Shown here: positions 1 through 64,000 of the stretch, in pieces
Numbering within the stretch: position 1 is the stretch's first letter
Layout: the number at the start of each line of letters is the position of its first letter
Assembly: GCA_026706345.1 (NCBI GenBank)
Contig: JAPOYX010000181.1
Location: forward strand, 1 to 64,000
DNA from: Gemmatimonadota bacterium
Lineage (GTDB): Bacteria; JAAXHH01
Direction: 5' to 3'
DNA length: 64,000 bases
Notes under the pieces: model-generated
The model's database searches: none
What the model was told of the DNA's origin: nothing
What the model saw: only the letters and a program-made list of their open reading frames with translations
Program-made: the position numbers and the translations under genes

Positions 1-208
1 AGTACATGTCCTTGTAGGTGCGGCCCCAGGCATGGTGGACGCCCATGGCGTTGTTGGCGGTGATCGGACCGTCGATGAAGGACCACGAGGGACGATCCGC
101 CAATTGTGCGCGTAGTTTATCGAAGATTCGACGATCCTCCCACCATGCGAGAATGCGCTCCTCCATGGCGGGGTATGCCATCTTTCCGTCGAAGGGCTTG
201 AACTTCAT
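1..208 (-). CDS. ileS: Isoleucyl-tRNA synthetase, N-terminal fragment
   Basis: Only the first 69 codons are inside the window; the gene continues beyond position 1. The product charges tRNA-Ile with isoleucine in the cytoplasm. The peptide starts [19 protein letters not shown] and reaches [19 protein letters not shown] at about residues 44-62. This is the class I ATP-binding region, with HHAWG (58-62) standing for the HIGH signature, followed by GRTYKDMY. This form ([19 protein letters not shown]) is known from one of the two bacterial IleRS groups. ATG at 208-206 is preceded by a purine-rich GGTGGG stretch. The call rests on the motif alone because the anticodon-binding part is missing; another class I synthetase of the I/L/M/V group is the only real alternative. 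Confidence 0.85.
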
Positions 209-420
209 TCAACCCACCCGTTGCTGCATGATTCAACGAACCACCAGACCGCGATCCGCGGACCAGGCTACGCGCAACACCTGCCGGCGACCGTAAGACG
301 CGCTGCCGCGGCTTGACGGCCGACTTAGAACGCCGGTCAGAAAATAGGCGGTAGGGCACCGGTACACAAGGTAATTCTGGGAGCGGTCGGGAGGGCAGAA
401 AACAGCGCGCCACCCCATAT

Positions 421-1152
421 TCACCCGGCATGTCCCGTATCCGGGAACCGGTTCAGTTCTTCCCGGTGCGCTCGCCAGTCCGGCATCAGTTTGTCGAGGA
501 TACCCCAGAACCGCCGGTTGTGCGATGGTTCGATCAGGTGTGCCATTTCATGGACGATCACGTACTCGAGGCATCGTGCGGGTTTCTTGGCCAGTTCCAG
601 GTTCAACCAGATCCGACGAGCCCGGCAATTGCAGGTTCCCCAGCGGGTCTTCATCTTCCGGATGCGCCATTCCGCCACCTCGACTCCCATTACCGGTTCC
701 CACGCCGCTATCATCGCGGGCACCCTGGACTTCAGTCGCTCGCGGTACCACCGGGCGAGCAGGGTCCGGCGCTCCGGCAGGCCGGTATCCGGACGGATCC
801 GCATCTCGAGGGTGGATTCGCCCAGCAGGTAGACGGCGGGCGGACCGTCAAAGGCCGTGACATTGAGCGGGACGCTCAACCCTTCTACGTAATGCCGTTC
901 ACCGGTAACGAGATGGTAGTCGGGTTCGGGCCCGCGGCTGCGCTGTCTTTCCTGTTGCCGCCGGATCCACGACATCCGCCTGACCACGGCTTTCCGGATC
1001 GATTCATCGTCCAGGTGGAGCGGCGCGGAAACCCTCACGCGTCCGCCAGGAAAGCCTACCCTGAGGTACAAGTGCCTGATCCGTTTCCGATAGACGTCCA
1101 CGTCCACGTCGTCCACACGAATCTGGTAAGGTTTGACGCCTTTGATAGGCAA
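421..1152 (-). CDS. YgjP-like zinc metallopeptidase (M48/DUF45)
   Basis: 243-residue protein of the YgjP/SprT-like metal-dependent hydrolase family. HEMAH at residues 201-205 gives two zinc ligands and the catalytic Glu (HExxH). A further His lies in the following SHNRRFW segment, and the upstream R.MKTRWGTCN stretch is typical of the family. There is no signal peptide, so it is probably cytoplasmic; the physiological substrate of this family is poorly known. The start is TTG at 1152 (LPIKGVKPYQ), with only AGG very close in front, so the exact start is uncertain. It lies 212 bases from ileS, in the same direction, and diverges from the sulfatase. Confidence 0.8.
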   Translation of the reverse strand: MPIKGVKPYQIRVDDVDVDVYRKRIRHLYLRVGFPGGRVRVSAPLHLDDESIRKAVVRRMSWIRRQQERQRSRGPEPDYHLVTGERHYVEGLSVPLNVTAFDGPPAVYLLGESTLEMRIRPDTGLPERRTLLARWYRERLKSRVPAMIAAWEPVMGVEVAEWRIRKMKTRWGTCNCRARRIWLNLELAKKPARCLEYVIVHEMAHLIEPSHNRRFWGILDKLMPDWRAHREELNRFPDTGHAG

Positions 1153-1460
1153 CCTGCTTTTCGAATCGGACCTGCGGCGGCAGACCGGCGAGTACGATTA
1201 GCTAGCCATGGAGTTGACCGAACCTGAACGAGCGTACAATATAACGGTGCGTTCGAAGCACTGGTAGCGCAAACCACGATCGTTGCGTCTGGAGTTCGAG
1301 CGTCTTGACTTTGCCGGGCAGAGCCAACTTTATTGACTGAATACCTGACCAGCCTGCGAATGCCCGTTGATTCATCACATCGTCCTCAAGCATTTCCATT
1401 TCTTCTTGATTCGGGTGTTATGGGATGATGGTGTGATGGCCTCATGGAGGACGGAACATC
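1153..1460. other. Divergent intergenic region
   Basis: 308 bases between the leftward metallopeptidase and the rightward sulfatase. It holds one weak rightward promoter candidate (1305-1334) and the sulfatase ribosome-binding site GGAGG at 1446-1450. I see no conserved RNA or repeat. Confidence 0.5.
1305..1334 (+). promoter_or_regulatory. Candidate vegetative promoter for sulfatase
   Basis: TTGACT (1305-1310), 18-base spacer, TTTATT (1329-1334). The -35 box is strong and the -10 weak. It would give a leader of about 120 bases before the TTG start at 1461. Confidence 0.3.
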
Positions 1461-2864
1461 TTGTCACGCAAACCGCCCAACGTCCTGTTCCTTTTCACAG
1501 ACGACCAGCGTTTCGATACGATCGGGGCTCTCGGCAACCCGTGCGTGCGAACGCCGGCACTGGACCGGTTGGTGTCCCGGGGCACAACGTTTACCCACGC
1601 ACACATCCCCGGGGGCACCTCGGCCGCGGTATGCATGCCCAGCCGCGCGATGCTCCACACGGGCCGAACCCTGTTTCATCTCGACGGAGCCGGCGCGGAT
1701 ATACCCCCGGAACACGTGATGCTCGGGGAATACCTGCAATCACTCGGCTACCGTACCTGGGGCACGGGGAAATGGCATAACGGCGCCTCGTCCTTCGGCC
1801 GCAGCTTTTCTGATGGCGCGAATATCTTCTTCGGGGGCATGGACGACCACTGGAACGTGCCCGTCTTCGACTACGATTCGGAGGGCAGATACGATGGAAC
1901 GCTTCCGCAGTGTCCGGATGCCTTTCGATCGAATGCGTTGAAGATACGGAACGGGGATCACATACACGCGGGCAGACATTCCAGCGAGCTATTCGCCGAT
2001 TGCGCCGCTGAATGGCTGAAAGGGTACGACGCCGACGATCCCTTCTTCACGTACGTCTCGTTCATGGCCCCGCACGATCCGCGGACGATGCCGGGCGCAT
2101 ACCTGGATTTGTACGATCCGGCGGAAGTGCCGCTACCGGACAACTTCATGGGCGGCCATCCCTTCGACAACGGCGATCTGAAAGTACGGGACGAATTGCT
2201 CGAGGACTTTCCCCGCGACCCGGACAGGACACGGCGCCATATCGCGGAATACTATGCGATGATTACCCATCTCGACGCCCAGGTGGGGAGGATTCTGGAC
2301 GCGCTGGAAGCGTCCGGAAAGGCGGATGACACCATCGTGGTCTTCGCCGGGGACAACGGACTGGCGGTCGGCCAGCATGGACTTTTCGGAAAGCAGAACC
2401 TGTACGACCACAGCATTCGCGTGCCCCTGGTGTTCTCCGGTCCGGGCATCACCCGCGGTGTCCGGCGGAGCGCTTACGCGTATCTGCTCGACATCTTTCC
2501 CACCCTGTGCGACCTGATTGGCATCGATACGCCCGGTTCCGTGGAAGGAACGAGCCTCGCGCCCGCGCTCGACGACCCCGGCGCGCGCCCGCGGGACACG
2601 CTGTTCGGCGCCTACCGGCAATGGCAGCGCATGGTGAAGGACGAACGGTTCAAACTGATCGAGTACGTGGTCGACGGACGCCGTACCACGCAGTTGTTCG
2701 ACCTGTCGCAGGACCCCTGGGAATGCCACAACCTGGCCGGGGTCACATCATATGCGGACTGTATGCACGGCCTGCGGAACCGGCTCCGTGCATGGCGCGA
2801 TGATTGGGATGATGCCTGCAGCGAGTGGGGCCGGGCCTTCTGGGCGGGTTACGATGCGTCCTGA
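1461..2864 (+). CDS. Cytoplasmic type I sulfatase (choline-sulfatase-like)
   Basis: 467-residue alkaline-phosphatase-superfamily sulfatase that would hydrolyse a sulfate ester. The N-terminus PPNVLFLFTDDQR supplies the metal-binding DD (14-15). C58-M-P-S-R is the CxPxR signature whose Cys is converted to formylglycine, followed by AMLHTGR. FAGDNGLAVGQHGLFGK holds the later metal-binding DN. There is no signal peptide, so the enzyme should act in the cytosol on an imported ester. The TTG start at 1461 is chosen because GGAGG lies ten bases upstream and the family start motif follows directly. No formylglycine-generating enzyme is in this window. The substrate cannot be read from sequence; a phosphonate or phosphodiester hydrolase is possible. 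Confidence 0.85.
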   Translation: MSRKPPNVLFLFTDDQRFDTIGALGNPCVRTPALDRLVSRGTTFTHAHIPGGTSAAVCMPSRAMLHTGRTLFHLDGAGADIPPEHVMLGEYLQSLGYRTWGTGKWHNGASSFGRSFSDGANIFFGGMDDHWNVPVFDYDSEGRYDGTLPQCPDAFRSNALKIRNGDHIHAGRHSSELFADCAAEWLKGYDADDPFFTYVSFMAPHDPRTMPGAYLDLYDPAEVPLPDNFMGGHPFDNGDLKVRDELLEDFPRDPDRTRRHIAEYYAMITHLDAQVGRILDALEASGKADDTIVVFAGDNGLAVGQHGLFGKQNLYDHSIRVPLVFSGPGITRGVRRSAYAYLLDIFPTLCDLIGIDTPGSVEGTSLAPALDDPGARPRDTLFGAYRQWQRMVKDERFKLIEYVVDGRRTTQLFDLSQDPWECHNLAGVTSYADCMHGLRNRLRAWRDDWDDACSEWGRAFWAGYDAS

Positions 2865-2943
2865 ACACATACCGCGGCGCCGTGCGCGTCCCAAACGATG
2901 AATCGAGCGCAGGGAGGCCGGGCCGGTCGGTTACGCGACTCGA

Positions 2944-2969
2944 GTCGGCGTCGGAAAAGACTCGCCGAC
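2944..2969. terminator. Possible bidirectional terminator hairpin
   Basis: Perfect 7-bp stem GTCGGCG/CGCCGAC with a 12-base loop, in the gap between two convergent genes. There is no clear T tract on either side, so this is a positional guess. Confidence 0.25.
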
Positions 2970-3007
2970 CGGGCTGGCGTCCTTGGTGGGTCAGCACATT
3001 CCCGGCG

Positions 3008-4654
3008 TCAGGCTACGGCTGCGCGGTTCCTGACGGATCTGAAGAGGACCAGCCCGATCGCACCCGTACCGATGATGATCATCAGCATATTAATAGCCCA
3101 ACCGACATAGGGAAGGCTCACGGCGATCAGCACCAGGACCAGCCCGACGAGCAACGACAGGGCCATGGAACCCGTATCCTGCTGTTTCGGCCGCAGCAAC
3201 GCGCTTCCCAGGAAGTGCGCCACGACGATCTTGGACACGTACAGGCCCAATGCCCAGACGGCAGCCATTACGAGTCCGGCCGGCAGACCGATGAGCGTCA
3301 CGCAGAGCAGGACCGCCGCAACCGGCATCACTATGAGGACCAGGGCTCCGACCCCCGCAGACAGCGCCATTTCGCCCAGGCCGTCGAGTGGCACGCGGCG
3401 CAGCGCCGGAAGCGCCCGGAGCAGAAGCATGCCCGATATGAATGCCGCGGCCAGCCACAGGGCCATGCGCACGAAAGTCCAGACCGACAGTAGTTCGCCC
3501 TCATCCCGATCCGGTTCGGGAACGTCGACGATCGTTTCGCCGACAACAGAAGCGGCGGAATCCATCTGCAGATTCTCCCCGGCCGGCAGCTCGACGTCGA
3601 GATTCCCGCCGATCGACGCAGACGAATGAACGGCCGCCAGACTACCAAAGAAAGTAACGTCCCGCTTCACCTCGCCCGTTACCGTAAGGGTGTTACCGAA
3701 CGCCGTCACGTTGCGGCCGACCGATCCGCCGACGTTGACATCTTCTGCAAATGCGAACAAGTCCCCCCCGATTGATGCGTCCCGTCTGGAGAGAATCGAC
3801 TGGGCGAATCCATAGATGCTCTGACCGACTGTATCTCCAATGCGAATCACCTGTCCGAACGCTGCGATTCCGCCTCCCACATCGCCATCAATTTCGATGG
3901 CCCTCCCGAAGGAATACACATCGCCATGGACGGCACCCACGATTTCGACCGACTGGGCGAACACGATCAGGTCCCCGGTCACCACGCCGTCGATTCGGGC
4001 CGTGCGACCGAAGACAATGAGCGTGTCGTCAATGATTTCGTCCGATTCTATGGAGATGTTTTCGCCGGAACGTGTTTCCATGGCCTCCGCCGGAGCAGAC
4101 AACCCCACTGCCAAGACCAGGCACCCGAGTAACTTCAAAGCTCCTGGTAATCTTCGTATCAGGACGAATACAGTACATAGCAGCATAATGGCAAACGCCG
4201 CGACACCAGCACTGCTGACCAGAGATTCCATGATCGAGCCTCCTTCCTGGATGAAGTAAAACCCTGAGCTGAATAGCAGGGACAGTTGTCCGGTAACGCC
4301 CAAAGGGCTGAGCCACTCAATGCTCCAAGGCAACTGCAAAGCCATTATCGAGCCAAGTCCCATCCTTAGCAGAGCCGCGAATACCGTGACCAGTCCCATC
4401 AATATCAAGGCATGGATTGGAGAAGGAGCATGGGCAGGATTCGTTTCCACCAGGAAGGCTTCGGTGTTCCCCAATACCCCAACGAGCGCATCCCGCTCCG
4501 TCTTCAATGCATGCACAAGGTCCCGGCACCGCGGGCAGCGGCTCAGATGATCTTCGAACTCGAGCGCTTCGGATCCGGATAACTCGCCGTCAGCATACAT
4601 CGAGGTCGTGAGTTCAGAAGGACAAGCCTCCTTGCTCACCTTTTCGTCCGTCAT
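3008..4654 (-). CDS. Anti-sigma factor fused to bactofilin-like beta-solenoid and membrane domain
   Basis: 548 residues. Residues 11-43 form a zf-HC2 anti-sigma zinc domain (C11, H36, C40, C43), expected to hold the partner sigma factor in the cytoplasm. Three hydrophobic segments follow (about 80-103, 147-168, 172-190). Residues about 195-365 are a run of short imperfect repeats of the type (I/V)DG.V.GD..VFG..V.I, resembling bactofilin/polymer-forming beta-solenoids. The C-terminal 150 residues hold about four more membrane segments. The start ATG overlaps the end of the upstream sigma gene (4651-4654), so the two are translationally coupled. A zinc anti-sigma domain carrying a solenoid sensor or scaffold is unusual. 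That the solenoid faces the periplasm is inferred from the membrane segments, not shown. Confidence 0.8.
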   Translation of the reverse strand: MTDEKVSKEACPSELTTSMYADGELSGSEALEFEDHLSRCPRCRDLVHALKTERDALVGVLGNTEAFLVETNPAHAPSPIHALILMGLVTVFAALLRMGLGSIMALQLPWSIEWLSPLGVTGQLSLLFSSGFYFIQEGGSIMESLVSSAGVAAFAIMLLCTVFVLIRRLPGALKLLGCLVLAVGLSAPAEAMETRSGENISIESDEIIDDTLIVFGRTARIDGVVTGDLIVFAQSVEIVGAVHGDVYSFGRAIEIDGDVGGGIAAFGQVIRIGDTVGQSIYGFAQSILSRRDASIGGDLFAFAEDVNVGGSVGRNVTAFGNTLTVTGEVKRDVTFFGSLAAVHSSASIGGNLDVELPAGENLQMDSAASVVGETIVDVPEPDRDEGELLSVWTFVRMALWLAAAFISGMLLLRALPALRRVPLDGLGEMALSAGVGALVLIVMPVAAVLLCVTLIGLPAGLVMAAVWALGLYVSKIVVAHFLGSALLRPKQQDTGSMALSLLVGLVLVLIAVSLPYVGWAINMLMIIIGTGAIGLVLFRSVRNRAAVA

Positions 4655-5220
4655 AGCTCCCTCAGCTCCTCTCGCAATCGTTGCTTGGCACGTAAAATCA
4701 GCGTCGCTACCGTGTTCCTGTTCAGTTCGAGTGCTTCGCCGATTTCTTCGTAGGTGAACTCGTTGTAATAGGCCAGTACGAGCGGTACGCGATACTTGTC
4801 GGAGAGCGACTGTATTGCCGCTCGCACCCGTTCGCCCTTTTCTGCCCGGACCAGAAAATCGAGGGTGTCCTCGGATACCCGGGAAGGACCGATCCGGTCG
4901 GGATCGATGGATTCATAGATCCTGGTCTCGCTGCTACGACGACGCAGCAGGTCAAGACAATGATTGGTGGCTATTTTCAAAAGCCAGTTCAGGTACGACT
5001 TCGAACTGTCGACGGTCGAACGCTTCAGGTAGGCGCGAAAGAAGACTTCCTGTGCCGCGTCCTCGGCATCATCGATAGACTTCAATAGATATCGACAGAG
5101 TGCGAGAATCCGCCGGTAATGCGTCCGGTGGGTCTTGTCGAAATCCCGATCTGGTGCGCGCCGGCTGCCTGCGGTCGAGTTCATAACACCACTACGAGCG
5201 GCGGACCGAAAGAGTTTCAA
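4651..5220 (-). CDS. ECF RNA polymerase sigma factor (RpoE-like)
   Basis: 189 residues with a sigma-70 region 2 (YRRILALCRYLLKSIDDAEDAAQEVFFRAY, then SYLNWLLKIATNHCLDLLRRR) and a region 4 helix-turn-helix (LSDKYRVPLVLAYYNEFTYEEIGEAL, then NTVATLILRAKQRL). It directs RNA polymerase to stress-type promoters and is expected to be held by the overlapping anti-sigma gene downstream. The start is uncertain. TTG at 5220 has GGAGA a few bases upstream, but that site sits in a strong hairpin (5222-5253). ATG at 5184 is in frame but has no visible ribosome-binding site. Both leave region 2 intact. Confidence 0.9.
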   Translation of the reverse strand: MKLFRSAARSGVMNSTAGSRRAPDRDFDKTHRTHYRRILALCRYLLKSIDDAEDAAQEVFFRAYLKRSTVDSSKSYLNWLLKIATNHCLDLLRRRSSETRIYESIDPDRIGPSRVSEDTLDFLVRAEKGERVRAAIQSLSDKYRVPLVLAYYNEFTYEEIGEALELNRNTVATLILRAKQRLREELREL

Positions 5221-5221
5221 A

Positions 5222-5253
5222 GTCGTGTCTCCGGGTCAGGTACCCGACACGAC
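5222..5253 (-). promoter_or_regulatory. Hairpin enclosing the sigma gene ribosome-binding site
   Basis: Read leftward: GTCGTGTC, GGGT, loop ACCTG, ACCC, bulge GGA, GACACGAC, one base, then the TTG start. That makes 12 perfect base pairs with a three-base bulge, and the bulge is the core of the GGAGA ribosome-binding site. It could block translation until melted. On the + strand the same hairpin is followed by TTTTT (5257-5261) and could terminate antisense transcripts. Confidence 0.5.
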
Positions 5254-5319
5254 GAGTTTTTCGGAAGAGGGAGGGCGGAATCGTGGAGGAAGGCATCAAC
5301 TGCGTCTGGAGAGAATCCC

Positions 5320-8235
5320 TTATATCCTTGATATCGCGGGCCTTACGGCCACCGCACAGTATTTGAATTCGGGGATCTTGCCGTCGGGGTCGAGGGCGTC
5401 GTTGGTCAGGATATTGGCGGCGGCTTCCTTGAAATGGAAGGGGATGAAAACGTTGCCGTCGGCCACGCGCGTCGACGACTTCGATTTCAGGGTGATGGCG
5501 CCGCGGCGAGAGGAGACGACCACCAGGGCACCGTCTTCACAGCCCAGGCGTTCGATGTCCCGAGGCGTCATCTCCACGAAGGGTTCCGGGGATATGACGT
5601 CGAGGGCCCGGGCGCGGCGGGTCATGGTGCCCGTGTGCCAGTGCTCCAGGACGCGGCCCGTATTCAGGACGAAGGGATACTCTTCGTCCGGCAGTTCGTC
5701 CGGCGGGGCAAAGGATACGGGGGTGAATCTGCCCCTGCCGCTGGGAAAGGTGTCGGTAAAGAGGACCGGCTCTTCCAGGGGCCATACCACGGTTTCCTGC
5801 TCCATCGCTTCGTAGGTGATGCCGTTGAAAATCGGCGTCACCGAGACGATTTCATCCCACACCGCCTCCGGACCGCCGTAGTCCCAGCGTGGACCGTTCT
5901 CGCCCTGCTCCATGCGGATCATCCGGTTGGCGAGGTCGATCAGGATGTCTCCGTCCAGGCGGGCTTCGCCGGGCGGATCCAGCGCCTGTCTTCCGATCTG
6001 CACCATGCGGTTCGTGTTGACGTAGGTTCCCCGCTTCTCCGCCGCGGTGGAAGCGGGCAGGATCACGTCCGCGAACTCCGCGGTCTCCGTCAGGAAGATA
6101 TCCTGCACGACGAGAAACGACAGACTCTGCAGGGCTTTCCGGACCTTGTTCATGTTCGGGTCGGAAAGAAAGGGGTTCTCCCCCATCATGAGCATGCCCG
6201 CGATGCGGCCGTCGAGGGCGGCATGCATGATTTCCACGACCGTCAGGCCCGAACGCGGGTCGAGACGCGTATCCCATGCCTGCTCGAAATGCTTCCGCAC
6301 GTCCGGATCGTCCGCAGGCTGGTAGCCCGGATAGAACCGCGGAATCAGTCCCACGTCGGAGGCGCCCTGCACGTTGTTCTGTCCCCGCAGCGGATGGAGC
6401 CCCGTGCCCGGGCGTCCGATGTTTCCGGTCATCAGGCAAAGCGAGATGAGTGCCCGGGCATTGTCCGTACCATTGACATGCTGGCTGATCCCCATGCCCC
6501 AGAAGATCATGGCCTGCCGCGCGCGACCGTACTCGACGGCGATCTCTTCGATTACCGGGGCGGGAACGCCGGTGATCTGCGAAACCAGTTCGGGCGTATA
6601 GGACCGCAGGGCCGGTTCGAGCGCATCGAAGTGTTCCGTCCGGGCCGCGATAAATTCCCGGTCCTGCAACCCTTCACGCAGAATCACGTGCATCAGTCCG
6701 TTGAGCAACGCAATGTCCGTGCCGGGCTTGAACCGTACGTACCGTGTGGCGTGGTCGGCGATGGTCGGCCGCCTGGGATCGAGGACAATCATCCTGGCAC
6801 CGCGGTCGACGGCTTGTTTCATGTAGGTAGCGGCGACGGGATGGTTGTCTTCCGTATTGGAACCAACCACGAAGATGACGTCGGTTTCAAGGACTTCCTG
6901 AAAGGCGTTCGAGACCGCCCCGCTCCCGATGGCCTCGGTGAGGGCCGCCACGGAGGAGGCGTGACAGAGGCGCGTGCAGTGATCTACGTTGTTGGTACCG
7001 AAGACCACGCGTACCAGCTTTTGAAAAAGGTAGGCTTCTTCGTTGGTCACCTTGGCCGACCCGAAGCCGGCCAGCGCGCCCGGCCCCTGCTTTTGCTTGA
7101 TTCCCAGCAAACGGCGGGCCGCCAGGTCCAGCGCCTCGTCCCATTCGGCCTCACGGAACACTTCCCGGATGCGATCGTTCCATTCCGGTGACCGCAGCGA
7201 GCGCCGGAACTCCCGGTAATCCTGGAAGTCCGCCGAAAGCGGCCGCTTCGGATAGGCGTCTTCCCGCCTGATGAGGGGTTTCAGGAGCCGCTGCGGATGG
7301 TGGGTGTAGTCGTAGCCATATCTTCCCTTGACACACAGCCGGCCTTCGGTGTGGGTATCTTCCCGCCCCGTCACCTGTACGATTCGATTGTTCTGTACAT
7401 GGTACGAAATCCCACATCCTACCCCGCAATAGGGACAGACCGAGTCGATTTTCCTCGGTACGGTTTCATGCCGGCACACCGCCTCAGCGGGCTGCCCGCC
7501 ATCGTGCGCGCTGGTCGAAACGCCATCGGCGGCGTCGACCCGGCCCCGGGGTGGACCGGCGGTTTCCGCGATCCCGCGGCCTGTCTCGACGAGGGAGATA
7601 TCCGTCAGGGCAGAGGTGGGGCACGCGGCCACGCACTCGCCGCAGGAAACGCAGGAGGAGTTCCCCATGGGGAGGTCGTTATCGAAGGCGATGCGGGTAT
7701 GGCATCCCTTGCCGGCACGGCCGATGACGTCGTTTACCTGGACATCGTCGCAGGCGCGGATACACCGGTCGCACAGGATGCAGGCGTTGTGATCCACCGC
7801 GATGACGGGCGAGGACAGGTCGTGCTCGACTAACGAGTTCGAACATGTCGAGGCATACCGTGACGGATCCGACTGCAGCAGTCTGCCCAGTCGGGCAAGT
7901 TCGTCCTGTGCCGGTGGTCTGCGCCGTTTCTCCTCGGGGGGTTGTCCGGCCTCCAGCAGTTCCACCAGGGTACGGCGCGTGCGAAGTACCCGCTCCGTAT
8001 CGGTGCGTACCACCATGCCTTCTTCGACCTGGCGGATACAGGCCGCCGGCAGCGTGCGGGAGTTATCGACGTCGACCGCGCACACGCGGCACACGGCGAC
8101 CGGTCGCAGTTTGGGATCGTGGCACAGGGTGGGAATGTCGATGCCGGCTGACCGGGCCGCTTCCCAGATCGTGGCGCCTCCCGGCGCGGTAACGCTCCTG
8201 CCGTCGATCGTCAGCGTGACGTTCCCACTACTCAT
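5320..8235 (-). CDS. fdsA: NAD-dependent formate dehydrogenase, molybdenum catalytic subunit
   Basis: 971 residues. Oxidises formate to CO2 at a bis-MGD molybdenum site and passes electrons through iron-sulfur clusters to the diaphorase subunit encoded just upstream. Domains in order: an N-terminal [2Fe-2S] ferredoxin domain (C38, C49, C52, C66); two [4Fe-4S] motifs (CILCDRCIRAC and CVSCGECVAACP); the molybdopterin Fe4S4 segment VCPYCGVGCG; the catalytic domain; and the C-terminal dinucleotide-binding domain. RLCHASS supplies the Mo-ligand Cys followed by the conserved His, so this is a Cys enzyme, not a selenocysteine one. Start ATG 8235 overlaps the upstream stop by 8 bases; a longer reading upstream is only the shadow of fdsGB. 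No fdhD or cofactor-insertion gene is in the window. Confidence 0.92.
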   Translation of the reverse strand: MSSGNVTLTIDGRSVTAPGGATIWEAARSAGIDIPTLCHDPKLRPVAVCRVCAVDVDNSRTLPAACIRQVEEGMVVRTDTERVLRTRRTLVELLEAGQPPEEKRRRPPAQDELARLGRLLQSDPSRYASTCSNSLVEHDLSSPVIAVDHNACILCDRCIRACDDVQVNDVIGRAGKGCHTRIAFDNDLPMGNSSCVSCGECVAACPTSALTDISLVETGRGIAETAGPPRGRVDAADGVSTSAHDGGQPAEAVCRHETVPRKIDSVCPYCGVGCGISYHVQNNRIVQVTGREDTHTEGRLCVKGRYGYDYTHHPQRLLKPLIRREDAYPKRPLSADFQDYREFRRSLRSPEWNDRIREVFREAEWDEALDLAARRLLGIKQKQGPGALAGFGSAKVTNEEAYLFQKLVRVVFGTNNVDHCTRLCHASSVAALTEAIGSGAVSNAFQEVLETDVIFVVGSNTEDNHPVAATYMKQAVDRGARMIVLDPRRPTIADHATRYVRFKPGTDIALLNGLMHVILREGLQDREFIAARTEHFDALEPALRSYTPELVSQITGVPAPVIEEIAVEYGRARQAMIFWGMGISQHVNGTDNARALISLCLMTGNIGRPGTGLHPLRGQNNVQGASDVGLIPRFYPGYQPADDPDVRKHFEQAWDTRLDPRSGLTVVEIMHAALDGRIAGMLMMGENPFLSDPNMNKVRKALQSLSFLVVQDIFLTETAEFADVILPASTAAEKRGTYVNTNRMVQIGRQALDPPGEARLDGDILIDLANRMIRMEQGENGPRWDYGGPEAVWDEIVSVTPIFNGITYEAMEQETVVWPLEEPVLFTDTFPSGRGRFTPVSFAPPDELPDEEYPFVLNTGRVLEHWHTGTMTRRARALDVISPEPFVEMTPRDIERLGCEDGALVVVSSRRGAITLKSKSSTRVADGNVFIPFHFKEAAANILTNDALDPDGKIPEFKYCAVAVRPAISRI

Positions 8236-9904
8236 CCGAACCGCCCCTGTCTTCCTCCCCATGACGGTTCGCCGCATGCCGGCGGGGTGTTTCGAATTCG
8301 TTTGAGAAGTGCCTGAGCGCCGAGGTGAGCGGGAGCGCAGCGGCCTGGCCCAGACCGCAGATGGAGGTGAGCTCCATCGCTTCGGCAACGTCCGCCACAG
8401 GCGCCAGCGTATCGGCCCGGGCATCTTCCTCCAGGACGGTATCCAGCAGCTGGACCAGATAGGCCGTGCCGGTTCGGCAGGGAACGCACTTGCCGCAGGA
8501 CTCGTTGCGGAAGAAGGTGACCACGTTGCGGGCCAGATCCGCCATGTCCGCGCCTTCGGCCACGACAACGACGGCGCCGGATCCCAGCATGGAGCCCGCT
8601 TCCGACAGCGGTCTGAAGTCGAGCGGCACATCCGCCATGGACGCGGGCAGGAAACCCGAAGATGCCCCGCCCGGCGCAAAGGCTTTCAGTTTCCGCCCTC
8701 CGGAAACGCCCCCGCCGAAGTCATTGATGAGATCGCTTACCCGCGTCCCGAGCGGGATTTCGTAGACCCCCGGTTTTTCGACATGACCGCTGAGGGCGAT
8801 GTACTTGCGTCCCGAAGCGCCGTTCACCCCCTGGGACTTGAACCAGTCCGCGCCGCGTTGCAGTATGGCGGGCACCCAGGCGAAGGTCTCGACGTTGTTG
8901 ATCAGCGTGGGCCGGCCGTGCAGCCCGTGGGTACCCGGAAACGGCGGCTTGTTCCGGGGCTCGGCCCGTTTGCCCTCCATCGCTTCCAGCAGGGCCGTCT
9001 CTTCACCGCAGATGTATCCGCCGGGGCTGTCGAATATCTCCAGGTGGAAAGACCGATCCGTGTTCAGGATATCATCACCAAGGTATCCGGCCGAGTAGAA
9101 CGCCCTGATGGTCCGTGCGAGGACCTCGCGCTCCCGGTCGTATTCGTGTCGCAGGAACAGGTAGCCCTGGCACGCGCCGACGGCAAGGCCGCCCAGGATC
9201 ATGCCCTCGATGACGAGATGGGGATAGTGATACAGTATCTCCCGGTCCTTGAACGTGCCGGGTTCGCTCTCATCCGCGTTGCAGATCGCGTACTTGACCG
9301 CCGATGCTGTTTCTCGGACCAGGTCCCACTTGACGCCAGTCGGGAATCCGGCACCGCCCATCCCGCGCAACCCACTGTCTTTGATGGTCTGCACGAGCCG
9401 GCCTGCATCTCCACCTGAAATCCACTGTTTCAGGGACTCGGCGGCCAGGGGATGGTCGTAGGGATCGATAAACCCGGGGGCGGCGAGCCGCCGTACAAGC
9501 TGGCGGGCAACCCGGCCGTCCTCGGCCAGCCTCGCGACATAGGCGCCGAGCCGGTTTTCCGCCATGCTCCGGTAGCTGCGATCGTTGATGGAGACCACCG
9601 GCGCGCCGTCGCACTGTCCGAGACAGGACGTTTCGGATACGTCCCACTCGTCCAGTCCGGCGTAGTCCACGGTTTCCCGAAGCGTTTCCAGCACGTCGCG
9701 GGCACCGTGGAGATGGCAGGAAAGGTCGGTGCAGACCCGAAGCGTGGCTTCGGGAGGCGGCTGCAGCCGGAAATGGGGATAGAAACTGGCCACGCCATGA
9801 GCTTCGTAGAGGGGAATGCCCTTGCGTTCCGAAAGGGATTTCAATTCCTCTTCGGGCAGATAGCCGTGACGCGCCTGTATTTCCTTCAGATCGTCGATTA
9901 ACAT
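8228..9904 (-). CDS. Formate dehydrogenase diaphorase, fused NuoE/FdsG-NuoF/FdsB subunit
   Basis: 558 residues. The first 140 or so form a thioredoxin-like [2Fe-2S] NuoE/FdsG domain (CTDLSC and SCLGQC motifs, YEAHGVASFYPHF). The rest is NuoF/FdsB: the FMN/NADH-binding GMGGAGFPTG..KW, CNADESEPGTFKDRE, GAYICGEETALLE-type loop (here GGYICGEETALLE), SLBB segment, and the [4Fe-4S] motif ESCGKCVPCRTG. It accepts electrons from the catalytic subunit and reduces NAD+. FdsG and FdsB are separate genes in the best-studied formate dehydrogenases; here they are one chain, as in some NADH-linked hydrogenases. It overlaps the catalytic gene by 8 bases. ATG 9904 has no clear ribosome-binding site. Confidence 0.9.
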   Translation of the reverse strand: MLIDDLKEIQARHGYLPEEELKSLSERKGIPLYEAHGVASFYPHFRLQPPPEATLRVCTDLSCHLHGARDVLETLRETVDYAGLDEWDVSETSCLGQCDGAPVVSINDRSYRSMAENRLGAYVARLAEDGRVARQLVRRLAAPGFIDPYDHPLAAESLKQWISGGDAGRLVQTIKDSGLRGMGGAGFPTGVKWDLVRETASAVKYAICNADESEPGTFKDREILYHYPHLVIEGMILGGLAVGACQGYLFLRHEYDREREVLARTIRAFYSAGYLGDDILNTDRSFHLEIFDSPGGYICGEETALLEAMEGKRAEPRNKPPFPGTHGLHGRPTLINNVETFAWVPAILQRGADWFKSQGVNGASGRKYIALSGHVEKPGVYEIPLGTRVSDLINDFGGGVSGGRKLKAFAPGGASSGFLPASMADVPLDFRPLSEAGSMLGSGAVVVVAEGADMADLARNVVTFFRNESCGKCVPCRTGTAYLVQLLDTVLEEDARADTLAPVADVAEAMELTSICGLGQAAALPLTSALRHFSNEFETPRRHAANRHGEEDRGGSDE

Positions 9905-9928
9905 GTACTCGGGCCGGTAGGGCGTCAG

Positions 9929-10696
9929 TTACAAGGGGAGTCGGTGTATCGATGTGTTCCATTCAGACCCGCACAAATCGACGATTCGAAACGCCGCGGG
10001 TTCGTCCGTCGCGATGACGCGGGTGCCGTCCGGCTTGACCACGGGGTCCTTGCGGAACTGCAGACCCACGCTCGGAGCGATAAGGACCGTCGCATGATCC
10101 AGTTCGATGCGAAAGTCGTAGTGGAGGTGACCGCACAGAATCAGCCGCAACGAAGCATGGGCGTTGCATATCCGAAGAAACCGGCCGCCATCCTTCAGAA
10201 TCAGCTTATCCATCCACGCGACGCCCACCGGTACCGGCGGGTGGTGCATGCATACAGTGGCAGGCAAATCGTACGACAGCTCCTGTTCCAACCAGTCCAG
10301 TTGAACATCGTCCAGTCTTCCCTCCACCTCCCCCTCTTCGTAGGTATCGAGCACGATTATCCGGTGGCCACACCGGTCCAGCGCGTAATAATACGGGGCC
10401 GGATTCGCGGCGGTTTCGTCCAGCATGACCCGGCGGAAAACCGGACTGTAATCGTGATTGCCCATGGCCATGAAACAGGGAAAGCGAAGGCTGGCAAGGG
10501 TGTTTTTCAGCGTCAGGTAGGATGCTTCGGACCCATCATTGCTCTGATCGCCCGTCATGACGACGAGATCGGGTGCGGGGCTAAGCCGGTTTACCGCATC
10601 TATGGCGGCCTGAAGTCGTCCCAGGGTGTCCTGGCCGTGTACGGGCTGTTGCGCCGCTGGAACGATATGGGGGTCGGAGAGTTGTACGATGCGCAT
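9929..10696 (-). CDS. Calcineurin-like metallophosphoesterase (CpdA-like)
   Basis: 255 residues with the full dimetal phosphoesterase pattern: LSDPH (D..H) at the N-terminus, VVMTGDQSNDG, MAMGNHDY, MHHPP and CGHLHYDF. Closest in layout to 3',5'-cyclic-nucleotide phosphodiesterase CpdA, but the substrate is not certain. No signal peptide, so cytoplasmic. It starts three bases after the stop of pepA and ends 24 bases before fdsGB, so it is part of the leftward transcription unit. GGAAGAG precedes ATG 10696. Confidence 0.85.
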   Translation of the reverse strand: MRIVQLSDPHIVPAAQQPVHGQDTLGRLQAAIDAVNRLSPAPDLVVMTGDQSNDGSEASYLTLKNTLASLRFPCFMAMGNHDYSPVFRRVMLDETAANPAPYYYALDRCGHRIIVLDTYEEGEVEGRLDDVQLDWLEQELSYDLPATVCMHHPPVPVGVAWMDKLILKDGGRFLRICNAHASLRLILCGHLHYDFRIELDHATVLIAPSVGLQFRKDPVVKPDGTRVIATDEPAAFRIVDLCGSEWNTSIHRLPL

Positions 10697-10699
10697 GGA

Positions 10700-12196
10700 T
10701 CAGCTCTTCCAGTCCTTTACCAGTTGAAGCAGCAGCCGCACCCCCACGCCCGTGGCTCCTTTCGGACAATAGGCCCTGGTCGATTCCGTGTAGGCCGTGC
10801 CCGCGATGTCGAGGTGCACCCAGGGGCGATCGACGAACTTCTGCAAAAAGGCGCCGGCGGTCAGGGCGCCCCCCCATCGGCCGCCGGTATTCTTGACGTC
10901 GGCGATATGGCTCTTGATCTGATCGTGATATTCCTTCCACAGCGGCAGCGGCCACACCCGCTCACCTGTGACCTCGCCGGCCAAGCGAACCCGGTCCAGC
11001 AACGTTTCGTCGTTGCCCATCATCCCGGACGCGGCGTGGCCGAGGGCCACGACGCAGGCCCCCGTCAACGTGGCGAGATCGATCACGGCCGCCGGCTCGT
11101 ACCGTTCCGCGAATCCCAGGGCATCGGCCAATACGAGGCGCCCTTCGGCGTCCGTGTTGATGACTTCGATTGTCTTCCGTGAGAGGGTCGTAATGACGTC
11201 GCCGGGCTTCAACGCCCTGCCGTCCGGCAGGTTTTCGGTGGCCGGAATGAGTCCGACCACGTGGACGGACGGTTTCAGCATGCCGATCGAATGCATGGCG
11301 CCGATCACGGCCGCCGCTCCCGACATGTCGTGTTTCATGTCTTCCATGCCACCGCTCGGCTTGATGGATATCCCCCCGCTGTCGAAAGTGATGCCTTTTC
11401 CGATGAACACGAGGGTATCCCGGCCGTCGGCAGGTTCGCCGTACTCCAGCACGATGAAACGCGGAGGTTCCTCACTGCCGGCGTTGACGGCGATCAGAGC
11501 GCCCATGCCTTCTTTTTCGATTTGCTTTCGGGTCAGGATCCGGCAGGTCAGGCCGGTATCAGACGCCATTCGACGGGCGGCGGCGGCCAGCTTGCGCGGC
11601 GGCAGTGCGTTTCCGGGCGCATTGGACAGATCCCGCGCCAGAATCGTACCCGCGGCGGTTACTCGCCCGGCTTCGATCCCGCCCCTGATGTCACGGGCCT
11701 GCGCGCGTTGCTGGATCAGAACCGTCAGGCTCTCGAGACTGGATCCATCAGATCCATCGGTCTTGAAATCATCATATCTGTAGGCGCCCAGCAACAACCC
11801 TTCTACAACCGCCTGCGCGCAGTCTTCAGGGAGAAGGCCCTGGACGTCCAGCCCGTGTATGGCCGTCGAAAGTTCCGTCACGCCGAGTTTCATGGCCTTT
11901 TTTACGGCGATGCCCGAAGCGCGCCGGGCCGATTCCGGATCGAATACATCCCGGCTTCCGAGCCCGACCAGGATAACCCGGCCGGGAGGCGCCAGGCCTC
12001 TTGGATACAGTACCGTGACTTCCTCGCCATTCCCCTTGAAATCCCCCATCGCCAGTATTTCGCGCAGATAACGGCGAAGAGCGGATTCCATGGCGAGGGA
12101 GTCGCCTTCCGCGAGTTTGTCCTCTTTGAACAACCCGATGACTACGGTGGTATCGATTTCAGATCCGATACGTCCGACTTTCAATTCGATTTGCAT
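10700..12196 (-). CDS. pepA: Leucyl aminopeptidase, M17 family
   Basis: 498 residues, the normal length for cytosolic M17 aminopeptidases, which remove N-terminal residues from peptides using two metal ions. GKGITFDSGGISIKPSGGMEDMKHDMSG supplies the catalytic Lys and metal ligands, and NTDAEGRL lies at 347-354. The reading frame is open for another 73 codons upstream, but those residues have no M17 character. ATG 12196 has GGAAG at good spacing and gives the usual N-terminal domain, so that start is used. The gene sits between fmdB and the phosphoesterase. Confidence 0.95.
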   Translation of the reverse strand: MQIELKVGRIGSEIDTTVVIGLFKEDKLAEGDSLAMESALRRYLREILAMGDFKGNGEEVTVLYPRGLAPPGRVILVGLGSRDVFDPESARRASGIAVKKAMKLGVTELSTAIHGLDVQGLLPEDCAQAVVEGLLLGAYRYDDFKTDGSDGSSLESLTVLIQQRAQARDIRGGIEAGRVTAAGTILARDLSNAPGNALPPRKLAAAARRMASDTGLTCRILTRKQIEKEGMGALIAVNAGSEEPPRFIVLEYGEPADGRDTLVFIGKGITFDSGGISIKPSGGMEDMKHDMSGAAAVIGAMHSIGMLKPSVHVVGLIPATENLPDGRALKPGDVITTLSRKTIEVINTDAEGRLVLADALGFAERYEPAAVIDLATLTGACVVALGHAASGMMGNDETLLDRVRLAGEVTGERVWPLPLWKEYHDQIKSHIADVKNTGGRWGGALTAGAFLQKFVDRPWVHLDIAGTAYTESTRAYCPKGATGVGVRLLLQLVKDWKS

Positions 12197-12285
12197 GCGT
12201 CTTCCGTTCCGGACAACGGCTGGCTGCCCGTCCTGTGCCGGCCTGTCAGATTGGCTGGACCTCATGCGATCCGGTCTACATGGAG

Positions 12286-12510
12286 TCAATGATGGCATCC
12301 GCAGGCAGGTCCGCATGGGGCGGAGGACACGGATGCCGTTGCCGCCGGTGCGTCTTTCGCCGATACTGCGGTGGAAAAGGCGGAAAACTTCTTGACGACT
12401 TCGTTTTCCGAGCACGCGGGGCAGGCGATGTTTTCCGAAGTTTCCGCGTTCTTTACGAGCACTTCGAAGTCTTCATCACACTTCACGCAGTAATACTCGA
12501 ATATCGGCAT
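12286..12510 (-). CDS. FmdB-family zinc ribbon protein
   Basis: 74 residues beginning MPIFEYYCVKCDEDFEVL. CVKC and CPAC form the zinc ribbon typical of the FmdB regulatory family, and the tail is Cys/His-rich (CGPACGCHH). The family was first seen next to formamidase genes; its role is not established. GGAAGG lies nine bases before ATG 12510. A second ATG two codons upstream (12516) is closer to the site than usual. It lies between glcF and pepA in the same direction. Confidence 0.85.
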   Translation of the reverse strand: MPIFEYYCVKCDEDFEVLVKNAETSENIACPACSENEVVKKFSAFSTAVSAKDAPAATASVSSAPCGPACGCHH

Positions 12511-12573
12511 GTTCATTCACCTTCCGCATCGGGGTCCCGCCACGTTTGATCGCAACCCGGCCTGGTCGATCAT

Positions 12574-13908
12574 CTACGACCCGCCGGTGGTTTCCGCAGG
12601 TTGTCCTGTTTCCTTTTCTTCGCGCCTGGTTCGATAGGCGCGGTCGAGCAGCTCCACGGGATGCAGGACCTCGATTTCCCGTCCCTCCCGGCGTATACCA
12701 TGCTGAATCTGCAATATGCATCCCGGGTTTCCGGTCGCCACCACGTCGGGTTGCGCCTGCCTGACGTGACCCATTTTCCGGGCAAGCAGCCTGTCCGCCA
12801 TGTCGGGATGAGTGATATTGTACACCCCCGCGCTCCCGCAACACCAGTCCGATTCCTCCAGTTCAACGAGTTCCAGACCGGGTATTCGGCTCAGCAGGTC
12901 ACGGGGCTGATCGCGGACGCGCTGCCCGTGGGCGAGATGGCAGGCGTCGTGATAGGCGACCCGTACGGCGACGGTACCCATCTCCGCTTTGGCCGGTATC
13001 TCGGCAAGAAACTCGTGCACGTCCTTTACCATGTCGGAAAATGTAAGGGCGCGGTCCCGGTACACCGGATCGCCGGCAAGAAGGTCTCCGTACTCTTTCA
13101 ACTGGGCCCCGCAACCCGCGGCGTTGATGATGACGGCATCCACTTTCGCGTCTTGGAAAGCGTCAATGTTCTTCCGGGCGAGCGTCTGCGCGGTACCGTG
13201 TTCCCCGCTGTGTACCTGAAGCGCACCGCAGCAGGTCTGTTGACGGGGAATCACGACGTCGCATCCGTTTTCGTTCAACACGCGCGCCGTGGCGACGTTT
13301 ACGTGGGTGAACATCTCGTTCATCACGCAACCCGTTACCATGCCCACGCGGTAGGCCGCCTCTCCGCGGGCCGGCATGAAGGGCTTCAGTTGACCCTTCA
13401 ATGACGAACCGGGCAGGGAAGGCATCATGGATTCCATGTCGCGCAGGCGGGACGGAAGCAGTTTCGTCAATCCCAGCCTGCGAACCAGCCACTGCAGCCC
13501 CGTCAGCTGGTAAATACGCATGGGAAGAAAAACGGCGGATAGCTTGAAACGCGACGGCAACAGCTTTTCAAAAACGAGCCACCTGAGCGCCCTGTCGGAA
13601 GCGGACCGGGGACGCTTTTCGATGATCTCGGCGCGTGCCGCCTCTACCAGGCTGCCGTAGTGGACGCCCGCGGGACAGGCCGTTTCACACGCCCGGCAGT
13701 TCAGGCACTGGTCAATGTGCGTCTCGAAATTGTCCGTGAGTGCTATGCGCCCGTCCGCATAGGCCCGCATCAGGTGGATGCGGCCCCGGGGGGAATCCAT
13801 TTCGAGGCCGAGTTCCGAATACGTCGGGCAGGCCGGCAGGCACAGACCGCAGTGTACGCAGTCGAGGAACTTGTCGTATTCGCGTGCCAGTCTGTTCTGC
13901 GTGGTCAT
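12574..13908 (-). CDS. glcF: Glycolate oxidase iron-sulfur subunit (GlcF-like)
   Basis: 444 residues. Two [4Fe-4S] motifs (CVHCGLCLPACPTY and CLNCRACETACPAG) precede two CCG domains (CCGALQVHSGE and CCGSAGVYN), the arrangement of GlcF and related heterodisulfide-reductase-like subunits. It would pass electrons from glycolate or another 2-hydroxy acid oxidised by a flavin partner; no glcD or glcE is in the window. ATG 13908 gives the usual N-terminus (MTTQNRLAREYDKFLDCVHC). The frame stays open upstream, but a good promoter at 14041-14069 lies inside that extension. GTG 14022 and ATG 13968 are other possible starts. Confidence 0.87.
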   Translation of the reverse strand: MTTQNRLAREYDKFLDCVHCGLCLPACPTYSELGLEMDSPRGRIHLMRAYADGRIALTDNFETHIDQCLNCRACETACPAGVHYGSLVEAARAEIIEKRPRSASDRALRWLVFEKLLPSRFKLSAVFLPMRIYQLTGLQWLVRRLGLTKLLPSRLRDMESMMPSLPGSSLKGQLKPFMPARGEAAYRVGMVTGCVMNEMFTHVNVATARVLNENGCDVVIPRQQTCCGALQVHSGEHGTAQTLARKNIDAFQDAKVDAVIINAAGCGAQLKEYGDLLAGDPVYRDRALTFSDMVKDVHEFLAEIPAKAEMGTVAVRVAYHDACHLAHGQRVRDQPRDLLSRIPGLELVELEESDWCCGSAGVYNITHPDMADRLLARKMGHVRQAQPDVVATGNPGCILQIQHGIRREGREIEVLHPVELLDRAYRTRREEKETGQPAETTGGS

Positions 13909-14040
13909 ACGGCACGAATCCCGATCTATCAGGTAGCAGGAGCCCGCAATCCGGACCGGCACGGCCATGTCGACCACGCCGGGCAGTTCGAGGGGTGAAG
14001 CAGGGATCCTGGCTTGCTTCACACGGGAATGATCCGTTAC

Positions 14041-14069
14041 ATAACAACGGATTACACGCATGATGTCAA
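14041..14069 (-). promoter_or_regulatory. Candidate promoter of the glcF-fdsA run
   Basis: Reading leftward: TTGACA (14069-14064), 17-base spacer, TGTTAT (14046-14041). Perfect -35 and a 4/6 -10 box. It would drive glcF and the tightly spaced genes after it. Confidence 0.45.
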
Positions 14070-14202
14070 GCAATTTGTCGAATCGGGAAGGTTGATTTAA
14101 CCCTTCCGTTTTTGCACTTTCAACATAACTTCATAGGGGGCCGGCGCCTGGAAACAACCGGATCCGTGTACCGTGTCGACCAGCGTGGAAGGAGCGCATT
14201 CC

Positions 14203-15087
14203 ATGTCCGCATTTGAAGGTATTCTGCCTGCCATCATCACCCCGATGACCAGCGACGGCGCCTTCCACGAGGAAGCGTTCCGCAAGGTCATGGAATTCAA
14301 CATAGCGGCCGGCGTCCATGGATTCTGGGTCGCCGGCGGCACGGGGGAAAGCATACTGCTCAGCGACGAGGAGAACATGCGGATCGCCTCGGCGGCGGCG
14401 GACCAGTCCCGGGGCCGCGTAAACAACATCATGCACGTCGGCGCCGCGACCACGGAAAGGGCGGCCCGTCTTGCCGAACATGCCGCCCACGCCGGCGTAG
14501 AGGCCATTTGCTGCGTGCCGCCCTTCTTCTACGGACGAACGCATCAGGCGATCGCCGAGCATTACCGTATTGTGGCTGCTGCCGCGGACCTGCCTCTCTT
14601 CGTCTACAATCTGCCCCAGTCCACGGGCGTGGAGATCACCCCGGAACTGATGCGCCGGATCCAAGACCGGGTGCCGCAGTTGCGTGGACTAAAGCACTCT
14701 TCACCTGTTTTCCCCAACGTAAGGACCTTTGCGGCCATGGGCCTGAGCTGCCTGGTCGGCAATCACCAGTTGATGCTGCCCGCCCTGACGATCGGAGCGG
14801 TGGGCTGCGTCGACGGTCCGCCTGTCATAGCGCCGGAATACTGGGTGGAAATCTGGAAGGCCTACCGGGCGGGCGACCTCCAGCGGGCGGAAACCGCGCA
14901 GGATCGCGCGAGCCGCCTTTGGGAAGCTCTTGGCGCGTGCGGCGGAGAATTCCATTCCGTTGCCAAGGCCGCGCTCGGCGAGCGGCTGGGGATCGAATGC
15001 GGTGCGGCACGGCCTCCGGGTACGCCCATGACCGAAGAACAACGCCAAGCGCTGCGCCGGATCATGGGTGAACTAAGCCTCGTGTGA
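14203..15087 (+). CDS. DapA/NanA-family lyase (dihydrodipicolinate synthase-like)
   Basis: 294-residue TIM-barrel of the dihydrodipicolinate synthase / N-acetylneuraminate lyase family. GGTGE at 45-49, Tyr135 (VYNLPQSTG) and Schiff-base Lys164 (LRGLKHSSP) are all in place, so a class I aldolase or dehydratase reaction on a 2-keto acid is expected. The family includes lysine biosynthesis, sialic acid, keto-deoxy sugar acid and hydroxyproline enzymes; the catabolic surroundings make a sugar-acid aldolase at least as likely as DapA. GGAAGGAG precedes ATG 14203 by about nine bases. It converges on the dehydrogenase gene at 15130. Confidence 0.85.
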   Translation: MSAFEGILPAIITPMTSDGAFHEEAFRKVMEFNIAAGVHGFWVAGGTGESILLSDEENMRIASAAADQSRGRVNNIMHVGAATTERAARLAEHAAHAGVEAICCVPPFFYGRTHQAIAEHYRIVAAAADLPLFVYNLPQSTGVEITPELMRRIQDRVPQLRGLKHSSPVFPNVRTFAAMGLSCLVGNHQLMLPALTIGAVGCVDGPPVIAPEYWVEIWKAYRAGDLQRAETAQDRASRLWEALGACGGEFHSVAKAALGERLGIECGAARPPGTPMTEEQRQALRRIMGELSLV

Positions 15088-15129
15088 AGGCCGCGGCCAC
15101 CGGGCCGCGAGAACCCGGACCGGGCAGTC

Positions 15130-16191
15130 CTACCGGTGCTCCAGGCGCCGGACGATATCACTCCCCACTTCAACGGTACTCGACGAACCGCCGGTGTCGG
15201 GCGTCCGCAACCGGCCTTCACGCAGGTTCTCCGCCACGGCCCTTCGTATGGCCGCTCCCGCTTCCTCCCGGCCCAGAAACTCGACCATCATGGCCGCCGC
15301 CAGGATCGTGGCCAGGGGATTGACCTGGCTCTTGCCGATGAGTTCGAAGGCCGAGCCGTGGACCGGCTCGAACATGGAGGGGTGTATGCGTTCCGGGTTG
15401 AGATTCGCGCTGGGCGCCAGGCCCATGCTGCCGATGGTAATCGCCGAGATATCGGTGAGGATGTCGCCGAACAGGTTCGATGCCACCACCACGTCGAAAT
15501 CCTGGGGCCTGCGCACGAAGTCCATGGCCGCCGCGTCGATCAGCAGGGATTCGGTCTCGATATCCGGGTACGCGTCTTTCACGTGCTCGAACACCTCGTC
15601 CCAGAAAACCATGCCATAGCCCTGGGCGTTCGACTTCGTGATGGAAGTGACCTTGCGCCTGCCCCCGCGCCGGCGTGCTTCTTCGAAGGCGTAACGGATG
15701 ATGCGTTCGGTGCCGTGCCGGGTGAAGACGGACGTCTGGACCGCGACTTCCTGGTCGGTCTGGTGATACACCCGGCCGCCGATATCCGCGTATTCCCCCT
15801 CGGTGTTCTCCCGGATGACGACCAGGTCTATGTCGCCCGGGCCCTGTCCGGCGAGGGGAGAGCGGACCCCTTCGTAGAGATAGGCGGGCCGAACGCAGGC
15901 GTACTGATCATACCGCCGGCGTATGGGGAGAATCAGGTTGTTCAGGGTGATGTAGTCCTGGACTTCCGCGTCGCCTACCGCGCCGAAGAATATGGCGTCG
16001 AAGGACGTCAGTTCTTCCAGGCCGCCCTCGGGAATGAACCTTCCCGTGCGCTTGTAGCGATCCGAACTCCAGTCCAGACGGGTGAAACGGAAAGCCGGGT
16101 CGCCCAGCGCTTCGAGCACCCGTATGCCTTCCTCAATGACTTCGGGGCCGACGCCGTCCCCGCCGATCACGGCGATCTCGTAGTGTGTCAT
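15130..16191 (-). CDS. Isocitrate/isopropylmalate-type dehydrogenase (tartrate/D-malate-like)
   Basis: 353-residue NAD-dependent beta-decarboxylating dehydrogenase. GGDGVGPEV at the N-terminus, the RENTEGEYADIGG substrate loop, ITKSNAQGYGMVFWDEV, NLFGDILTDISA and EPVHGSAFELIG are family hallmarks. The RENTEGEYA loop and overall layout are closest to tartrate / D-malate dehydrogenases, which oxidatively decarboxylate 2-hydroxy diacids. ATG 16191 gives the usual MTHYEIAVIGGDG start. A TTG nine codons upstream (16218) has AAGG at good spacing and could be used. It is the last gene of a leftward set with the HEAT protein and the FAH-family gene. Confidence 0.88.
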   Translation of the reverse strand: MTHYEIAVIGGDGVGPEVIEEGIRVLEALGDPAFRFTRLDWSSDRYKRTGRFIPEGGLEELTSFDAIFFGAVGDAEVQDYITLNNLILPIRRRYDQYACVRPAYLYEGVRSPLAGQGPGDIDLVVIRENTEGEYADIGGRVYHQTDQEVAVQTSVFTRHGTERIIRYAFEEARRRGGRRKVTSITKSNAQGYGMVFWDEVFEHVKDAYPDIETESLLIDAAAMDFVRRPQDFDVVVASNLFGDILTDISAITIGSMGLAPSANLNPERIHPSMFEPVHGSAFELIGKSQVNPLATILAAAMMVEFLGREEAGAAIRRAVAENLREGRLRTPDTGGSSSTVEVGSDIVRRLEHR

Positions 16192-16256
16192 GTTTGGATG
16201 AACCGGTTCGCCTTTCAAGGATTAGCCTTGCAGGGTACGTGTTTCAGAGGAGGTTC

Positions 16257-16814
16257 TCAGGGCCGGAATCCTTCAGACGAACAGTCGTCGCAGATCCAGG
16301 CGGCGCGGGTCACCCCTCCCGCCGGGATTTCCGTGTTGTAGTCCCTGGTGACCGGCACCCCGGTCCTGCCGCAGAAGTCGCATTTGCCTTTCCGATTCCC
16401 CGCCGGACGCTCCGCGCGCTTCAGGGAGACCACGTCGTTCTCCAGAAACGGTTCGGCGAACCTTCGCGCGAAACCGAGCACCTGACGGTCGGTTTCGGAG
16501 TCCAGCGCGCGCCTGACGATGGGTTCGAAGGCCGGATCGGTGGGACACCCGCCGTCTTCCAGCGTATGCCAGGCGCGGCGCCGGACGCGGGCGTCTTCAT
16601 CTTCCATCATCCGGTAGAGCGCCTGCCAGACCTCCTCGTTGCGGTGGCGGACGTGACACGGGCACATATAAGTGGCGGCGACGATCCGGTCCTCGGGATC
16701 GGCGCTCTCGGACAGGAGCAGGAGCTCGCCGATTTCTTCCCTGCTCACGCGCTCTTCGCCCGGCTTCCGCCAGGCCTTCTGATGGCGATTGAGTCCCTGG
16801 TTTTGTCGCGCCAT
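16257..16814 (-). CDS. HEAT-like repeat protein with C-terminal zinc motif
   Basis: 185 residues, soluble. The middle (about 40-125) has helical repeats of HEAT type (DPEDRIVAATYM, EDEDARVRRRAWHTLED), including a CPCH motif. The C-terminus has CDFCGRTG and ICDDC, a likely zinc-binding pair. Function not known; a binding or scaffold role is the most that can be said. GGGGA precedes ATG 16814. It lies 16 bases after the FAH-family gene, so it is probably co-transcribed. A different gene here (21984-23909) also carries HEAT repeats next to a CxxC motif. Confidence 0.65.
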   Translation of the reverse strand: MARQNQGLNRHQKAWRKPGEERVSREEIGELLLLSESADPEDRIVAATYMCPCHVRHRNEEVWQALYRMMEDEDARVRRRAWHTLEDGGCPTDPAFEPIVRRALDSETDRQVLGFARRFAEPFLENDVVSLKRAERPAGNRKGKCDFCGRTGVPVTRDYNTEIPAGGVTRAAWICDDCSSEGFRP

Positions 16815-16830
16815 AGCGGTATCCCCGCGG

Positions 16831-17736
16831 TTACAACTGCTGTACGGGATTGGAAAGCACGCCGATCTCCGGCGACGAAATGACCACGATGTCGCCTTCC
16901 CGCAGGCCGAGGTCGTTCGGCACGATGATGCCCGTGCCCGTGGAGACGACCGTGCCCGACGGAATGAGATTATCCCGGTACAGATATTCGTTCAGTTCGT
17001 CAAAACTGCGCGCCAGCTGAGAGGTGTTGGCCTCCCCCTCGAAAACGACGGCGTCGTCCCGGAGAATCCGGCATCGGATGTCAATATCGTAAGGATCGTC
17101 GATCGCGTCCGCCGTGACGAGCGTAGGGCCGAGCGCGCAGCATCCCTGGTAGATCTTGGACTGGTTCAGATACAGGGGGTTTTCCTTCTCGATATCCCAG
17201 GCCGAAACATCGTTGCACAGGGTATAGCCCACGATTTCACCCTCGTCGCCCAGCACGTAGGCGAGTTCCGGCTCGGTGGCCGTAAACTTAGAATCGCCGC
17301 GTACGCAGATCGGCGCGTTGGGGCCCGAGCAGCGGGAGGCGGTGGCCTTGAAGAACGATTCCGGCCGGTCGGAGTTGTATACCTGGTCGTAGATGGTCTG
17401 TTGAGCGTCATCGTCCCTGAACTCGGCGCTGCGCTTGTAGGTCACGCCGAACCCCCACACTTCGGGAGAAAAAAGCGGTACCATCAGGTGCGGGAAGCCC
17501 ACGTCCGGCGCCACATCCAGCGATTCGTAGGTAAATCCCGCCAGTTGTCCGTCGTAGTCGTTCACTGCGCGATCGACCAGCGCCGCCAGGGAGAGGCGCG
17601 CCGCGCCGGCCACGTGCATCAACTCGTTGACGGTTTCCACTTCCGGCATGATCTCGGTAAGGTCGATGATATGATCGTCCTGGACGATGCCCACGCCGGA
17701 TTCCTGGCCGGGTTCGTAGAATTGAACCAGTCTCAT
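16831..17736 (-). CDS. Fumarylacetoacetate hydrolase family protein (AraD1-like)
   Basis: 301 residues of the FAH superfamily, whose members hydrate, isomerise or cleave 2-keto acids using a divalent metal. TEPELAYVLGDEGEIVGYTLCNDVSAWDIE carries the conserved E..E and D metal ligands, and ALGPTLVT follows. The C-terminus has the NLIPSGTVVSTGTGI segment. It resembles the 2-keto-3-deoxy-L-arabonate dehydratase-like subgroup. With a malate/tartrate-type dehydrogenase and a DapA-family lyase nearby, sugar-acid breakdown is a reasonable inference. GGGGAAA precedes ATG 17736; first gene of the leftward three-gene set. Confidence 0.85.
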   Translation of the reverse strand: MRLVQFYEPGQESGVGIVQDDHIIDLTEIMPEVETVNELMHVAGAARLSLAALVDRAVNDYDGQLAGFTYESLDVAPDVGFPHLMVPLFSPEVWGFGVTYKRSAEFRDDDAQQTIYDQVYNSDRPESFFKATASRCSGPNAPICVRGDSKFTATEPELAYVLGDEGEIVGYTLCNDVSAWDIEKENPLYLNQSKIYQGCCALGPTLVTADAIDDPYDIDIRCRILRDDAVVFEGEANTSQLARSFDELNEYLYRDNLIPSGTVVSTGTGIIVPNDLGLREGDIVVISSPEIGVLSNPVQQL

Positions 17737-17951
17737 GCGATTTCCCCGGATTGGATTGATGTGTTTCGACAGTTACATGCCCGACTCGAGCACAGGTAGA
17801 AGATAGAAGTCCGGGGACCGGTGTAAAGGGAATTCTCCCCGGCATTCGAAGGGTTAATGCTTGATTGGTGCAACACCGTCCGTTACAATAATTGTTGAAG
17901 TGTCGGCGCCGCGGCGGTGTATATTACAGCGTTTGCCGGCGGAGCCTCCAG

Positions 17952-17991
17952 TGCGTTACATAATGCAAGTCCAATGCGTCACATAATGCAA
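17952..17991. promoter_or_regulatory. Tandem imperfect palindromes, likely operator
   Basis: TGCGTTACATAATGCAA (17952-17968) and TGCGTCACATAATGCAA (17975-17991) differ at one base and repeat with a 23-base period. The first 16 bases of each are an imperfect palindrome (TGCRTTA..TAAYGCA). The pair ends 17 bases before the cytochrome start codon, so a dimeric regulator could bind here. Confidence 0.5.
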
Positions 17992-18008
17992 CAAGGAACA
18001 CGTACCTG

Positions 18009-18785
18009 GTGATTTACCTGATTCGGGCCGCCATCGTCCTGATCGTCATGCTGGCGGTCACCCTGCCTGCTGCCCGCGGTCAACGAACCCCCGACTCTCC
18101 CGTGACAAGCTGGCGCAAGCTCGATACGCGCATGACCGACAACTGCGCCCTCTGCCATCAGCGGCTGGGCGAACCCCTCGCGAAACCGGTGGCGGAATGG
18201 CAGGGCAGCATACACGCCTGGCGCGGCGTCTTCTGCGACACCTGCCACGGAGGCGATCCCACCAGCACCATTCTCACGGTGGCCATGGGAGAGCAGAACG
18301 GGTTCATGGACGCGCCGCTGCCCGAGGCCATTCCGGAGGACTGCGGGCGCTGCCACCCGGAGGCGCTGGAAAGCTTCTGGGAAAGCGCCCATGGGGACCT
18401 GTTCGAAGCCAATGACTTCGAACCCGGCTGCGTCACCTGCCACAACAGCCACGACGTCCGGGAGGTCCATATCGACATGGTGTCTATGACCGCGCCCTGC
18501 GGCGAATGCCACGACCAGGATTATATCGACGAGGTCCGTATCCCGCTGGAAGATACCGACACGCGGATCAACGCATTGCACGCCCAGATCCTCGCCATCC
18601 CCAGGGACAACCCCAACGCGCCTTATCTCCGAAACCGCCTCCTGCGCGTCCGTCAGCAGTTCCGCGGCCTGGCGCACTACCTGGCCACCAATACGATCGT
18701 CACCAAAAGACAGGGTATCGACCGGGAGCTCGATTACATCGAATTCATGCTCCATTTCGACGACAGCACGGTCGAAGGAAAGTAG
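18009..18785 (+). CDS. Pentaheme periplasmic c-type cytochrome
   Basis: 258 residues with five CxxCH heme-binding motifs at 46-50 (CALCH), 76-80 (CDTCH), 112-116 (CGRCH), 141-145 (CVTCH) and 164-168 (CGECH). An N-terminal hydrophobic segment (residues 3-23, ending AARGQ) directs export. The spacing resembles NapC/NirT- and DmsE-like small multiheme proteins, but I cannot name a partner. The last 90 residues are helical and heme-free. The GTG start at 18009 is preceded by AAGGA. It stands alone, with the tandem palindrome immediately upstream and direct repeats downstream. Electron transfer in the periplasm is firm; the terminal acceptor is unknown. Confidence 0.88.
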   Translation: MIYLIRAAIVLIVMLAVTLPAARGQRTPDSPVTSWRKLDTRMTDNCALCHQRLGEPLAKPVAEWQGSIHAWRGVFCDTCHGGDPTSTILTVAMGEQNGFMDAPLPEAIPEDCGRCHPEALESFWESAHGDLFEANDFEPGCVTCHNSHDVREVHIDMVSMTAPCGECHDQDYIDEVRIPLEDTDTRINALHAQILAIPRDNPNAPYLRNRLLRVRQQFRGLAHYLATNTIVTKRQGIDRELDYIEFMLHFDDSTVEGK

Positions 18786-18831
18786 CCGAAGTCCGTAACC
18801 TGTCTCCCCCATTCCCCCGTGACCGGCCAGG

Positions 18832-18895
18832 CCGGGAGTTCGGTCAACACCGCCAGAGAGCGAACCGGTCCGGGAGTTCGGCCAACGCCGCCAGA
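18832..18895. repeat. Pair of 26-base direct repeats
   Basis: The 26 bases starting CCGGGAGTTCGG at 18832-18857 recur at 18870-18895 with two differences; period 38 bases. They lie between the cytochrome gene and the tRNA promoter, outside any gene I support. Confidence 0.6.
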
Positions 18896-18959
18896 ACGCG
18901 GGCCGTGCCGGATACGCGTGATTAGTCGGGCGATGCGGCGATTCCCGAGGTTATTTCTA

Positions 18960-18988
18960 TTGACATTCAGGGTGTGCGCCGCTAATTT
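18960..18988 (+). promoter_or_regulatory. Promoter of tRNA-Phe
   Basis: TTGACA (18960-18965), 17-base spacer, TAATTT (18983-18988). Transcription would begin about 18 bases before the mature 5' end. Confidence 0.65.
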
Positions 18989-19012
18989 TGACAGGCTTTG
19001 CAAAGCAAGGCT

Positions 19013-19085
19013 GCCGAGGTAGCTCAGGCGGTAGAGCAGTGGACTGAAAATCCATGTGTCGACAGTTCGACTCTGTCCCTCGGCA
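19013..19085 (+). tRNA. tRNA-Phe (GAA)
   Basis: Full cloverleaf of 73 bases. The acceptor stem GCCGAGG (19013-19019) pairs with CCTCGGC (19078-19084). The D arm is GCTC/GAGC, and the anticodon stem GTGGA/TCCAT has loop CTGAAAA with anticodon GAA at 19046-19048. The T arm is GACAG-TTCGACT-CTGTC. The discriminator is A19085 and CCA is not encoded. Standard tRNA-Phe for UUC/UUU codons. Confidence 0.96.
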
Positions 19086-19384
19086 CTATCCATAGTACAA
19101 AGAATCTCCAGCATTGTAACCGGCCGGTAAGCCAGCCTGACCCGGCGAACCGCATCCGTCTGCGCGCCGAAGCCGGTCGACTCCCATCGCGGTGACAACA
19201 GCTCTCCCAAACGCCGCGGGACCTGAAACCTTCTTCCACTGCAACCTTTCTCCAGCCGGTCGAGTCGAAACTATCGACATCAGCTTTCAAGTACGGCCGA
19301 TCGCGCACGTCGAAAGCATACCCGGTCATTCAATGACGAGCCCGTTCAACCCGTAGCCCACCTACGCTGGAGTACAATACGATC
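19086..19384. other. Spacer between tRNA-Phe and permease gene
   Basis: 299 bases in which I see no gene, integrase, or repeated copy of the tRNA 3' end. Only a TACAAT box next to the following start codon (19373-19378) stands out. Confidence 0.4.
19373..19378 (+). promoter_or_regulatory. Candidate -10 box abutting the permease start
   Basis: TACAAT ends six bases before ATG 19385; the predicted transcript would start at the start codon. No convincing -35 box and no ribosome-binding site. Confidence 0.25.
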
Positions 19385-21805
19385 ATGTTCCGGAACTATC
19401 TCACGATAGTCTATCGTAACACCTTGCGCCACAAGGGATACGCCGCAATCAACGTCCTGGGTCTCGCCATCGGGATGACATGTTGCATCCTGATCCTGCT
19501 GTACATTCAGGACGAACTCGGTTATGACCGATATGCGTCGCGTCACGACCGGATCTACCGGCTCGCCATGTCGATCAAAACCGTGGACAGGGCGGAAACC
19601 CGAACCGCACGGAGCCCGACGGCATGGGGCTGGATGCTGACCGACGCTTTCCCGGAAGTCGAAGGATTCACCCGCTTAAAAACCCCGCTGGTCTCCTGGC
19701 AGGTCACCTACGTGGAAGGCAACAAACGGTTCAACGAACCGGGTTTCTACTTCGCGGATCCAGGCATACTGGATTTGTTCGAATTCAGACTGATACGCGG
19801 CGACGCGAACACGGCCCTGAACGCCCCCAATACCGTGGTTCTGACCGAAACCACGGCGACCCGGTACTTCGGAAGCGACGAAGCCCTGGGCAAGGTGATC
19901 CGGCTCGATAACACCTACGACCTGACCGTTACGGGCGTAATGGAAGACGTGCCGCGCAATTCCCATATGACCTTCGGCTTCCTGGGGTCCTTCGAAACAC
20001 TCAACGTCAACCCCATCTACGGAGGAACGGATTACGGAAGGAACACGCAGAACTTCGTGCCGGACCTGTATACCTATCTCCTGCTTGCCGACGGTTACCC
20101 GCCCGAGTCTCTCGATCCGAAACTTGCGGAGTTCATCGAATCGCGCTACGGGCCGGTCCTGAATCAGCTCAACGCCCAACTCGAAGCCGTCCTTCAGCCG
20201 TTGACCAGCATTCACCTGCATTCGGACCTCGACGGGGAACTGGGCACGAACAGCGATATCGCCTATATCTACATCTTCTCGGCCGTCGCGTTCTTTCTCC
20301 TGTTGATCGCCTGCATCAATTTCATGAACCTGGCGACGGCCCGCTCCGCCGGCCGGGCCCGGGAAGTAGGCATCCGCAAGGTACTGGGGGCGTTCCGCGT
20401 TCAGTTGATTGGTCAGTTCATGGGCGAATCCACGATCATGGCGGTGCTTTCCCTGGTCGTGGCCACGGGCCTGGTCTATGCGTTTCTCCCCGCGTTCAAC
20501 GCCCTGGCCGGCAAGGACCTGGTCTTTGCCTTCGACGATATCAGTATGGCATTCGGCCTGATCGGGATCGTGGCGCTGGCCGGCGCGCTGGCCGGCAGCT
20601 ACCCGGCGCTGTTCCTGTCTTCGTTCCAGCCTGTCTCCGTGCTGAAGGGCTCCTCCCGGGCGGGCGCGGTGAATACGAACCTGCGGAAGATACTGGTCGT
20701 GCTGCAATTCGTGATATCGGTCGTGTTCATCATCGGCACGGGCGTAGTGGCGGACCAGATGCGGTTCGTGCAGGATAAGCACCTGGGGTTCGACAAAGCA
20801 CAGCTGGTGGTCATGCCCCTCGGAGATCCGAGGCAGCGCCTGATATACAACGCCTACAAGGACAAGATCGCCCACTCCCCCAACGTTCTAGGCGTTACGG
20901 TGGCAAACGAAATGCCGGGCGGCCTGGTGAACGACATCCTCTTTACCCCGGACGGCGCCCCGGACGAGGAACTGGTCCGCATCAACAACATGTGGATCGA
21001 TCACGACTTCATCCGCACGATGGGCATCGAACTCACGGCGGGACGGGATTTTTCCAGATCCTTCCCCACGGATACGCTGCAGGCGTTCGTCATCAACGAG
21101 GCCGCCGTGAACTGGCTCGGCTGGGAAGGCGCTCCGCTCGACAAGAAAATCCGCCTGGGGAACTTCAAGGACGGCCGGGTCATCGGTGTCGTAAGGGACT
21201 TCCACGTGCGGTCGCTGCACAGCGGCATCGAACCGATGATGCTGCAGCTGGCGCCCGGCCCGGACCCGCTCCACTATCTCGCCATACGGATTGCCCCGGA
21301 TGACGTGGCCGGAACGATGGGATTCCTGGAAAGCAACTGGCGCGAGATCTATCCGGATGATTCGTTCACGTATTCGTTTCTTGACGAGGACTTCAACCGC
21401 CTGTATCAGAATGAAGCGCGGCAGGGGCGCATCTTCCGAAGTTTCTCCATCCTGGCCGTTTTCATCGCGTGCCTTGGTCTGCTGGGGCTGGCCTCCTTCA
21501 CGGCGGAGCAGCGAACCCGGGAAATCGGCGTGCGGAAAGTGCTGGGCGCATCCGTTTCCAGCATCGTCGCGCTGCTTTCGAAAGAGTACGTCAGACTGGT
21601 CGTGTACGCGAACCTCATTGCCTGGCCCATCGCTTATTTCATGATGAGCGACTGGCTCGACGGCTTCGCTTACAGTACGGACCTTTCGCTCGGGATCTTC
21701 GTACTGGCGGCGGCACTGGCCATAACCGTCACGATGCTTACGGTAAGCTACAGAGCCGTCGGCGCCGCCCATACCGATCCCGTGGACGCGCTGCAGCACG
21801 AGTGA
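19385..21805 (+). CDS. FtsX/MacB-type ABC transporter permease
   Basis: 806 residues. The N-terminus (FRNYLTIVYRNTLRHKGYAAINVLGLAIGMTCC, residues 2-34) is the usual start of these inner-membrane permeases. It is followed by a large periplasmic MacB-type domain, an FtsX segment (about 295-415), a second membrane segment, another soluble domain, and a C-terminal FtsX segment (ARQGRIFRSFSILAVFIACLGLLGLASFT, then REIGVRKVLGASVSSIV). Eight membrane passes, typical of the two-half permeases. Such proteins work with a cytoplasmic ATPase on envelope export or signalling; no ATPase is adjacent. ATG 19385 has no ribosome-binding site. Confidence 0.88.
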   Translation: MFRNYLTIVYRNTLRHKGYAAINVLGLAIGMTCCILILLYIQDELGYDRYASRHDRIYRLAMSIKTVDRAETRTARSPTAWGWMLTDAFPEVEGFTRLKTPLVSWQVTYVEGNKRFNEPGFYFADPGILDLFEFRLIRGDANTALNAPNTVVLTETTATRYFGSDEALGKVIRLDNTYDLTVTGVMEDVPRNSHMTFGFLGSFETLNVNPIYGGTDYGRNTQNFVPDLYTYLLLADGYPPESLDPKLAEFIESRYGPVLNQLNAQLEAVLQPLTSIHLHSDLDGELGTNSDIAYIYIFSAVAFFLLLIACINFMNLATARSAGRAREVGIRKVLGAFRVQLIGQFMGESTIMAVLSLVVATGLVYAFLPAFNALAGKDLVFAFDDISMAFGLIGIVALAGALAGSYPALFLSSFQPVSVLKGSSRAGAVNTNLRKILVVLQFVISVVFIIGTGVVADQMRFVQDKHLGFDKAQLVVMPLGDPRQRLIYNAYKDKIAHSPNVLGVTVANEMPGGLVNDILFTPDGAPDEELVRINNMWIDHDFIRTMGIELTAGRDFSRSFPTDTLQAFVINEAAVNWLGWEGAPLDKKIRLGNFKDGRVIGVVRDFHVRSLHSGIEPMMLQLAPGPDPLHYLAIRIAPDDVAGTMGFLESNWREIYPDDSFTYSFLDEDFNRLYQNEARQGRIFRSFSILAVFIACLGLLGLASFTAEQRTREIGVRKVLGASVSSIVALLSKEYVRLVVYANLIAWPIAYFMMSDWLDGFAYSTDLSLGIFVLAAALAITVTMLTVSYRAVGAAHTDPVDALQHE

Positions 21806-21835
21806 ACCGTCGCCGTCTCCGCGTCAATTTCAGGT

Positions 21836-21864
21836 TTGACGGCCTTCCCGTTCAATTGTAGATT
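21836..21864 (+). promoter_or_regulatory. Promoter of dioxygenase-HEAT gene
   Basis: TTGACG (21836-21841), 17-base spacer, TAGATT (21859-21864). Leader of about 110 bases to GTG 21984. Confidence 0.45.
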
Positions 21865-21983
21865 CCATCGACTCGAAGAAATTCATCGGGCGGGTATCGT
21901 CGCAGTACCATGCGACCATAACGTCGGACATCGCGGCACATCACGCGAGAATTTGAAGCCGCACGGGAAAGACAGCGCTGATC

Positions 21984-23909
21984 GTGGCTACGAAAACCTA
22001 TGCTTCGCTGCCTTACACCGAACCAGCCAACCTTGTCCGGGATTTCGCCAGCCGCGGCATTGTCGCCCTTCCGCCGGAAGGCCTCGGCATCCCCGAAGAG
22101 ATACATCATCGAATATACAGCCAGGAAAAGCAGGCCTACCTGGCCAGAAAGCCGGTGACGCCCGGCGGCATACCGGACGTTCTCAAGGTCATCAACGCCC
22201 CGGGCGTGGTCGATGCCTGCAACCGGATCGTGGGCCGCAACTGGGCCATTGTGCCCTTTACCCACAATGCCTCCTTCGCGAGCGGTGCCCGGGACCAGCA
22301 CTGGCACAAGGACGACAACGGGCCCTACAACGCCCGCAAGCAGCGCCACCACCAAGCCGTGCAAATCGAAATGCTGTACTATCCCCAGGACGTGACCGAA
22401 GTCATGGGGCCCACGGCCACCATACCCTATTCCCACTACTGGACCTTCAATCACGAAGAAAACCACGACAACTTCGCCGGCGCCGACCACCTGGATTTCG
22501 AATACCAGATCAGTGGCCTGGAAGGCGTCCCGGTCAGCGGTCCCGATTCCGAATACGACTGGGAAGATGTCGTCAATCGGCGAACGGCCCATGACGTCCG
22601 GATGAGGGAAGCGGTAACCAACACCCGGTGGCCGCTGGTAGCGCCCTTTGAAGCGGCGCCGCTGCGGGCGGGGAGCGTACTGTTCTATTCCCACAACACG
22701 TTCCACCGGGGGAATCACCGGAGAGACGACTGGCGCCTGTGGGATGATCATCCCCGCTTCATGTGGCGATTCTGGATCTATCGGACCACCGAACCGGACG
22801 GGGTCGCTGGGAGTGAGCCCGAAGAAATCGCCTGGCGCGATCTAGGTGTCGATCCCCTGACCGGGGTTGACCTGCGGGAGGCGGACGACGACACGATCGT
22901 GGTCTGGCGCTATCATAGTCACTGGATGCGGACGGGGCGGACGCCGCCGCCACGGCCTGAAACCAGCGCGCTCTCCTCGACGGAACGCGATGCCGACGCA
23001 CGGGACCTGCACGAACAGTTGCACGCGGCGGGGGACGAAGCGGAGCCCCGGCGCATCGGCGCCGCCTACAAGTTCGCCTCGCTCGGGGACGACGCCCTGG
23101 CCGTGAAGCATCTCGGGGCAGCGCTCTACAGCCACCGGGAAAGCGTCCGCCGGGCGGCGACGTACGGCCTGGTCGCCGTCGGCGAGCAGGCCACGGATAC
23201 CTTCCTTGAAGCCACGGCCTCTCCCGTCAAATGGGTAAGGAAGGCGGGGGTTTACGGTTTGGGTGACTGCGCGCCGCTCACCGGCGAAGTATTGGAATCC
23301 GCCGCTTCGCTCCTCCATCATGATCCCTCTGTTTACGTCCGCGCCGTTGCCGCGGGTACTCTGGGGTGCCTGGGACGCCGCGCCGCGGGGACGGGTAATG
23401 GCGTTGCCCTGATCCCGGACTGTCTCGAAGCGCTCATCCTCAGCCTCGAACGGGAGGAGAACCGGCTAAGCATGGATCTGGCCCAGAAGCGGAGCATCAA
23501 GTTTGCGCGGCCCACCGACGAGTGCGACGTCTGCGAAGGAAACGGCGTCGATATGGGGCTGGACCGATTCGAGCCGGTGCGATCGGCGGTACGGGAGAAC
23601 GCCCTCTGGTCCATGGTCATCCTCTGTTCCCACGGAGCTCACCTGGCGGGCAACGCCCTTGATGCCACGATCAATGTCCTGATCACGGTAGTGCGCTGCG
23701 ACAAAAACGTCATCTGCGTGGGACTGGCGATGGATGCCCTCGGTCGCCTGGCGAACCTGGAAACCCGTGAGCCGGCACCCGCCTCCCTCGAGCGACTGCG
23801 GGCAGGCCTGCTTGAGGTTCTCGGCGACTCCCCGATCCGGTGCTGGGAGTCCCTTGTCCGCGGCGGTCTGAGTACGGAGCATCTTTCCACGTGCTCCGAA
23901 GCCGGCTAG
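21984..23909 (+). CDS. Phytanoyl-CoA dioxygenase-like protein fused to HEAT repeats
   Basis: 641 residues. The first 300 form a PhyH-type Fe(II)/2-oxoglutarate dioxygenase. HWHKDD gives the His-x-Asp ligands, FYSHNTFHRGNHRRDD the distal His, and MWRFWIYRT the closing strand. Residues about 345-630 are HEAT-like helical repeats (RIGAAYKFASLGDDALAVKHLGAAL, SVRRAATYGLVAVGEQ, PSVYVRAVAAGTLGCLG) with a CDVC motif. The substrate of the oxygenase is unknown; the repeats suggest a partner-binding role. The GTG start at 21984 follows GGGAAAG. It is flanked by the FtsX-type permease and an ABC exporter but spaced from both. The fusion is the notable point. Confidence 0.85.
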   Translation: MATKTYASLPYTEPANLVRDFASRGIVALPPEGLGIPEEIHHRIYSQEKQAYLARKPVTPGGIPDVLKVINAPGVVDACNRIVGRNWAIVPFTHNASFASGARDQHWHKDDNGPYNARKQRHHQAVQIEMLYYPQDVTEVMGPTATIPYSHYWTFNHEENHDNFAGADHLDFEYQISGLEGVPVSGPDSEYDWEDVVNRRTAHDVRMREAVTNTRWPLVAPFEAAPLRAGSVLFYSHNTFHRGNHRRDDWRLWDDHPRFMWRFWIYRTTEPDGVAGSEPEEIAWRDLGVDPLTGVDLREADDDTIVVWRYHSHWMRTGRTPPPRPETSALSSTERDADARDLHEQLHAAGDEAEPRRIGAAYKFASLGDDALAVKHLGAALYSHRESVRRAATYGLVAVGEQATDTFLEATASPVKWVRKAGVYGLGDCAPLTGEVLESAASLLHHDPSVYVRAVAAGTLGCLGRRAAGTGNGVALIPDCLEALILSLEREENRLSMDLAQKRSIKFARPTDECDVCEGNGVDMGLDRFEPVRSAVRENALWSMVILCSHGAHLAGNALDATINVLITVVRCDKNVICVGLAMDALGRLANLETREPAPASLERLRAGLLEVLGDSPIRCWESLVRGGLSTEHLSTCSEAG

Positions 23910-23998
23910 CCCGGCCCTCCCATTTCCGTACAGCCATGTGCGCAGCGTACCGTACGTCCTGGACCGTACAGCGCTTAAAGCCACATGTTACCGAGGTG

Positions 23999-24991
23999 AT
24001 GACCGTGCCGCATATCCTCGTCGATGACATCGTCAAGACCTTCCGTATCGCCCAGCGCCGGTCCGGGCTCTGGGGCGCCTTCCAGGGCGTCCTTCGCCGT
24101 GAATACCGGACGATCAAGGCCCTTGACCGCGTCTCCTTCGAACTGGCGCAGGGAGAACTGGTGGGCTATATCGGTCCTAACGGGGCGGGCAAGTCCACCA
24201 CGGTAAAAGTCCTCTCCGGCATCCTGGTGCCCGATTCGGGTCAGTGCGCGATCGACGGACGCATCCCGTGGAGGGACCGGATCGCCAACGCGGCCAACAT
24301 CGGCGTGGTGTTCGGCCAGCGGACCCAGTTGTGGTGGGACCTGCCCGTGATCGAATCCTTCGACCTGCTTCGGGATATCTACAGGGTTGGCGGAAGGGAA
24401 TACGAACAGGCCAGGGATGAACTCGCGTCGCTCATGGACCTGGAACCCCTGTACGATGTCCCGGTACGCCAACTCAGTCTCGGGCAACGCATGCGGTGCG
24501 ACCTGGCCGCGGCCCTCCTGCACGCACCTTCGGTGCTTTTCCTTGACGAGCCCACCATCGGCCTGGATGCCGTTTCGAAGCTCGCTGTACGGGATTTCAT
24601 CAAGCGACTGAACCGGGAACGGGGCGTTACCGTCGTGCTGACCACCCACGACATGGACGATATCGAGGCCTTGTGCGAACGGGTGATGGTGATCGGTCAC
24701 GGTCGCATCCTGTCCGACAGCACACTGAACGACCTGCGCGCCCGGGTGACCCGGGAGCGTCGTCTCATCATCGATCTGCTTGACGATGGCCGGAAGATTG
24801 AGGATCCGGACGTTACCTTCATCTCGCGAAGCGGAAACCGCGTCCACCTGCAGTTCGATCCGGACCGTGTGCAGACTGCGGCCCTGGTCAGCCGGATTAC
24901 GGCGAAGTACAGCATCAAGGATCTCTACGTCGAGAATCCCCCGATCGAGGAGATCATTTCCCGGTTGTACGACGATCACGAACTCCGTTGA
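23999..24991 (+). CDS. ABC-2 exporter ATP-binding protein
   Basis: 330-residue ATPase. Walker A GPNGAGKST (59-67), signature LSLGQ (159-163), Walker B VLFLDE (179-184) and the switch His in LTTHDMDD are intact. It belongs to the drug/lipid-exporter group (DrrA/YadG-like) and is followed by two DUF990-type permeases, the usual three-gene arrangement. It would energise export across the inner membrane. ATG 23999 is used, but GAGGTG sits so close to it that GTG 24005 may be the real start. The C-terminal part (about 235-330) is the extra domain common in this group. Confidence 0.9.
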   Translation: MTVPHILVDDIVKTFRIAQRRSGLWGAFQGVLRREYRTIKALDRVSFELAQGELVGYIGPNGAGKSTTVKVLSGILVPDSGQCAIDGRIPWRDRIANAANIGVVFGQRTQLWWDLPVIESFDLLRDIYRVGGREYEQARDELASLMDLEPLYDVPVRQLSLGQRMRCDLAAALLHAPSVLFLDEPTIGLDAVSKLAVRDFIKRLNRERGVTVVLTTHDMDDIEALCERVMVIGHGRILSDSTLNDLRARVTRERRLIIDLLDDGRKIEDPDVTFISRSGNRVHLQFDPDRVQTAALVSRITAKYSIKDLYVENPPIEEIISRLYDDHELR

Positions 24992-25004
24992 AATCAGAAC
25001 AGGT

Positions 25005-25811
25005 ATGATCCAGCCGTTCATCCTCCCATACACCGCCGTGCTGTCCGCCCGGTTCCGCATGATCCTCCAGTACCGGGCCGCGGCCATTGCCGGGTTCGTC
25101 ACGCAGATCGGCTGGGGCGCGATCCGCGTCATGGCCATGGAAGCGTTCTACCGGTCCACGAACGCCCCCCAGCCCATGCACCTCGAGGACGTGGTGACCT
25201 ATGTATGGCTGGGCCAGGCGCTGCTCGGCCTGCTGCCGTGGAATCCCGACACGGAAATCCGCGCCATGGTGCGTTCGGGTACCGTGGCCTATGAACTCGT
25301 CCGGCCGGTAAACCTCTACACGTACTGGTTTTCCCGGTCGCTGGCATTCCGGATCGCGCCGACGTTCATGCGTTCCATCCCGCTTGCGATCCTCGCGTTG
25401 CTGTTTTTCGGGATGCAGGCTCCCACCTCGCCCGAAGCCCTGGTTTTCTGGCTTGCGGCGACCCTCGGCGCGGTACTGCTCAGTACGGCCCTTACCGTGA
25501 TCCTGTCCATCACGCTGATGTGGACGATTTCAGGGGAAGGCGTGGCCTTTCTGGTTTCACCGGTCATCTATCTGTTGGCGGGGATGGTCATCCCCCTACC
25601 GCTCTTCCCCGACTGGGCGCAGCGCATACTCGAAATCCTGCCGTTCCGCGGTATCTGCGACGCGCCGTTCAGGCTGTACATGGGCCATATCCCGGTCACG
25701 GAAGCCTGGGCCGTGCTTGTTCACCAGCTGGTCTGGATCGTTATCCTGGTCGCATTCGGCGCGTGGTTGCTCTCGAGAGCAACCCGCCGGCTGGTCGTTC
25801 AGGGGGGTTGA
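25005..25811 (+). CDS. ABC-2 type permease (DUF990-like), first subunit
   Basis: 268 residues with about six membrane segments and little else, starting MIQPFILPYTAVLSARFRM. The pattern (RAMVRSGTVAYELVRPVNLY after the second segment) is typical of the DUF990 / ABC2_membrane_6 family, which works as a heterodimer with a second copy. It starts 13 bases after the ATPase stop. A longer open frame upstream only overlaps the ATPase gene. The transported substrate is unknown. Confidence 0.88.
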   Translation: MIQPFILPYTAVLSARFRMILQYRAAAIAGFVTQIGWGAIRVMAMEAFYRSTNAPQPMHLEDVVTYVWLGQALLGLLPWNPDTEIRAMVRSGTVAYELVRPVNLYTYWFSRSLAFRIAPTFMRSIPLAILALLFFGMQAPTSPEALVFWLAATLGAVLLSTALTVILSITLMWTISGEGVAFLVSPVIYLLAGMVIPLPLFPDWAQRILEILPFRGICDAPFRLYMGHIPVTEAWAVLVHQLVWIVILVAFGAWLLSRATRRLVVQGG

Positions 25812-25814
25812 GGC

Positions 25815-26618
25815 ATGGCGAACCCGCTTGCCCTGTACACCCACTACGTGAGCATCTCCCTGCGGGGCCAGATGCAGTACCGTGTTTCGTTCCTGCTGGG
25901 CACGGTGGGGCAACTGCTCGGCACGGGGGTGGAGTTCATCGGCATTCTGGCCCTGTTCGACCGTTTCGGCAGCCTTGTCCAGTGGTCGCTCGCCGAAGTC
26001 GCCTTCTTCTACGGGATCGTCAACGTGGCCTTTGCCTTCACCGATGCGTTATCCCGAGGTTTCGACCACGTGGGCCAACTGGTCCGCACCGGCGAGTTCG
26101 ACCGCATGCTGCTCCGGCCCCGGAGCACCGTGCTCCAGCTGATCGGGCAGGAATTCACGTTGAAGCGGCTCGGCCGGTTCATCCAGGGCGGCGGCGTCCT
26201 GCTCTGGGCGACACTCTTCCTGGACATCGAATGGTCGGCCGCGACAGTGGCGTTGACAGCGGTAACGGTGATTTGCGGCGCCTGTTTCTTCCTGGGGCTT
26301 TTTATCAACATCGGCACGGTGTCTTTCTGGACCACGGAGACCCTCGAGCTCATGAACGTATTGACCTACGGGGGCATCGAGGCTTCGAAATACCCCTTGT
26401 CCATTTACAGAGCCTGGTTCCGCCGGTTCTTCACCATGGTGATCCCCATGGGCTGCGTGACCTATTTCCCGGTCCTCGCCATCCTTGGCCGGCCAGATCC
26501 GCTCGGTACGTCACTCGCATTTCAATACACGGCTCCCATGTTCGGCCTGCTTTACTTCATCCTGTCGTTGTTCATCTGGCGACTCGGACTCCGGCACTAT
26601 CGTTCGACGGGCAGCTAG
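25815..26618 (+). CDS. ABC-2 type permease (DUF990-like), second subunit
   Basis: 267 residues, about six membrane segments. LVRTGEFDRMLLRPRSTVLQ is the counterpart of the loop in the previous gene, and both are of the same family. It starts three bases after the first permease, with GGGGGG and GAGG just in front of ATG 25815, so the exporter is one operon of ATPase plus two non-identical membrane subunits. Confidence 0.88.
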   Translation: MANPLALYTHYVSISLRGQMQYRVSFLLGTVGQLLGTGVEFIGILALFDRFGSLVQWSLAEVAFFYGIVNVAFAFTDALSRGFDHVGQLVRTGEFDRMLLRPRSTVLQLIGQEFTLKRLGRFIQGGGVLLWATLFLDIEWSAATVALTAVTVICGACFFLGLFINIGTVSFWTTETLELMNVLTYGGIEASKYPLSIYRAWFRRFFTMVIPMGCVTYFPVLAILGRPDPLGTSLAFQYTAPMFGLLYFILSLFIWRLGLRHYRSTGS

Positions 26619-26699
26619 CACGCCCACCGGTTCAACAGCCCAGTTCAACAGATCAGCGCTACAGGCCAGCTCGACGGCCCAACCGGCGCGCCGTCCTTC

Positions 26700-26728
26700 T
26701 TGACGATATCGTGAGTCCCGTATTTATT
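26700..26728 (+). promoter_or_regulatory. Promoter abutting the methyltransferase start (leaderless)
   Basis: TTGACG (26700-26705), 17-base spacer, TTTATT (26723-26728). ATG 26737 begins eight bases after the -10 box, at the predicted transcription start, and has no ribosome-binding site. Confidence 0.5.
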
Positions 26729-26736
26729 GGTCCGAT

Positions 26737-27210
26737 ATGGCAAACAACAGGCAGTATCGGTCCAATACCCTGTTCGTCGGCACGCGCGGCGTCAAGGAGT
26801 ACCGGGCAAGCATACCCTGCTGGGTGAACGCCTCCGATACCGTGCTCGAAATCGGCTGCGAATGGGGTACGACCACCACGATCATCGCCGAACACGCCGC
26901 GGCCGTAATCGGTACGGACGTAAGTCCGGTAGTGATCGATCGGGCCCGGGAACGCCATCCCCACCTCCGGTTTGAAACATTGGACGCATTCGACGTGAGG
27001 GCGGCGCTCGAACTGAATGAGGAATTCACCAAGATCTACATTGACATGTCGGGTATATCGGGTTACCGGTCCCTGCTGGACCTGATCGCGCTCCTGAACA
27101 GCTACGCCGCCGTACTGAGACCGGAAGCGATCGTGGTCAAGAGCGGCGCGTTGAAGCACTTCGCCTCCCGTTGCATCCCTTTTGGGGAACATGGAGCCTG
27201 GCATGAGTGA
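26737..27210 (+). CDS. Class I SAM-dependent methyltransferase-like protein
   Basis: 157 residues. VLEIGCEWGTTTTII is motif I of SAM-dependent methyltransferases, VIGTDVSP the acidic loop and IYIDMSGISGY the motif IV strand. It is short: the C-terminal half of a typical class I enzyme is reduced, so the substrate-binding part may be minimal or supplied by a partner. It overlaps the next gene by 8 bases, so the two are translationally coupled. Expected to be cytoplasmic; substrate unknown. Confidence 0.75.
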   Translation: MANNRQYRSNTLFVGTRGVKEYRASIPCWVNASDTVLEIGCEWGTTTTIIAEHAAAVIGTDVSPVVIDRARERHPHLRFETLDAFDVRAALELNEEFTKIYIDMSGISGYRSLLDLIALLNSYAAVLRPEAIVVKSGALKHFASRCIPFGEHGAWHE

Positions 27211-27943
27211 GCACGTGACGGCCGGTGTTTCTCCCGCTGCCGGTCAGCGAAAGACCGGCATTCTCGTTCATGGATACAATCTGAACGCCGAACGGTGGGA
27301 GTCCGTGGCGTGGGGAGAAACGCCGGACCGGTTAGGCCGGGTGCCCCTGGGCGTGTTTGTCGCGTTGTGCGAGCAGGCTGATGTAATGGTTTTCGGTTCG
27401 GGCGCGTCCAGAAAGAATGGCATGTTGGAATCAGAGGCGACGGCCCGGTTGTTGCGGGAACGGTTCGACGAACTCGTGGGTTTTTCGGTTTTTGAGAAAC
27501 ACCTGCCCGAATTAAAGCACCCGGATTCATCCGGTCTGTACAGGAAACAGATCGAGTCCGTACTGCGCCTGGATACCGAATCGCAAAACACCCGGGAGGA
27601 AATAGCCCACGCCGGCCGCGTGTTCCTCGACCGGGGGGTGGAGCGGATCATCCTCGTTTCGAGTCCGACCCATCTTCCCCGGTGCCTGAGGGACGCCTGT
27701 ACGATCTTCGAAGAGAGCAGGGAGCTGTCCCGGTTGAGGCACGGTCTATATGCCGTACCGAGTGTTACGGGTTACGTGGGATACACGGCGGCCGACGTCG
27801 CCATTTTCGAGCCGCCACACCGTCCGGACCGCTCCGGATCGAACATCAGCGGCGTGGTGGCGCGTATTCACGATATCCCGGAATCCGGGCGGGAGAGGTT
27901 CGTCCGGCGGCTGGATGACCTTCTGGCGGAATTTAAAGTATAA
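27203..27943 (+). CDS. DUF218/YdcF-like protein
   Basis: 246 residues. ILVHGYNLNAERW, VMVFGSGASRKNGMLESEAT, ESQNTREEIAHA and LVSSPTHLPRCLRDA match the DUF218 (YdcF/ElyC/SanA) Rossmann-like fold. Members lack an agreed reaction; some act in envelope polysaccharide metabolism and some bind nucleotide cofactors. No membrane segment is seen here, unlike SanA or ElyC. ATG 27203 has GGAG six bases upstream and lies inside the end of the methyltransferase gene, which ties the two products together. Confidence 0.7.
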   Translation: MSEHVTAGVSPAAGQRKTGILVHGYNLNAERWESVAWGETPDRLGRVPLGVFVALCEQADVMVFGSGASRKNGMLESEATARLLRERFDELVGFSVFEKHLPELKHPDSSGLYRKQIESVLRLDTESQNTREEIAHAGRVFLDRGVERIILVSSPTHLPRCLRDACTIFEESRELSRLRHGLYAVPSVTGYVGYTAADVAIFEPPHRPDRSGSNISGVVARIHDIPESGRERFVRRLDDLLAEFKV

Positions 27944-27944
27944 T
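27939..27944 (+). promoter_or_regulatory. Candidate -10 box for the dioxygenase/dehydratase pair
   Basis: A consensus TATAAT overlaps the stop codon of the DUF218 gene, 54 bases before ATG 27998. No good -35 box at 16-18 bases. Confidence 0.25.
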
Positions 27945-27997
27945 CCAGCGTTCGGCGACTGAACCAGGACGCAGCAGGGCAATCAGGAGGCACAGGC

Positions 27998-28816
27998 ATG
28001 ATGACTCCGGAACAACGGTACCTGTTCGACGTGTTCGGCTACCTGCACATCGAAAACGCGCTTTCGAAGCAGGAACTCGCGGCCTGCCAGCGCGCGTCGG
28101 ACCGGTACATGAACACCCCGGAGGACCGGCTGCCGCCCGGATTCGGGTTCGACGGCAAGCGGCATCTCCACGGTTTCGCCTTCGACAAGTCGCTCGAAGG
28201 GTTGACCCGCCATCCGTCGATCTGGCCCATCGTGCGGGAACTCACCAACGACAAGCCCAGGCTGATCAGCGGCACCCTCCAGGTGGACCGTCCCGGGGAA
28301 TCGGCCGTGGGCGGACTGCACTGCGCCAGGGAAGGATTCGGCTGGGAAAGCACTCGCTACGAGACTCATCACGGCCGGGTCTATTGCGACGATATCATCG
28401 TCTTCCCCTACCTGGACGACGTATTGCCGGGCGACGGCGGTCTCATCGTGCTGCCCGGATCCCACAAGGCGAATTTCCCCCGCCCCGAAAACCTGTTCAA
28501 CAACGGACTCATGCACGGCGTGGAGGATCTCGCACCGGGCGTGGTCAACATCACACCCAGGGCGGGCGACAGCATCGTGACCTCGGAACTCATGACCCAC
28601 GGCATTCTCGAATGGCGGCCCAGGGACCGTATCCGGCGCATCCTGGTGCTGCGTTACAAGCCCCAGCACGCCGGGCTCGCGATGCCCTTTCCGGACGAAA
28701 TCAAGGCCGTGCTGTCCCCCGAGACGCGGGAACTGATCGAGACCGCCCACTACAACCACGTCAAGCGTATCGTGAAAGACGACCAGGACGACGGTTTCCA
28801 AGGAGCGTCTGAATGA
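27998..28816 (+). CDS. Phytanoyl-CoA dioxygenase family protein
   Basis: 272 residues of the PhyH family. DVLPGDGGLIVLPGSHKANF and the distal ITPRAGDSIVTSELMTHGI are family signatures. The expected His-x-Asp iron ligand pair is not obvious: the region reads GGLHCAREGFGW, with no Asp two residues after the His. The iron site may therefore differ from the canonical one or be lost. CAGGAGG precedes ATG 27998. It overlaps the downstream enolase-superfamily gene by four bases, which suggests that the two act in one catabolic step series. Confidence 0.82.
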   Translation: MMTPEQRYLFDVFGYLHIENALSKQELAACQRASDRYMNTPEDRLPPGFGFDGKRHLHGFAFDKSLEGLTRHPSIWPIVRELTNDKPRLISGTLQVDRPGESAVGGLHCAREGFGWESTRYETHHGRVYCDDIIVFPYLDDVLPGDGGLIVLPGSHKANFPRPENLFNNGLMHGVEDLAPGVVNITPRAGDSIVTSELMTHGILEWRPRDRIRRILVLRYKPQHAGLAMPFPDEIKAVLSPETRELIETAHYNHVKRIVKDDQDDGFQGASE

Positions 28817-29973
28817 ACATCCGAAACATCCATGCCTTCATCGTGGACCTGTCCAGAGCCAGGAAAGCGGTCAAATCGTCGCTGCAGAGAAAAGGACGCC
28901 AGCCGGCGGGCCCCATGGACCGGTACCCGGAGTACCGGGGCAGGCGCGGGGCCGCGGGACCCTCCTGGCCATCCGCGGCGTGTATCGTCGAAGCGGACGA
29001 CGGATCCTTCGGTATTGGGCTGACCCAGCACAGCGGTCCCATCCTCCCCGTAATCAACGAACATTTCAGGACGTTATTGACGGGACAGTCCGTCATGGCG
29101 ACGGAAAAGTGCTACGATCTCATGGTTCGCGCGAGCGCCGCCTACGGAAGCCAGGGCGCGACGAGCTACGCCATCAGCGCCGTGGACCTCGCCCTGTGGG
29201 ATCTGAAGGGAAAACTGCTCGGCAGGCCGGTGTACGAGTTGCTGGGCGGCCCGCAGAAGGACAGCATCGCCTGCTACGCCACGGGATTCGACATTGAATG
29301 GTACCTCGAACTGGGATTCAAGGCGGTAAAACTCCCCATGCCGTATGGTCCGGATGATGGTATCGACGGGTTGAACAAAGCGGTGGAAATGGTGGCGGAA
29401 ACCAGGGCCGCGATCGGCGACGGAGTCGAATTGATGCTCGATTGCTGGATGGCACAGGACGTGGAATACGCCGTGCGGCTGGGCGAATCGCTCAAGCCCT
29501 ACCGGTTGAAATGGCTTGAAGACTTACTGATGCCCCAGGATATGAGCGGTTTCGCGGCGGTCCGCCAGAGGCTGCCCGGACAGGGGCTGGCCACCGGAGA
29601 GCACTGGTACCTGCCGGAACCGTTTCTCTATGCTGCGGAGCACCGCCTGGTGGATATCTTCCAGCCGGATGTAAAGTGGTGCGGCGGACTCTCCACCGCG
29701 GTCCGTGTCTGCCATATCGCCGAAGCCGCCGGCCTGACCGTGGCTCCCCACGGCGCCATGAACGATCCCTACGGCCAGCACCTGGTCTTCGCCATGCCCG
29801 CGGCCCGTTGGGGAGAACGCTCCAGCGGGGTGTCTCCGCCCGGAGTCCCCCTTTCCGACATGGTCGAACTGCCGGGGACCGCCGTAATAGAAGACGGCTG
29901 CCTGACACCCAGCGACGCCCCGGGATTCGGGATCGAAGCGAACCGGTCCTGGCTGGAGCGCGTGACTGTCTGA
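28813..29973 (+). CDS. Enolase-superfamily dehydratase (L-rhamnonate dehydratase-like)
   Basis: 386 residues of the mandelate racemase / muconate lactonising family. Metal and catalytic positions seen: LMLDCWMAQD, KWLEDLLMPQD, TGEHWYLPEP, and the base-bearing APHGAMNDPYGQH. The layout is that of L-rhamnonate and related sugar-acid dehydratases, which remove water from an aldonic acid to give a 2-keto-3-deoxy acid. It starts inside the end of the PhyH gene (ATGA overlap). Sugar-acid specificity is inferred. Confidence 0.85.
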   Translation: MNIRNIHAFIVDLSRARKAVKSSLQRKGRQPAGPMDRYPEYRGRRGAAGPSWPSAACIVEADDGSFGIGLTQHSGPILPVINEHFRTLLTGQSVMATEKCYDLMVRASAAYGSQGATSYAISAVDLALWDLKGKLLGRPVYELLGGPQKDSIACYATGFDIEWYLELGFKAVKLPMPYGPDDGIDGLNKAVEMVAETRAAIGDGVELMLDCWMAQDVEYAVRLGESLKPYRLKWLEDLLMPQDMSGFAAVRQRLPGQGLATGEHWYLPEPFLYAAEHRLVDIFQPDVKWCGGLSTAVRVCHIAEAAGLTVAPHGAMNDPYGQHLVFAMPAARWGERSSGVSPPGVPLSDMVELPGTAVIEDGCLTPSDAPGFGIEANRSWLERVTV

Positions 29974-29981
29974 TCCCGGTA

Positions 29982-31079
29982 CTACCCCTTCTCCCCTGGT
30001 TCCGGTTCGTGCGAGACGTGTACCGTCCGGGTAGGAAAAGCAAGCTGAAGCCCGAGCGACTCGACGATCTCCATGACCTTCAGGTTGACGTCCTCCCTGA
30101 TCCTCAGATACTCGGCCCAATCCGTCGTTGCGGTAAAGTAGTATACCATGATGTCCAGCGAGTTTTCCGCAATCTCGTTGAATCGGACCAGTATGGTCGA
30201 CTCCTGGCTTACCTCGGGATGGGTGCGAAGCAGTTGCTCTATCCTCGAAACAGCCTCCCTCATCCGTTCCGAAGGCGTATCGTACGTAAGTCCCACCGCG
30301 ATCCATACGCGGCGATAGGGACGCGACGAGATATTGTCTATCACGAATTCCGCCAGGCGGTTGTTGGGGATGGCAATGAGCGTCTGTTCAAAGGTCCGGA
30401 TCCGGGTACTACGAAAACCGATGCTTTCGACCACGCCTTCGATCTCCCGGTCCGGCGACACGATCCAGTCTCCCGCGACAAAGGGCCTGTCGACCAGCAG
30501 CATGATGGATCCGAAAACGTCGGCCAGGGTCTTCTGGGCGGCGAGCGCCACGGCCAGGCCGCCGATCCCCAGTCCGGCCAGCAGGCCGGACACCGAGTAG
30601 CCGAGGTTCTGCAGGATCATCAGCGCCGCAAGGATCCATACCATGATCTGCAAAGCCCGTTCCACGAGCGGAACCAAGTGATCGTCCAGAGTCGTATCCG
30701 TCTTGTGCGCCCACTCCTTGAGCATCGACGTAAAGACGTTGACGCACCGAAAGATCATCCAGGCCGTCAAAAGCGAGAAAGGTACCCAGAACCCGGCCCT
30801 CAACACCCCCATCACCATTTCGGGCGGGCGCAGCGTATAGATGGCGAGGTATAGACCCAGCACGACGATCACCCATTCGAGGGGTTTCTCGACCGCCATG
30901 ATCAGCATGTCGTCCAGGCGGGTCGTGGTAACGCGGGCCAACCGTTTGGCGGCGCGGGTCATCAAGTGCTTGAACAGCCATTTAGCGACAAATGTCCCCA
31001 GTAGAATCGCGAAGGTTATGCCGATTTCCTCGCCGGTCCACTGCCACGACTGTTCGAGGAGGTTGAAGAGGGTATCCAT
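29982..31079 (-). CDS. Small-conductance mechanosensitive channel (MscS family)
   Basis: 365 residues. Several N-terminal membrane segments lead to the pore helix (GYSVSGLLAGLGIGGLAVALAAQKTLADVFGSI) and the beta domain (GDWIVSPDREIEGVVESIGFRSTRIRTFE, then IPNN). It opens on membrane tension to release solutes. ATG 31079 has GGAAGGAA at good spacing; the frame continues 17 codons upstream but without support. It faces the dehydratase gene convergently and diverges from the transglycosylase. Confidence 0.93.
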   Translation of the reverse strand: MDTLFNLLEQSWQWTGEEIGITFAILLGTFVAKWLFKHLMTRAAKRLARVTTTRLDDMLIMAVEKPLEWVIVVLGLYLAIYTLRPPEMVMGVLRAGFWVPFSLLTAWMIFRCVNVFTSMLKEWAHKTDTTLDDHLVPLVERALQIMVWILAALMILQNLGYSVSGLLAGLGIGGLAVALAAQKTLADVFGSIMLLVDRPFVAGDWIVSPDREIEGVVESIGFRSTRIRTFEQTLIAIPNNRLAEFVIDNISSRPYRRVWIAVGLTYDTPSERMREAVSRIEQLLRTHPEVSQESTILVRFNEIAENSLDIMVYYFTATTDWAEYLRIREDVNLKVMEIVESLGLQLAFPTRTVHVSHEPEPGEKG

Positions 31080-31100
31080 AGTCCGTTCCTTCCCGCCGGG

Positions 31101-31123
31101 GCCGGTTCTTCCGGCATTTTTTT
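31101..31123 (+). terminator. Intrinsic terminator on the + strand, antisense to the mscS leader
   Basis: GCCGG (31101-31105), TTCTT loop, CCGGC (31111-31115), then ATTTTTTT. It reads as a terminator only on the + strand, where it would stop transcripts running antisense to the mscS-type gene before they enter the transglycosylase gene. Confidence 0.45.
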
Positions 31124-31163
31124 GTCGCATCGCCGGCGCCGATGCATATATTTCAAGGGCTGT

Positions 31164-31192
31164 ATCTTAACGCAAGGCCCGTGGACTGTCAA
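31164..31192 (-). promoter_or_regulatory. Promoter of the MscS-family gene
   Basis: Reading leftward: TTGACA (31192-31187), 17-base spacer, TAAGAT (31169-31164). Close to consensus. Confidence 0.6.
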
Positions 31193-31249
31193 GTTGAGGT
31201 CGCCCCGGCAGGATTCGCCCGGGACGGGTAAATTCAAAGGAGGAGGGGT

Positions 31250-33358
31250 GTGTTGCCTCGCGTCAGCGTCCTGTTTTTCTCAGCCGTATTCATCTGCTTG
31301 ACCGCCGTGCTCTGCGATGGTTCCGGACTGCCGGAACCGCCCAAATATACCGGTGATCTGCCGGAACTCCGATCGCGCGGTGTGGTCCGCGTAATCGTCC
31401 GTCCGGATGCCATGACCCATATGCCCCGGAACGCCGAACCAGTCACGCTCGACCACGATATCGCCAGCACCGTGTCCGAAGACCTGGGACTTGAGCTCAG
31501 ATTCGTTTCCGCCGCCGACCACTCTACGATGGTCGAGAAACTTCTCCAGGGCGAAGGCGACATCGTCGCAGCTAATCTGACAGACACGCCGGATCGGAGA
31601 GCCCGGACAACCTTCTCGGTACCATACCACTATGTCGATGAGTATCTCATCGTTCCCGCGGGGAACTCGGCGCCCGATGAAATCGAAGACCTGGCCGGCG
31701 TGGAGATCAGCGTTCGCCCGTCCAGTTCGTATTACCAGACACTGCTCGAGCTTCAGAAGAAGGTGCCGGAACTGCGAATCGGCATGGTCCCGGAAACTAT
31801 GACCACGGAGCAGATCGTCGACGCCGTTTCCCGCAATGAATACGAAGCGACGGTATGCGATGACAATCTCTGGCAGGCCGTCAAAGCCGAATATGACAAC
31901 CTTGCCGCGCCGATGGTGCTGGCCCATAACCGCATGGTCGTGCTGTTGATGCGGCCGGAAGATACGGATCTCAAGGAAAAGATCGACGAGATTCTTCTGG
32001 CCCGGCAGATTTTGCGCAAGCGGGAGGAAGTGTTCACCGATGATCTGGACGGTTTGAAGAAGCGCGGCCGGCTGCGTATGATCACGAGAAACAACGCGCT
32101 TACCTATTTCATCCACCGCGGCATGCAGGTCGGATATGAATACGAACTCCTGCATGAATTCGCCGATCGGAACGATCTGCGACTGGAAATCGTCATACCG
32201 GACAGTCACGCCGAGTTGCTGGACTACCTGAACGAAGGGAAGGGCGATATCGTCGCGGCAGCGATGACAATCAGCGACGAGCGGGGGGCCCGGGCGGCTT
32301 TTACCCTGCCCTACAACGACGTGGAGGAAGTAGTGGTGGTTCGCTCGGGCGAGGGCGGCATATCGAGTTTCAGGGATCTTGCCGGACGCAAGCTGCACGT
32401 CAGAAACAGCTCATCGTTTCGCGCAACGCTCGAGGCGGCAGCCGACTCCATAGAAGGACTGGAAATCGTCGGACTGCCGGACGATGTCGAGACGGAGGAT
32501 ATCATGGTTGGTGTCGACGAGGGTATTTACGACGTGACCATGGCCGATTCCAACCTGCTGGAGGTGGAACAGGCTTACGGCCGTAACCTGAAGGCTGCGT
32601 TTCGCGTTAAACCGGCGTCACTGGGCTGGGCGGTTCGCAGGGAGAATCCCGCCCTCCTCGCGGCCCTGGACCAGTACATCAAAAAGGAAAAACGGGGACT
32701 GTTTTTCAACCTGATGCACCAGAAGTACTTCGAGAACCTGCGCACCATAGCCAAGTCGCGGGATTCCCTGAGGGTCGACCTGAGCGGGCAACTGTCTCCA
32801 TACGACGATCACGTCAAGAAATACGCCGAATACTACGGACAGGACTGGCGGCTGATCACGGCGCAGATGTACCAGGAATCCAGGTTCGATCCGAATGCCG
32901 TGAGCTGGGTCGGTGCACAGGGACTGATGCAGGTGATGCCGGCTACGGGCAAGCAGTTGGGCTTTACCCGCCTGGAGGATCCGGACGAAGGCATCCACGC
33001 AGGGGTGAAGTACATGGATCATCTCATCAAACGGTTCGACCCCAAGCTACCCATGGAATTCCGGATACACTTTGCCCTGGCATCCTACAATGCCGGTTAC
33101 GGACACCTGCTTGACGCCCGGCGCCTCGCCAGGGAACTGGGGAAGGATCCCAACCAGTGGTTCGGCCACGTCGAAGAAGCCATGCTGCTCCTGTCCAGGC
33201 CCGAATACTACAAACGCGCCCGTTACGGATTCGTACGCGGGGGCCAGCCGGTGCACTACGTCGAAAACATCAAGAAGTACTACGGGGCTTACGTCGAGGT
33301 ACTCGCCTCGAAAGATCCTGGGCAGCCCGTACGCACGACCCCGCTATCGTCCCGTTAG
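31250..33358 (+). CDS. MltF-like lytic transglycosylase with two solute-binding domains
   Basis: 702 residues. An N-terminal export signal (about 5-25) is followed by two tandem family-3 solute-binding domains (about 40-260 and 270-510); compare GDIVAANLTDTPDRRA with GDIVAAAMTISDERGA. A C-terminal SLT domain follows (about 515-665). Glu543 in MYQESRFDP is the catalytic acid of lytic transglycosylases, and GLMQVMPAT and ALASYNAGYGH are the other SLT motifs. It would cleave peptidoglycan at the outer face of the inner membrane or periplasm, perhaps gated by ligands. MltF has a single binding domain, so the duplication is unusual. GTG 31250 follows AAAGGAGG. MgtE follows after 15 bases. Confidence 0.9.
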   Translation: MLPRVSVLFFSAVFICLTAVLCDGSGLPEPPKYTGDLPELRSRGVVRVIVRPDAMTHMPRNAEPVTLDHDIASTVSEDLGLELRFVSAADHSTMVEKLLQGEGDIVAANLTDTPDRRARTTFSVPYHYVDEYLIVPAGNSAPDEIEDLAGVEISVRPSSSYYQTLLELQKKVPELRIGMVPETMTTEQIVDAVSRNEYEATVCDDNLWQAVKAEYDNLAAPMVLAHNRMVVLLMRPEDTDLKEKIDEILLARQILRKREEVFTDDLDGLKKRGRLRMITRNNALTYFIHRGMQVGYEYELLHEFADRNDLRLEIVIPDSHAELLDYLNEGKGDIVAAAMTISDERGARAAFTLPYNDVEEVVVVRSGEGGISSFRDLAGRKLHVRNSSSFRATLEAAADSIEGLEIVGLPDDVETEDIMVGVDEGIYDVTMADSNLLEVEQAYGRNLKAAFRVKPASLGWAVRRENPALLAALDQYIKKEKRGLFFNLMHQKYFENLRTIAKSRDSLRVDLSGQLSPYDDHVKKYAEYYGQDWRLITAQMYQESRFDPNAVSWVGAQGLMQVMPATGKQLGFTRLEDPDEGIHAGVKYMDHLIKRFDPKLPMEFRIHFALASYNAGYGHLLDARRLARELGKDPNQWFGHVEEAMLLLSRPEYYKRARYGFVRGGQPVHYVENIKKYYGAYVEVLASKDPGQPVRTTPLSSR

Positions 33359-33373
33359 CCCTCGAACCGATCC

Positions 33374-34747
33374 ATGAATTCCGACGCTAGAGATCCAGCC
33401 CGCCAGGAACCCTGGCAGAATCTCCAGGCGCTCATCCAGGCCGGCTCGAGGCACGTGCTGCCTTCATACATCGGGTCGCTTACGGCCACCGAGCTGGCGC
33501 GGGCCGTATCGCGCCTGAGCCAGGAAGAGCACACCCGGCTGCTCGGCCTCCTGTCGCCCCAGAACGCAGCCGAGTTGATCCACCGCATCGAGGACGTACA
33601 GGCGGTCGACCTGATTGAGGATCTTCCTCCCGCCGAAGCTGCGGCGATCGTGGACGAAATGTACAGCGACGCCCAGGCCGATCTGCTTGGCGATCTGAAA
33701 GACGAAGAAGCGGAAGCCATTCTCGAGGCGATGCCGGACGAAACGGCTGAGGAAGTCCGGCAACTGATGCAGTATCCGGACGAAACGGCCGGCGGCATCA
33801 TGCTGACGGAGTTTGTTTCCTATCCCGTGCATCTCTCCGTCCAGGACGTGATCGACGACCTGCGGAACAGACACGAAGAATACACCGGATACGACGTCCA
33901 GTACCTGTACGTATCGGACGGGGCGAAGCTGTCGGGCGTGCTGCGGCTGCGTGACGTGCTGATGGCCCTGCCCGGACAGCAACTCACGGAAATCATGTCG
34001 GTGGGTCCCGTGAGCGTCAACGTACATACGCCGCTTGACCAGATGCGCGACCTCTTCGAGACCTATACCTACCTGGGACTTCCGGTCACGAATGACAGCG
34101 GAGAACTGGTCGGCGTGGTGCGGGCCGCCGACGTGCAGGAAAAACTGACGGAGCAGACCGAAAGCGAATTCCGAAAGACGAGCGGTATCGTAGGCGGCGA
34201 GGAACTGCGCAGCATGCCCGTTATCAAACGGGCCTCGCGCCGGCTGTCCTGGCTCAGTGTCAACGTCGTCCTGAACATCCTGGCGGCGAGCGTCATCGTC
34301 CTATACCAGGACACCCTGGAAGCGGCGATCACCCTGGCAGTCTTCCTTCCCATTATTTCGGATATGAGCGGATGCTCGGGCAACCAGGCGGTCGCGGTGA
34401 GCATCCGGGAACTGGCATTGGGGCTGGTGCGTCCCCGGGAAATCCTGCGGGTCCTCGTCAAGGAAGCCTCCGTCGGCCTCATGAACGGCGTGGTCCTCGG
34501 CGCGTTGCTTGCCGGCGCCACCCTGCTGTGGAAGGGGAACCCCTACCTGGGACTCATCGTCGGCACCGCCCTGGCGGCCAACACGCTGCTCGCGGCGTGC
34601 CTGGGTGGATGCATACCTCTCCTGCTCAGGGCGGTCAAGGCCGATCCGGCGCTGGCGTCCGGCCCCATGCTTACGACGGTAACGGACATGTGCGGCTTCT
34701 TTCTACTGCTGAGCCTCGCACAATTCGTGTTGCCGAAACTGGCCTGA
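33374..34747 (+). CDS. mgtE: MgtE-type magnesium transporter
   Basis: 457 residues. Domains in order: the N-terminal helical superhelix domain (about 20-130, with DLIEDLPPAEAAAIVDEM and EAEAILEAMPDE); two CBS domains (about 135-255, MLTEFVSYPVHLSV and IMSVGPVSVNVHTPL); and a five-helix membrane domain with the pore motif PIISDMSGCSGNQ. In this family the cytosolic domains bind Mg2+ and close the channel. It is 15 bases after the transglycosylase and probably co-transcribed. Confidence 0.93.
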   Translation: MNSDARDPARQEPWQNLQALIQAGSRHVLPSYIGSLTATELARAVSRLSQEEHTRLLGLLSPQNAAELIHRIEDVQAVDLIEDLPPAEAAAIVDEMYSDAQADLLGDLKDEEAEAILEAMPDETAEEVRQLMQYPDETAGGIMLTEFVSYPVHLSVQDVIDDLRNRHEEYTGYDVQYLYVSDGAKLSGVLRLRDVLMALPGQQLTEIMSVGPVSVNVHTPLDQMRDLFETYTYLGLPVTNDSGELVGVVRAADVQEKLTEQTESEFRKTSGIVGGEELRSMPVIKRASRRLSWLSVNVVLNILAASVIVLYQDTLEAAITLAVFLPIISDMSGCSGNQAVAVSIRELALGLVRPREILRVLVKEASVGLMNGVVLGALLAGATLLWKGNPYLGLIVGTALAANTLLAACLGGCIPLLLRAVKADPALASGPMLTTVTDMCGFFLLLSLAQFVLPKLA

Positions 34748-34836
34748 AACAGACAATATGGTGTAGATTGCCGGTCATTGTGGATGACACAACGGGAAGA
34801 CGACCGGTGTTCCCATCGGGTACAAGGACTTTCGCC

Positions 34837-36234
34837 GTGCACCGCAGCATAACCAGCACCATACATCGAATACGCAAAGCGAGCCGGTTCATCGGCAGCG
34901 AGATCTGGCACATCAACACACGCGGCCTCTCCACGCTGCACGCCGTCCTGGTGCGCATCGCAAAATCCCTGATATTCCTGTATAACCAGTTCTGGGAGGA
35001 CCGCCTGCTGACCCGCGCTTCGGCCCTGACGTTCTCCAGCCTGCTCGCCCTGGTCCCGCTGCTTGCCATCGTATTCACGCTGTACCAGAGCCTGGGACTC
35101 TACGTGGACCTCCTCGAACCCACCTTGCGGGAGTGGTTGAGTCCCCTCGGAAGCAACGGCGACATCGTGGCCACGAAGATCATGGATTTCCTGGCCAACG
35201 CCCAGACCGCCACGCTGGGTTATGTCGGTTTGGTCGTCCTCATGCTCGCGGTGCTCGGCATCCTGGCGAACATCGAGGAATCCTTCAACGACATCTGGCA
35301 CGTACGGCGCATGCGAAGCTGGAGACAGCGTCTGGTCAGCTACCTGGCGCTGCTGCTCATCGGACCGCTGATCATCACGGGCGTCGTAACCTTTACGGGC
35401 TCGTCGGGCAGCATCGCCATCCTGGCCTACTTCGAAAGGATCGCGGGCTTCTCGCCCTTGTCCGTCCTGCTGATCGGACTCTTTTTTTCGCTCACTATCT
35501 GGTCGGTGCCCAACACGCGGGTATCGATCCGGGCCGCCCTGGTCGGTGGCGTTATTTCGGGGCTTGGCTGGCTATGGATCAACCGGCTCTTTGCGCAGTT
35601 CATCGCGGACACGACGCAGGCGAGCGCGCGGGAGATTCTCTTCGCCGGTTTCGCCGCCCTGCCGCTATTCCTGATCTGGCTCTACCTCGGCTGGGTGATC
35701 CTGTTGCTGGGGGCCGTCCTGGCCTATTCGATCCAGAACGTGGGCACGATGGAATGGAGACAATCGGAGCGGGTCCACGGGACGGCGCTGCGGAACTACA
35801 TCAACGTCCTCGCCTTCCTCTACATCATCCGCAATTACGTGGAAGAAAACCGGCCGACCAGGCTGGACCGGCTTTCCGCCCAGACCGGCGCGCCGGAGAA
35901 CGTGCTTGACGAGATGCTCCTGGCTTACGTGGATTCAGGCCTGCTTTCCCGTAATTCGGGGTACCACGTCACCTACGTGCCGGCCGCCTCGCCGGCGGAC
36001 ATGCCCCTGCGATCTCTGCTGAACGTGCTCTACCACCCGCAACCGCTGCCCGACCGGTTCGAGAGCGTCGATCCGCTGAACACCCTGGCCCGGGACCTTC
36101 TGCAATACTACCGGACGTCCTACCACTATCCCCTCGAACAGTCCCTCACGGACACGGTACTTTCGCTCACGCCGCCACGGAAAACACCGGGCGAAAGCGA
36201 CGACGGCGGCGAAAGCGACGACGGCGGCCGCTAG
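34837..36234 (+). CDS. YihY/BrkB-family membrane protein with C-terminal winged-helix-like tail
   Basis: 465 residues. The YihY domain spans about 35-320 with six membrane segments (LTRASALTFSSLLALVPLLAIVF, GILANIEESFNDIW, TRVSIRAALVGGVISGLGW, LFLIWLYLGWVILLLGAVLAY). A soluble tail of about 140 residues reads like a winged helix (LDRLSAQTGAPENVLDEMLLAYVDSGLL). Function of the family is not settled (it was once called RNase BN in error). GTG 34837 has AAGGA nine bases upstream. It ends in two perfect 18-base repeats encoding GESDDG twice (36191-36226). Its stop overlaps the stop of the opposite gene in one CTAG. Confidence 0.82.
   Translation: MHRSITSTIHRIRKASRFIGSEIWHINTRGLSTLHAVLVRIAKSLIFLYNQFWEDRLLTRASALTFSSLLALVPLLAIVFTLYQSLGLYVDLLEPTLREWLSPLGSNGDIVATKIMDFLANAQTATLGYVGLVVLMLAVLGILANIEESFNDIWHVRRMRSWRQRLVSYLALLLIGPLIITGVVTFTGSSGSIAILAYFERIAGFSPLSVLLIGLFFSLTIWSVPNTRVSIRAALVGGVISGLGWLWINRLFAQFIADTTQASAREILFAGFAALPLFLIWLYLGWVILLLGAVLAYSIQNVGTMEWRQSERVHGTALRNYINVLAFLYIIRNYVEENRPTRLDRLSAQTGAPENVLDEMLLAYVDSGLLSRNSGYHVTYVPAASPADMPLRSLLNVLYHPQPLPDRFESVDPLNTLARDLLQYYRTSYHYPLEQSLTDTVLSLTPPRKTPGESDDGGESDDGGR
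36191..36226 (+). repeat. Two perfect 18-base tandem repeats at the end of the YihY gene
   Basis: GCGAAAGCGACGACGGCG at 36191-36208 is repeated exactly at 36209-36226, encoding an acidic ESDDGG tail. In frame, so copy number can vary without breaking the gene. Confidence 0.75.
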
Positions 36235-37412
36235 TAGGAAATCCCGGCCCGCCGCAACCCCTCCAGGCTGCAGCCCGGCGCCAGGTCATGGTGCATGACC
36301 GAACGGAAGAAGTCCTCCAGCCCGAGCAGGAAGGGCTCGATATACGCTTGCGAACCGGCTTTGCCCATGTGTCCCACTCGCAGCGCATCGCGAGTAAACT
36401 CACCCATGGCCTGCGCCACCAGAAAGCCGTGATGGCGCAGCAGGTAGGTTCGCAACACCGCGGCCTCGGAGACGTCCGGGTGGACCCGGAAGGTGGTCAC
36501 CGTATAGGACGCGGCGGCATCGGCTACGATAGGAGTGCACCCCACGGCGCGCAGTCCGGCGCGAACCACGGACTGGGCCCACGCGTACCGGGCCCAGTGG
36601 CCTTCAAGGGTTTCCCGCTGCATGATCCGCTTCAGGCTGGCGTGCAGGGAGACGATCAGACTGCTCGCCTGTGTCGTGGGATAGGGATGCTCGCCCGAGG
36701 ATTCGGACGCCCGCTTCCAGACGGCGAGGTCGTAGTACCAGCCCCTGTGCATGCTGTCCTTCCCGCGTATGATATCCCACGCCCGGTCGCTGACCGCCAG
36801 GATGCCCAGGCCCGGCGCGGTCTCCAGGGCCTTGTTAGAAGAAGTCACGGCCACGTCGATGCCCAGTTCGTCCACGGGGATGTCATAGCCGCCCAGGGCC
36901 GACACGCCGTCCACGAAAAACGGCAGGTCGAATTCACGGGCCAGGCCGGCGTAGGCCTTCAGCGGATTCCGCACCCCCGTGCCGGTGTCGTTGGCGACCA
37001 CGACCAGGCCGGCGGTCCGGGGGTGGCGTTCGAGGGCGCTACGCATTTTGTCCGGATCGCCAGGCTCGCCCCAGGGGTCGTCCACGGCGATGACCTCGCT
37101 ACGGAAGGCCTTCAGTATTTCGACGAGGCGATTGGCGAACGGCCCGTTGGTCACCACCGCAACCTGTTCCCCGGGCTGGAAGAGACTGCTGAGCCCCGCA
37201 TCGAGCGCGCCCGAACCGGGGGCCGTCATGATGATCACGTCGTTGCGGGTCTGGAATATGGTCCGGAGCATCGATACGGTTTCTTCGTAGATGGGACCGA
37301 AGTCTTCACCGTAGTGGGGCAGCACCTGCTGGCTGAGCGCCTCCAGGGTTTCCTCCCAGATATCGATGGGACCGGGCAGCAACAATTTGGGACGGGGCAT
37401 GGGCACGCTCAA
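36231..37412 (-). CDS. Class V aminotransferase (alanine-glyoxylate/serine-pyruvate type)
   Basis: 393-residue PLP enzyme. PGPIDI near the N-terminus, APGSGALDAGLSSL, FFVDGVSALGGYDIPVDELGIDV and TSSNKALETAPGLG (the PLP Lys) match alanine-glyoxylate / serine-pyruvate aminotransferases. Transfers an amino group between an amino acid and glyoxylate or pyruvate. The TTG start at 37412 overlaps the upstream stop by four bases; ATG 37400 is an equally possible start. Probably co-transcribed with the second class V enzyme upstream. Confidence 0.88.
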   Translation of the reverse strand: MSVPMPRPKLLLPGPIDIWEETLEALSQQVLPHYGEDFGPIYEETVSMLRTIFQTRNDVIIMTAPGSGALDAGLSSLFQPGEQVAVVTNGPFANRLVEILKAFRSEVIAVDDPWGEPGDPDKMRSALERHPRTAGLVVVANDTGTGVRNPLKAYAGLAREFDLPFFVDGVSALGGYDIPVDELGIDVAVTSSNKALETAPGLGILAVSDRAWDIIRGKDSMHRGWYYDLAVWKRASESSGEHPYPTTQASSLIVSLHASLKRIMQRETLEGHWARYAWAQSVVRAGLRAVGCTPIVADAAASYTVTTFRVHPDVSEAAVLRTYLLRHHGFLVAQAMGEFTRDALRVGHMGKAGSQAYIEPFLLGLEDFFRSVMHHDLAPGCSLEGLRRAGISY

Positions 37413-38599
37413 TCCAGGTGGACGTCGGGATACTTCGCGATGATTTCGTTGATCGCGCTGATGAACCGGTCAATGTCGTCGTAGGAATCGTAGAAATGGG
37501 TGGACACCCTGAAAAACGACTGGCCATTCACCCCGAGGGCGGTGACCTCGATCTTGTAGTCGCTCCAGAGATACTGGCATACCTTCGACAGGTCGATGCC
37601 TTCGATCGAGAAACCTGAAATGAACCCGGACATGGATTCATCCATCGGGATCGTGAGGCGGGCTCCCCGTATCCGTTCGACCGCCTGGGCCTTCAGGTAC
37701 CGCGCAAGTCCGAGGCAATAGGGCCGGATCCTGCTTTCCCAGCCGATTTCCTCCTGGTAGTCGATGGCTTCGCCCAGGCCGGCGTGGTGGGTCAGGTCCC
37801 GGGTCCCGTTTACGTCATAGCGGCTGGCCGAGTCGGTTTCGCGCATGTTGTGGCCGATGATCACGGGCCGGATCCTGTAGAGGAACCCCACGCCCTTCGG
37901 TGCCAGCAGCCACTTGTGGCAACTGCTGGCGTAGAAGTCGCATCCGACTTCGGACAGGTCCAGGGGCACCATCCCCACGGCGTGCGCGCCGTCCACCATG
38001 GCCACGGCCCCGTGGCCATGGGCCAGGCGGGTCAGTTGCGTGATGGGAGCCACCAGTCCGGTCGTGAAATACACGTGGCTGAAGATCACGACGCTGGTGT
38101 TCTCCGTGATGCCCGCGGCGTAGGCATCCACGATGTCCTGCGGCGAGGTCGGCGGAATGGGCAGGGAAACATAGTTCAGGTTCAGGCCGTCCCGCTCGGC
38201 CAGCCACGTCCACAGAGCGCGGACGGCGGGGTATTCCTGGTCGCTCAGCAGCACGTCGCTGCCCCGCTCCCAGATCAGGCCCTGGCCGGGTATGTTCATG
38301 CCCATCGTCGTGTTCAGCACGAGGGCGATCCGGTCCGGCGTCGTCCCCACGAACCTGGCCAGCTTCTCCCGGGATGCCTCCACCAGGGGCCTGAGCAGGT
38401 CTCCATGCCGGCGGTTGAGCGGATCCGCCTCGAATTCCCGCATCAGGTCGATGATGCGTTCGATGACCGGCCTGGCGGAGGGACCTACCGTTCCGCCCTG
38501 CAGGTAGGTCACGTCGTCCATCAGGTAGAACTGTTTCCGGATCTCAGACCAGTACGCAGCTTCTTCGGCGGATATGGGATGCCTGGATGGTGTGGTCAT
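37409..38599 (-). CDS. Class V aminotransferase (isopenicillin-N-epimerase/cysteine-desulfurase-like)
   Basis: 396 residues. YLQGGTVGPSARPVIERI, NTTMGMNIPGQGL, AMVDGAHAVGMVPLDLSEVGCDFYASSCHKWLLAPKG (PLP Lys in SSCHK) and GTRD are hallmarks of the isopenicillin-N-epimerase-like branch. It lacks the active-site Cys loop expected of a true cysteine desulfurase, so an epimerase, lyase or transaminase reaction is more likely. ATG 38599 has AGGA seven bases upstream and a near-consensus promoter sits about 60 bases upstream. Confidence 0.85.
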   Translation of the reverse strand: MTTPSRHPISAEEAAYWSEIRKQFYLMDDVTYLQGGTVGPSARPVIERIIDLMREFEADPLNRRHGDLLRPLVEASREKLARFVGTTPDRIALVLNTTMGMNIPGQGLIWERGSDVLLSDQEYPAVRALWTWLAERDGLNLNYVSLPIPPTSPQDIVDAYAAGITENTSVVIFSHVYFTTGLVAPITQLTRLAHGHGAVAMVDGAHAVGMVPLDLSEVGCDFYASSCHKWLLAPKGVGFLYRIRPVIIGHNMRETDSASRYDVNGTRDLTHHAGLGEAIDYQEEIGWESRIRPYCLGLARYLKAQAVERIRGARLTIPMDESMSGFISGFSIEGIDLSKVCQYLWSDYKIEVTALGVNGQSFFRVSTHFYDSYDDIDRFISAINEIIAKYPDVHLD

Positions 38600-38924
38600 G
38601 GGTAGTCCTGGATAGCGTGAATGGACGAATTGCCGACCGATACAAGACAACCCGACTATTCTAAGGACGACCCCCAATGGTGTCAAGACGATACGGTCCA
38701 TTCCACCGGCTGTGGGAAATGGGAAAACACCCCCCGGCAGCGCTAGATGCCGACCGCCTCATCGGCGCCCGATATCATCCGTCTTTCCCCGGCATAAAAG
38801 CCTTGATAATGGAGGGTCACCACGTAACTTGCCCAGGTTGGTCATCCACCTTAGAGAATCAGCATGCCGGATCGTTGGCGGAAGTCCGTTGCTGTCCGGT
38901 TTATGAAAAGGAGAATCAAGGCCG
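38600..38924. other. Divergent intergenic region
   Basis: 325 bases between the leftward aminotransferase pair and the rightward aldolase. Contains the strong leftward promoter at 38658-38686; I see no equally good promoter for the aldolase. AAAAGGAG lies before its start. Confidence 0.5.
38658..38686 (-). promoter_or_regulatory. Promoter of the aminotransferase pair
   Basis: Reading leftward: TTGACA (38686-38681), 17-base spacer, TAGAAT (38663-38658). Eleven of twelve consensus positions; one of the best promoters in the window. Confidence 0.65.
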
Positions 38925-39683
38925 ATGCGAGGAAACAGGGTGCTGGAAAAACTGCGGGCCGGCGAAGTCGCCCACGTGGTCGGCGGCCACAGCCATACGG
39001 CGAATTCCATCGATTTCATGGGGCAGTTCGGTTTCGACGGCTACTGGATCGAGGGAGAACACGGGGACATCACCTTCGACCGGATCGGAGACGTATCCCG
39101 GGCCTGCGACCTGTGGAACATGGCGTCGGTGTTGCGGGTGCACGCCAATGAGACCGGGTTGATCGGCCGCACGCTGGACTGCGGGGTCAGCGGGCTGGTC
39201 GTCCCCCATGTGAGCAGCGCCGAGGCGGCGGAGCGCGTGGTGCGCGCCAGCCGGTTCGCCCCGGCCGGCATGCGGGGCATGTACTTCAACCGGCGGGGTT
39301 ACGGCACCGAGAACAGCGAATTCATCGCGAAGGTGAACGATGAGATCCTCGTCATCGTCCTTATCGAAGAAATAGAGGCCGTGGAGAACCTGGACGAGAT
39401 CCTCGCCGTGGACCACATCGACGTGTTCTTCGTCGCCCCGGGGGACCTGGCCCAGACCATGGGCTATCCGGGAGAGATGTACCGCCCGGAGGTGAAGAAG
39501 GTGGTATCCGATACCCTGGCGCGGATCGTCGCGGCGGGCCGGAACGCGGGGTCGCTCGTAGGCGACGAGACGTTCGAAGCGCACGCCGAGATCGGCGTCC
39601 GGTTCTTCTTCACCGTGTACGACCACTGGCTCCGGGCCGGCGCCAAAGCCTACTGGGACCGGGTCGCGGCGATGAGGAAATAG
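38925..39683 (+). CDS. HpcH/HpaI-family aldolase
   Basis: 252-residue TIM-barrel aldolase of the HpcH/HpaI/citrate-lyase family, which cleaves 2-keto-3-deoxy or 4-hydroxy-2-oxo acids with a divalent metal. FDGYWIEGEHGDITFD (metal-binding E and surrounding residues), LRVHANETG, GVSGLVVPHVSSAEAAERVV, LIEEIEAVENLDEIL and FVAPGDLAQTMG are characteristic. ATG 38925 follows AAAAGGAG and a closer AAGG. It could take the product of a sugar-acid dehydratase such as the one at 28813, but the two are not adjacent, so this is inference. Confidence 0.88.
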   Translation: MRGNRVLEKLRAGEVAHVVGGHSHTANSIDFMGQFGFDGYWIEGEHGDITFDRIGDVSRACDLWNMASVLRVHANETGLIGRTLDCGVSGLVVPHVSSAEAAERVVRASRFAPAGMRGMYFNRRGYGTENSEFIAKVNDEILVIVLIEEIEAVENLDEILAVDHIDVFFVAPGDLAQTMGYPGEMYRPEVKKVVSDTLARIVAAGRNAGSLVGDETFEAHAEIGVRFFFTVYDHWLRAGAKAYWDRVAAMRK

Positions 39684-40060
39684 GAAAGCCACGCTGTCAG
39701 TCGATCTGCGGACACCCAATCCGCGGTCACCTTCCAGGGAGTACGGACTGGCCCGTTGCACGATTCAAAACATCCTCCAGAGGGAGGGGGGTGGCCTATG
39801 GACATTCAGTTCCCTGTCTTTTTTAGCGCAGTCCGTGTGATTTCGCGTGATCTGGCACGGGATGCAGGCAGGACCTGGCAAGGCCACTCCGGATGTAGGT
39901 CTGTACGGCGGTTTTCCACCTCCGGGTGTAGATCTGCAGAGCGGTGGCAAAACTCCGGAGTTGCAGGTCGCGGTACGGCCGTCCAGGTAGGCAACCGAGC
40001 CGGGTCCTACGACCCGCGGCGGTGGCAGGAAACGCGCCGTGCGCGTGAGGCCGGCCGGCA
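39684..40060. other. Non-coding spacer with imperfect direct repeats
   Basis: 377 bases without a supported gene. It contains a G-rich stretch (39781-39792) and three imperfect copies of a 32-33 base unit (39884-39980). No RNA family recognised. Confidence 0.4.
39884..39980. repeat. Three imperfect tandem copies of a 32-33 base unit
   Basis: Units begin CCACTCCGGATGTAGGTCTG (39884), CCACCTCCGGGTGTAGATCT (39916) and AAAACTCCGGAGTTGCAGGT (39949). The first two are about 75 % identical, the third more diverged. Confidence 0.45.
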
Positions 40061-40089
40061 TTGACACCGCAACCGCGGATCGGTATAGT
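40061..40089 (+). promoter_or_regulatory. Promoter abutting the 40095 gene (leaderless)
   Basis: TTGACA (40061-40066), 17-base spacer, TATAGT (40084-40089). GTG 40095 begins five bases after the -10 box, at the predicted transcription start; no ribosome-binding site. Confidence 0.65.
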
Positions 40090-40094
40090 GGCTT

Positions 40095-40517
40095 GTGGCC
40101 GAGTTTCTGATCATATTGGCGGTCCTGGTAGTCCTCGCGGTCCTGTGGGTTATCCGGAACGCCAACGACGGTCCGGCTCCGGATCGAATTCCCAAGGATC
40201 TCCGCCGCCGGCACGGGCTCGCGCTGCCCAGGGCACCGAATTCAACCGTGCGCGTGACGCAGCGCGTGACGCACGCCAGTCACATTTGGATCGACTTCGT
40301 GACGCTGTGCGAGCGTCCGATCCGCGGCATGGACCGGGACGCGGACCTGGCGGCGTACCGGGCCGTCGATGCATGCAACGTGGTATTTCTGAACGAATCA
40401 GACACTGCGGATCAACTCGATAGGAAAATGCACCTGGTCACGTGCCGGGTGTGTCAGAGATCTCGGGCGCTGGCGCGGCGTCTGGACGACCTCGAGCAGG
40501 GAATCACGGACAACTGA
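40095..40517 (+). CDS. Small membrane-anchored protein of unknown function
   Basis: 140 residues, not recognised. A single N-terminal membrane segment (about 4-20, FLIILAVLVVLAVLWVI) is followed by a charged, probably cytoplasmic part with four Cys (C72, C94, C117, C120). The last two form TCRVC, and with His113 or C94 they could bind zinc or a cluster. The GTG start at 40095 is supported by the promoter that ends just in front of it. The next gene starts 17 bases on, so they are likely one operon. Confidence 0.6.
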   Translation: MAEFLIILAVLVVLAVLWVIRNANDGPAPDRIPKDLRRRHGLALPRAPNSTVRVTQRVTHASHIWIDFVTLCERPIRGMDRDADLAAYRAVDACNVVFLNESDTADQLDRKMHLVTCRVCQRSRALARRLDDLEQGITDN

Positions 40518-40534
40518 GGTCTGGAGGTGTTCAA

Positions 40535-41062
40535 ATGATTCGGCTGGTGGTAGTGCTGTTAGTCGCGGCCGTTACGTTCACGGCAACCGGGCAGGAGGAT
40601 GCTGGGGAGCTGGAAGAACTTGATGGAAAGAGAAGGCAAGGGTTATATAAGAGTAACCCGAATGAGCTCTATGTGCGTCACCTCCCTGGATCGGTTTGCG
40701 AGTATGATCAAAAAGAGGTTGAGCCGCTGATTGACGGGATACTGACGCGATCTCGTATAAAGCGAATGAGTCTAGGTGAATGGGCACGATCCAGGACGTC
40801 GTTCGATGCATCTTTGTTTTTGAGTGTAGCCGTTGGCTGCAATGATAGGTTCTTCAGCATCGATGTTCGTTTTGGACGTACTGTCTACCATCCCGATTTG
40901 TCGTCGTCAGAATGGTGGCCGTTGCGCTTCAAGATGTATCACGAGACGCCGTATGGTTCCTATGGTATACACAACGGCAACGTCGAATATCTGCAGGACG
41001 CAATTAAGGAGGGTGTGGAGAGCGCCCTGACTGACTACCTGAAAGTCAACTTCGACCTGTAA
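40535..41062 (+). CDS. Secreted protein of unknown function
   Basis: 175 residues, not recognised. A clear signal peptide (IRLVVVLLVAAVTFTATGQ, residues 2-20) precedes a soluble domain with two Cys (C55, C102) that could form a disulfide. GGAGGTG lies before ATG 40535. Base composition is near 50 % GC, clearly lower than the flanking genes, with less GC-biased third positions (for example YKSNPNELYV, from 40648), which suggests acquisition from elsewhere. Probably co-transcribed with the small membrane protein upstream. Confidence 0.6.
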   Translation: MIRLVVVLLVAAVTFTATGQEDAGELEELDGKRRQGLYKSNPNELYVRHLPGSVCEYDQKEVEPLIDGILTRSRIKRMSLGEWARSRTSFDASLFLSVAVGCNDRFFSIDVRFGRTVYHPDLSSSEWWPLRFKMYHETPYGSYGIHNGNVEYLQDAIKEGVESALTDYLKVNFDL

Positions 41063-41112
41063 TTGGCGGTATTAACACGGGATCCGCCAAACGCGCCCCT
41101 AAAGGAGGTATT

Positions 41113-41370
41113 TTGAAAATCGAGATGCTGGTATTACGGGATGCGGAGGTTGGACACGATGAGATTCAGGTCGGACATTCGGGGGGACAGCAATCATATG
41201 ATGTTCACGCTAAAGGTGTAACAGAAATTGAAGTGCCTTCGAACGGCTTGTTTAAGGTTACGGAAAAGGAGGAGGATGGGGAAATATCGACCTGGTACAT
41301 CAACGCCCAGGACGTCTTGCATTTCTTGGAGCGAGACAACGGGATACGCGAGCGGCGCCCCTGCTGCTGA
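41113..41370 (+). CDS. Small protein of unknown function
   Basis: 85 residues, acidic, mostly predicted beta strand (KIEMLVLRDAEVGHDEIQVGHSGG) with a short C-terminal helix and a CC end. No signal peptide. The TTG start at 41113 is supported by AAAGGAGGT ending three bases in front. Like its neighbour it is AT-richer than the rest of the window. Function unknown; the three genes 40095-41370 may form a unit. Confidence 0.5.
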   Translation: MKIEMLVLRDAEVGHDEIQVGHSGGQQSYDVHAKGVTEIEVPSNGLFKVTEKEEDGEISTWYINAQDVLHFLERDNGIRERRPCC

Positions 41371-41492
41371 CGCATCCTTTCGTTCCCCGTGGATATCCGG
41401 CCGGCATTCCATCGGCGTTTCATACCGGCTCACGCCATGTTAAACGGCTGGGCCGATGACTTCTCATCTGCCAGGCAGTCACCCGCCCACCG

Positions 41493-42440
41493 TCACCCGA
41501 TCCGCTGACCCACACCTTCGGCTTTCGCCCGCTCATAAACGACCGCGGCCACGGCCACGTCCTCCACGGCCAGGCCCTGGGATTCGAAGAGCGTAATGTC
41601 GGCGGGCTCGATGCGTCCTGGCACGTGGCCGGCGACCACGTCGGCCAGTTCGTGTATGCGGTCCCAGTGAAGGATTCCCTTCTCCACAGGCTCGAGCAAG
41701 TCTCCGCACTCCACTTTCGCCTGCTCCCTGGAATCGACGGCCACCACCCTGGCCCGCCGAACCGTTTCCACGTCGATCTCGCTGCGAACGAGCGCGTTGG
41801 AACCGGCGGCGTTCACGTGGGCGCCGGGCGTCAGCCACGCGCCTTCCAGCACCGGCTGTGCCGAACTGGTGATCGTAATCACCACATCCGCTTGCTCCAC
41901 GCAGGCACAGGCCGATTCGACCGGATATACCCGCACCCCGAGGGCCTCGCTCATCTCCCGGCTAAAAGTCTCCCGTCGTGCCCGGTCCCGCCCGAAGGCC
42001 TTAACGGAGGTCACCGCGCGTACGCCGCAGACCGCCGCAAGCTGGCTTCGGGCCTGCCACCCCGTACCGATGACGCCCACGATTTCCGCGTCTTGCCGGG
42101 CCATGTACTTCGTCGCCACGCCGCTCGCCGCGCCCGTTCGCATCTGCCCGAGGCGGTCGGCCTCAATCGCGGCCAGCGGTTCCCCCGTGTCCTCCTGGAA
42201 GAGCACCACGACGAACTTCGCGCCGTGCCGCGTGGTCGTATAGGCTTTCAGCCCGGTTAGATTCAACGCCGGAATCCCCCCGGACATGACGTGGAGCGTA
42301 TGGCCCGGCAGCCGGACCCTGGAACGGGGGATGTTCACCGCATTCCCCGTTCCGAGCCCGCTGAAGGCCTGTTCGACCGCGCGCAGCGCGTCGTGCATGG
42401 ACAGCAAGCGGCCAACCTGGTCTTCGTTGATGAACAGCAT
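41493..42440 (-). CDS. Ornithine cyclodeaminase / mu-crystallin family protein
   Basis: 315 residues. MHDALRAVEQAF at the N-terminus, RTGAASGVATKYMAR, the dinucleotide-binding GVIGTGWQARSQ, and AWLTPGAHVNAAGSNA are family motifs. Members convert ornithine to proline, or act as NAD(P)-dependent ketimine, alanine or similar dehydrogenases; which reaction applies is not clear. GGAG precedes ATG 42440. Divergent from an MFS gene, each with its own visible promoter. Confidence 0.87.
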   Translation of the reverse strand: MLFINEDQVGRLLSMHDALRAVEQAFSGLGTGNAVNIPRSRVRLPGHTLHVMSGGIPALNLTGLKAYTTTRHGAKFVVVLFQEDTGEPLAAIEADRLGQMRTGAASGVATKYMARQDAEIVGVIGTGWQARSQLAAVCGVRAVTSVKAFGRDRARRETFSREMSEALGVRVYPVESACACVEQADVVITITSSAQPVLEGAWLTPGAHVNAAGSNALVRSEIDVETVRRARVVAVDSREQAKVECGDLLEPVEKGILHWDRIHELADVVAGHVPGRIEPADITLFESQGLAVEDVAVAAVVYERAKAEGVGQRIG

Positions 42441-42527
42441 GTCTTGTACTCCGTTCGGATGAATGCGAGCCGGCGCCAGGAAGCCAGCGCCCGGCAGTCG
42501 GCGCCCGGAAGCGGGCGCCCGGACGCC

Positions 42528-42557
42528 ATGATATCAGGTATGTCGACGAGGTGTCAA
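42528..42557 (-). promoter_or_regulatory. Promoter of the ornithine cyclodeaminase-family gene
   Basis: Reading leftward: TTGACA (42557-42552), 18-base spacer, TATCAT (42533-42528). Confidence 0.55.
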
Positions 42558-42648
42558 GACCAATGTCCCGGCGGCGGTTCGCGGGACGCGTGCCCTGGCA
42601 GGACGCGTACCGCGCCGAGCCCGGCCTCCTCGACAGCCGCTGCGCGCC

Positions 42649-42676
42649 TTGACAGCCACTGACCACATGGTATCTT
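42649..42676 (+). promoter_or_regulatory. Promoter abutting the MFS gene (near-leaderless)
   Basis: TTGACA (42649-42654), 16-base spacer, TATCTT (42671-42676). ATG 42687 lies ten bases after the -10 box, so the leader would be about four bases; no ribosome-binding site. Confidence 0.55.
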
Positions 42677-42686
42677 CAGTTTCGTC

Positions 42687-43922
42687 ATGCCGCTGACCCT
42701 CCAAGCCGTACGAAACCGGTTTCCCGCACTCCAATACCGCGATTTCCGACTGCTGTGGTCCGGCCAGGTCGTTTCACTCACCGGATCCCGCATGCAGCAG
42801 ACCGCCGTGCTGTGGCACATGTATCAGTTGACCGAATCCGCGTATGCTCTTGGCGCGATGGCGGTTATACGACTCATTCCTATCCTGGTCCTTTCCCCGT
42901 TGGCCGGAGTGATCGCAGACACCCACGACCGCCGGCGCGTTCTGCTCATCGCCCAATGCGGCCTCGCCCTTATCAGTACCACGCTGGCATGGATTACGTG
43001 GTCAAGACAGGATTCCGCAACGGCACTCTACGTAATCACCGCCATCAGCGCGGGGATCGGATGCTTCAGCAGTCCGGCCAAGAACGCCATGGTGCCCAAC
43101 CTCGTATCCCGGCGGCATCTCGCCAACGCTATGAGTATCAATATCACTGCGTCCCACGTGGCATCGGTGACCGGGCCGGGCGTGGCCGGCCTGATCCTGG
43201 CCACGGGTTCCATCGCGACCGTCTACTGGATCAACTCCGTTTCCTTCGCCTTCATGATCGTGCCGATCCTGATGATGCGCACCGTCCACCGGAGCATCGG
43301 GGGCGTGACGCGGGTCAGCTTCGCCGCGGCCCTCGACGGACTCCGGTTCATTAAGCGTTCGCCCATCATCCGTTCGGCTATGGTGCTGGATTTCACCGCC
43401 ACCTTCTTCGCTTCCGCCACCTCGCTGCTGCCCATCTTCGCTACGGAAGTGCTGGGCGTGGGGGAACGGGGATACGGCCTGCTCTCGGCTGCCCCGGCGA
43501 TCGGCGCCGTGCTGACCGGCGCGCTCATGTCCACCTTCCCCGTGATCTCCGGCCAGGGCCGGCTGCTGTTCAAGGCGGTGGGGTGCTATGCGCTGGCCAC
43601 GGTGGTCTTCGGCATTTCATCCAGCTTCTGGCTCACCTTCGCGGCGCTGCTGCTGACCGGCGCCTTCGACACGATAAGCATGGTGCTGCGCCATACCATC
43701 ATGCAGCTTTCGACCCCGGACGAACTGCGCGGCCGAATGACCTCGGTAAACATGATGTTCGTCATGGGAGGGCCCCGGCTCGGCGAGGCCGAAGCCGGAC
43801 TGGTGGCTGGACTCGCCGGCGCGCCGTTCTCCGTCGTCACGGGCGGGATCGGCTGCCTTGCGGCCGTCGCCGTCATCGCCTGGCGGTCGCCCGCGCTGAG
43901 AAGGTACGACGGCCAGCGATAG
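42687..43922 (+). CDS. MFS transporter (MFS_3/EntS-like)
   Basis: 411 residues, about 12 membrane segments. The start FPALQYRDFRLLWSGQVVSLTGSRMQQTAVLWHMYQLTESA and the GVIADTHDRRRVLL loop are typical of the MFS_3 group, which includes enterobactin and drug exporters. Likely an inner-membrane exporter; substrate unknown. The amidohydrolase gene follows after 22 bases and is probably in the same transcript. Confidence 0.88.
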   Translation: MPLTLQAVRNRFPALQYRDFRLLWSGQVVSLTGSRMQQTAVLWHMYQLTESAYALGAMAVIRLIPILVLSPLAGVIADTHDRRRVLLIAQCGLALISTTLAWITWSRQDSATALYVITAISAGIGCFSSPAKNAMVPNLVSRRHLANAMSINITASHVASVTGPGVAGLILATGSIATVYWINSVSFAFMIVPILMMRTVHRSIGGVTRVSFAAALDGLRFIKRSPIIRSAMVLDFTATFFASATSLLPIFATEVLGVGERGYGLLSAAPAIGAVLTGALMSTFPVISGQGRLLFKAVGCYALATVVFGISSSFWLTFAALLLTGAFDTISMVLRHTIMQLSTPDELRGRMTSVNMMFVMGGPRLGEAEAGLVAGLAGAPFSVVTGGIGCLAAVAVIAWRSPALRRYDGQR

Positions 43923-43944
43923 CCTGAACCCAGGAGGATGTTTA

Positions 43945-44796
43945 ATGATTTACGATGTGCATTCCCATGCCTGGAGGTATCCCGACCACTTCAACGACAC
44001 CTTTCGGGAGCAGGCCATTCGCATGCGGGGCTATGAACTGGACCTGACGCCGTCGTACGAAAGCTATCTAGCCTCGGCCCGGAACGCCGGAGCACCCGTG
44101 AAGACCGTGGTCTTCGGCGGAAAGGCTAGGCTGTCGGGGCTGTGGACGCCCGACCGCTACGTAGCGGAGTACTGCGCGGCGTACCCCGATCAGACGATTC
44201 CTTTCATGTCGCTGGACCCCACCCAGGACGGCTGGAAAGAGGAAATGGCTGAAGGCCGGGAGCACCTGGGCATGCGGGGCATCAAGCTGCTGCCCATGTA
44301 CGCCGGGTTCTATCCCCAGGACCCTGAACTCGACGACCTGTGGCGCTACGCCGCCCGGCACGGACTGCCCGTCCTGCTGCACACCGGCACCACGTTCGTG
44401 GACCAGGCGCCGCTGGACTGCACCCTGCCCCGGCACCTGGACGCCGTCGCCATCAAGCATCCCGACTGCAGGATCATCATGGCCCACCTCGGTCATCCCT
44501 ACGAAGGTGAAACCGTGGCGGTCATCCGCAAGCACCCCAACGTATACGCCGATATCTCGGGGCTGCATTACCGTCCCTTCCAGTTTTATCACAGTCTCAT
44601 GCTCGTCCAGGAATACGGGGTATGGAATAAGCTGCTCTTCGGCACCGATTACCCGGTCACGACGGTGGACGACACGCTCCGCGACCTGCGCGGCCTGAAC
44701 ACCATGCTCGAGGGTACGAAACTGCCCCGCCTGAACGAAGCGGAAATGGAAAGGATGATTCACCGGGACGCGGGGGAGATACTGGGCATTGGTTGA
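43945..44796 (+). CDS. Amidohydrolase family 2 (metal-dependent TIM-barrel hydrolase)
   Basis: 283 residues. YDVHSHAWRYP (HxH metal ligands), VLLHTGTT, MAHLGHPY and LFGTDYPVTTVDD (distal Asp) define the amidohydro_2 family. Its members are hydrolases and decarboxylases such as the ACMSD and 4-oxalomesaconate types. No signal peptide. AGGAGG lies before ATG 43945. Substrate not readable from sequence. Confidence 0.87.
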   Translation: MIYDVHSHAWRYPDHFNDTFREQAIRMRGYELDLTPSYESYLASARNAGAPVKTVVFGGKARLSGLWTPDRYVAEYCAAYPDQTIPFMSLDPTQDGWKEEMAEGREHLGMRGIKLLPMYAGFYPQDPELDDLWRYAARHGLPVLLHTGTTFVDQAPLDCTLPRHLDAVAIKHPDCRIIMAHLGHPYEGETVAVIRKHPNVYADISGLHYRPFQFYHSLMLVQEYGVWNKLLFGTDYPVTTVDDTLRDLRGLNTMLEGTKLPRLNEAEMERMIHRDAGEILGIG

Positions 44797-44832
44797 CCGG
44801 CCGAGCCGCGGCCGACCCGCACGCAGCGCGCA

Positions 44833-46656
44833 TCAGTCCTCGCCGGTCAGCCACTGCCAGAACCGGAAGGGCTTCGGTTCGTTCTTCGTGGGATCCTTCA
44901 ATATGTCTTTCGTGATATAGAGCTCAGTCTGCAGATTGGACATGAGCTCGCCCCGCCAGGCCCGGTAACCCCACCTGTTGGGCTCCAGGGCATCTCCCTT
45001 GATAAAGGGCTTCCACATCTGGTTGATCCGGATGTACCACAGGAATATCCCCCCGGCTTCATCGACGAGGATACGCTCGGCGTCCCTGTACATGGCCATA
45101 CGCCGGCCGGGATCGCCCACCAGTTCGTTGGCCCGCCGCACGAGGCCTTCGAAATGGTCGTTGTGCCAGGCGTGGCGCCCGTTGGAAAGCCAGATGGTCA
45201 GCAGGTTGCCCGCGTCTATGAAGTCGTATTGGTAGGGGACCATACCGAGGGTCAGTTCCCGTGCGCTCATGGCGTCCAGGTAGACCTTGCGCTCCACGTT
45301 GCGCACGCCCACATCCAGTCCCAGGTGCTGATTCAGCATGGCCTGCACCGCCTCAGCGGCCGTCCGGATGTTGGCGGCCTCCCCGCGCAGCCAGATGTTC
45401 ACCTCCGGAAAACCGTGGCCGCCGGGATAGCCGGCCTCGGCCAGATAGCGCCTTGCCAGTTCGGGTTCGAACCGCTGCAGCGGGGCCAGTTCCTCCGAGC
45501 TGGAACCCGGGAACCCGGGCGGCAGCATGGAGGAAGCCGGTATGCCCACGTCGCGCATGGCCGACTTCATGATGGCGTCGACGTCGATGGCATGGGCGAA
45601 GGCCTTGCGCACGCGGACGTCGTCGAAGGGTGGATTATAGGTGTCCAGCATCAGGTAATACGTGGCGAAGTCCGTGTAGGCATTGAGTTGTTCGCGCAAG
45701 ACCGGATCCGCCTTGATCCGGTTGATCTCGGCCTGGTTGGTCAGGGGGACATAATCCACCTCGCCGGCCTCGTACGCCGAAAGGAACTGGGGCGGCACGG
45801 CGAGGTTGTACAATCTGGCCACGACCCGCTCGAGCATGGGCTTGATGGGACCCCGGTAGTTGTGGTTGATGCCGAGCACGATGCGGTCGCCCTTGATCCA
45901 TTCGACCAGGCGGTAGGGTCCGCTGCCGAAATGGGTTTCGGGCCGCGTCGCCCATTCGGGGCCGTATTTGTCGAACAGGTGGGTCGGGGATACCCAGCTT
46001 TTGGCAAGCAGGAGCGGGAGATAGGGCGTGGGACGTTCCGTCGTGAAGGCCACGGTGTGCTCGTCAAGCGCCTTGACGCCCAGAGAGTCGAGGGGCTGGC
46101 GTCCACCGACGACGTCGGTCCAGTTCTTGATCGAGCGGAAGTACCATTCGAAGTCGAAGCCCGTCTCGGGATTCGCCCAGCGGCGGAAGGTGGCCTCGTA
46201 GTCCCGGGCCGTTAGCGGATGGCCGTCCGCGAAGATCATCCCCTCCCGTATTTGGTACGTCCAGGTCAGCCCGTCATCGGACAGTTCCCATGAAGTGGCG
46301 CCGGCCGGAAGCAGGTTGAAATCCCGGTCCACGCGGGCGAGCGGCTCGGCCACCAGGCCCACCCCCCAGGCCTGTTTATAGGTTGAAGTACCCCGGTCGA
46401 GATACCGGTTGTCGGGCGAAAACTGGGTGAGAACCTGGAGATCCGGCGCCGCGGCATCGGGCGGGAGCTTGACGCCGAATGAGTTAACATACCGATCCGT
46501 TCCACCAGGATCCGATACATCGCCATCCTGTAACGCGAGAACGGAGAGGCTGGTCAGCACGAGGGCGACCCCGAGCAGAGGCAGAACGGCCGCCGGACGC
46601 ATGCGCCCCACCCACCGCCGGATGGCCGCGACCTGGGCAAATCGGAACAAGGGCAT
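44833..46656 (-). CDS. ABC transporter substrate-binding protein, family 5 (peptide/nickel type)
   Basis: 607 residues, a large SBP_bac_5 protein. An N-terminal hydrophobic segment (about 22-43, AVLPLLGVALVLTSLSVLAL) exports or anchors it. LVAEPLARVDRDFNLLPAGATSWELSDDGLTWTYQIREGMIFADGHPLTARDYEATF is the family signature region (split here over residues about 105-160). It would bind a peptide, sugar or similar solute in the periplasm. No permease or ATPase genes are adjacent, so its transporter must be elsewhere. ATG 46656 is used; ATG 46602 would give a shorter, more usual signal peptide. A near-consensus promoter lies upstream. Confidence 0.87.
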   Translation of the reverse strand: MPLFRFAQVAAIRRWVGRMRPAAVLPLLGVALVLTSLSVLALQDGDVSDPGGTDRYVNSFGVKLPPDAAAPDLQVLTQFSPDNRYLDRGTSTYKQAWGVGLVAEPLARVDRDFNLLPAGATSWELSDDGLTWTYQIREGMIFADGHPLTARDYEATFRRWANPETGFDFEWYFRSIKNWTDVVGGRQPLDSLGVKALDEHTVAFTTERPTPYLPLLLAKSWVSPTHLFDKYGPEWATRPETHFGSGPYRLVEWIKGDRIVLGINHNYRGPIKPMLERVVARLYNLAVPPQFLSAYEAGEVDYVPLTNQAEINRIKADPVLREQLNAYTDFATYYLMLDTYNPPFDDVRVRKAFAHAIDVDAIMKSAMRDVGIPASSMLPPGFPGSSSEELAPLQRFEPELARRYLAEAGYPGGHGFPEVNIWLRGEAANIRTAAEAVQAMLNQHLGLDVGVRNVERKVYLDAMSARELTLGMVPYQYDFIDAGNLLTIWLSNGRHAWHNDHFEGLVRRANELVGDPGRRMAMYRDAERILVDEAGGIFLWYIRINQMWKPFIKGDALEPNRWGYRAWRGELMSNLQTELYITKDILKDPTKNEPKPFRFWQWLTGED

Positions 46657-46702
46657 TGCCCCTTAGTCTACGGATTGGAAATTGAAAAGAAATCGCAGGT
46701 GA

Positions 46703-46731
46703 ATCTTAAGGAAATCCGACGGGGCTGTCAA
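46703..46731 (-). promoter_or_regulatory. Promoter of the substrate-binding protein gene
   Basis: Reading leftward: TTGACA (46731-46726), 17-base spacer, TAAGAT (46708-46703). The same box pair and spacing as the promoter at 31164-31192. Confidence 0.65.
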
Positions 46732-46764
46732 TGGTTTCATCCCGGTACAGCCGCCATAAAACAG

Positions 46765-46793
46765 GTGACACGAAGCACGCGGGCATTTAACCT
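46765..46793 (+). promoter_or_regulatory. Weak candidate promoter of the aldo/keto reductase operon
   Basis: GTGACA (46765-46770), 17-base spacer, TAACCT (46788-46793). Good -35, poor -10. Confidence 0.25.
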
Positions 46794-46879
46794 ATACGGG
46801 TTCCGACCGGGATGTGACGGCCTTCCGTCTCGACGGCCAGCCGGGCCCGATGGATGGATTCCACAGAAAGGAAAACAGT

Positions 46880-47899
46880 ATGCCTATAGCCACGAGACAA
46901 CTGGGGACCACAAACGCCCACGTAACCGAACTCGGATTCGGCAGCGCGCCACTGGGAGACCTGTTCCAGCCCGTCACGGACGCGAAATCGCGCGCCACGC
47001 TACGGGCGGCCTGGAGAGCCGGTATCCGCTACTACGACACCTCACCGTGGTACGGCTACGGCAAGAGCGAATTGAGGCTGGGTGAATTGCTCCGCCAGAA
47101 AACCCACGGATCCTACGTGGTGTCCACCAAGGTCGGCCGCGTGTTCAAGGCGACCCGGGATCTCAAGAACTTCGATTACGGTTTCTGGTGCGGGGGACTG
47201 CCCTTCGACCACGTTTACGATTACAGCTACGACGGTATCATGCGGTCCTACGAAGACAGCCTGATCCGTTTCGGGATCCACCGTATCGACCTGCTGCTGA
47301 TCCACGACCTGGATCCCTTCTACCACAACGAGGCCCAGATCCAGGCTTATCTCCATCAGTTGTTCACCAGCGGCTGGCGCGCGCTGGCGGAACTCAAGGC
47401 CTCGGGCGATATCAAGGGCGTAGGCGCCGGCCTGAACAAGACCGGGATGATGCTGCGCTTCCTGGAACTTATGCCGCTGGACTTCTTCATCGTGGCCATG
47501 CCGTATACATTGCTTGACCAGGACGCCCTCGACCGGGAACTGCCCCGATGCGAAGAGGACGGTATCGGTATCGTGATCGGCGCCGTCTTCGCGTCCGGCA
47601 TCCTGGTCACCGGCCCGACGGAGACATCGACCTACGGTTACTATCCCGCGACGCCGGAGATCATGGAGAAGACCCGCCGCATCCAGGCCGCATGCGAACG
47701 GCACGGCGTCCCCCTGGCCGCGGCGGCCCTTCAGTTTCCCCTGTTCCACCCGGCCGTCGCGTCCGTCATCCCCGGTGCGGTCAAACCGGAGTACGTGGAG
47801 TCGAACATCGCGAATTTCCAGCATGCCATTCCGGTGGACCTGTGGGCTGAGCTCAAATCGGACGGGCTGATGCGCGAAGACGCTCCGACTCCAGGGTAA
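46880..47899 (+). CDS. Aldo/keto reductase (D-threo-aldose 1-dehydrogenase-like)
   Basis: 339-residue NAD(P)-dependent aldo/keto reductase. YYDTSPWYGYGKSELRLGELL (catalytic Asp and Tyr), VVSTKVGR (Lys) and LLLIHDLDP (His) are present. The start RQLGTTNAHVTELGFGSAPLG and the FDYGFW segment fit the L-fucose / D-threo-aldose 1-dehydrogenase subgroup, which oxidises free sugars to lactones. AAAGGA precedes ATG 46880. First of four closely spaced rightward genes (reductase, TauE/SafE, sulfatase, MFS). Confidence 0.88.
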   Translation: MPIATRQLGTTNAHVTELGFGSAPLGDLFQPVTDAKSRATLRAAWRAGIRYYDTSPWYGYGKSELRLGELLRQKTHGSYVVSTKVGRVFKATRDLKNFDYGFWCGGLPFDHVYDYSYDGIMRSYEDSLIRFGIHRIDLLLIHDLDPFYHNEAQIQAYLHQLFTSGWRALAELKASGDIKGVGAGLNKTGMMLRFLELMPLDFFIVAMPYTLLDQDALDRELPRCEEDGIGIVIGAVFASGILVTGPTETSTYGYYPATPEIMEKTRRIQAACERHGVPLAAAALQFPLFHPAVASVIPGAVKPEYVESNIANFQHAIPVDLWAELKSDGLMREDAPTPG

Positions 47900-47905
47900 C
47901 CGTCC

Positions 47906-48646
47906 ATGGATTTTGAACTCTGGCAGCTGTTCCTGCTCGCCGGCGTGGGCGTTCTTTCCGGGTTTCTGAATGTCATCGCCGGCGGGGGGTCTCTGCTGGC
48001 CCTCCCCGTCCTCATTTTCATGGGACTGCCGGGCAACGTGGCCAACGGCACCAACCGCGTGGCCATCGTCGCTCAGAACGCGTCCGCCGTCACCAGCTTC
48101 TTTAAAAAGGGATACGCTGAACTGCGGATCATGCTGACCCTGGCGCTCTGCGCCGTACCGGGGGCGGCGATGGGGGCGTACCTGGGGACCCAGGTCAGCG
48201 GCGAACTGTTCAACAGGATCCTCGGCGGCCTGATGATTCTGCTGCTGGTCCTGATGAGCAGGAAACAGCGGGACGAGACCGAAACCGAAAAGCCCCAAAG
48301 ACTCGTCCTGGGACATCTTCTTATGGTCGCGGTGGGTTTCTACGGCGGGTTCATCCAGGCCGGCGTCGGGTTCTTTCTCATGGCCGTGCTCTACCGTGTC
48401 GTCGGCCTCGACCTCGTCCGCGTGAATGCCTTCAAGGTTTTCATCATCGGCATTTACACCCTGGTCGCACTGGCCATCTTCGCGGACAAGGGCCAGGTGC
48501 TCTGGCTCGTCGGGGCCAGCCTGGCCGTGGGCACCACGGTCGGCGGATGGCTCGGCGCGCATTTCACCGTCAAGCGGGGCGAACGACTGATCCGCGTCGT
48601 CCTGAACGTGGTATTGATCGTCATGGCCGTACGGCTTCTGCTCTGA
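47906..48646 (+). CDS. TauE/SafE (TSUP) family membrane transporter
   Basis: 246 residues, about eight membrane segments in two homologous halves: GFLNVIAGGGSLLALPVLIFMGLPGNVANGTNR in the first and GFYGGFIQAGVGFFLMAVLY in the second. TSUP proteins move sulfite, sulfonates or other organosulfur anions across the inner membrane. It starts six bases after the aldo/keto reductase and is followed by a sulfatase after 23 bases. Export or uptake of a sulfur anion in that context is a plausible inference. Confidence 0.88.
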   Translation: MDFELWQLFLLAGVGVLSGFLNVIAGGGSLLALPVLIFMGLPGNVANGTNRVAIVAQNASAVTSFFKKGYAELRIMLTLALCAVPGAAMGAYLGTQVSGELFNRILGGLMILLLVLMSRKQRDETETEKPQRLVLGHLLMVAVGFYGGFIQAGVGFFLMAVLYRVVGLDLVRVNAFKVFIIGIYTLVALAIFADKGQVLWLVGASLAVGTTVGGWLGAHFTVKRGERLIRVVLNVVLIVMAVRLLL

Positions 48647-48669
48647 CTCCCATCGCACCGGAGTTCATC

Positions 48670-50085
48670 GTGATCGACTCCGCAAGCCCATCCCGTCCGA
48701 ATGTCGTTCTGTGCATCTGTGACCAGTTGCGCGCGTTCGAAGTGGGATGCTACGGTAACGCGGTCGTCCGGACGCCCCACCTGGACCGCCTGGCGTCCGA
48801 AGGCGTCCGCTTCGAAACGGCGGTAAGCAACAACCCCGTTTGCATGCCCGCGAGATCATGTCTCATATCGGGCCAGTACAGCCGGACCTGCATGGGCACG
48901 CTGGGCAACTACACGGAGCGGCGGGAGGATGGATCGACGACGATGCCCGAATATCCGGCTGGCTGGCGCCCTCACCTGCCCGCGCCGACGCTGCCCGAGA
49001 TGTTCGGGACCCTGGGATACGATACGGCGCTGATCGGGAAATGGCATATTCATTCCGCTCCCGGATCGCTGGGATTCGACTACAGCCTGTACCCGCGGGT
49101 CCACCACCGCCACACCGGACAATCCTTCGTGGAAAACGACGGCGAGGAGTTCCAGGTGAAGGGCTTCAGCGTCCGCTTCGAATCAGATCAGGTCGGCGGC
49201 TACTTGAGAGACCGCGAGAAACAGGAGAAGCCCTTTTTCCTCTACTACAGCATCTCTCCACCCCATATGCCCGTCACGGACGCGCCGGAAACATACCTGG
49301 AAATGTACGATCCCGATGACATCCCCTTGCGGCCCAATGTCTTCCGGGACGGTCGCCTGCCGTACGACGAGCATTGGTTCAAAGTCTACCTCTGGGACTT
49401 TCTCTTCTACGAGCAGAACCTGCCGTTCACGCGTATCCTCCCCGACGGATTCGACCTGCGGCATCTGATCGCCCTCTACTACGGCATGACGACATGGGTT
49501 GACGACATGGTCGGCCGGCTCATGCATTTTCTCCGGACTTACCATCTCGCGGAAAACACCATCGTCCTTTTCCTCTCCGACCACGGCGACAACCTGGGCA
49601 GCCACCATCTGTTCAACAAGGGGCAACTGGTCGAAGAGTCCATCCGCATACCGCTGATCTTTCACGCTCCTAACCGGTTGAACCCACGGGTCGATGCGAC
49701 CTCGACGGCCCAGATCATCGACGTCATGCCCACCCTCCTCTCGTTCTGCGGAGGAGCCGTTCCCGCCCACGTCCAGGGGCGGAATCTGTCGACGGCCGTT
49801 TCTGGTCACGACGTCCCGGAAGGGGATGACGGCGTATACGTGGAGACTTCACGGGGCCAGGTCGGGCTGCGCACGTCGAGCCACACATACGGGATTCGCG
49901 TCGATCCAAAAGACGGCCGGGTCCTGGACGACCGGGATTGCTTCTTCGACCTGCGGACCGATCCCTACCAGTTGTCCAACCTGCGGGAATCCCGTCGCGA
50001 CACGGGGCTGGCGGCCGGTCTCCGGGACCGGGTGCTCACCTGGCACCACGAAACGCCGTGGATGGACAGCGGGGCGTTCGCGTAA
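48670..50085 (+). CDS. Cytoplasmic type I sulfatase
   Basis: 471 residues. RPNVVLCICDQLRAFEVGCYGN starts the fold (a single Asp where many sulfatases have two). C58-M-P-A-R is the CxPxR formylglycine motif, followed by SCLISGQYSRT. LFLSDHGDNLGSHHLFNKGQ holds the later metal-binding DHGD. No signal peptide, so cytosolic, as with the sulfatase at 1461. The GTG start at 48670 has GGAG seven bases upstream. Between a TauE/SafE-type transporter and an MFS gene in one operon: uptake of a sulfated compound, sulfate removal and export of sulfur anion is a consistent reading, but inferred. Confidence 0.87.
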   Translation: MIDSASPSRPNVVLCICDQLRAFEVGCYGNAVVRTPHLDRLASEGVRFETAVSNNPVCMPARSCLISGQYSRTCMGTLGNYTERREDGSTTMPEYPAGWRPHLPAPTLPEMFGTLGYDTALIGKWHIHSAPGSLGFDYSLYPRVHHRHTGQSFVENDGEEFQVKGFSVRFESDQVGGYLRDREKQEKPFFLYYSISPPHMPVTDAPETYLEMYDPDDIPLRPNVFRDGRLPYDEHWFKVYLWDFLFYEQNLPFTRILPDGFDLRHLIALYYGMTTWVDDMVGRLMHFLRTYHLAENTIVLFLSDHGDNLGSHHLFNKGQLVEESIRIPLIFHAPNRLNPRVDATSTAQIIDVMPTLLSFCGGAVPAHVQGRNLSTAVSGHDVPEGDDGVYVETSRGQVGLRTSSHTYGIRVDPKDGRVLDDRDCFFDLRTDPYQLSNLRESRRDTGLAAGLRDRVLTWHHETPWMDSGAFA

Positions 50086-50109
50086 CATACATTTCGACAG
50101 GAACGTCAT

Positions 50110-51315
50110 ATGACCGAGGCGAGCCGGGAAGGAAGCAACCGTCTGATCGCGGTGTTGTTCGGCGTCATGTTCGTGGCCGTCGCCGACAACCAGATGATCT
50201 CTCCGCTCCTGCCCGACCTGATTTCCGCCTTCGGCATGGGCGCCGGGCAGGCCGGGTTGCTGGTTTCGGTTTACGCCATCGCCGCGGCCGCCGTTTCCTT
50301 CGCACTCGGGCCGCTGTCGGACAGGACGGGACGAAGGAAAATGCTCGTCGCCGCGCTTATGGTCTTCACCGCTGCGACTCTGCTGTGCGGCCTGGCGTGG
50401 AACTATGCGTCGCTGGTGGCCTTCCGCGCCGTCACCGGAGCGGCCGCGGGGACCCTTTCGCTCAACATTACCGCGTGTATCGGGGATCACTTTCTTTACA
50501 GACGGCGGGGCGCCGCCATGGGATTGGTCATGTCCGGTTACTTCGCGGCCATGATCCTGGGCGTGCCGGCAGGGGCCTTTGTCGCGGAGGCCTGGTCCTG
50601 GCGGTGGGCCTTCGGTGCTTTCGCCGGGGCGGGATTGCTGCTATGGGCGCCGGCCATGGCTATCATACCTTCCCGCGTCCTCGCCGTCGGTGGCATTTCC
50701 GTAATCGACATGGTAAGGGGCTACGGCCGCTTTCTCGCGCGCACCGGCCCCCTGGCGGTGATCGCGGCGTCCTTTCTCGTGTCGGCTTCCACGGTCGGAT
50801 TCATCACCTTCGTGGGGACGTGGCTGCGGGACGCCTACGGGCTTTCAACCGACTGGATCGGCCTGGTATTCCTCTTCAGCGGCCTGGGTGCGCTGCTGGG
50901 CAGCCCGCTGGCCGGATATCTCTCGGACCGCGTGGGAAAGCGGGGAATCGTGGTGGTTAGCGGACTGGTAATGGCGATTCTGCTGGCCGGAATCCCGTGG
51001 ATCACCGACCGGCTGCCGGTGGTGTTCGCCGGATTCATCCTCACCGGCATCGCCGGAGCCTTTCGCCACGCACCGTTTCAGGCGCTCGTCACGGCCATGG
51101 CAACCGATGAGGAACGCGGCACCCTCATCGCGCTCAAGAACACCGTGGCGGAATTCGGCATCGCCGGCGGTACAGCCCTATGCGGCGTACTGTACGTCGT
51201 CTTCGGATACCCCTCCGTCGGAGCGGCCTGCGGCGTCATGGCCGCCGCCGCGTCCTTCGTCATCCTGGTCTGGGTGGGCGAGCTAGGCGGCCCAGGCGAG
51301 TCCGGGGAGGCCTGA
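50110..51315 (+). CDS. MFS transporter
   Basis: 401 residues with about 12 membrane segments. VAVADNQMISPLLPDLISAFGMGAGQAGLLVS and the LGPLSDRTGRRKMLVAALM loop between segments 2 and 3 are standard MFS motif A (DHA1-like). LSDRVGKRGIVVVSGL is the matching loop in the second half. Last gene of the aldo/keto reductase operon, 24 bases after the sulfatase; import of its substrate or export of a product are both possible. Converges on the DUF1080 gene four bases later. Confidence 0.87.
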   Translation: MTEASREGSNRLIAVLFGVMFVAVADNQMISPLLPDLISAFGMGAGQAGLLVSVYAIAAAAVSFALGPLSDRTGRRKMLVAALMVFTAATLLCGLAWNYASLVAFRAVTGAAAGTLSLNITACIGDHFLYRRRGAAMGLVMSGYFAAMILGVPAGAFVAEAWSWRWAFGAFAGAGLLLWAPAMAIIPSRVLAVGGISVIDMVRGYGRFLARTGPLAVIAASFLVSASTVGFITFVGTWLRDAYGLSTDWIGLVFLFSGLGALLGSPLAGYLSDRVGKRGIVVVSGLVMAILLAGIPWITDRLPVVFAGFILTGIAGAFRHAPFQALVTAMATDEERGTLIALKNTVAEFGIAGGTALCGVLYVVFGYPSVGAACGVMAAAASFVILVWVGELGGPGESGEA

Positions 51316-51319
51316 AGCA

Positions 51320-52051
51320 TCAGGTTTCGTCGTAGGCGGTAAGACGTCTCACCCAGATGTTGCGGAACCGGACGGGATTGCCGTGATCCTGAAGCTGCAG
51401 GGGACCCGTCACAGGGTGGGGCGTATCGTAGTTCGCAAGGTCCCGGTGCCCGGTGGGACCGACGGACCGCTGGCGGTGATGCACCACGACGCCGTTGTGG
51501 ATGACCGTCAAATGCGTGCCCTTGACCAGCCTGTCGCCGTCCCACGAAGGCGATTCGAAGATGATGTCGTAGCTCTGCCATTCGCCCGGTCCCCGGCTGG
51601 CATTGACCAGGGGAGGGTACTGGCCGTAAATGGCCGAGGCGGAACCGTCGGCATAGGTTCGGTTGTTGAAGCTGTCCAGCACCTGGACTTCATACAGCCC
51701 GAGCAGGAACACGCCGCTGTTGCCCCGGCCCTGGCTGTCTCCCACCACCTCTTCCGGCGTGGCCCATTCGAGATGCAGCTGGCAGTCGCCGAAATGCGCG
51801 CGGGTCGAGATATCTCCGGAACCGTTGACCTCCATGTAACCGTTTTCCACCTTCCAGGACGCGGGGCCTCCGTTCCGGCCGACCCACTGGTCGAGATCCG
51901 ATCCATCGAAAAGCACGGCCGCGTCAGAAGGAGGGCTCCCGGCAGCGCCGCCCGGCGTGACCACGCGGGGCTGGGGCCGATCGCCGTCGTGAACGCGCCA
52001 GGTGCCGCCCGGGATTTCGGGTGTGTCGCTGTAACCAACGGAATCCGCCAT
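51320..52051 (-). CDS. DUF1080 (3-keto-disaccharide hydrolase-like) protein
   Basis: 243 residues with the lectin-like DUF1080 fold. VLFDGSDLDQWVGRNGGPASWKVENGYMEV, RGNSGVFLLGLYEVQVLDSFNN, GEWQSYDIIFESPSWDG and GPLQLQDHGNPVRFRNIWVRRL are the family core. Such proteins have been linked to hydrolysis of 3-keto sugars and glycosides. No signal peptide is seen here, whereas many homologues are exported. AGGAG precedes ATG 52051. Last gene of a leftward set with the M20 peptidase and an aldo/keto reductase. Confidence 0.88.
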   Translation of the reverse strand: MADSVGYSDTPEIPGGTWRVHDGDRPQPRVVTPGGAAGSPPSDAAVLFDGSDLDQWVGRNGGPASWKVENGYMEVNGSGDISTRAHFGDCQLHLEWATPEEVVGDSQGRGNSGVFLLGLYEVQVLDSFNNRTYADGSASAIYGQYPPLVNASRGPGEWQSYDIIFESPSWDGDRLVKGTHLTVIHNGVVVHHRQRSVGPTGHRDLANYDTPHPVTGPLQLQDHGNPVRFRNIWVRRLTAYDET

Positions 52052-52061
52052 GGATCGACTC

Positions 52062-53177
52062 CTATAGGCAAACTTCGTGAATCATGCGTGAGTAAATGTC
52101 CACCGCTTCGTAGAGTTGCGGTATTTCCACGTATTCGCCCACCGTATGGGCCTGTTCGATACTGCCGGGCCCCAGGACCACCATCTCCAGCTGCTCCCTG
52201 AAATGAGGGGCGTCGGTCCCGTAGGGCACGGTCTCCGGCCGCTTGCCACCAGTGACTTCCGATGCCAGTTGCACGATGGGATTCGCGGGATCGGCGTAGA
52301 AGGGGCGGGAAATAGTGCTCGTGACCTCGAAGCCGTAGCTCCTGGCCCGTGTAACCAGTTCATCCACCAGTTCATCGCTGTGATCGTCCGGCATCGTGCG
52401 GAAGCAGACGTGACAGGTCGACCGTGCCGCGGAGACATTCTGCTTCGTGTCGTAGTCGGTGATCACCATGTTGAACCCGTTGGAAGGCGGATTGAATTCC
52501 GCGTTCAGGAACCGTTCGTCTTCTTTGATCCGTTCCGCCAGTTCGGCCATTTCCGCCAGGAAGGGGGCGATCTTGAAATTGGCGGATTCCCCCAGGCCCG
52601 TGCTGGTGTGGGCCGCCCGCCCGTGGGCCGTCACCACGACGTGTGCCGCGCCCTTGTGGGCGTACACCGGCGTCAGGCTGGTCGGCTCGGCCACCACGCC
52701 GTAGGTGGGACGAACGGCGCCCATGATGCGGGATTCCGTGGCGACCTGATGTGCTCCGCCGCCGCCCACTTCTTCGTCGGCCGTGGCCACCACCACCAGC
52801 GGTTTCTTCAGGCGGTCCGCATCCACGCGCGCTGCGGCGATCATGGTGCATGCCAGCGGTCCCTTCATGTCGCAGCTGCCACGGCCCAGCAACCGGTCGC
52901 CTTCGACCACGCCGTGATAGGCGTCCCAGTCCTGCTCCTGCCCCGGGACCGTATCCGTGTGGGACAGGAAGGCCAGGCCGCCTTCGCCTTCTCCCTTGCG
53001 TCCGACGAGGCTGACTTTCAGTTCGCCGTTTTCATCCTCGTAGGACAGCCGTTCCACTTCGAGACCGCATGCCTTCATGCGTTCTTCGACCAGGTCGGAT
53101 ATGGCGGCGTTGCTCCACCGGCTGACGGATTTCACATCAACGAATTCCTGTGTCATTTCAACTGGATCCAGCCCCAA
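52062..53177 (-). CDS. M20-family metallopeptidase (ArgE/DapE-like)
   Basis: 371 residues. Metal ligands and catalytic Glu are all seen: FLSHTDTVPG (H and catalytic D), GSCDMKG (bridging D), TADEEVGGGGAH (catalytic E and ligand E), VVAEPT, and IEQAHTVGEYV (last His). The family hydrolyses amide bonds of N-acyl amino acids or dipeptides. The TTG start at 53177 is chosen because GAGGGGGA lies a few bases in front and the resulting N-terminus (GLDPVEMTQEFVDVKSVS) has the usual M20 pattern; ATG 53156 would cut into it. DUF1080 follows after 10 bases. Confidence 0.88.
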   Translation of the reverse strand: MGLDPVEMTQEFVDVKSVSRWSNAAISDLVEERMKACGLEVERLSYEDENGELKVSLVGRKGEGEGGLAFLSHTDTVPGQEQDWDAYHGVVEGDRLLGRGSCDMKGPLACTMIAAARVDADRLKKPLVVVATADEEVGGGGAHQVATESRIMGAVRPTYGVVAEPTSLTPVYAHKGAAHVVVTAHGRAAHTSTGLGESANFKIAPFLAEMAELAERIKEDERFLNAEFNPPSNGFNMVITDYDTKQNVSAARSTCHVCFRTMPDDHSDELVDELVTRARSYGFEVTSTISRPFYADPANPIVQLASEVTGGKRPETVPYGTDAPHFREQLEMVVLGPGSIEQAHTVGEYVEIPQLYEAVDIYSRMIHEVCL

Positions 53178-53224
53178 GGAGTCCCCCTCTCGAGATAATC
53201 GTTTCGGGATCGTGCGCGTTCCGC

Positions 53225-54214
53225 TCAGTCCGTCAGCCAACTCGATATTTCATCACGCAGTTCCGTGTCCGCCCTCAGGGCGAGGGCTTCGAAGGCGTTA
53301 TCCAGGTGCCCGGTATGCCGGGCGCCGACGATGACCGACGTGATATCGGGATGTCCCATGGCCCAGGCCATGGCCAGACGCACCATGGGAAGTCCCCTGG
53401 AGTCCGCCAGGGCCCGCAGCCGTTCCACGTTCCGGAAATTCCGGTCGTTGAAGTATATGTCCGCGTGGCCGGGTATCACGTCGAATCGCGAACCCGTCGG
53501 AAAAGCGTTACGGTCCGGCGTGTATTTCCCCGCCAGGAAGCCCGCGGCAAGCGGACTGTAGGACGTGATGCCCACTTCCTCTCGCCGGCACAGGGGAAAC
53601 AGATCGTCCTGCGCCCCCGGATCGGCCAGGTTGTAGGGCGGCTGGATAACCTCGAACCGGGCGTATCCCCGCCTTGCGCTGGCGTCCAGGGCTTCCCGAA
53701 GCTGCGCGGCGTTGAAGTTGCTGCACCCCACGGTCTTTATGCGGCCGGCTCCTACCGCCTCGTCCAGCACGGCCAGGCTTTCATCGATGGGAACGGATTC
53801 GTCGGGGGAATGCAGCTCGTAGATGTCCACACAGTCCACCTGCAGCCGCTCGAGACTGACCTGGAGCGCCCGGGCGATGTTGTCCGGCCTGTTGCCGCTG
53901 CTCACTTTGGAGCAGATCACCACGTCGTCCCTGCAACCCCGCGCCTTCAACCACTTTCCGATAATGATCTCGGAAGAACCCATGACGTCCGAGGTCTCGC
54001 GCACATCGTCCACCTTCAGCACGTCACGCCGATATGTCCGGGCATTGCCGCCTCCGTACCCCTCCGCGGTGTCGAGCCAGTTGAGCCCCTTTTCTACGGC
54101 ATAGTCGAGAATGGACAGCGAGGTATCCTCGTCGATCTCACGGCCGAAGGTCACACAGCCCAGGCCAATGAAACTAAGCGACGTGCCGGTGCGGCCAAGC
54201 TTTCGGTGTTCCAT
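53225..54214 (-). CDS. Aldo/keto reductase
   Basis: 329 residues. RKLGRTGTSLSFIGLGCVTFGREID starts the fold. The catalytic Asp and Tyr are in WLDTAEGYGGGNAR, Lys in VICSKVSSG, His in DIYELHSPD. QPPYNLADPG and GARHTGHLDNAFEA are cofactor-site segments. Related to the general YajO/Tas-like group that acts on sugars and aldehydes. ATG 54214 has GGGAG eight bases upstream. First gene of the leftward set with M20 and DUF1080 genes. Confidence 0.88.
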   Translation of the reverse strand: MEHRKLGRTGTSLSFIGLGCVTFGREIDEDTSLSILDYAVEKGLNWLDTAEGYGGGNARTYRRDVLKVDDVRETSDVMGSSEIIIGKWLKARGCRDDVVICSKVSSGNRPDNIARALQVSLERLQVDCVDIYELHSPDESVPIDESLAVLDEAVGAGRIKTVGCSNFNAAQLREALDASARRGYARFEVIQPPYNLADPGAQDDLFPLCRREEVGITSYSPLAAGFLAGKYTPDRNAFPTGSRFDVIPGHADIYFNDRNFRNVERLRALADSRGLPMVRLAMAWAMGHPDITSVIVGARHTGHLDNAFEALALRADTELRDEISSWLTD

Positions 54215-54312
54215 GCGGATTCTCCCGGTCATACCCCGTTCTTGCGGTGGATATCGACAGTGCAACTCAAAAACGCAAGTCGTTCGGACAGGTCGTTCAG
54301 ATGTGGTGTGAA

Positions 54313-54340
54313 TGTATATCCGGGTGGATCAGGCAGGCAA
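54313..54340 (-). promoter_or_regulatory. Candidate promoter of the reductase-M20-DUF1080 set
   Basis: Reading leftward: TTGCCT (54340-54335), 16-base spacer, TATACA (54318-54313). Confidence 0.3.
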
Positions 54341-54363
54341 GCATTGTTTGGCCGGCTGGAGGA

Positions 54364-55668
54364 TCAGAATCCATCATCGCCGGGCAGGGCCACGGCGCGC
54401 GGGTCCATCTGCCGCAAACGTTCGTCCAGCAGCCTCTTGAGCTGGTTCAACTTGAGCCGGTGGGCCGCGAGTTCCTTTTCGTGTTCCATGATCATCTGCT
54501 GGATAAGACGAGGATCTTCGCGGGAGAGGGGGGCCTCGGCACCATCTTCGACGAAGAGGGAAGAGTCGGGTGAGTCAAGCGGTTTCGGCTGAGGTGCGAG
54601 GACCGTGTGCACGGTATTCTCCGTATCTCCGCGCAGGTATTTGATCTCGATCCGGGAACCGGCGGGAAGCGTGGTCACGAATTCGGCCAGGATGATGGGG
54701 TGGTTCATGGGTACGCCGTTTACGGCCAGCAGGATATCGCCCTTGCGAAGGCCGACCTTCATGGCCGGGCTGTCGGGATATACATCGGTAACTTCCATGC
54801 CTTCACCGGTACCCAGCATGATATTGCGGTCGCCGCCTACGCTGATGCTGTCCCATATCTTCTCCACGAACACGCCCAGCCAGCTGCGGCGGATTTCACC
54901 GTGTTCGATGAGCTGCCGGGCGAAGGTCTTTACGCGGTTTATGGGTATGACCGAGATCATGCCCGCGCCTTCTCCACCCCCCGCACTACCCGATGCGGAC
55001 GCCTGGCCCCGCGGGGAGTCGGCTACGAGACCCAGCAGACGGCCGTTCGTGGAAAACACGGCACCGCCGGACAAATCGCCGCCGACTACGGCGCTGACCT
55101 GCATCATGACATCTTCTTCCCGTACGCCGTTGACGATTCCCGTCGTCATCGACGATGGAAATCCATGGGCATTGTTCATTACCAGCACCCAGGACCCGGG
55201 GCTCGCGTCGTCGGAATCACCGAGACGCGCGGAATGGACGGACACGCTGTCCACCCGGATCACGGCGATGTTTGAAAGCATGTCGACACCGACGAGCTCC
55301 CCGAGACGGTACCGGCCATCCTGAAAGTTCACCAGGATATCGTGGGCATGGTCCACGACACCGGCCGTCGTGATGACGTAACCGTCTCTGTGGAGGACCA
55401 CGCCGGTACCAATGGAGCGTTCCCAGTCCGTGAAGGTCTGTCCGTTCAGCGAATGGATGAACTTCCGTTGCACGATCACGCTGGCAACCGTCGGCTCGAC
55501 GCGTTCCACGAGGCGGACGATCTCTTTTTCAAGGTTATGCAGGTAAGCGGTGGACTGGGCGTAAGTTCTGGGAGCGGAGTTCAGGTGCCAGAGGCAGACG
55601 AGCAGTGCGGCGCATATCACGGGACGATAGCGTTCGGTCCCTGTGCGGTTGGGTCGAGATCCAGGCAT
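54364..55668 (-). CDS. HtrA-like protein with degenerate catalytic triad
   Basis: 434 residues with an N-terminal export or anchor segment (about 17-38), a trypsin-like domain (about 50-215), a PDZ domain (about 265-350) and a charged helical tail (382-421). Aligned with DegP, the catalytic His (TNNHVV) is Gly103 (ITTAGVVD), the Asp (SDIAL) is Asn133 (LSNIAV), and only Ser200 (GDLSGG) is kept. A working serine protease is therefore unlikely; a binding, chaperone or sensor role fits better. It starts six bases after the anti-sigma stop, in one operon with the ECF sigma factor, where DegS- or MucD-type proteases are often found. Confidence 0.85.
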   Translation of the reverse strand: MPGSRPNRTGTERYRPVICAALLVCLWHLNSAPRTYAQSTAYLHNLEKEIVRLVERVEPTVASVIVQRKFIHSLNGQTFTDWERSIGTGVVLHRDGYVITTAGVVDHAHDILVNFQDGRYRLGELVGVDMLSNIAVIRVDSVSVHSARLGDSDDASPGSWVLVMNNAHGFPSSMTTGIVNGVREEDVMMQVSAVVGGDLSGGAVFSTNGRLLGLVADSPRGQASASGSAGGGEGAGMISVIPINRVKTFARQLIEHGEIRRSWLGVFVEKIWDSISVGGDRNIMLGTGEGMEVTDVYPDSPAMKVGLRKGDILLAVNGVPMNHPIILAEFVTTLPAGSRIEIKYLRGDTENTVHTVLAPQPKPLDSPDSSLFVEDGAEAPLSREDPRLIQQMIMEHEKELAAHRLKLNQLKRLLDERLRQMDPRAVALPGDDGF

Positions 55669-55674
55669 GTCTGT

Positions 55675-56562
55675 CTAGAACGAGATTCGAACGCGTCTGA
55701 TCGGGGCGGCCGGATCGGCTGGACCGCTTGGACCGGACTGACCGCCTGTACCGCGCAGGCTGTTCTCTTCGGTGGTACCGACCTGCAGCAGACGCTCTTC
55801 CGATTCGGATTGGGCCAGGCCGCCGTCTGTAACCAGGTCCCCACCGATGGACTCGGTGAACAGGGACGGATCGAGGGGCATACCCGTGCCTGACGAAACG
55901 GTTCGGATCCCATGGGTCGTGGGTTCCATGGTTCGAACCGTCATGACGCCCGGGCTGTCACCGGGAATTCGGGATGTGATAAAAGAGAGACTGGTTGCTG
56001 CCGGGGAGGGGAGATTCGTTACCTGTTCTGCATTCGGCGCCGGTTTTACCGCCAGGTGCGACGCAAGCCCGCGTTCGAGGGGAAAGGGCGAAATCGGATC
56101 CGGTGGGGCGAGTTCGGGTTCAAAAGGCGTCGGAAGGGAAACGGCCATGGAGGCGTTGGGCGGCGAATCGGTCCGGTCCGGAGGAGCGACCAGGCCCGCG
56201 AATCCACCGATCACGGTTATGGTGAGGATCAGGCTGGTCGCAAATACCAGTTGAACGGGGCGCTGCCGGCTCAGTTCGCCCAGTTCGGAAAAGGTCTCCG
56301 AAACGCGTCGCCACCAGGAAGCGGCGTACAGTTCACGGGCGATTTCTTTCGTCAGCAGGCTACTGAGCTGGGAGTCGAATTCAGGCGGAGGGGTTACAGA
56401 GGGAAGACTCTTCACCGCGCGGATGGAGCTTTCCATGTCCTTGATCTTGAGCCGGCATCGGGGACATCCGTTCAGGTGAAATCGCAACGCGTCTTCGTTT
56501 GCCCTGGACAACCGGCCATCAAGGTAGTCCGACATCTGCCTCTCGTAACCACTGCAATTCAA
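55675..56562 (-). CDS. Membrane-bound zinc anti-sigma factor
   Basis: 295 residues. The N-terminal zf-HC2 domain has C3, H29, C33 and C36; one membrane segment lies at about 103-127 (PVQLVFATSLILTITVIGGFAGLV). The remaining 165 residues are Pro/Ser/Thr-rich, of low complexity and probably periplasmic. It should hold the sigma factor encoded 16 bases upstream. The long disordered periplasmic tail would be a natural site for regulated cleavage. The TTG start at 56562 follows GGAGGAAGG. Confidence 0.85.
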   Translation of the reverse strand: MNCSGYERQMSDYLDGRLSRANEDALRFHLNGCPRCRLKIKDMESSIRAVKSLPSVTPPPEFDSQLSSLLTKEIARELYAASWWRRVSETFSELGELSRQRPVQLVFATSLILTITVIGGFAGLVAPPDRTDSPPNASMAVSLPTPFEPELAPPDPISPFPLERGLASHLAVKPAPNAEQVTNLPSPAATSLSFITSRIPGDSPGVMTVRTMEPTTHGIRTVSSGTGMPLDPSLFTESIGGDLVTDGGLAQSESEERLLQVGTTEENSLRGTGGQSGPSGPADPAAPIRRVRISF

Positions 56563-56578
56563 AACAACCTTCCTCCCG

Positions 56579-57226
56579 TCATAGTATCTCTACCTGCCAC
56601 TGCCGCAGCATTTCCTGTAATCTGAGCCGTCCCCGGTTCACCCTCGACTTGACGGTTCCCGTCGGACAGCGGAGGATCTCGCCGATCTCCTCATAGGACA
56701 GTTCTTCGATATCGCGCAAGACGACCACGGACTTGTATTTCTCCGGCAGTTGATCGATCGCGTGCTGAATGGCCCGGCCCAGTTCATTCTGTTCCAGATG
56801 ATCGCCGGGTCCCGCATTCGTGTCCGGCAGATCTATCCCTTCCCTCGAACTGTTTTCGTGGGGCGGAGCATTGAGGGAGAAAAACTGGCGGCGTTTACGC
56901 TTGCGCAACTCGCTCCGGGCCAGGTTGAGCGCGATCGTATAAATCCACGTGGACAGATTGGAGATCGCCTTGTAGTTGTGGCGGTTCCGGTATACTCTGA
57001 GAAACGTCTCCTGTACGAGGTCTTCCGCGCATTCCGTATTGTGGACCATGCGGTATACGCAGTTGTACAGCCTGGTGCGGTACCGGCCGACAATCACCTC
57101 GAAAGCGCGCACGTCGTCCTGCTGCACACGGTAGAACAGCATTTCATCCGACATGGTCAATTCGTCGAACACACCCGACTCGATATCGGACGCCTGTACC
57201 GCGTTTGTAGAGGTGTTTTCAGACAT
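56579..57226 (-). CDS. ECF RNA polymerase sigma factor (RpoE-like)
   Basis: 215 residues. Region 2 (FEVIVGRYRTRLYNCVYRMVHNTECAEDLVQETFLRVYRN, then LSTWIYTIALNLARSELRKRKR) and region 4 (LPEKYKSVVVLRDIEELSYEEIGEIL, then PTGTVKSRVNRGRLRLQEML) are intact. Start ATG 57226 is chosen because GGGAG lies eight bases upstream; ATG 57232 is only two bases from it. An ECF-type promoter (57249-57277) lies directly upstream, so the operon is probably autoregulated. Followed by the anti-sigma and HtrA-like genes. Confidence 0.92.
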   Translation of the reverse strand: MSENTSTNAVQASDIESGVFDELTMSDEMLFYRVQQDDVRAFEVIVGRYRTRLYNCVYRMVHNTECAEDLVQETFLRVYRNRHNYKAISNLSTWIYTIALNLARSELRKRKRRQFFSLNAPPHENSSREGIDLPDTNAGPGDHLEQNELGRAIQHAIDQLPEKYKSVVVLRDIEELSYEEIGEILRCPTGTVKSRVNRGRLRLQEMLRQWQVEIL

Positions 57227-57248
57227 GTTCATGTCTCCCATACCGCTT

Positions 57249-57277
57249 TATACGCTATAGCGGAGGGATCGGTTTCA
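57249..57277 (-). promoter_or_regulatory. ECF-type promoter, probable autoregulation of the sigma operon
   Basis: Reading leftward: TGAAAC (57277-57272), 17-base spacer, CGTATA (57254-57249). This is the AAC/CGT pattern of ECF promoters, close to the sigma-W type of Bacillus. Transcription would start about 16 bases before ATG 57226. Confidence 0.6.
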
Positions 57278-57349
57278 GAAAAAGTAACTTTCGTCGGCAC
57301 GCATCACGGCCGGATTGAACCCGCCTTGCCGGTCCGCATATGCCAATAA

Positions 57350-57376
57350 CGACCCGCAAAGGTCATTGGCGGGTCG
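57350..57376. terminator. Hairpin downstream of the XPB gene
   Basis: CGACCCGC (57350-57357) pairs perfectly with GCGGGTCG (57369-57376) across an 11-base loop, 66 bases past the helicase stop and upstream of the sigma promoter. No T tract, so if it terminates it would not be a classical intrinsic terminator. Confidence 0.35.
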
Positions 57377-57441
57377 CATGCGCCGATTGAAAGTACGGCA
57401 TGATAATGTACCATCCCGCCATCCTGATGTCAACCGGGCCG

Positions 57442-59121
57442 TCACGCCCGCATTTCGCTCACATCGTGGATCGTATACTGGTAGCCCTGTTCCGTCAGAA
57501 AAAGCTGCCGGTTCACGGCATAGTCCTGATCCAGGGTATTCCGGGTGATGAGCGAATAGAAAATCGCGGCAGAGCCGTCCGCCTTGGGCCGAAGGATCCG
57601 GCCCAGGCGCTGGGCCTCCTCCTGGCGGGAACCGAACGTGCCCGATATCTGTATCGCCACGTTGGCGTCGGGCAGATCGATGGCGAAGTTGGCGACCTTG
57701 GACACCACCAGACGTTTGAGCTCTCCGCTCCTGAACCTCGAATACAGGTCCAGGCGGGCCCGCAGGGGCGTGCTGCCGGTGATGAGGGGAAACTCGAACA
57801 ACGCGGCGAGCTGCTTGAGCTGTCTCACGTACAGTCCGATGATCAGGACCTGGTCCGAGGGATGTTGTTCCAGCAGGGCGCGGATGATCTCCGTCTTCCG
57901 GCTGTTTTCAGAGGCGATCCTGAACTTCTCCCGGCGATTGGCCACGGCGTAGGACATGCGCCGGGCTTCGGGCAGGTCTACCCGGATTTCGCGGCAGTAC
58001 GCCTCCGCGATCCAGCCCTGCCGCTCGAGCAGCTTCCACGGCATGTCGTATCTGCGGGGACCGATGAGGCTGAAGACGTCGTCCTCGCGGCCGTCTTCAC
58101 GAACCAGCGTCGCCGTGAGCCCGAGTCGCCGTCGCGCCTGTATTTCGGCCGTGTAACGAAAGACAGGAGCCGGGAGCAGATGAACCTCGTCGTAGATGAT
58201 GAGGCCCCAGCCCTTCTGGTCGAAGAGGCCGAAATGCTCGAATTCGTCCCCCCTGCTCTTCCGGTAGGTCAAAATCTGGTAGGTGGCCAGCGTAACGGGC
58301 CGGATCTGCTTCGTTTCACCGGAATACTCGCCGATGTGCTCTTCCGGCAGCGAGGTCTTCTCCAGCAGTTCCTCCCGCCACTGGCGCAGCGCCACCGTGT
58401 TGGCCGTCAGCACGAGGGTGTGACACTTCAGGGCCGCCATGGCGCCGAGGGCCACGACGGTCTTCCCCGCACCGCAGGGCAGCACGATGACCCCGTTGCC
58501 TCCCTGCGGTTCGCCGTTCATGTGGAACGCGCCGACCGCGTCCAGCTGGTAGTCCCGCATGGTGAAGGATTTCCGGTCGCCGGGAGACGTGCGCAGGTTG
58601 ATCTCCAGCGGGGCGCCTTCGACGTATCCCGCCAGGTCCTCCACAGGAAATCCGACTTTGATCAGGGCCTGCTTTATGTGACCGCGGAACCGGTCTCCCA
58701 CCTGCACCCTTCGCTCGTCCAGGGGCTGCGCGAGGAACTGCTTGACCGAGGGGAGTCCGGAAACCTCCGCGATCAGGGCGGCATCGTCGGAAGCGAGGAC
58801 AAGCCTGCCGTCCTCCTTATGCAGCCGGAGCTGGCCGTACCGGGCGATGAAATCGATGATCTCGCGGCGGATGTTCTGGGGGATCTCGTACTTGCTCAGG
58901 CTTTCCAGCGATTCGAGTACGCCGTCCGCATCCATGCCCGCCGACGCGGCGTTCCACAGGGACAGGGGGCTCAGCCGGTACACGTGGATGTGCTCAGGGG
59001 ACTTTTCCAATTCCGCGAAACGGGCCAGCGCGTCCCGGGCGTCTTCGTAGCGCGGATGGTCCACTTCGACGAGGATGGTCCGGTCGCTCTGAACGATCAG
59101 TGGATTCTGCAGGTCTGGCAA
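57442..59121 (-). CDS. XPB/Ssl2-like DNA repair helicase
   Basis: 559 residues. An N-terminal domain with HVYRLSPLSLWNAASAG (about 46-62), then the superfamily 2 helicase core: Walker A PCGAGKT (215-221), DEVH (311-314), GLTATLVREDGREDD and the motif VI region QRLGRILRPK. This is the bacterial XPB-type helicase family, thought to unwind DNA in repair or transcription. TTG 59121 is used because it opens the conserved N-terminus; only a weak GGGGG precedes it. It closes the leftward purD-tsaC-glycosyltransferase-helicase set (15-base gap). Confidence 0.92.
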   Translation of the reverse strand: MPDLQNPLIVQSDRTILVEVDHPRYEDARDALARFAELEKSPEHIHVYRLSPLSLWNAASAGMDADGVLESLESLSKYEIPQNIRREIIDFIARYGQLRLHKEDGRLVLASDDAALIAEVSGLPSVKQFLAQPLDERRVQVGDRFRGHIKQALIKVGFPVEDLAGYVEGAPLEINLRTSPGDRKSFTMRDYQLDAVGAFHMNGEPQGGNGVIVLPCGAGKTVVALGAMAALKCHTLVLTANTVALRQWREELLEKTSLPEEHIGEYSGETKQIRPVTLATYQILTYRKSRGDEFEHFGLFDQKGWGLIIYDEVHLLPAPVFRYTAEIQARRRLGLTATLVREDGREDDVFSLIGPRRYDMPWKLLERQGWIAEAYCREIRVDLPEARRMSYAVANRREKFRIASENSRKTEIIRALLEQHPSDQVLIIGLYVRQLKQLAALFEFPLITGSTPLRARLDLYSRFRSGELKRLVVSKVANFAIDLPDANVAIQISGTFGSRQEEAQRLGRILRPKADGSAAIFYSLITRNTLDQDYAVNRQLFLTEQGYQYTIHDVSEMRA

Positions 59122-59136
59122 GGAAACCCCCGGGGA

Positions 59137-60231
59137 TTATTCAGTATTCACGGTTGAATCCCGTCCGCCGGCACCGCCCTGGATACCGGCGATTCCGGGG
59201 TGTCCGGCCGAAAGCCTGCCGCGAACGGCCTCGAATACGTCATCGACGGAAACACGCTCCATACAGTCGAAGTATGGACAGGCGGCCTCGATACACCGAT
59301 GGCTTCCCGGACACTCCGGCACCTCCGGCATCAGGACGTCATGATCACCGCCGAAGGGGCCCCAGCGCACCGGGCTGCACGGTTTTATGGGGCAGAACAG
59401 CGCCACGGTGGGCGTGCCCACGGCCGCGGCGATGTGCAGGGGGCCGGTACTGTTCGTGACGCAGAGCGCGGATGCCCGGAGCAGCGCCGCCAGTTCCTTG
59501 ATGTCGAGTTCGCCCGCGACCCGGATGACCGGCTCCGGCAGCGAACCGGCGACCCGGCCGACCAGGTCCCGTTCGTCGGCCGATCCCGTAACGATCACGC
59601 GAACTCCGCTGTGGGAAAGCCGTTCAGCCAGTTCCGAGAAACAGTGCGCGGGCCAGTTCCTCGCCGACCCGCCGCTGCCGGGATGCAGCAGGACCAGCGG
59701 ATCGTCCGGCAGCACCCGCCACTGCCGCAGGCGACGCGCCACGGCACGCCGGGCTGCTTCGGGCACGTGGATCTCCGGGACGGCTTCCCCCGCCCGATCG
59801 AAGAGTACCCGCACCAGGGACAGGTTGTAATCCACCTCGTGCTTGCGCGCATCCTGCCGGTGTTCGTATACCCTGCGGTTGAATAGAAATCCATACGCCC
59901 GGTAGCCTGTCCCTACCCTTACCGGGATACCGGCGAGGCGGCAGGCCAGGGCCAGTCTCGCCGTGGGATGCAGGACCAGGGCCGCGTCGAACCGCCTGGC
60001 GCGCAGATCGTCGACCAGACGGAAGAACCCCCGGAGACCGCGGTGCCGTCCAGAGCGCTCGTCGACGACGATTTCGTCCAGGGCCGGATGGCCCTCGATG
60101 GCGCCGGCGGCGTAAGGGGATACGAGCGCCGCGATGTGGCAGTCGGCGGCCTGCTCCCTCAACACGCTGAGCACGGGCGTGGAAAGCAGCACGTCACCGA
60201 TACGATCCGTTCGAACGACAAGTGTCCGCAT
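59137..60231 (-). CDS. Glycosyltransferase family 9 (ADP-heptose:LPS heptosyltransferase-like)
   Basis: 364 residues. VVRTDRIGDVLLSTPVLSVLRE at the N-terminus, VLLHPGSGGSARNWPAHCFSELAERL, and TNSTGPLHIAAAVGTPTVALFCP with KPCSPVRWGPFG are GT9 signatures. It transfers heptose or a related sugar to the inner core of lipopolysaccharide on the cytoplasmic face, so an outer membrane with LPS is implied. A Cys-rich stretch near the C-terminus (CPGSHRCIEAACPYFDC) is common in the family. Placed between tsaC and the helicase. Confidence 0.9.
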   Translation of the reverse strand: MRTLVVRTDRIGDVLLSTPVLSVLREQAADCHIAALVSPYAAGAIEGHPALDEIVVDERSGRHRGLRGFFRLVDDLRARRFDAALVLHPTARLALACRLAGIPVRVGTGYRAYGFLFNRRVYEHRQDARKHEVDYNLSLVRVLFDRAGEAVPEIHVPEAARRAVARRLRQWRVLPDDPLVLLHPGSGGSARNWPAHCFSELAERLSHSGVRVIVTGSADERDLVGRVAGSLPEPVIRVAGELDIKELAALLRASALCVTNSTGPLHIAAAVGTPTVALFCPIKPCSPVRWGPFGGDHDVLMPEVPECPGSHRCIEAACPYFDCMERVSVDDVFEAVRGRLSAGHPGIAGIQGGAGGRDSTVNTE

Positions 60232-60269
60232 CGCCGTCTATTCTCCCCGGTCCGGATTCCCGGCGCCGT

Positions 60270-60902
60270 TCAATGGCGCCAGACTTCCGTGACCCGGTCA
60301 TAGGGTGTACACCCCGCCCGGATGAGCCGCGGGGTCCCGGTAGATACGTCCACGACAGTGGAAGGCTGGTCCGAAGGCGAGCGGCCACCATCGAGGATCA
60401 AGTCCACCCTGCCGCCCAGCTGGGCGGCCACGTCTTCCGCCGTAAGGGACTCCGGCCCGCCGGAGCGGTTGGCGCTGGGCGCCGTAACGGGCCCCCCCAC
60501 CGCCCGGCAGAGCGCGCCGGCAATCGCGGCGCCGCTGTGCCTGACCCCGATCGTAGTACCCTGGCCCAGCAGTTCCCGGGGCACGCTCTCCAGGGCGGGA
60601 AAGACCAGCGTCAACGGACCGGGCCAGCAGGCATCCATCAACGCTTGAACACGCCCGGGGATGCACCGGACGAGGCGGTCCAGGTCCTGCCTGTCCGACA
60701 CGAGTACCAGGATCGGCTTCGCCTCGGGACGGTCCTTGGCTTCGTAAATCCGCCGAATCGCGGCAGGATTGGTCCCGTCCGCACCGATACCGTAGACCGT
60801 CTCGGTGGGAAAGGCCACCAGGCCCCCGTCCCGGATGATGTCCGCCGCCGCCTGGAGTACGGCCTGATCCGGATGAACCGGATCGATGGTCAGCACCCTC
60901 AT
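60270..60902 (-). CDS. tsaC: L-threonylcarbamoyladenylate synthase (TsaC/Sua5/YrdC)
   Basis: 210 residues with the YrdC fold: GGLVAFPTETVYGIGADGTN, IYEAKDRPEAKPILVLV, CWPGPLTLVF, VRHSGAAIA and TAPSANRSGGPES. It makes threonylcarbamoyl-AMP from threonine, bicarbonate and ATP for the t6A modification of tRNA. The length is that of the short TsaC form without the Sua5 C-terminal domain. It starts five bases after the purD stop. Confidence 0.93.
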   Translation of the reverse strand: MRVLTIDPVHPDQAVLQAAADIIRDGGLVAFPTETVYGIGADGTNPAAIRRIYEAKDRPEAKPILVLVSDRQDLDRLVRCIPGRVQALMDACWPGPLTLVFPALESVPRELLGQGTTIGVRHSGAAIAGALCRAVGGPVTAPSANRSGGPESLTAEDVAAQLGGRVDLILDGGRSPSDQPSTVVDVSTGTPRLIRAGCTPYDRVTEVWRH

Positions 60903-60907
60903 GGCCT

Positions 60908-62203
60908 CTAACCCGACTGCGGGACCTGGGCGATCCTGCGCAAGCCCTTTTCGCCGATGTCCCTGCGGAAATAGCGATTATCGAACTGTACCCGGTCCAC
61001 CGCTTCATAGGCCCGGTCGATGGAACCCCGGAGATCGTCGGCCAGGGCCGTCACGCCGAGGACCCTCCCGCCGTGGGTCACCAGCCTCCCGTCCCGCATG
61101 GCCGTTCCGGCATGGAAGGCGACGACGTCGTCCATGGCGTCCAGCGCGTCCAGGCCATGGATCTCCTTGCCGTCCTCGTATGGCCCGGGATATCCGCCGG
61201 AGGCCATCACGACACAGGTCGCGGCCTGGCGCTTCCAGGACAGGGGTTCGGAGGGCAGCCTGCCCTCGCTGACACCGTAAACCAGCTCCGCGAAGTCGTC
61301 TTCGAGCAGGGGAAGTACGACCTGGGCCTCTGGATCGCCGAACCGGCTGTTGAACTCGACGACCATCGGTCCCCCGGCGGTCATCATGAGCCCGCAGTAC
61401 AGCACCCCCCGAAAAGGCCGGCCGCGTTTCTTCATGCCCAGGACCGCCGGTTCGATGATCCGTTCCTGGATATCCCGCAACGCGCGCTCATCGATGACCG
61501 GCGCCGGCGCGTAAGCGCCCATGCCCCCGGTGTTCGGCCCCGTATCGCCTTCGTGGATGGGTTTGTGGTCCTGCGAAGGGATCATAGTCATTACCGATTC
61601 GCCGTCGGTAATCGCGAATACCGAGGCCTCCTCGCCCTCCATGAAGGCTTCGACGACCACGTGCCGTCCGGCATCGCCGAAAAGCCGGGCGGTCATTACC
61701 TCATCGAGCGCCCGTACCGCTTCCTCCACGGTATGGCATACCAGTACGCCTTTTCCAGCGGCCAGCCCATCCGCCTTGACGACGATCGGAGCCCCCAGTT
61801 CCTTCACGTACGCGCGCGCCGCGTCCACTTCAGAAAACACCGCGAACGCGGCCGTGGGGATCCCCTCCGCCCGCATCATCTGCTTGGAAAAAACCTTGCT
61901 CCATTCGATCTCGGCGGCCGCGCGGGTCGGGCCAAAGGCCCTGATGCCCAGATTTTCCACGGCGTCGGCCACCCCGGCTTCCAGCGCGCCGTCCGGACCG
62001 ACCACCACCAGGTCAATCCCGTTGTCACGGGCGAAAGCAGCGACTCCGCCCGCATCTTCGGGTGCGATGGAAACGCATGTGCCGAGCGCGGCGATCCCCG
62101 GATTGCCCGGAGCCGCGTACAGGTTTTCCACGAGGGCGGAGCGCCGCAGCGCCCAGGCCAGCGCGTGTTCTCTGCCTCCCTTGCCTACGACAAGTACGTT
62201 CAT
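60908..62203 (-). CDS. purD: Phosphoribosylamine-glycine ligase
   Basis: 431 residues, full length. NVLVVGKGGREHALAWALRRS, the ATP-grasp segments IVVKADGLAAGKGVLVC, SQDHKPIHEGDTGPNTGGMGAYAPAP and VEFNSRFGDPEAQVVLPLL are PurD signatures. It joins glycine to phosphoribosylamine in the second step of purine synthesis. GGAGA precedes ATG 62203. First gene of the leftward set; its likely promoter lies 265 bases upstream, leaving a long leader. Confidence 0.96.
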   Translation of the reverse strand: MNVLVVGKGGREHALAWALRRSALVENLYAAPGNPGIAALGTCVSIAPEDAGGVAAFARDNGIDLVVVGPDGALEAGVADAVENLGIRAFGPTRAAAEIEWSKVFSKQMMRAEGIPTAAFAVFSEVDAARAYVKELGAPIVVKADGLAAGKGVLVCHTVEEAVRALDEVMTARLFGDAGRHVVVEAFMEGEEASVFAITDGESVMTMIPSQDHKPIHEGDTGPNTGGMGAYAPAPVIDERALRDIQERIIEPAVLGMKKRGRPFRGVLYCGLMMTAGGPMVVEFNSRFGDPEAQVVLPLLEDDFAELVYGVSEGRLPSEPLSWKRQAATCVVMASGGYPGPYEDGKEIHGLDALDAMDDVVAFHAGTAMRDGRLVTHGGRVLGVTALADDLRGSIDRAYEAVDRVQFDNRYFRRDIGEKGLRRIAQVPQSG

Positions 62204-62467
62204 GGCGTCTCCGGGTTATGTAGTCGCGTCGCGTCCCGTCCAACCGTCAAAGCGATCAATGGGATATCCGCGAAGTGGAGCGGTTCCGCTCGAATTCAAG
62301 TAGGATTCGGCTGAATGAACGGTGAAACCTTGCGGGAACGCGGGCGTTCATACCTGTATGAAAACCACCTTGTGAAAACAGCCGTGTTGTTGGAATCGGA
62401 GATGACCGCAACACCGGGTTGAATCTATCCGGATACTTGATTTAGTGAAGATCATACGAGATCGGAA

Positions 62468-62496
62468 AAAATAAAGAAACACAGGGGAAGTGTCAA
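62468..62496 (-). promoter_or_regulatory. Promoter of the purD set
   Basis: Reading leftward: TTGACA (62496-62491), 17-base spacer, TATTTT (62473-62468). Confidence 0.6.
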
Positions 62497-62540
62497 GGCG
62501 CGAACCGGGAAAACACTGCGGCGTAATACCCCGAAAACCA

Positions 62541-62568
62541 TTGACATCGGACGTTTTCGCGTTAGTTT
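62541..62568 (+). promoter_or_regulatory. Candidate promoter of the C-terminal protease gene
   Basis: TTGACA (62541-62546), 16-base spacer, TAGTTT (62563-62568). Perfect -35, weak -10. Confidence 0.35.
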
Positions 62569-62648
62569 TACGATAGGTGTTTTCGATTTCAAAAAACGAC
62601 CTCCTTATCATACCCCCGGTAAGCCGATTCCGGTGCGAACCTGATTGA

Positions 62649-62670
62649 ATTCCGGACAGAAGACCGGAAT
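62649..62670 (+). promoter_or_regulatory. Hairpin directly before the protease ribosome-binding site
   Basis: ATTCCGG (62649-62655), loop ACAGAAGA, CCGGAAT (62664-62670), followed at once by GAAGGAG (62671-62677) and ATG 62687. May space or expose the ribosome-binding site. Confidence 0.35.
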
Positions 62671-62686
62671 GAAGGAGTCTGGCCAT

Positions 62687-64000
62687 ATGTCGACCTTGAG
62701 GAAACCGAAATACGTCATCCTGCTGGTTTTCGTCGCAGTTGGTTCGTTCCTGCTGGGAAGCACGGTCAACAGGACGATACACGCGGCAGACAACATCTTC
62801 GCCAGCACCAAGCTTCTGATGGGCGTGCTCAGCCTGGTCGACGAAAACTACGTCGAGGAGGTACAGCCCGGCGAGTTGATCTACGCCGCGATCGACGGCA
62901 TGCTCGAAGTGCTCGACCCGCATTCCAGTTTCCTGAGCAAGGAGAGTTTTGCGGAAATGGGAGAGCGCTTCAGCGGAAAGTTCTACGGCATCGGCATCGA
63001 GTTCGACGTCCTGGACGGATTCCTTTACGTGATTTCCGTGATCGACGAATCGCCGTCGGAGGCCGTCGGCCTGCAGTCCGGAGATCGTATCGTCCGGATT
63101 GACGGTGAATCCGCGATCGGCATCAAGCATGACGAAGTAAGGCAGAAGCTGCGCGGCGAGAAAGGGACCAAGGTGGACGTGACCATCGAGCGGCCCGGCG
63201 TCGAGGAGTGGTTCGACGTAACGATCACCCGCGATCGCATCCCCATCCGCAGCGTTCGGACCGCCATCATGCTGGAAGACAATACGGGATACATCCAGTT
63301 GATCCGGTTCGCCAAAACCACTTCACGCGAGCTGGAGGCCGCGCTGGACAAGCTCCAACAGGCTGGCATGGAGCGGCTGGTGCTCGATTTGAGAGGCAAT
63401 TCGGGCGGCTACCTGGACCAGGCGGTCGAGGTCTCGAGCAAGTTCATCCCGGAGGGCCATGTTATCGTAAAAACCATGGGCAGGAACAGGAGTTCGAACC
63501 AGACGTTCAAATCGCTGAGGGGAGTGAACCATCGTGACATGCCCCTGGTGATTCTGCTGGACCATCGCTCCGCTTCGGCATCCGAAATCGTGGCCGGCGC
63601 CGTTCAGGACTGGGACCGGGGCGTGATCGCCGGAACCCGCAGTTTCGGCAAGGGCCTTGTCCAGACCCTCTTCGCGGAGCCGCACCTGACGGACGGGTCC
63701 GCGCTTAAACTCACGACCGCCCGGTACTACACGCCAAGCGGACGCATGATCCAGCGGGACTACAAGAACAAGTCCTTCGAGGAATATGTCGAAGGGTCCT
63801 TCGCCGAATCCGGCGAGGAGGTGGACGACGCGGAATCAGCGGCGGACGCGGAACGCCCGGAATTCACCACCGCCGGGGGGCGCACGGTCTATGGGGACGG
63901 CGGCATATCTCCCGACGTACTGATCACGACTCCGAAACGCAAGTACCCCTTCGTAATCGGCAAATACCGGGGCTGGGTACCATTCGACCGGGCTTGTTTC
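62687..64000 (+). CDS. S41 C-terminal processing peptidase (CtpA-like), N-terminal 438 codons
   Basis: The gene runs off the right edge without a stop; it is open for all 438 codons. A signal anchor at about 9-32 (YVILLVFVAVGSFLLGSTVN) is followed by the cap and PDZ domain (about 85-170, GKFYGIGIEFDVLDGFLYVISVIDESPSE then AVGLQSGDRIVRIDGES). The S41 core follows: YIQLIRFAKTTSRELEAAL, LVLDLRGNSGGYLDQAV, DHRSASASEIVAGAVQDWD (catalytic Ser) and TRSFGKGLVQT (catalytic Lys). It would trim exported proteins at the C-terminus in the periplasm. The ATG is supported by GAAGGAG nine bases upstream. Confidence 0.93.
   Translation, partial: MSTLRKPKYVILLVFVAVGSFLLGSTVNRTIHAADNIFASTKLLMGVLSLVDENYVEEVQPGELIYAAIDGMLEVLDPHSSFLSKESFAEMGERFSGKFYGIGIEFDVLDGFLYVISVIDESPSEAVGLQSGDRIVRIDGESAIGIKHDEVRQKLRGEKGTKVDVTIERPGVEEWFDVTITRDRIPIRSVRTAIMLEDNTGYIQLIRFAKTTSRELEAALDKLQQAGMERLVLDLRGNSGGYLDQAVEVSSKFIPEGHVIVKTMGRNRSSNQTFKSLRGVNHRDMPLVILLDHRSASASEIVAGAVQDWDRGVIAGTRSFGKGLVQTLFAEPHLTDGSALKLTTARYYTPSGRMIQRDYKNKSFEEYVEGSFAESGEEVDDAESAADAERPEFTTAGGRTVYGDGGISPDVLITTPKRKYPFVIGKYRGWVPFDRACF

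Follow-up and report, generated by a model that had tools for sequence, protein, structure and literature searches.

Introduction

Most of the detailed knowledge of envelope-stress sensing comes from the proteobacterial DegS/RseB systems. In the mycobacterial SigE-RseA-HtrA system, the genes follow the order ECF sigma factor, anti-sigma factor, htrA, as they do at the locus described here, and the HtrA protein is thought to have its catalytic triad. In the SigW/RsiW system of Bacillus subtilis, the promoter consensus is TGAAAC / CGTA, RsiW is cut by PrsW, and the operon is not known to include a partner gene for an HtrA.

The circuits closest to the present locus are RpoE/RseA/RseB/DegS of Escherichia coli and AlgU/MucA/MucB/AlgW of Pseudomonas, which share with it an ECF sigma factor, a membrane anti-sigma factor, and a downstream gene for a periplasmic non-protease. 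Both circuits have a PDZ-bearing HtrA in the pathway and use C-terminal YxF or WVF peptides as the signal, and tails of these kinds are bound by the PDZ domains of DegS and AlgW (PMC8545111). HtrA pseudoproteases are known from magnetotactic bacteria, where MamO and inactive copies of MamE are under selection and stand beside intact paralogues, as does the protein studied here (PMC4794232).

Here we describe an operon in which the gene that follows the anti-sigma factor gene encodes an HtrA fold that lacks the catalytic histidine. A search of the openly licensed literature found no description of an ECF-linked HtrA pseudoprotease, and the family to which the protein belongs has apparently not been described before.

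Results and Discussion

Catalytic positions of the HtrA-like protein

The window, as we call the whole 64,000-nucleotide stretch of Gemmatimonadota DNA that was analyzed, comes from a draft genome of 4.49 Mb in 293 contigs. A first-pass annotation had placed an HtrA-like protein at 54364-55668 and reported that Gly103 and Asn133 replace the catalytic His and Asp of DegP, respectively, with Ser200 and the PDZ domain kept. The open reading frame was confirmed, matching Trypsin_2 (6e-19), PDZ, and the structures of E. coli DegP (8e-33). Trypsin_2 and PDZ are its sole Pfam matches, both above cut-off, and the RseB fold is absent from it. The features of the gene and its product are as follows.

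55668..54364, minus strand: open reading frame of the ECF-linked putative HtrA pseudoprotease, 434 aa
55558..55668, minus strand: predicted N-terminal signal peptide, about residues 1-37, read from the translation
55027..55410, minus strand: degenerate Trypsin_2 domain, residues 87-214 (Pfam, 6.1e-19)
55360..55362, minus strand: Gly103 at the catalytic His position (alignment to DegP and orthologues)
55270..55272, minus strand: Asn133 at the catalytic Asp position (alignment to DegP and orthologues)
55075..55077, minus strand: Asp198 at the oxyanion-hole Gly, chymotrypsin position 193 (alignment)
55069..55071, minus strand: Ser200, retained here; most family members have another residue at this position
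54589..54903, minus strand: single PDZ domain, about residues 256-360 (Pfam PDZ_6, 1.5e-11)
54409..54513, minus strand: C-terminal helix (residues 386-420), probably a coiled coil; the best-scored part of an otherwise poor model

The three motifs align unambiguously: TNNHVV of DegP corresponds to TTAGVV (Gly103), DPRSDIAL to DMLSNIAV (Asn133), and NRGNSGGAL to GGDLSGGAV (Ser200). The three assignments therefore stand, although the annotation had overlooked a further loss, that of the oxyanion glycine, which lies two residues N-terminal of Ser200 and is Asp198 here. It had also named a His and an Asp placed elsewhere in the active site as grounds for doubt; the protease domain has no other His that is conserved across the aligned family, and a relocated catalytic His was rejected for this reason. 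From these positions, we infer that the window protein is catalytically dead.

The predicted signal peptide, with the hydrophobic stretch VICAALLVCLWHL and a possible cleavage site after TYA in the translation, points to a periplasmic location. The carboxylate-binding loop of the PDZ domain, WLGV (263-266), is intact. The C-terminal helix occupies the place of the second PDZ domain of DegP, and coiled-coil-like ends are found in most family members; an AlphaFold model built from eight sequences had a pLDDT of 39 and was not used for fold search. The protein thus resembles DegP, DegQ, and MucD (HtrA family S1C) in having a trypsin-like domain followed by PDZ but differs from them in lacking the His-Asp-Ser triad, and the family as a whole is set apart from them by the absence of the catalytic His, its one PDZ domain, and the C-terminal helix that replaces PDZ2. 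MamO, like the window protein, has a residue other than Gly at the oxyanion position (PMC4794232). Unlike the window protein, MamO keeps His and Asp and has a Thr nucleophile, di-His metal binding, a transporter domain, and no sigma-factor link; against the NCBIfam MamO model, the window protein scored 17 bits, far below the cut-off of 800.

The operon and its promoter

The genes and elements upstream of the HtrA gene are as follows.

55675..56562, minus strand: membrane anti-sigma factor, 295 aa (zf-HC2, 2.3e-9)
56452-56556, minus strand: zf-HC2 domain of the anti-sigma factor (Pfam)
55678..55695, minus strand: C-terminal tail of the anti-sigma factor, RVRISF-COOH, an OMP-like PDZ-ligand motif
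56579..57241, minus strand: ECF sigma factor, 220 aa (SigW is the top NCBIfam model, with a score under its cut-off)
57277..57248, minus strand: TGAAAC-N17-CGTATAA, an ECF-type promoter immediately 5' of the sigma gene

The ECF sigma, anti-sigma, and HtrA genes lie in this order on the same strand, separated by gaps of 16 and 6 bases. The promoter resembles the SigW consensus and is the sole zero-mismatch match within the window; each of the 13 phylum relatives that were scanned has a similar element, with small changes, ahead of its ECF gene. Given this conserved element, the three genes very likely form one autoregulated operon, in agreement with the earlier proposal that the HtrA gene is cotranscribed with the genes for a sigma factor and its membrane-bound antagonist. 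A scan with a simple pattern found no SigW-type promoter outside the window's phylum, and such a promoter is not supported as a family-wide trait. Six bases separate the predicted −10 box, CGTATAA, from the sigma ATG (57239-57277, minus strand), so the sigma transcript may be leaderless, or translation may begin at either of two additional ATGs in the first 20 bases.

The anti-sigma factor has one transmembrane segment, a hydrophobic stretch near residues 107-125, and a periplasmic part that is rich in Pro, Ser, Thr, and Gly. As in RpoE-type circuits, an ECF sigma factor and a single-TM anti-sigma factor are thus encoded together behind an ECF-type promoter. Unlike in the RpoE and AlgU circuits, the third gene encodes an HtrA fold without catalysis and the operon has no RseB-fold gene, while the anti-sigma factor, whose domain is zf-HC2, itself carries an OMP-like C terminus.

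Conservation within the phylum

The HtrA gene is present in 14 of 16 genomes of the phylum, the window's included, and is split over two contigs in one of them. The order ECF sigma gene, anti-sigma gene, HtrA gene is kept in the phylum. Absence of the gene from two genomes (G010 and G015) is unsupported, as in both the contig with the sigma gene ends inside the anti-sigma gene. The catalytic His is missing in every one of the 13 orthologues from other genomes of the phylum. Asn133 is confined to the window species and the two species nearest to it, most other orthologues of the genus having Asp, and the position of Ser200 is occupied by Thr in several phylum orthologues. The dN/dS values to congeners are 0.13-0.24, with the protease domain under purifying selection, and because of these values we conclude that the window gene is functional and not decaying. 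The first-pass annotation had judged a sequencing error unlikely; the 13 orthologues without His, taken with the dN/dS values, exclude both such an error and a decaying gene.

Spread of the family across phyla

Profile searches were run over 384 unevenly sampled genomes with profiles (A1, A2, and A4) built from His-less proteins. Further members were found in G073, G117, G149, G331, G335 and G060 (which belong to one phylum), and G151 and G288 (which belong to one family); G073 and G117 are each the single genome of its phylum in the sampled set. The family thus occurs in at least four phyla, the window's and at least three others, plus three further lineages, and in the phylum of G335 about 55 of 82 genomes have a full-length match of the family type, as judged by query coverage. 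A clear score gap (1e-102 versus 1e-87) separates the family from ordinary HtrA proteins. In those members outside the phylum that were examined, the ECF gene and, where readable, the anti-sigma gene lie directly upstream. Trypsin_2 was matched by all 25 sampled members, and the family profile matched the solved DegP, DegQ, and DegS structures at 1e-53 or better and a DegP-like protein at 1.6e-87.

None of 72 distinct ECF-linked HtrA proteins has the catalytic His, which is replaced by Ser in 45, by Gly in 15, and by other residues in 12. The catalytic Asp is found in 15 of them and the catalytic Ser likewise in 15; the nucleophile position holds Asn, Ala, Ile, Val, Gly, or Leu in 49 and Thr in 8, and the oxyanion Gly that the window protein has lost is retained in 62. 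By comparison, 63 unlinked HtrA proteins have His in 59 cases, Asp in 59, and Ser in 60, and the four that lack His are family members on contigs cut off short of the ECF gene, or fragments. The trait fixed in the family is therefore the loss of His, with Asp and Ser drifting, and a pseudoprotease that keeps its Ser was rejected as the family trait. The annotation had treated two replacements beside a kept Ser as the hallmark of the protein. The loss of His proved universal, whereas the change at Asp is recent and the Ser dispensable; similarly, where it had asked whether Gly and Asn are conserved in homologues, His is lost throughout (72/72) but Asn133 is confined to three sister species.

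When a tree was built without the catalytic columns, one branch (SH-aLRT 97) parted 67 pseudoproteases from 45 intact HtrA proteins; given this single branch, His may have been lost once, in an ancient event, the tree being unrooted. The family is a clear case of old, widespread loss of catalysis among HtrA proteins, and it calls for caution with automatic annotation, which would label all its members serine endopeptidases.

The anti-sigma tail and the PDZ groove

The anti-sigma factor encoded upstream ends in an aromatic residue in 71 of 75 cases (F in 59, Y in 11, and W in 1, the G331 protein ending RGGW), and V or I stands at position −3 in 50 of 73. The four nonaromatic rows comprise two for which no upstream open reading frame was found, the L054 row, where the actual anti-sigma end is RVSF, and G073 (L103:7073-7780, minus strand), the only true exception, which ends TVTFSP, two residues following the motif. 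For comparison, 16 of the genomes supplied 62 other zf-HC2 proteins, of which 2 end in F and none in Y; the Fisher p value for this difference, 2.6e-31, is descriptive only, as the rows share ancestry. Within the genus and G013, no hexamer of the periplasmic part is better kept than the final six residues (0.97), which follow a variable linker (0.65). On the side of the presumptive receptor, 71 of 72 members have a carboxylate-binding loop of the WLGV type that can be read in the PDZ domain. In eight of these genomes, F is the last residue of most of the Omp85 proteins that were read.

Taken together, tail and groove lead us to infer that the PDZ domain of the pseudoprotease binds the carboxyl tail of the anti-sigma factor. 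Capture of the anti-sigma factor by PDZ is the most specific option for the function of the protein because the anti-sigma factor has a PDZ-ligand-like carboxyl tail.

A proposed non-proteolytic sensor and its rivals

The first-pass annotation had listed sensing, shielding, and chaperone roles without preference and without having seen the tail; of these, sensing or shielding fits. The window protein matches RseB/MucB in operon position and in lacking a triad, and the tail suggests that it may, like them, bind the anti-sigma factor; its best reading would be as an RseB-like non-cutting sensor on an HtrA fold. We lean, by a modest degree, toward a model in which the secreted dead HtrA is a non-proteolytic sensor or regulator whose PDZ domain holds the anti-sigma tail and shields it until OMP tails compete. 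In the resting cell, the PDZ domain would hold the tail (RVRISF here; [VI]xF/Y generally), and the bound pseudoprotease would shield the periplasmic part of the anti-sigma factor from the site-1 protease, the position taken by RseB/MucB in the RpoE circuit. Misfolded OMPs, which end in similar tails, would compete for the PDZ groove as they build up; the anti-sigma factor, once set free, would be cut by a true membrane HtrA and RseP, and the freed sigma factor would transcribe its own operon. The window's genome has intact HtrA proteins and an RseP-like M50 protease. One of the intact HtrA proteins, encoded at L057:5732-7117 (minus strand), has one PDZ domain and a hydrophobic anchor at its N terminus and is the strongest candidate for the part of a site-1 protease like DegS. 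This anchored HtrA and the RseP-like protease could be available to cut the anti-sigma factor. We extend the model only tentatively to the clade as a whole, whose members over several phyla would be PDZ receptors for an OMP-mimicking anti-sigma tail, with OMP tails activating the sigma factor by competition and not through activation of an HtrA.

The main rival, which we consider unlikely, makes the pseudoprotease a positive factor that captures the anti-sigma tail with its PDZ domain and presents the anti-sigma factor to an intact membrane HtrA, such that loss of the pseudoprotease would lock the switch off. The conservation of tail and PDZ fits presentation and shielding equally well, intact HtrA proteins occur in the same genomes, and there is a precedent in MamO, an HtrA pseudoprotease that promotes MamE-dependent proteolysis (PMC4794232). 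Against it, the soluble non-protease of the best-studied sigma operon, RseB/MucB, suppresses cleavage (PMC8545111), and the sequences give no sign of contact between the pseudoprotease and an intact HtrA. It might also be that the tail is read by the PDZ domain of the intact membrane HtrA and not by that of the pseudoprotease.

A little less probable again is that the protein is a mere member of the regulon, produced in response to envelope stress as a periplasmic chaperone that does no cutting and has no direct contact with the anti-sigma factor. The ECF-type promoter of the operon is in keeping with this, and DegP is a chaperone as well as a protease. Such a role leaves unexplained, however, why the PDZ-ligand-like tail occurs when the HtrA gene adjoins and otherwise does not, and why the His-less form is strictly linked to ECF genes.

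There is a slim chance that the loss of His and the ECF linkage are in part artefacts of searching with profiles that came from His-less proteins and that intact ECF-linked HtrA proteins are commoner than we saw, as the mycobacterial sigE-rseA-htrA genes, an ECF operon with an HtrA thought to be intact, would suggest; yet the same searches recovered ordinary HtrA proteins in bulk, none of those examined was ECF linked, and the tree parts the two sets even without the catalytic columns. That the protein still cuts, by substrate assistance or with Ser or Thr and another base, is highly improbable despite the retained Ser200 and the well-kept fold of the window protein, because His and the oxyanion Gly are missing and Ser is variable (replaced in 49 of 72 members, with Thr in 8 more), no other His is conserved, and a residue other than Gly at the position of Asp198 blocks the oxyanion hole in MamO (PMC4794232).

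If the shielding model is true, these little-studied phyla have a second solution to envelope-stress sensing, in which the HtrA fold has been turned into a pure sensor and the last residues of the anti-sigma factor mimic the stress signal.

Surroundings of the operon

The gene order XPB-like helicase, ECF sigma factor, anti-sigma factor, HtrA, aldo-keto reductase, M20 peptidase, DUF1080 is found genus-wide. In the window, the XPB/ERCC3-like helicase gene (57442-59121, minus strand) lies directly upstream of the operon, and its synteny extends across the genus and to G013 and G014. The window has a further zf-HC2 match at 4523-4600 (minus strand), inside a 634-aa open frame.
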